DNA from: Melioribacter roseus
GTDB taxonomy: Bacteria > Bacteroidota > Ignavibacteria > Ignavibacteriales > Melioribacteraceae
DNA length: 12,017 bases
Assembly: GCA_020724325.1 (NCBI GenBank)
Contig: DYHC01000027.1
Coordinates: 1 to 12,017 of the forward strand
Direction: 5' to 3'
Every line of letters begins with the position of its first letter. Within the stretch, counting starts at the first letter, position 1. Positions 1-12,017 of the stretch are shown here, one piece after another. Below the pieces are notes generated by a model. The model did not search any database. It saw only the letters and a list, made by a program, of their open reading frames with translations, and was not told where the DNA came from. A program made the position numbers and the translations under genes.

Positions 1-1
1 T

Positions 2-211
2 GCTCTTTGTGTAGTTGATTTATTTGATTGTAAAATAATGACCAAAGAACATGAAGCAGCTGCAATGCGTGACGTTTATGGTGCAGGAAGATGGAAAGCA
101 AAAAGTTTCTTTCTCAGAAACATACGGAGAATAAAACCTTTTCCGGTTAAAGGACAGCTTGGAATCTTTGATGTAGAAATTAAATCTGGGGAGCTTATTT
201 ATGAAATTTAA
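2..211 (+). CDS. ASCH/PUA-like domain protein, 3' end only
   Basis: The frame is open from the left edge of the window to the TAA at 209-211, so only the last 69 residues are present and the true start lies outside. The visible part has the pattern of the end of an ASCH domain: a hydrophobic strand ending in VDLFDCKIMT, a later aromatic-rich stretch, then IKPFPVKGQLGIFDV near the C-terminus. In my memory of this PUA-like fold, found often in phages, a PFPVKGxLGxF segment is typical. ASCH domains are thought to bind RNA or modified nucleotides, but nothing here fixes a substrate. The end overlaps the next gene by 11 bases, which suggests one transcript. Family assignment is by pattern only. 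Confidence 0.55.
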   Translation, partial: ALCVVDLFDCKIMTKEHEAAAMRDVYGAGRWKAKSFFLRNIRRIKPFPVKGQLGIFDVEIKSGELIYEI

Positions 212-425
212 CTACAAACGTGGTAGTGCAACTAAACCAGGACCGATATACAAACGTGTATTCCTTTCACCGGACCATTCGCTTTATCCATATTTCTATA
301 ATTCAAATGGAAAACCTTTAAAAGTGGAAGAGGTAAGGGAAAAGTTTGAGAATGCACCAGATGAAATTAAAAAGATGGCGATTGATAGAGGTATAGTATT
401 CTCAAAGGAAGATGCAAAGAAATAA
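201..425 (+). CDS. Small hypothetical protein (74 aa)
   Basis: The ATG at 201 has a good ribosome binding site, GGGGAG at 188-193, seven bases upstream. The protein is soluble-looking: aromatic in its first half (tyrosines and phenylalanines around residues 17-33), then a charged helical second half (about 42-74) rich in Lys and Glu. No motif is recognised. It starts inside the end of the ASCH-like gene and its TAA abuts the next ATG with no spacer, so the three genes are probably translated from one mRNA. Its position before a small nuclease is common for early or middle phage genes, but gives no function. Confidence 0.7.
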   Translation: MKFNYKRGSATKPGPIYKRVFLSPDHSLYPYFYNSNGKPLKVEEVREKFENAPDEIKKMAIDRGIVFSKEDAKK

Positions 426-758
426 ATGAACATAACACAAGAGAATAGAATTGCAACAGCTCTCCGGATTGCCGGATATAAATTTCAGAGAGAGTACAAG
501 TTTCATCCGACAAGAAAATGGAGATTTGATTTTGCTTTACCAAACCAGAAAGTAGCAATTGAATTTGAGGGTGGTGTATTTCTTCCAAAGGCAAGACACA
601 CGAGCATGGTGGGTTATTCCAAAGATGTTGAAAAATACAGAGAAGCAGTTTTACTTGGCTGGAAAGTTTTAAGATATACAGCAAAAGATTTGGCAGTAAG
701 AAATGGAGAATATAAAATAATTGAAGATATACAGAAATTATTTACAACAATTAATTGA
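426..758 (+). CDS. Small PD-(D/E)XK / DUF559-like phage endonuclease
   Basis: A 110-residue protein resembling the small Vsr/DUF559-type nucleases often found in phages. Visible signatures are WRFDFAL (Asp35), AIEFEGG (Glu46, Glu48), a conserved-looking His58 in ARHTS, and the core strand GWKVLRY near residues 79-84. The Asp, then Glu about 11 residues later at the start of two beta strands, is the expected metal-binding arrangement. It would act on DNA in the cytoplasm; cut preference (nick, branched DNA, mismatch) cannot be read from the sequence. It begins directly after the preceding stop codon, so translation is probably coupled. It ends where gene density falls. It could serve DNA processing before packaging, or be a free-standing selfish nuclease. 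Confidence 0.75.
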   Translation: MNITQENRIATALRIAGYKFQREYKFHPTRKWRFDFALPNQKVAIEFEGGVFLPKARHTSMVGYSKDVEKYREAVLLGWKVLRYTAKDLAVRNGEYKIIEDIQKLFTTIN

Positions 759-768
759 GGGACTACAT

Positions 769-887
769 ATGAGAACTGATTTGATGGCAAAAAATGGCGC
801 TTAGGAAGGATCATCAACCCGCACATCTGTAAGAAGCGGGCTAACGCTGTGGCAACTAAAACGCTGCCCAGCTTAAAAGTAGAATAA
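769..887 (+). pseudogene. Small gene read in two frames across an A-run
   Basis: An ATG at 769 follows a good GAGGG site (757-761) but meets TAG at 802-804 after 11 codons (MRTDLMAKNGA). A neighbouring frame is open from 780 to the TAA at 885-887 and reads like real protein (WRLGRIINPHICKKRANAV). The two frames join naturally at the six-A run 789-794. In the first frame the codons are gca aaa aat, which makes an A AAA AAT heptamer, the form used for -1 slippage. A -1 shift would give about 39 residues. The alternatives are a natural one-base deletion that kills the gene, or a sequence error in the homopolymer. The protein family is not recognised. Confidence 0.3.
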
Positions 888-890
888 TGA

Positions 891-974
891 ATGAATAGAC
901 AAACTAAAGAACAGATGTACGCACAAGATGTGTACGTACAAAGAAATGATCGTTTGCACGTGAGGACAAAATAA
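891..974 (+). CDS. Tiny ORF (27 aa), doubtful
   Basis: An ATG three bases after the preceding TAA opens 27 codons (MNRQTKEQMYAQDVYVQRND then a short basic tail). The ribosome binding site is poor; only AGTAG lies upstream. The DNA at 917-939 is partly self-complementary (GTACG-CAC ... GTG-TA-CGTAC), so the stretch may matter as RNA or DNA structure rather than as protein. Its closeness to the preceding small frame could allow re-initiation. Listed because there is no better explanation for this part of a gene-poor stretch. Confidence 0.2.
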   Translation: MNRQTKEQMYAQDVYVQRNDRLHVRTK

Positions 975-1002
975 AGCAGTATAAGTTTAATAACAAAAAG
1001 CT

Positions 1003-1019
1003 ATCCCACTTTGCGGGAT
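1003..1019. other. Small hairpin, possible minus-strand terminator
   Basis: ATCCC at 1003-1007 pairs with GGGAT at 1015-1019. On the + strand no T-run follows. On the minus strand the stem is followed after three bases by TTTTT (complement of 995-999), so a weak minus-strand terminator is possible. No minus-strand gene is visible to the right that would use it. Confidence 0.25.
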
Positions 1020-1075
1020 GATCAGCAGTTATCTACAAGCGGACGAATTATAGAAAGTTGAGGAGAATTATAAAG

Positions 1076-1222
1076 ATGAACAATAAACTTGCTAAGAAAA
1101 TAAGAAGAGGCATTAATAAAAAAGTCCGCACGGATATGGAAGACCTCGCGCGGACTCTTAGCGAGGTCCACGTTGTAAAAACAGTTAATGAGGCTCTGCG
1201 GGTAATTGGTGTAGATGTCTGA
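1076..1222 (+). CDS. Small basic hypothetical protein (48 aa)
   Basis: The ATG at 1076 has a strong site, GAGGAG at 1060-1065. The 48-residue product has a very basic start (MNNKLAKKIRRGINKKVR) and a helical second half with heptad-like hydrophobics (MEDLARTLSEVHVVKTVNEA). A small nucleic-acid-binding protein is plausible, but no family is recognised. The gene's middle contains two interleaved inverted repeats (1123-1168), so its DNA may be constrained by RNA or DNA structure as well as by protein. A hairpin terminator follows directly (1235-1260), making this look like the end of a transcription unit. Confidence 0.5.
   Translation: MNNKLAKKIRRGINKKVRTDMEDLARTLSEVHVVKTVNEALRVIGVDV
1123..1168 (+). 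repeat. Two interleaved inverted repeats (pseudoknot-type layout)
   Basis: AGTCCGC (1123-1129) is the exact reverse complement of GCGGACT (1150-1156). GACCTCGC (1142-1149) is the exact reverse complement of GCGAGGTC (1161-1168). The order is arm1, arm2, arm1', arm2', with arm2 directly abutting arm1'. This is the layout of an H-type pseudoknot (7 and 8 base pairs, connecting loops of 12, 0 and 4 bases), or of two mutually exclusive hairpins. Both are GC-rich in an AT-rich region. They lie wholly inside the 48-residue ORF. Confidence 0.6.
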
Positions 1223-1234
1223 TCAAATATGTTT

Positions 1235-1260
1235 ATCCTAAACTTTTTTAGGATTCTTTT
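1235..1260 (+). terminator. Rho-independent terminator
   Basis: ATCCTAAA (1235-1242) pairs with TTTAGGAT (1247-1254) around a four-base loop, followed by TCTTTT. The stem is AT-rich but perfect, and it follows the 48-residue gene. It would separate the preceding genes from the packaging operon beginning near 1295. Confidence 0.55.
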
Positions 1261-1294
1261 CATCATTTCAACAATTAGTTTAACCAGGTAATTC

Positions 1295-1525
1295 ATGGAA
1301 GTTATGCCAAAAGAATTTGTGCTCGATATTTTAAGTGTCTGTGCAAAGCATAAGTATCTGCCGGATAACATTGTCCGTAATTTTAAGATTCTCAGCGAAT
1401 ACAAAGAATTGCGGCTTAACGGTATGTCCGGCAAAGATGCAAGGGAAAAATTATCGAACGACTACTGTACTTCAATTAAGAACATCGAATTCATTTTATA
1501 CGGGAAGAAAAACAATGTCGGATAA
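1295..1525 (+). CDS. Small, possibly DNA-binding protein (76 aa)
   Basis: It starts at ATG 1295 (a second ATG is at 1304); the ribosome binding site is weak (CCAGG near 1284-1288). The 76 residues are mostly helical. The section from about residue 34 to 70 (ILSEYKELRLNGMSGKDAREKL, then a second helix) looks like a helix-turn-helix of the RinA/sigma-like kind: helix, Gly-containing turn, helix. It sits at the head of the packaging operon, where a late regulator or packaging-related DNA-binding protein would fit. The 3' end overlaps the ParB-like gene by 11 bases, so the two are translationally coupled. No precise family can be named. Confidence 0.6.
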   Translation: MEVMPKEFVLDILSVCAKHKYLPDNIVRNFKILSEYKELRLNGMSGKDAREKLSNDYCTSIKNIEFILYGKKNNVG

Positions 1526-1790
1526 ATTAATTCCAATCGCTTGCACCGGGACAGAGTTAATTAAAATTGAATTGCTCGAATCTATTCAAGGGAAATTAAA
1601 ATCCCGCACACGCGAACAACTTTACGGACTGCGAACCTCTATTATCAAGTATGGTTTTTCATTTCCAATTTTCGTTTGGAAGGATAACGGAAATTATTTC
1701 ACGCTTGACGGACACGGTCGAGATTTTGTCTGCGGTGAATTGGTGAAAGATGGTTATATGTTTTTACAGAAGGACGGAACAATAAAGTGA
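1515..1790 (+). CDS. Short ParB/Srx-fold N-terminal domain protein
   Basis: A 91-residue protein with the core of the ParB N-terminal domain: two helices (about 24-46), then strand SFPIFVW and the box LDGHGRDF, with GHGR at 66-69. In ParB-type proteins this box binds nucleotide. In phages such domains often sit beside terminase genes and in some families bind or nick DNA. The frame is also open further upstream, but ATG 1515 is chosen because it overlaps the preceding stop in the usual way and the ParB fold starts here. The protein ends soon after the fold core, shorter than most phage ParB-like proteins (no C-terminal DNA-binding part). The next ORF overlaps its stop, so the remainder may have been lost or split off. 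Confidence 0.7.
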   Translation: MSDKLIPIACTGTELIKIELLESIQGKLKSRTREQLYGLRTSIIKYGFSFPIFVWKDNGNYFTLDGHGRDFVCGELVKDGYMFLQKDGTIK

Positions 1791-1906
1791 AAGAAGTTTT
1801 CAAATACAAAATCGGCAAGGGTGATCATTTCGTTCAAAAGTTTAAGGGTGATGTTCTTGAAAATACCGTCAAGGCAAATGATTTATTCTTTGAGATTAGG
1901 AAATAA
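1787..1906 (+). CDS. Small hypothetical protein (39 aa), GTG start
   Basis: A GTG at 1787 overlaps the ParB-like stop codon (AAGTGA), a standard coupling arrangement. The 39-residue product reads as an alternating strand-like protein (KEVFKYKIGKGDHFVQKF in its first half). It has no recognised motif and no membrane segment. It ends three bases before the terminase small subunit start. It could be a separate small gene or a detached C-terminal piece of the ParB-like protein; I see no ParB C-terminal motif in it. Confidence 0.45.
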   Translation: MKEVFKYKIGKGDHFVQKFKGDVLENTVKANDLFFEIRK

Positions 1907-1909
1907 ATT

Positions 1910-2440
1910 ATGCCAAGGTTGAAGACGGATAAAGAGCATACAGAATTTGTTTGGACACGTGTTGACGCGGTTGTAAATCTTATACTGGAAAATGATCGCT
2001 ACATGCAATCGAAGCGGAATCCAGAATTGACCAAGACCGTGATGGATAAATTCAACTTAGCCTCACGCACGGCGCACCGCTATATTTCAGAGGCAAAGAA
2101 AGAAATTCGAAAACTCGGTCAATCGAATAAAAAGAAGGCATTTGAACGTGCTATACGTGACCGAGAATACCTTTTTCAAAAATCAAAGAACGGGATAAAG
2201 GACGAACAGAATCTCTATGTAACGAAACCCGATTTGAAACTGGCTCTTGAAGTTGTTAAAGACCGTGATAAATTAAACGGATTATATGTTGACCAAATTG
2301 AGCACTCTGGCACAATTGATTTAACCAGCTTTAATATAAGCAGTCTAACTGATGATCAATTACAAAAGCTAAAAGATATGCTCAAAAATAAAATTCCTCT
2401 TAAAGACGCCTTATTACATATTGGAGTAATAATAAAATGA
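1910..2440 (+). CDS. Terminase small subunit (putative)
   Basis: A 176-residue protein directly before the large terminase subunit, overlapping it by four bases (ATGA). The N-terminal third contains a helix-turn-helix pattern at about residues 40-62 (LTKTVMDKFNLASRTAHRYI) followed by a long basic helix (about 61-90, rich in Lys and Arg). This matches small subunits, which recognise the phage DNA start site and feed it to the motor. The C-terminal part (about 100-176) is helical, with an aspartate-rich segment before the last helix, plausible for oligomerisation and contact with the large subunit. Sequence families of small subunits diverge quickly, so the call rests on HTH, size and position. 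The start is ATG 1910 in a three-base gap after the previous stop. Confidence 0.7.
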   Translation: MPRLKTDKEHTEFVWTRVDAVVNLILENDRYMQSKRNPELTKTVMDKFNLASRTAHRYISEAKKEIRKLGQSNKKKAFERAIRDREYLFQKSKNGIKDEQNLYVTKPDLKLALEVVKDRDKLNGLYVDQIEHSGTIDLTSFNISSLTDDQLQKLKDMLKNKIPLKDALLHIGVIIK

Positions 2441-4008
2441 CAGAGGAGTTGCTTTTACTTGAAATAGAGCAGGAACAAAGAAAGCGGAAAAGCGAAAAGG
2501 ATAAACTTGAATATGAACGCGATACCACACGCCGGGAATCGTGGCAGAAAACTATTCAATCGGGAATAGATTCTCTTTGGAATTACTGTCATCTTAAAGA
2601 ACCCTCTTATTACACCGACGATAAAATTTATCTAAAAAATTTAGTCAACACTTTGCAAGCATTTTATGAAGGCAGGATAATTAAATACGACGCTTCCGAC
2701 GATTGGCAGATTGTAGCCACAACTGAGGGACTTGAAAATATTATTGTTTGCAAAAAGATAATGATAAACATTCCTCCGCGTTTTGGTAAAAGTAGAAGCT
2801 TAATAAATTTCTGTCAATGGATATTCGGTAAAAATCAAACCGAAAGAATTATCGAGTGTTCGTACAATGATGATGCTGCCGGCGATTTTGCGAAATTCAC
2901 ACGCGACGGAATTCAAGAACAAAGAATAAGTGAAAGTGGTTTTGTCTTTTCAGATTTCTTTCCGAAAGTAAAAATTAAACACGGAAGCAGCAGTTATTAT
3001 AAATGGGCGCTCGAGGGTCAATTCTTCAATTACCTGGGAGCGGGTATTGGCGGCAGCATAACAGGCAAAGGCGGATCGATATTAATCATTGACGATCCGA
3101 TAAAATTAGCCGAGGAAGCATTTAATCAAGAAAGATTAGAAAAAATCTGGACTTGGTATACGGGAACATTTCTTTCTCGTGGCGATGCCGAAGGCAGAGA
3201 ACCATTCGAAATAATTGTAATGACAAGATGGGCAGAGAATGATCTTTGCGGAAGGATACTGAATTCGGACGAAGCGCCGGAATGGTATATCTTCAAATTA
3301 GAGGCTTATAATAAGCAAACCGATTTGATGTTATGTGAGAAGGTGTTGAGTCGGGAAAGATATTTTTCTCTAAGCAAAAAAATGGTGCATGAAATATTCA
3401 GGGCTAATTATCATCAAGAACCAATTGACCTTCAAGGAAAGTTATATCAATCATTCAAAACATATATCGATACCCCAAAGGATGAAAATGGAAAATCACT
3501 TTTTGAAGGTTTGAAAAATTACACTGATACAGCAGATGAAGGAGATGACTATTTGTGTTCGATCTGTTATGGAGTTTATAAAGGTAGTGCATATATACTT
3601 GATGTCTTATACACGCAAGCGCCAATGGAAGAAACAGAACCCGCTACTGCAAAAATGCTTTTTGATAACAAAGTTCGCGAAGCACAAATTGAGAGTAATA
3701 ACGGCGGACGAGGCTTCGCCCGGAATGTTGAACGATTGCTTTGGGAAAATCATAAAACGAAAAGTTGTTTTATAAAATGGTTTCATCAAAGCCAAAATAA
3801 AATGGCGCGAATATTCACAAATTCATCAACTGTGCAAAACAATGTTTTTTTCCCTATTAATTGGAAAGACAAGTGGCCTGATTATTACAATGCAATGGTA
3901 TCTTATCAGAAAGGGAAAAAAAATCTTCATGATGACGCGCCGGATGCTACTACTGGGGTAGCAGAATCAATAAGTATTAAACGACAATTAAAAGCTGTGA
4001 ATCATTGA
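2437..4008 (+). CDS. terL: Terminase large subunit (packaging ATPase and nuclease)
   Basis: A 523-residue protein of normal length for the family. The ATPase half has a Walker A-like loop PPRFGKSRS (residues 113-121), Walker B SILIIDDP with Asp219-Asp220, and the coupling motif MTRWAENDL (262-270). The RNase H-like nuclease half shows Asp364 in YTDTADEGDD, Glu419 in ESNNGG, and the last acidic cluster LHDDAPDATTG (497-507), the expected three metal-binding positions. It drives DNA into the prohead at the portal and cuts concatemers. It is coupled to the small subunit by an ATGA overlap and is followed after 21 bases by the portal gene. The N-terminal 60 residues are charged and helical. It appears intact. 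Whether packaging is headful (pac) or cos cannot be decided from this. Confidence 0.96.
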   Translation: MTEELLLLEIEQEQRKRKSEKDKLEYERDTTRRESWQKTIQSGIDSLWNYCHLKEPSYYTDDKIYLKNLVNTLQAFYEGRIIKYDASDDWQIVATTEGLENIIVCKKIMINIPPRFGKSRSLINFCQWIFGKNQTERIIECSYNDDAAGDFAKFTRDGIQEQRISESGFVFSDFFPKVKIKHGSSSYYKWALEGQFFNYLGAGIGGSITGKGGSILIIDDPIKLAEEAFNQERLEKIWTWYTGTFLSRGDAEGREPFEIIVMTRWAENDLCGRILNSDEAPEWYIFKLEAYNKQTDLMLCEKVLSRERYFSLSKKMVHEIFRANYHQEPIDLQGKLYQSFKTYIDTPKDENGKSLFEGLKNYTDTADEGDDYLCSICYGVYKGSAYILDVLYTQAPMEETEPATAKMLFDNKVREAQIESNNGGRGFARNVERLLWENHKTKSCFIKWFHQSQNKMARIFTNSSTVQNNVFFPINWKDKWPDYYNAMVSYQKGKKNLHDDAPDATTGVAESISIKRQLKAVNH

Positions 4009-4029
4009 TACAACTTTGGGAGATAGGAA

Positions 4030-5415
4030 ATGACAAGTCAACAAGTAATCGATCTAATAAAAAGGCAGAATGGACAGATTACAAGTAAGATCATTAAAGA
4101 TCTGATCGAAGAGCATAAACCACAGAAGAAAAAGATGCTGCGTTTATATGAATCTTATACTGGGAATGTGCCTATTCTCGGACGCACTTTTGAGGATGCT
4201 AAAAAAGTTAACGCAAAACTTAACAATGATTTCCGAGGGGATATTGTTGATCTGTTTACCGGTTATCTTTTCGGCTACCCGATAAAATATTCCATCAACT
4301 CAAAAAATTATTCTGAAGCCGAAGTTTTAAGACAGCAAGGAATTATTGATGAGTTTATAAGAAGAAATACTATCGATGATCTCGATAGCTTAACCGGCAA
4401 ATATGCATCTATCTGCGGTCAAGCTGCGCGGCTATGTTACATTGATATGTATGGCAAAGAAAAGATTATGAACATAAGACCGTGGGAAGTAATATTCATT
4501 TATGATTCAACACTCGACGAACTTCAATACGCAATGATTTATTACGAAGTTGATTTGATTGATTATCATGGTAAACCAATTAAGAGGACAAAAGTTGAAT
4601 GGTACGATTATAAAAACATTACCTTCTTTATCGAGAATGAAAAAGGTGATTTTGAATTAGACTTGAACAATCCCACGAACCCTCATTTATTCGATCATAT
4701 ACCGGTTATATGTTATCAAAATGATGATGCAATACTTGGGGATTTTGAAAAGGTTGAAAACTTAATTGATGCTTATGACCGAACTCTAAGCGATGCGCAA
4801 AACGAGATAGAGGAGTTTAGAATTGCATATTTAGCGTTTTATGGAGTTGAGCCGACCGCTGAAGTATTGGCCGAAGCAAAGAGAACCGGTGCGCTTGGAT
4901 TTCCGGATAAAAAATCTGAGACCTTTGCTGAGTTTTTAACAAAAATGCTTGACGGAGCCGCACAGTTTTTAGAAAACCACAAAAAAACACTCAACGAAAA
5001 TATATATAAGTTCGCCAAAGCTGTGGATATGAAAGATGAACAATTCTCCGGCTCAGCAATGAGTGGAGAGTCTCGCAAGTGGAAGTTAGTCGGCTTGGAA
5101 AATAAAGCAATAATAAAAGAGCGGAAATTCACAAAAGCAACACGGACGATGTTCACAATAATTGCTTCGGCTTGGAAAAAGAAAAACATAAAAATTATCC
5201 CCGAAGATATTCAGCTACAATTTACACGTAATCTTCCGGTTGACTTGCTCTACTATGCTGATGTATCCGGCAAGTTAAAAGGTCAAGTCGATGAAGAAAC
5301 GAGATTGAGCTTATTGCCGTTCGTAAAAGATGTAAATCAAACCATAAAAAAAATGGAAGAGGAAGGAGCGGCTTATAAAGTTGACTTTAGCGAGGTGGAT
5401 GATGGAAATATTTAA
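4030..5415 (+). CDS. Portal protein, SPP1 gp6-like
   Basis: A 461-residue protein between terminase and MuF, where the portal belongs. Family marks include NNDFRGDIVDLFTGYLFGYP (residues 65-84), a strand pair around MNIRPWEVIFIYD, the segment ENLIDAYDRTLSDAQNEIEE, and a C-terminal helix region with SGSAMSGESRKWKL. These are typical of the SPP1 gp6/DUF1073-like class. Twelve copies would form the ring at one capsid vertex through which DNA passes and to which the terminase and connectors bind. The start ATG 4030 follows GGGAGATAGGA (4018-4028). The last residues overlap the start of the next small gene. No damage is visible. Confidence 0.92.
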   Translation: MTSQQVIDLIKRQNGQITSKIIKDLIEEHKPQKKKMLRLYESYTGNVPILGRTFEDAKKVNAKLNNDFRGDIVDLFTGYLFGYPIKYSINSKNYSEAEVLRQQGIIDEFIRRNTIDDLDSLTGKYASICGQAARLCYIDMYGKEKIMNIRPWEVIFIYDSTLDELQYAMIYYEVDLIDYHGKPIKRTKVEWYDYKNITFFIENEKGDFELDLNNPTNPHLFDHIPVICYQNDDAILGDFEKVENLIDAYDRTLSDAQNEIEEFRIAYLAFYGVEPTAEVLAEAKRTGALGFPDKKSETFAEFLTKMLDGAAQFLENHKKTLNENIYKFAKAVDMKDEQFSGSAMSGESRKWKLVGLENKAIIKERKFTKATRTMFTIIASAWKKKNIKIIPEDIQLQFTRNLPVDLLYYADVSGKLKGQVDEETRLSLLPFVKDVNQTIKKMEEEGAAYKVDFSEVDDGNI

Positions 5416-5647
5416 AACCAAGATTGCAATAACAAGCGAGAAAGTAGCTGAAGAATATAACCGACTGGAAGAACTCGGAATAAAAACATCGATAGAAGAT
5501 AATGAAATTAAATGGATTGATGTTTGGATAAGATTCGATAAGATAGAGTACGTTGAAAAAAGCCAATATCGTGAGGATGAATTTATCCTTTCTTTAAGTA
5601 GCGGGGAAACATTAACGACAAAAGATAATCCCTTCGAGAATCTTTAA
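5402..5647 (+). CDS. Small hypothetical protein (81 aa) between portal and MuF
   Basis: The frame can start at ATG 5399 or 5402. I choose 5402 because GAGG at 5392-5395 is then six bases away. It overlaps the end of the portal gene by 14 bases, and its TAA shares a base with the MuF start (TAATG). The product begins with a helical segment (MEIFKTKIAITSEKVAEEYN) and continues as alternating strands with aromatic residues (IKWIDVWIRFDKIEYVEK), suggesting a small alpha/beta fold. No family is recognised. Position and coupling suggest a head-assembly accessory or a partner of portal or MuF. Confidence 0.65.
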   Translation: MEIFKTKIAITSEKVAEEYNRLEELGIKTSIEDNEIKWIDVWIRFDKIEYVEKSQYREDEFILSLSSGETLTTKDNPFENL

Positions 5648-7980
5648 TGACCGATGACGAAATTAAAAAAAGAATAATTGCGCTGCAATCAAAAGCCGAT
5701 ACGGCTCACGAGAAATTATTAAATTCATATCAGCGAGACATTGTTTCCTCTTACAAAAAATCACTCGAAGAGATTAAAAAGAAAATTGCAGGCATATATG
5801 AAAAATTTGGTGATAACGTCACTTACTCCGATATGCAATCATACAATCGTCTGGCGGTGTTGGAAAAAGAAATTTCTCTTCAGTTGAAAGAATTAACCGG
5901 AGAGAACATTAAGCTAACAACAGAATCTATAAAAGAATGTTTTGCAGAATCATATTATCGAACTGGGTACAGCTTCGAAAGCGGTCTTGGTATTAAGGTG
6001 GGCTTCGGTCAATTGAATCCGACTGTAATTAGTGCAGTAGTGCTGAATTCTCTAGACTCGATCAAGTGGCCTAACCGCATAAAAGACCATATCGCGAATA
6101 AATATAACAATGCAATACGGCAAGAGATAACGCAGGGATTGATTGAGGGAAAAGGATACGCAAAGATAGCCCAGGCAATAACCAAACGCACTGAGATTAC
6201 GGCTTCGCGGGCTCTTATTATCGCCAGAACGGAAAGCGGACGCGCACAATCAACAGGGCGTGTTCTTGCGTATAGCAAAGCCGAGGTTGCTGCCGAACGG
6301 CTTGGAATAAAAACTACTCGAATATGGGTCTCAACATTGGACCAACGGACACGCGATACACATAGAAGTATGGATATGCAAGAGGCGCACGAAAATGCTG
6401 ATGGCAAATTGGTATTTACTTTGCCGGGTGGAGCAGAGACCGAGGGGCCAAGATTAAGCGGGATTGCTGCCGAGGATATTAATTGTTTCCCGTACTATAT
6501 ATCTGTCAATTCGCTAAGCAGCGTTGAGAATTTAACGAAAAGATATTATGAAGGAGAATTAATTAAGATCATTACTGCTAGTGGCATACAGATCACCGGA
6601 ACCCCGAATCACCCAATATTGACGCCTCAAGGATGGATTCCTCTTAATTCTCTTAATAAGGGTAGCGACATATTCTGCGCACGTTTTAGTGATAAAATGG
6701 TTACGAGAAATCCAAACGTAGATTATACTCCAGCCATTTTCCGTGATATATTTGATTTTGCGAACATCATTAGCCCGGCTAAGAGGTTCACCGGGGTTAA
6801 AAAGAATTTCCACGGCGATGGGTTCGAAAGCGATGTCTATATTATATCTACCAAAAGCTTTTTGAAGTTTGCCCTTCAGACCATATTCAGCAAGCCATTC
6901 AGCAAAAAGAATTTCTTCTTTTCCCAATTTAGAAAGAGTTCTTTCTTTCGTAAGCGCTTTTTTATAAAGTTCTTCTTCGCTGGCTGGTTGACTTTTTCTT
7001 GTCTTATTCGCTTTTGCGACAAGTTTTTTACGATCTGCAAAACTTGTTTTGGACATTCTCAAAAACATAGCTTCGCTTCTATTCAAGGGGATGATCTGAT
7101 TTTCTCTAAAAATTCTCAAAATTACATTCCTACTGACGCCGAATTTGTTAGCGAGTCCCTTAACAGAAAATCCTTTTTTATAAAACTTGATAACATCGTC
7201 AGTGTTGATAGAATTATTTTTAGCGGCCATGTATATAACCTTGAGACAGTTGACAATTATTATTTGGTAAATAATATAAAAGAAAATAATTATAATGGCA
7301 ATTGCATAATAGCTCACAATTGTCGGTGTACTTCTCGGATGGAAATTAAAGGCATTACTCATAAAGTAAGAAGGGATGGCGAAGGTTCATTAGTCAAGAA
7401 TATGTCTTTTGACGAATGGGCGGCCGAGAAAGGAATCCGATTAAGAAAAACGGTCAGAGGTGATGATATTGGTTTTAACAAATACAAACGCTTTAATGAC
7501 TCCGAATTTGGTTCGTTAGCAAATCTAAAACTTACTGAAGATGAGGCGAGCGCAATTAAGTATTATACTTCTGACGATAGAAAAATAAATGCGCTGAATA
7601 AAAAATTACGTGAAGGCACTGCAACTAAGAACGATAAGATCGTTGAGAAGGTACTCAATCAAGCGCTTAATAAAATGCCGAGCTATGAAGGAACGGTTTA
7701 TCGAGGAATTAAAATTTCTGATGTTGATGGTTTTATAAAGCGATATACTTCTGGCAAAGAGATTGATTTCAGTCAATTCACTTCTACATCTTTTAAGAAA
7801 GCTGAATCCTATTATGGGAATGTGAAATATGAAATTATCTCCAAAACAGGCAAAGACGTTTCTGCTCTATCATCCAAACCAGCAGAAAAGGAAGTGCTAT
7901 TCAAGAGCGATGCAAAGTTTAAGGTAATCAATGTTGAAAATAAGAACGGGAAAACCTATATTATTCTCGAGGAGAAATGA
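5647..7980 (+). CDS. MuF minor head protein, with intein, fused to a C-terminal ADP-ribosyltransferase domain
   Basis: A 777-residue precursor. Residues 1-100 are largely helical. About 150-279 plus 559-567 form the Phage_Mu_F domain (ARTESGRAQ at 193-201, IWVSTLDQRTRDTH at 226-239, then EDIN|CRCTS). An intein (280-558) splits the conserved INCRC motif; splicing would give a 498-residue mature protein. Residues about 610-777 look like an R-S-E class ART: TVYRG with Arg686, FTSTSF with Ser713-Thr-Ser715, and AEKEVLF with Glu747-x-Glu749, the ExE motif of arginine-type toxins. MuF proteins sit at the portal inside the head, and MuF-toxin fusions are a known polymorphic toxin class of temperate phages. 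The ART may therefore be delivered with the DNA or act on host targets. Target unknown; all catalytic residues appear present. The start overlaps the preceding stop by one base. Confidence 0.9.
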   Translation: MTDDEIKKRIIALQSKADTAHEKLLNSYQRDIVSSYKKSLEEIKKKIAGIYEKFGDNVTYSDMQSYNRLAVLEKEISLQLKELTGENIKLTTESIKECFAESYYRTGYSFESGLGIKVGFGQLNPTVISAVVLNSLDSIKWPNRIKDHIANKYNNAIRQEITQGLIEGKGYAKIAQAITKRTEITASRALIIARTESGRAQSTGRVLAYSKAEVAAERLGIKTTRIWVSTLDQRTRDTHRSMDMQEAHENADGKLVFTLPGGAETEGPRLSGIAAEDINCFPYYISVNSLSSVENLTKRYYEGELIKIITASGIQITGTPNHPILTPQGWIPLNSLNKGSDIFCARFSDKMVTRNPNVDYTPAIFRDIFDFANIISPAKRFTGVKKNFHGDGFESDVYIISTKSFLKFALQTIFSKPFSKKNFFFSQFRKSSFFRKRFFIKFFFAGWLTFSCLIRFCDKFFTICKTCFGHSQKHSFASIQGDDLIFSKNSQNYIPTDAEFVSESLNRKSFFIKLDNIVSVDRIIFSGHVYNLETVDNYYLVNNIKENNYNGNCIIAHNCRCTSRMEIKGITHKVRRDGEGSLVKNMSFDEWAAEKGIRLRKTVRGDDIGFNKYKRFNDSEFGSLANLKLTEDEASAIKYYTSDDRKINALNKKLREGTATKNDKIVEKVLNQALNKMPSYEGTVYRGIKISDVDGFIKRYTSGKEIDFSQFTSTSFKKAESYYGNVKYEIISKTGKDVSALSSKPAEKEVLFKSDAKFKVINVENKNGKTYIILEEK
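6484..7320 (+). mobile_element. Intein (279 aa) inserted in the MuF INCRC motif
   Basis: The intein runs from Cys280 to Asn558 of the precursor. N-terminal splicing region: Cys1, then YYEGELIKI and block B GTPNHPILTPQGW, with T319-P-N-H322 as the TxxH motif. C-terminal region: SGHVYNLETVDNYYLVNNI (block F, about 526-544) and IIAHN followed by Cys559 (block G, with penultimate His557, terminal Asn558 and +1 Cys). Removing it restores INCRCT, the conserved MuF motif, which fixes both boundaries. Block A lacks the common GDT, as I recall for inteins in phage head proteins. Between the Hint halves lies a 170-residue linker that contains no sense-strand endonuclease domain. The endonuclease is instead on the opposite strand. 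Seven or more extra residues (KENNYNG) separate blocks F and G. Confidence 0.9.
6559..7230 (-). CDS. Antisense homing endonuclease-like gene: HTH plus Vsr/EDxHD-like nuclease (223 aa)
   Basis: Lies wholly inside the intein, on the opposite strand. I choose the ATG at 7230-7228: CAAGG (7243-7239) lies eight bases upstream and the HTH domain begins here. The open frame continues to 7362, but that 44-residue extension is Ile/Tyr-rich antisense of the splicing domain. Residues about 11-41 form a helix-turn-helix (YKKGFSVKGLANKFGVSRNV). About 85-180 is a nuclease core: LFAEWLAEYGL, YNIDIAF (Asp132), PIAVEI (Glu141), KYITENGWSIIYVWIS. The order matches Vsr-like homing endonucleases. The histidine I would expect after Glu141 is not obvious (the stretch reads LFNPGEPLSR), so activity is uncertain. 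Codons are in exact register with the sense codons. None of its 19 Leu and 16 Ser codons is TTA, CTA or TCA, which would be sense stops. Confidence 0.82.
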   Translation of the reverse strand: MAAKNNSINTDDVIKFYKKGFSVKGLANKFGVSRNVILRIFRENQIIPLNRSEAMFLRMSKTSFADRKKLVAKANKTRKSQPASEEELYKKALTKERTLSKLGKEEILFAEWLAEYGLKGKLQKAFGRYNIDIAFEPIAVEILFNPGEPLSRANDVRKIKYITENGWSIIYVWISRNHFITKTCAEYVATLIKRIKRNPSLRRQYWVIRGSGDLYATSSNDLN

Positions 7981-7984
7981 ATTT

Positions 7985-8173
7985 ATGAAAGAAGGCGTTA
8001 TTTATGAATCCCCGGACATTACTGAAGGGGATCGTAAAAGAATGAAAAAATTCATCCGCTATATGGAAGAAATTGATCGTCAACGCGCGAAAATGACACC
8101 CGAAGAAAGAGCAAAGCAAGATAAAGAACTAGCCGGTCTCCACTCCAAAATGCAAGCCGGAATTGACGAATAA
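7985..8173 (+). CDS. Small charged protein (62 aa) after the toxin gene
   Basis: ATG 7985 follows GAGGAG (7969-7974) that lies within the end of the MuF-ART gene, four bases after its stop; the two are clearly co-translated. The product is highly charged and helical (GDRKRMKKFIRYMEEIDRQR, then TPEERAKQDKELAGLHSKMQ) with no membrane segment, Cys or known motif. A gene directly downstream of a MuF toxin is where an immunity protein would be expected, so this is the candidate. A small head accessory protein is equally possible. It is the last gene before the terminator at 8235-8255. Confidence 0.6.
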   Translation: MKEGVIYESPDITEGDRKRMKKFIRYMEEIDRQRAKMTPEERAKQDKELAGLHSKMQAGIDE

Positions 8174-8192
8174 TTTTTTAAATCTGCTTTTT

Positions 8193-8220
8193 ATCATAAC
8201 CTCGTTGTGATTTGCTTTAT
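8193..8220 (+). terminator. Weak hairpin with T-rich tail
   Basis: ATCATAAC (8193-8200) pairs with GTTGTGAT (8204-8211) with one G-U wobble and a three-base loop, followed by TTGCTTTAT. It may be a weak first terminator or an RNA-stabilising hairpin before the stronger one at 8235. Confidence 0.35.
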
Positions 8221-8234
8221 CTTAAAAAAGATTG

Positions 8235-8255
8235 ACCCACTTCGGTGGGTTTTTT
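8235..8255 (+). terminator. Strong rho-independent terminator
   Basis: ACCCAC (8235-8240), loop TTCG, GTGGGT (8245-8250), then five further T. The stem closes on C(UUCG)G, a very stable tetraloop. An A-run lies just upstream (8224-8229), so it may also work on the minus strand. It ends the terminase-portal-MuF transcript and implies either partial readthrough or a separate promoter for scaffold and coat genes. Confidence 0.85.
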
Positions 8256-8275
8256 GTCGCCGGAACTTTTCAAAA

Positions 8276-8295
8276 ATCCTAAAGAAAATTAGGAT
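8276..8295 (-). terminator. AT-rich inverted repeat, terminator-like on the minus strand
   Basis: ATCCTAA (8276-8282) is the reverse complement of TTAGGAT (8289-8295). Read on the minus strand, the stem is followed directly by a T-run (complement of 8272-8275). No minus-strand gene is seen to its right, so it may instead be a regulatory hairpin in the + strand leader. The same arms occur in the hairpin at 1235-1254. Confidence 0.35.
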
Positions 8296-8353
8296 GACTT
8301 TCTAATCTCATACCGATAGTTTTCACCAAGATTAATTCACAAAAACAAACGGA

Positions 8354-8384
8354 CTTTCCGGCGTGAACGGAAAGGACAAAGGAG
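8354..8384 (+). promoter_or_regulatory. Leader hairpin and ribosome binding site before the scaffold gene
   Basis: CTTTCCG (8354-8360) pairs exactly with CGGAAAG (8368-8374) around a seven-base loop, four bases before the strong site AAAGGAG (8378-8384), which is nine bases from ATG 8394. A stable hairpin just upstream of a strong site suggests mRNA stabilisation or translational control of the most abundant head proteins. In the rest of the 220-base gap (8174-8393) I see terminators and hairpins but no promoter I can defend. Confidence 0.5.
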
Positions 8385-8393
8385 TTAATAATC

Positions 8394-8990
8394 ATGGATC
8401 TCAAGTCAATCTTGGCAAAACTGGAAAAAGGCGAAGCAATAACCGCCGACGAACTCAATTTCTTAAAGGGACTTAAAACAGTCAACCTTGACAGTGTTAA
8501 GGAATTCCTGGAGAAAGATGAAGCAGCAAAAAAATATTTGCAAAGCTTAACTGATGCGGCTGTAACAAAAGGTATCGCAACGTTTAAAGAAAAAACAATG
8601 CCCGGACTTATCGAGGAAGAAATCAAAAAGAAATTTCCGGACGAAACAGAAGAGCAGAAAAAGTTAAGATTACTTACCGAAGATCAGGCAAAGTTAAAAG
8701 CCGACATCAAACGTAAGGATTTGTTGGCAAAAGCTACCTCCGTGGCAATCGAAAAAAAACTGCCGCTCAAATTGGTTGAAAAGTTTTTAGGCGATGATGA
8801 AGAAACGACAATCAAGAATCTTGAATTATTCGAAACCGAATATAACGGTGGAATAACAGCTGCGGTCGAAGAAAAATTCAAGGTGAACGGCAGAACGCCA
8901 CCGACAACACCCTTAACACCTCCAGTTGATTACAGCAAGATGACAGATGATCAATACTATAGCGAACGATTAAAAGAACAAAAAAAATAG
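8394..8990 (+). CDS. Capsid scaffold-like protein
   Basis: A 198-residue acidic, strongly helical protein directly before the coat gene, the usual place for a scaffold. About residues 20-150 are long charged helices with coiled-coil character (for example IEEEIKKKFPDETEEQKKLR), and a Pro/Thr-rich linker follows (TPPTTPLTPPVDY, about 168-182). The tail is short and basic-acidic, ending in Lys, which would suit coat binding. It resembles DUF4355/GP20-like phage scaffolds in composition and order. Scaffolds guide coat assembly and then leave or are degraded. The start ATG 8394 has the best ribosome binding site in the window, consistent with high expression. Confidence 0.75.
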   Translation: MDLKSILAKLEKGEAITADELNFLKGLKTVNLDSVKEFLEKDEAAKKYLQSLTDAAVTKGIATFKEKTMPGLIEEEIKKKFPDETEEQKKLRLLTEDQAKLKADIKRKDLLAKATSVAIEKKLPLKLVEKFLGDDEETTIKNLELFETEYNGGITAAVEEKFKVNGRTPPTTPLTPPVDYSKMTDDQYYSERLKEQKK

Positions 8991-8999
8991 GATACTACA

Positions 9000-10244
9000 A
9001 TGAAAAAGTTTTTTATTAAACATCCGGTTATTTCCGCAATCACGGCTTTTATGTTTTTGATTGTTTCGGCTATATTATTTCAGTCCGAAACCACAAAGGA
9101 CGGAGTAATATTAGCAAACACATTTCTCACAACTCAATTAATCGCACGTGAAGCGTTAATTAGACTGCGGAATTTCCTCGTAATGAGGATGCTCATTTAT
9201 AACGATTATTCAAATACATATCAAAAGCAGGGTGATACAATCCGTGTAAAGAAGCCGCCAGTCTATGTTGCGGATGAATTCGGCGGAACAATAAATCTTC
9301 AAAATATTTCGGAAGACTCTGTTAACATCACATTGAACCACATTGCAGACGTATCCGTAAACTGGACTTCGAAAGAAAAAGCACTGAATATTGATCAGTT
9401 CAATCAGCAGGTGCTCGATCCGGCGATGGAAGCCATTGCACAAAAGATTGACGCTGACATTCACAAAGAATTTTACAAGGACGTTCCCTACTTTATTGGC
9501 ACTTCGGGTACTACACCAGACGGTCTTGATGATTTTGCGAATGCGGCTTTAATGTTAAATAAAAATAAAGTTCCTCTATCCAATAGAGTTGCTGTTTGGG
9601 ATCCGGCTGCACATTCGAAATTCTCCATCTTGGATGCAATTGTTCATGCCGAAAAATCCGGCTCAACTCAAGCGCTGCGTGAAGGTTCAATCGGACGTAT
9701 TCAGGGAATGGAAAATTACATGACTCAAAACGTTCTCACGCATACAGCAGGAACATTCACGGCAGTTACAACACCGCAAGTTAATACATTGGCTGTTGTA
9801 GGGTCGAACACAATCGTGCTTAAAGGCGGTGCGGGTATCGAGACAATTAAACAGGGTGATGTATTTTATATAATCACCGGAGGAGTTAATTATTATTATG
9901 CAGCTGCCTCTGACGCTGCCGCTGTTGCCGGTGTTGTATCGATTACAACCGTTAATAAGGTCCAGGCAGCTCATGCCGTTGATAACGCGGTTGTTTTCCC
10001 TGATAAAACAGCCGGAGCGCATGTTGCTAATCTTGCTTTCATCCGAAATGCGTGTGCATTTGTTTCGAGACCGCTCGAAACACCCATGGGCGGAGCTTCG
10101 GCATATACAGCAAACTTCGAAGGCATCTCGCTCAGGGTTACTGCTGGTTATGACATAACGACGAAAAAGGAAATATTATCGATCGATACACTATATGGTA
10201 TCAAGGCTGTTTATCCAGAATTGGCGGTTCGGATACTTGGATAA
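9000..10244 (+). CDS. Major capsid protein, P22 coat type, with extra N-terminal membrane-like segment
   Basis: From residue 38 on it matches the P22 coat family: ANTFLTTQLIAREALIRLRN, then SVNITLNHIADVSVNWTSKE, KALNIDQFNQQVLDPAME, and the C-terminal VTAGYDITTKKEILSIDTLY. About 250-340 would be the variable insertion domain. Hundreds of copies form the icosahedral shell. Unusually, the frame begins 37 residues earlier, at ATG 9000, with a basic start (MKKFFIKH) and a hydrophobic stretch (about 10-27, ISAITAFMFLIVSAILF) like a signal anchor. The normal family start (Met-Ala-Asn-Thr) is here TTA-GCA-AAC-ACA, with no start codon, yet a strong site (AAAGGACGGAG, 9095-9105) sits just upstream. The site before 9000 is weaker (AGGAT, 8989-8993). 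Nine bases separate it from the scaffold stop. Confidence 0.92.
   Translation: MKKFFIKHPVISAITAFMFLIVSAILFQSETTKDGVILANTFLTTQLIAREALIRLRNFLVMRMLIYNDYSNTYQKQGDTIRVKKPPVYVADEFGGTINLQNISEDSVNITLNHIADVSVNWTSKEKALNIDQFNQQVLDPAMEAIAQKIDADIHKEFYKDVPYFIGTSGTTPDGLDDFANAALMLNKNKVPLSNRVAVWDPAAHSKFSILDAIVHAEKSGSTQALREGSIGRIQGMENYMTQNVLTHTAGTFTAVTTPQVNTLAVVGSNTIVLKGGAGIETIKQGDVFYIITGGVNYYYAAASDAAAVAGVVSITTVNKVQAAHAVDNAVVFPDKTAGAHVANLAFIRNACAFVSRPLETPMGGASAYTANFEGISLRVTAGYDITTKKEILSIDTLYGIKAVYPELAVRILG
9095..9113 (+). promoter_or_regulatory. Relic-looking ribosome binding site inside the coat gene
   Basis: AAAGGACGGAG (9095-9105) is followed by TAATA and then TTA at 9111-9113, the codon where P22-type coat proteins normally begin (next residues Ala-Asn-Thr-Phe-Leu-Thr). 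Spacing is right for initiation at 9111, but TTA is not a start codon; the only nearby in-frame near-start is ATA at 9108. Read as the remains of the original start region. Confidence 0.5.
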
Positions 10245-10250
10245 TAATAT

Positions 10251-10285
10251 GGCGGAGAGCTTCCTCATTTCTCCGCCTATTTTTT
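10251..10285 (+). terminator. Rho-independent terminator after the coat gene
   Basis: GGCGGAGA (10251-10258) pairs exactly with TCTCCGCC (10270-10277) around an 11-base loop, followed by TATTTTTT. It starts six bases after the coat stop codon. A terminator right after the coat gene is usual where coat and scaffold are made in excess over downstream connector proteins. Confidence 0.88.
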
Positions 10286-10305
10286 AATTAATTGTGAGCA
10301 TAAAA

Positions 10306-10530
10306 ATGAAGTGTGAAAAATGTGGTAAAGAATTTAGTGAATCGGTTTATCCGTTGCATTTGGAACGTTGTAAATCAAAAGTAGATGAACTATCTACCGG
10401 CAAACAAAATGAAGAGGAAACTAAAACCGAATCGAAAGAGGAAAAAGAGGAAGTAGATAATATATCTACCGACGCTGAATCAAAAGTAGATGAACTATCT
10501 ACCGGCAAACGTAAAAAGGGCAAACAATGA
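10306..10530 (+). CDS. Small zinc-finger protein with acidic repeat tail (74 aa)
   Basis: I choose ATG 10306 (a GTG at 10294 in the same frame would add four residues; no good ribosome binding site is seen for either). Residues 3-22 form a Cys2-His-Cys finger: CEKCGKEF, then His18 and Cys22. The remainder is a Lys/Glu-rich linker with SKVDELSTGK at residues 24-33 and again at 59-68, and a variant VDNIST between. The DNA of the repeats carries palindromes (10381-10502). In this position, between coat and connector, small hypothetical proteins with short zinc fingers are common. DNA or protein binding is plausible; the repeat tail looks inserted rather than folded. It is coupled to the connector by an ATGA overlap. 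Confidence 0.7.
   Translation: MKCEKCGKEFSESVYPLHLERCKSKVDELSTGKQNEEETKTESKEEKEEVDNISTDAESKVDELSTGKRKKGKQ
10373..10510 (+). repeat. Exact 33-base direct repeat and three GTAGAT-N5-ATCTAC palindromes
   Basis: The 33 bases at 10373-10405 recur exactly at 10478-10510. Each copy contains the palindrome GTAGAT-gaact-ATCTAC (10381-10397 and 10486-10502). A third palindrome with a different centre, GTAGAT-aatat-ATCTAC, is at 10453-10469. All three are in the same reading frame and give VD-x-x-ST. The arms are conserved while the centre varies, which suggests DNA or RNA structure rather than protein is what is kept. Confidence 0.85.
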
Positions 10531-11144
10531 TCGTCACGGTTAGTGAAGTTAAAAGCTTGCTTCAAATAGTTGATTCTTCGAAAGATACATTTATTGCATC
10601 TATGATCCCGATCGTTCAAGATTTTGTATTTACATATACGAATAACTATTTCGAAATATTAACCGATAAGGTTTACCGTGAATCAAATTCAATTTCATTT
10701 GTTAACGGTTCACCTTCTAAAATAAATGATTCACAAAACAAATTTATTTCTGCGGGATTTGTACCTGGTATTCATACAAGGGTTCAAGGCAGCAAATTCA
10801 ATGACGGCGTTTATAAAGTTGCTGCCGTTGAAGCCGGTTCGCTAATATTATCCGCAGAAGAAGAATTAACAAATGAATCGGTTGATAGCGAAGTGGTTAC
10901 GCTTATTACAGTTGTAAAATTTCCGAAAGGAATAAAATTACCGGTTGCAAAACTTATAGGGTTTCATCTTGATCCAAAGAACGCGAAGGGTGTTCAGTCT
11001 GAAAGTCTTGGAGATCATTCGATCAGCTTCCAGTCCGGAGGGAATTACCCACAGTCATTACTTAACGATTTAATTCCATACCGCAGAATGATAACTCTCG
11101 GTGATTCAAAAAAAAGAATGTATAGCATCACCAATAAGAGGTAG
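10527..11144 (+). CDS. Head-tail connector protein (gp6/gp15-like) with inserted beta domain
   Basis: 205 residues, starting at an ATGA overlap with the zinc-finger gene. The N-terminal helices (TVSEVKSLLQIVDSSKDTFI, about 4-23, then IPIVQDFVFTYTNNYF to 42) and the late helix plus strand (KLPVAKLIGFHLDP, then SLGDHSISF at about 160-168) are typical of connector proteins that bind under the portal. Between them, about 52-127, is a strand-rich insert (AGFVPGIHTRVQGSKFNDGV and following), which may be a decoration or binding domain. Such connectors form a ring that seals the head after packaging. The next gene starts two bases after the stop. Confidence 0.78.
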   Translation: MIVTVSEVKSLLQIVDSSKDTFIASMIPIVQDFVFTYTNNYFEILTDKVYRESNSISFVNGSPSKINDSQNKFISAGFVPGIHTRVQGSKFNDGVYKVAAVEAGSLILSAEEELTNESVDSEVVTLITVVKFPKGIKLPVAKLIGFHLDPKNAKGVQSESLGDHSISFQSGGNYPQSLLNDLIPYRRMITLGDSKKRMYSITNKR

Positions 11145-11146
11145 CT

Positions 11147-11464
11147 GTGATCGAAGATTATTTTACGCCGGGATGGGAAATACAGCGACCGACAACTCAA
11201 AACGTTGGCGGGATTGCTAAAGATACATATACACCTGTTGTGACAATTGGTGGCAGAATGCGTTCTCTAACCGGAAGCGAGATTTATGCAAATGAAAAAA
11301 ATAATTACAAAACTTCTCACCGCTTTTATTGTGGTATACACGACATAAAACCAAACGATCGAATTCATGATTTAATCCTCGGATTATCATATGAAGTAGA
11401 ATTTATTCGAAACCCGATGTCAATGGATGATCATTTGGAAATTGATGTTCTCTTTGAAGAATAA
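11147..11464 (+). CDS. Head-tail joining (adaptor/stopper) protein
   Basis: 105 residues with a GTG start at 11147 and AGAGGT (11136-11141) five bases upstream. The pattern of a short N-terminal region with PGWEIQRPT, then VVTIGGRMRSLTGSEIYANE, HRFYCGIHDIKPNDRI, and a final strand pair matches the small beta-barrel head-closure proteins (SPP1 gp16 / Phage_H_T_join class). These sit between connector and tail and act as a stopper for packaged DNA. Size is normal for the family and the protein appears complete. Confidence 0.78.
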   Translation: MIEDYFTPGWEIQRPTTQNVGGIAKDTYTPVVTIGGRMRSLTGSEIYANEKNNYKTSHRFYCGIHDIKPNDRIHDLILGLSYEVEFIRNPMSMDDHLEIDVLFEE

Positions 11465-11476
11465 TGGATTGCTAAA

Positions 11477-11776
11477 ATGGAAAAAGTGAAAAAAGCTGTC
11501 AATAGTTATTGGCAGATAATTGTAGCCGTCGCTCTTGTAATCTTTAATGTCGGCTATACAGTCGCGGTTCTTGAGGGTAAACCATCACACGAGGAAGTTA
11601 AAAAAGAAATCAAGACCGCAATTGATGAATTCAAAGTTGAGACGAAGGATAATTATATAATGATTGATAAAGTGCCGGGTTTAACCCAACAACTTAATGC
11701 AATTAATTCACAACTCGAAAATTTGAATAAACGATTTGAAAAATTCGAAGATAAGTTCATTTACGGAGGAAAATAA
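11477..11776 (+). CDS. Small membrane-anchored coiled-coil protein (99 aa)
   Basis: ATG 11477 lies 12 bases after the previous stop, with a weak site (GGAT). Residues about 12-32 are one membrane segment (QIIVAVALVIFNVGYTVAVL). The remainder is a charged helix with heptads (for example LTQQLNAINSQLENLNKRFE, about 69-88), so a coiled coil outside or inside the membrane is likely. Such proteins occur beside holin and lysis genes; a holin-like or spanin-like role is possible but unproven. It is followed after three bases by another membrane protein, supporting a small membrane or lysis cassette between the head-joining and tail genes. Confidence 0.65.
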   Translation: MEKVKKAVNSYWQIIVAVALVIFNVGYTVAVLEGKPSHEEVKKEIKTAIDEFKVETKDNYIMIDKVPGLTQQLNAINSQLENLNKRFEKFEDKFIYGGK

Positions 11777-11779
11777 GCC

Positions 11780-12017
11780 ATGTTAGATTTTTTTAAGAAT
11801 TCCGCTTTCAAGACTATTGCTATAGTAACGTTTTTCGCGGTCGTATTTATATATATAACATTCAATTGGCTGATTGAATTATCATCGTTCTCAGTTGGAT
11901 TAGCCAAAGGTGCACTTGGAGTTTTTTTGTTCTGGGTATTTGACAAATATGCAGTTAAGGAAATTGATACAATAACTGAATTGAAGGAGAGAAACATTGC
12001 TTACGCGATTTTCCTTT
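11780..12017 (+). CDS. Predicted membrane protein, possible holin (cut by window edge)
   Basis: ATG 11780 has a clear GGAGG site (11765-11769), and the frame is open to the right edge (79 complete codons; the rest is outside). Two membrane segments are visible (about 10-32, AIVTFFAVVFIYITFNWLI, and about 40-57, GLAKGALGVFLFWVF), then a charged loop KEIDTITELKERNIAYAIFL, whose end may begin a third. The last motif recalls DUF350-like or holin-like phage membrane proteins. With the preceding coiled-coil membrane protein it may form a lysis or membrane module, and an endolysin could lie just beyond the window. Confidence 0.6.
   Translation, partial: MLDFFKNSAFKTIAIVTFFAVVFIYITFNWLIELSSFSVGLAKGALGVFLFWVFDKYAVKEIDTITELKERNIAYAIFL

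What the first reader, a model, noticed from the sequence alone, without database searches (positions are those of the whole stretch)
6484..7320. Antisense homing endonuclease gene nested in a full intein, with both strands open
Seen: an intein with defined splice sites (Cys280 to Asn558, restoring INCRC) contains on the minus strand, in exact codon register, a 223-codon ORF that reads as HTH plus Vsr/EDxHD-like nuclease (6559-7230). Its 19 Leu and 16 Ser codons avoid TTA, CTA and TCA, which would put stops in the sense frame. Known: homing endonucleases in inteins are normally in the same chain between the Hint halves, or free-standing in split-gene loci. Inference: here the nuclease rides antisense, so it can be expressed separately from the host protein while the intein stays spliceable. 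I am not aware of this being a described intein class.
Basis: partly seen in the sequence, partly recalled or inferred. Interest (0 to 1): 0.92.

Follow-up and report, generated by a model that had tools for sequence, protein, structure and literature searches.

The report
Homing nuclease on intein's antisense strand
In many tailed phages, a self-splicing insert in a capsid gene appears to carry its DNA-cutting 'homing' gene on the opposite DNA strand, so one stretch of DNA encodes two different proteins in opposite directions.

Summary
Confirmed. The phage MuF gene carries a full intein (6484-7320). Its opposite strand, in exact codon register, holds a 223-codon ORF (7230-6559) predicted with high confidence (pLDDT 95.6) to be a helix-turn-helix plus Vsr/EDxHD-type nuclease. 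It recurs: of 169 distinct sequences, 159 lie antisense, in register, in an intein with both Hint halves; none has Hint on its own strand. Codon-position and substitution tests show antisense-frame selection in the nuclease and sense-frame selection in the Hint halves. A Shine-Dalgarno for the nuclease is written into intein block F by synonymous codons. The sense middle is a mostly disordered 'shadow', except FHGDG, conserved at amino-acid level opposite the nuclease core. Empty alleles, re-occupied sites and decayed nucleases in intact inteins indicate mobility. Gordonia phages carry an unrelated (LAGLIDADG-like) nuclease antisense in another intein at the same site, so the layout probably arose at least twice. 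Antisense homing genes are known in group I introns; nine searches of one open-access library listed none in inteins. Expression, cleavage and splicing are untested.

The parts
5647..7980 (+). host gene: phage minor head protein (MuF domain, residues 156-245) with intein and a C-terminal ADP-ribosyltransferase-like domain; 777 aa
   Evidence: Phage_Mu_F E 4.9e-14; ART 2e-13; Intein_splicing 8.1e-7
6484..7320 (+). intein, 279 aa, Cys280 to Asn558; next residue Cys559
   Evidence: alignment with 21 other inteins
6484..6693 (+). Hint-N half (block A Cys1, block B TPNHPILT)
   Evidence: AF2 block means 88-97 over model residues 11-80
7186..7320 (+). Hint-C half (block F GHVYNLET, block G IIAHN|C)
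   Evidence: AF2 block means 79-96 over model residues 241-290
6559..7230 (-). antisense homing-endonuclease-like gene, 223 codons + stop TAA
7102..7230 (-). HTH (residues 1-43), nearest fold Tn3/gamma-delta resolvase HTH
6703..6921 (-). Vsr-like nuclease core (residues 104-176), conserved E106, Y129, D132, E141
7239..7242 (-). antisense Shine-Dalgarno-like AAGG, 8 nt before the ATG, opposite block F codons; commonest form in relatives GGAGGTT
   Evidence: sequence
6808..6822 (+). sense FHGDG pentapeptide, opposite antisense residues 137-141; conserved on both strands across relatives
6562..6630 (-). antisense C-terminus (residues 201-223, 'YWVIRGSG'), overlapping block B; several columns with sense-driven conservation

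Best explanation
This is a mobile intein whose homing endonuclease is a separate gene on the opposite DNA strand, in exact codon register. Shown by computation: the antisense nuclease frame is under purifying selection, is preceded in most relatives by a conserved Shine-Dalgarno context, and sits in an intein with conserved Hint halves; empty and occupied alleles coexist in one phage genus. Inferred: the MuF precursor is translated from the sense strand, with the nuclease's shadow as a mostly disordered linker, and splices itself; the nuclease is transcribed and translated independently from the antisense strand, cuts intein-less MuF alleles of co-infecting phages at the insertion site, and repair copies the intein with its nuclease gene. 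The sense frame must stay free of stops because the capsid gene is needed; the nuclease can decay, as in the ordinary homing cycle.
Against: No transcript, protein, splicing or cleavage data. The window's own SD is the weaker AAGG, and 83 of 147 relatives lack GGAGG/AGGAG there; 26 of 135 Leu, 12 of 113 His and 21 of 115 Asn codons are not the favoured ones. Promoter-like sites are not above chance (7 found, shuffles 5.4 +/- 2.6). Foldseek alone gave no PDB match at E <= 1e-3, and the window protein has no nuclease Pfam match by itself. Catalytic residues were not mapped one to one onto EDxHD. In the C-terminal part the frames are mixed: residues 177-200 .207/.077/.219, 201-223 .130/.026/.118.
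Confidence: 0.9

Rival explanations
1. The sense strand encodes the real middle domain and the antisense ORF is only its mirror image (shadow ORF).
For: The two frames share a register, so any sense conservation mirrors into antisense; several C-terminal columns ('YWVIRGSG') and the FHGDG columns are indeed sense-driven. Ordinary inteins can also have long antisense frames.
Against: Antisense third positions vary most across residues 1-176 and the pattern flips in the Hint flanks; antisense-synonymous excess 568 vs 225, sense-synonymous below null; antisense folds at pLDDT 95.6, sense middle mostly under 50; a free-standing relative exists without any intein, with 6 forbidden codons of 191.
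Confidence: 0.02
2. The antisense gene is a real nuclease but no longer a homing enzyme: a regulator or phage-competition nuclease parked in an immobile intein.
For: An HTH plus nuclease could act on other DNA; no cutting site has been shown.
Against: Empty/occupied alleles, site re-occupation and spread between distant exteins, and decay of the nuclease inside intact inteins, fit homing. The closest structural hits include a homing endonuclease domain.
Confidence: 0.07
3. The sense intein no longer splices; the whole insertion is tolerated as an in-frame insert, as proposed for the ShiLan insertion.
For: The sense middle is disordered and long; splicing was not tested.
Against: Both Hint halves show sense-type selection, Cys1, TxxH and N|C are invariant or nearly so (C11, T50, H53, N289, C290), and AF2 folds the Hint core well.
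Confidence: 0.04

Closest known systems
Canonical homing inteins (Hint + LAGLIDADG/HNH in one chain)
   Same: Hint splicing domain at a conserved site of a needed gene; nuclease thought to drive mobility; empty and occupied alleles
   Different: nuclease is on the opposite strand, a separate protein, not part of the precursor chain
Antisense homing endonuclease genes in group I introns of nuclear rDNA (PMC9548176; title and passages seen)
   Same: nuclease gene on the strand opposite to a self-splicing element and its host gene
   Different: those are RNA introns in rRNA genes, so the other strand need not stay an open reading frame; here both strands are coding
ShiLan insertion with hidden HNH in phage methylase (PMC11855218; abstract, section 4.3 and a term search seen)
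   Same: homing nuclease hidden in another frame of an insertion that keeps the host frame open
   Different: the paper describes an alternate frame of the same transcript, with no detectable self-splicing domain and no detectable RBS; here antisense, in an intein, with an overlaid Shine-Dalgarno
Vsr / EDxHD nucleases, e.g. I-Bth0305I (fractured-gene split inteins of Dassa 2009: recalled, paper not held)
   Same: nuclease fold
   Different: I-Bth0305I and the split-gene enzymes are, as recalled, intron-borne or free-standing in the usual orientation

Membership tests
Intein (Hint) | Cys1, block B TxxH, block F, block G (H)N followed by Cys, flanking conserved extein site | tested here: met
Intein (Hint) | protein splicing activity | not testable with these tools
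   no experiment
Canonical homing intein | nuclease domain in the same chain between the Hint halves | tested here: not met
   sense middle mostly pLDDT <50; no nuclease family matched between the Hint halves of the sense protein; nuclease on the other strand
Vsr/EDxHD-type nuclease | fold | tested here: met
Vsr/EDxHD-type nuclease | E-D-x-H-D catalytic residues in equivalent places | tested here: inconclusive
   E106, D132, E141 conserved but not mapped residue by residue; motif recalled
Vsr mismatch endonuclease (TIGR00632) | score above curated cut-off | tested here: not met
   10.2 bits, cut-off 97.85
REase_MTES_1575 (PF18741) | profile match | tested here: inconclusive
   48 of 93 alignment members at E <= 0.01; window protein itself none at E <= 1
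Homing endonuclease | cuts the intein-less allele at the insertion site | not testable with these tools
   only indirect:
Group I/II intron with antisense HEG | self-splicing RNA | tested here: not met
   no intron family in 6300-7500 at E <= 1; only two hits, E 0.65 and 0.77, far below gathering scores
ShiLan-type insertion | no self-splicing domain; nuclease in another frame of the insertion | tested here: not met
   Hint present; nuclease antisense

The most novel reading that the evidence does not exclude
Antisense-homing inteins are a widespread, repeatedly evolved class in tailed phages: at least two unrelated nuclease families have settled on the antisense strand of inteins. In the main family the two strands are co-adapted: the nuclease's ribosome-binding site is written into intein block F by synonymous codons, and the nuclease core is dual-coded with a functional sense motif (FHGDG).
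Probability: 0.75. Interest if true: 0.95.

Novelty: new variant of a known kind. Interest (0 to 1): 0.93.

Why it matters
It adds an architecture to inteins in which the selfish nuclease is uncoupled from the host protein. It sits in many published phage genomes, probably unnoticed because annotation usually keeps one strand. It is also a clear natural system for two proteins read from opposite strands of the same codons, with selection measurable column by column. Inteins are tools in protein engineering; these seem to tolerate an insert of some 160 residues between the Hint halves (inference), and the nucleases may be new site-specific cutters.

Tried and rejected
Shadow-ORF reading: rejected by codon-position and substitution tests. 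Intron reading: no Rfam intron family. A gene of the bacterial host lineage: the nuclease is in 1 of 57 genomes searched, the window's own. A promoter for the antisense gene: sites not above shuffles. A Hint-N-only search of phages (130 records, 60 listed) led to the Gordonia Lennon type instead. Relatives of the Lennon antisense nuclease in viral contigs: none confirmed; no Pfam family for it. Openness of the antisense frame as evidence by itself: rejected, a crude regular-expression scan of 20 loci that parsed 15 and failed on 5 (the window's own among these). Foldseek alone: nothing at E <= 1e-3.

Full report
WHAT IS THERE. The window is a tailed-phage head module: large terminase (2437-4008), portal (4030-5415), MuF minor head gene (5647-7980), scaffold (8394-8990), major head protein (9000-10244). 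The MuF gene carries an intein from Cys280 (6484) to Asn558 (7320), next residue Cys559. On the minus strand, in exact codon register, ATG 7230 to TAA 6559 encodes 223 residues; the register sense frame has 0 stops and the other two have 7 and 27.

HOW WIDESPREAD. tblastn finds it in 129 of 50,697 phage records, all below 60% identity. I fetched loci from 22 of these records: in 20 an annotated CDS covers the match on the opposite strand, 13 of them named as head, capsid or MuF proteins and 7 hypothetical; one record has no annotation (L022); one (L018) is a free-standing copy. With the window, its own genome's copy, 180 viral-contig loci and 7 genome-contig loci (one search kept 80 of 126 relatives), 211 sequences collapse to 169 distinct nucleases. 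Of these 167 have an open register sense frame; 159 have both Hint halves on the opposite strand (153 with an intact nuclease); 8 have one half only, 6 of them within about 60 nt of a contig end. No Hint match at E < 1e-3 lies on the nuclease strand, and in none is another sense frame open too. Seven nucleases contain a stop: in six the intein frame is open, in one (L163) both are disrupted. No intein-borne copy shows the opposite, an intact nuclease with a broken intein frame. Hosts: 168 of 201 sense ORFs match a MuF profile made here; of ten others checked, L027 is Phage_min_cap2, L069, L092 and L109 are VG15, L093 is a uracil-DNA glycosylase/DNA polymerase A fusion, and five had only the intein match.

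WHICH STRAND IS SELECTED WHERE. In this register the antisense third position is the sense first position. In 18 non-overlapping pairs (2-30% nucleotide divergence, drawn from 161 sequences) the antisense third position varies most in HTH, linker and nuclease core (.250/.296/.206 against .146/.093/.099 at position 1), whereas in the Hint-C and Hint-N flanks the sense third position varies most; residues 177-223, which overlap Hint-N, are mixed. The third position exceeds the first in 17 of 18 pairs (p 1.4e-4); the exception is L081/L107. Against 200 re-placements of the same base changes that avoid stops in both frames, 568 of 777 changes in residues 1-176 are antisense-synonymous (null mean 225, maximum 253) and 160 are sense-synonymous (null mean 197, minimum 168): the sense middle shows no overall constraint beyond staying open. 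In Hint-C the sense excess returns (63 of 91, null 29); in residues 201 onward both frames show an excess (antisense 40 of 94, null 24; sense 52, null 27). Across 108 loci with enough codon-usage data, 496 forbidden codons were expected and 0 seen, but these loci had been chosen for an open sense frame; the free-standing L018 copy has 6 in 191 codons.

ANTISENSE START. In the window the nuclease ATG lies opposite the His codon of intein block F (GHVYNLE). In 147 of 161 loci the block could be read; there the sense codons favour those that write a Shine-Dalgarno and ATG on the other strand: Leu CTC 109 of 135 (28.3 expected from the same ORF elsewhere, z 18.4), His CAT 101 of 113 (49.1, z 11.1), Asn AAC 94 of 115 (71.4, z 4.9); GGAGG or AGGAG in 64 of 147 against 1.45% of background stretches. 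Of the 60 starts printed, some (for example L064, L067, L069, L141) show no convincing SD with ATG by my simple scoring. The window itself has AAGG, 8 nt from its ATG. No promoter stands out.

SENSE MIDDLE AND THE DUAL-CODED ISLAND. AlphaFold2 on the sense intein (58 sequences; mean pLDDT 66.9, pTM 0.61) gives a confident Hint core, while residues 82-238 opposite the nuclease are mostly below or near 50, apart from a stretch around 91-110 at 74-78. One island is conserved. Sense FHGDG faces antisense residues 137-141, at the nuclease core. Antisense residue 140 has third base G in 137 of 142 four-fold codons (28 expected); residue 139 ends in C in 151 of 159 (70 expected); residue 138 is mostly GTC or ATC, giving sense Asp in 146 of 161; residue 137 varies (Pro, Ser, Asn, Ala) yet sense Gly holds in 97 of 161. 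Sense wobble positions vary at the Asp and last Gly, so the constraint looks like amino acids, not a DNA site (inference). The other strongest sense-driven columns lie in the Hint-N overlap (residues 190-219), so 'YWVIRGSG' is mainly the shadow of block B. What FHGDG does is unexplained.

MOBILITY. A Salmonella-phage MuF gene with this intein matches 348 phage records, of which 58 cover at least 80%; 46 of the 60 rows listed are two pieces covering 52-57%. Phage SETP13 lacks exactly the 816-nt intein. By p-distance over up to 129 residues before the intein, Gordonia Fosterous and Sedona have exteins 1% apart but nucleases 68% apart at the same site; L039 and L047 have nucleases 6% apart and exteins 58% apart. 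Over 105 loci nuclease distances follow Hint (r .67) and extein distances (r .667) alike; partial r with Hint given extein .49. So descent and transfer both contribute. In Acinetobacter phage IME285 a relative stands free and convergent beside an intein-less MuF gene, a possible intermediate.

A SECOND CASE. Gordonia phages Lennon and Thing3 have a different intein at the Fosterous site. Its register antisense frame encodes 196 residues, with 0 stops in the sense frame and 7 in each of the others; my profile of the first nuclease does not match it. Searched with 195 residues, it is in 9 Gordonia records (three of which I read: L292, L294, L297), plus 9 records at 31-32% identity; the one fetched, Cyanophage PP, has it as a free-standing gene annotated DNA endonuclease. 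It matches phrog_5046 ('HNH endonuclease') at E 2.1e-15, but the cyanophage relative weakly matches LAGLIDADG_1 (E 0.003, below cut-off) and I-OnuI-type LAGLIDADG enzymes (best E 0.0014), and the DGEG motif fits LAGLIDADG (recalled). Lennon versus Barsten: 15/6/50 differences at antisense positions 1/2/3, no sense stop. So a second nuclease family, under antisense-frame selection, sits antisense in an intein.

LITERATURE. Nine searches of the open-access library listed no title or abstract start that describes an antisense nuclease in an intein; subscription papers and preprints are mostly not held. The MuF intein itself is recorded (Escherichia phage Snoke; PMC8425127 passages; PMC11162368 passages), and Salmonella phage PK2 carries hypothetical CDSs on the antisense strand, so the parts were in databases but, as far as I saw, not put together. 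Closest papers: PMC9548176 and PMC11855218 (see Closest known systems); a term search of PMC5050341 found no 'antisense'.

VERDICT. Real, conserved, recurrent and, as far as I could search, undescribed. It works like a homing intein and like antisense homing genes of group I introns; it fails the defining same-chain feature of canonical homing inteins. Expression, cleavage and splicing are inference.

Noticed in passing
window 426-758 (+): A second, free-standing nuclease-like gene (PHROG 503, E 2.1e-29; Pfam DUF559 E 9e-5, MTES_1575 6e-4 below cut-off) upstream of the terminase.
   Followed up: no
window 7522-7980 (+): The MuF protein ends in an ADP-ribosyltransferase-like domain (Pfam ART E 2e-13), a MuF plus toxin-like fusion.
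   Followed up: no
L292:2489-3076 (-), L294, L297: Gordonia Lennon/Thing3/Barsten: a different MuF intein with an unrelated LAGLIDADG-like nuclease antisense in register.
   Followed up: yes
L018:641-1213 (+): Acinetobacter phage IME285: free-standing convergent relative of the nuclease next to an intein-less MuF gene.
   Followed up: yes
L093 and L095: Same antisense-nuclease intein type in a phage uracil-DNA glycosylase/DNA polymerase A fusion, a non-capsid host (Pfam run on L093 only).
   Followed up: partly
L089, L098, L032, L080: Some inteins of this type sit at another MuF motif (DHxxGRC-like) than the window's NC|RC.
   Followed up: no
window 6808-6822 (+): Sense FHGDG conserved at amino-acid level opposite the nuclease core; function unknown.
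   Followed up: partly
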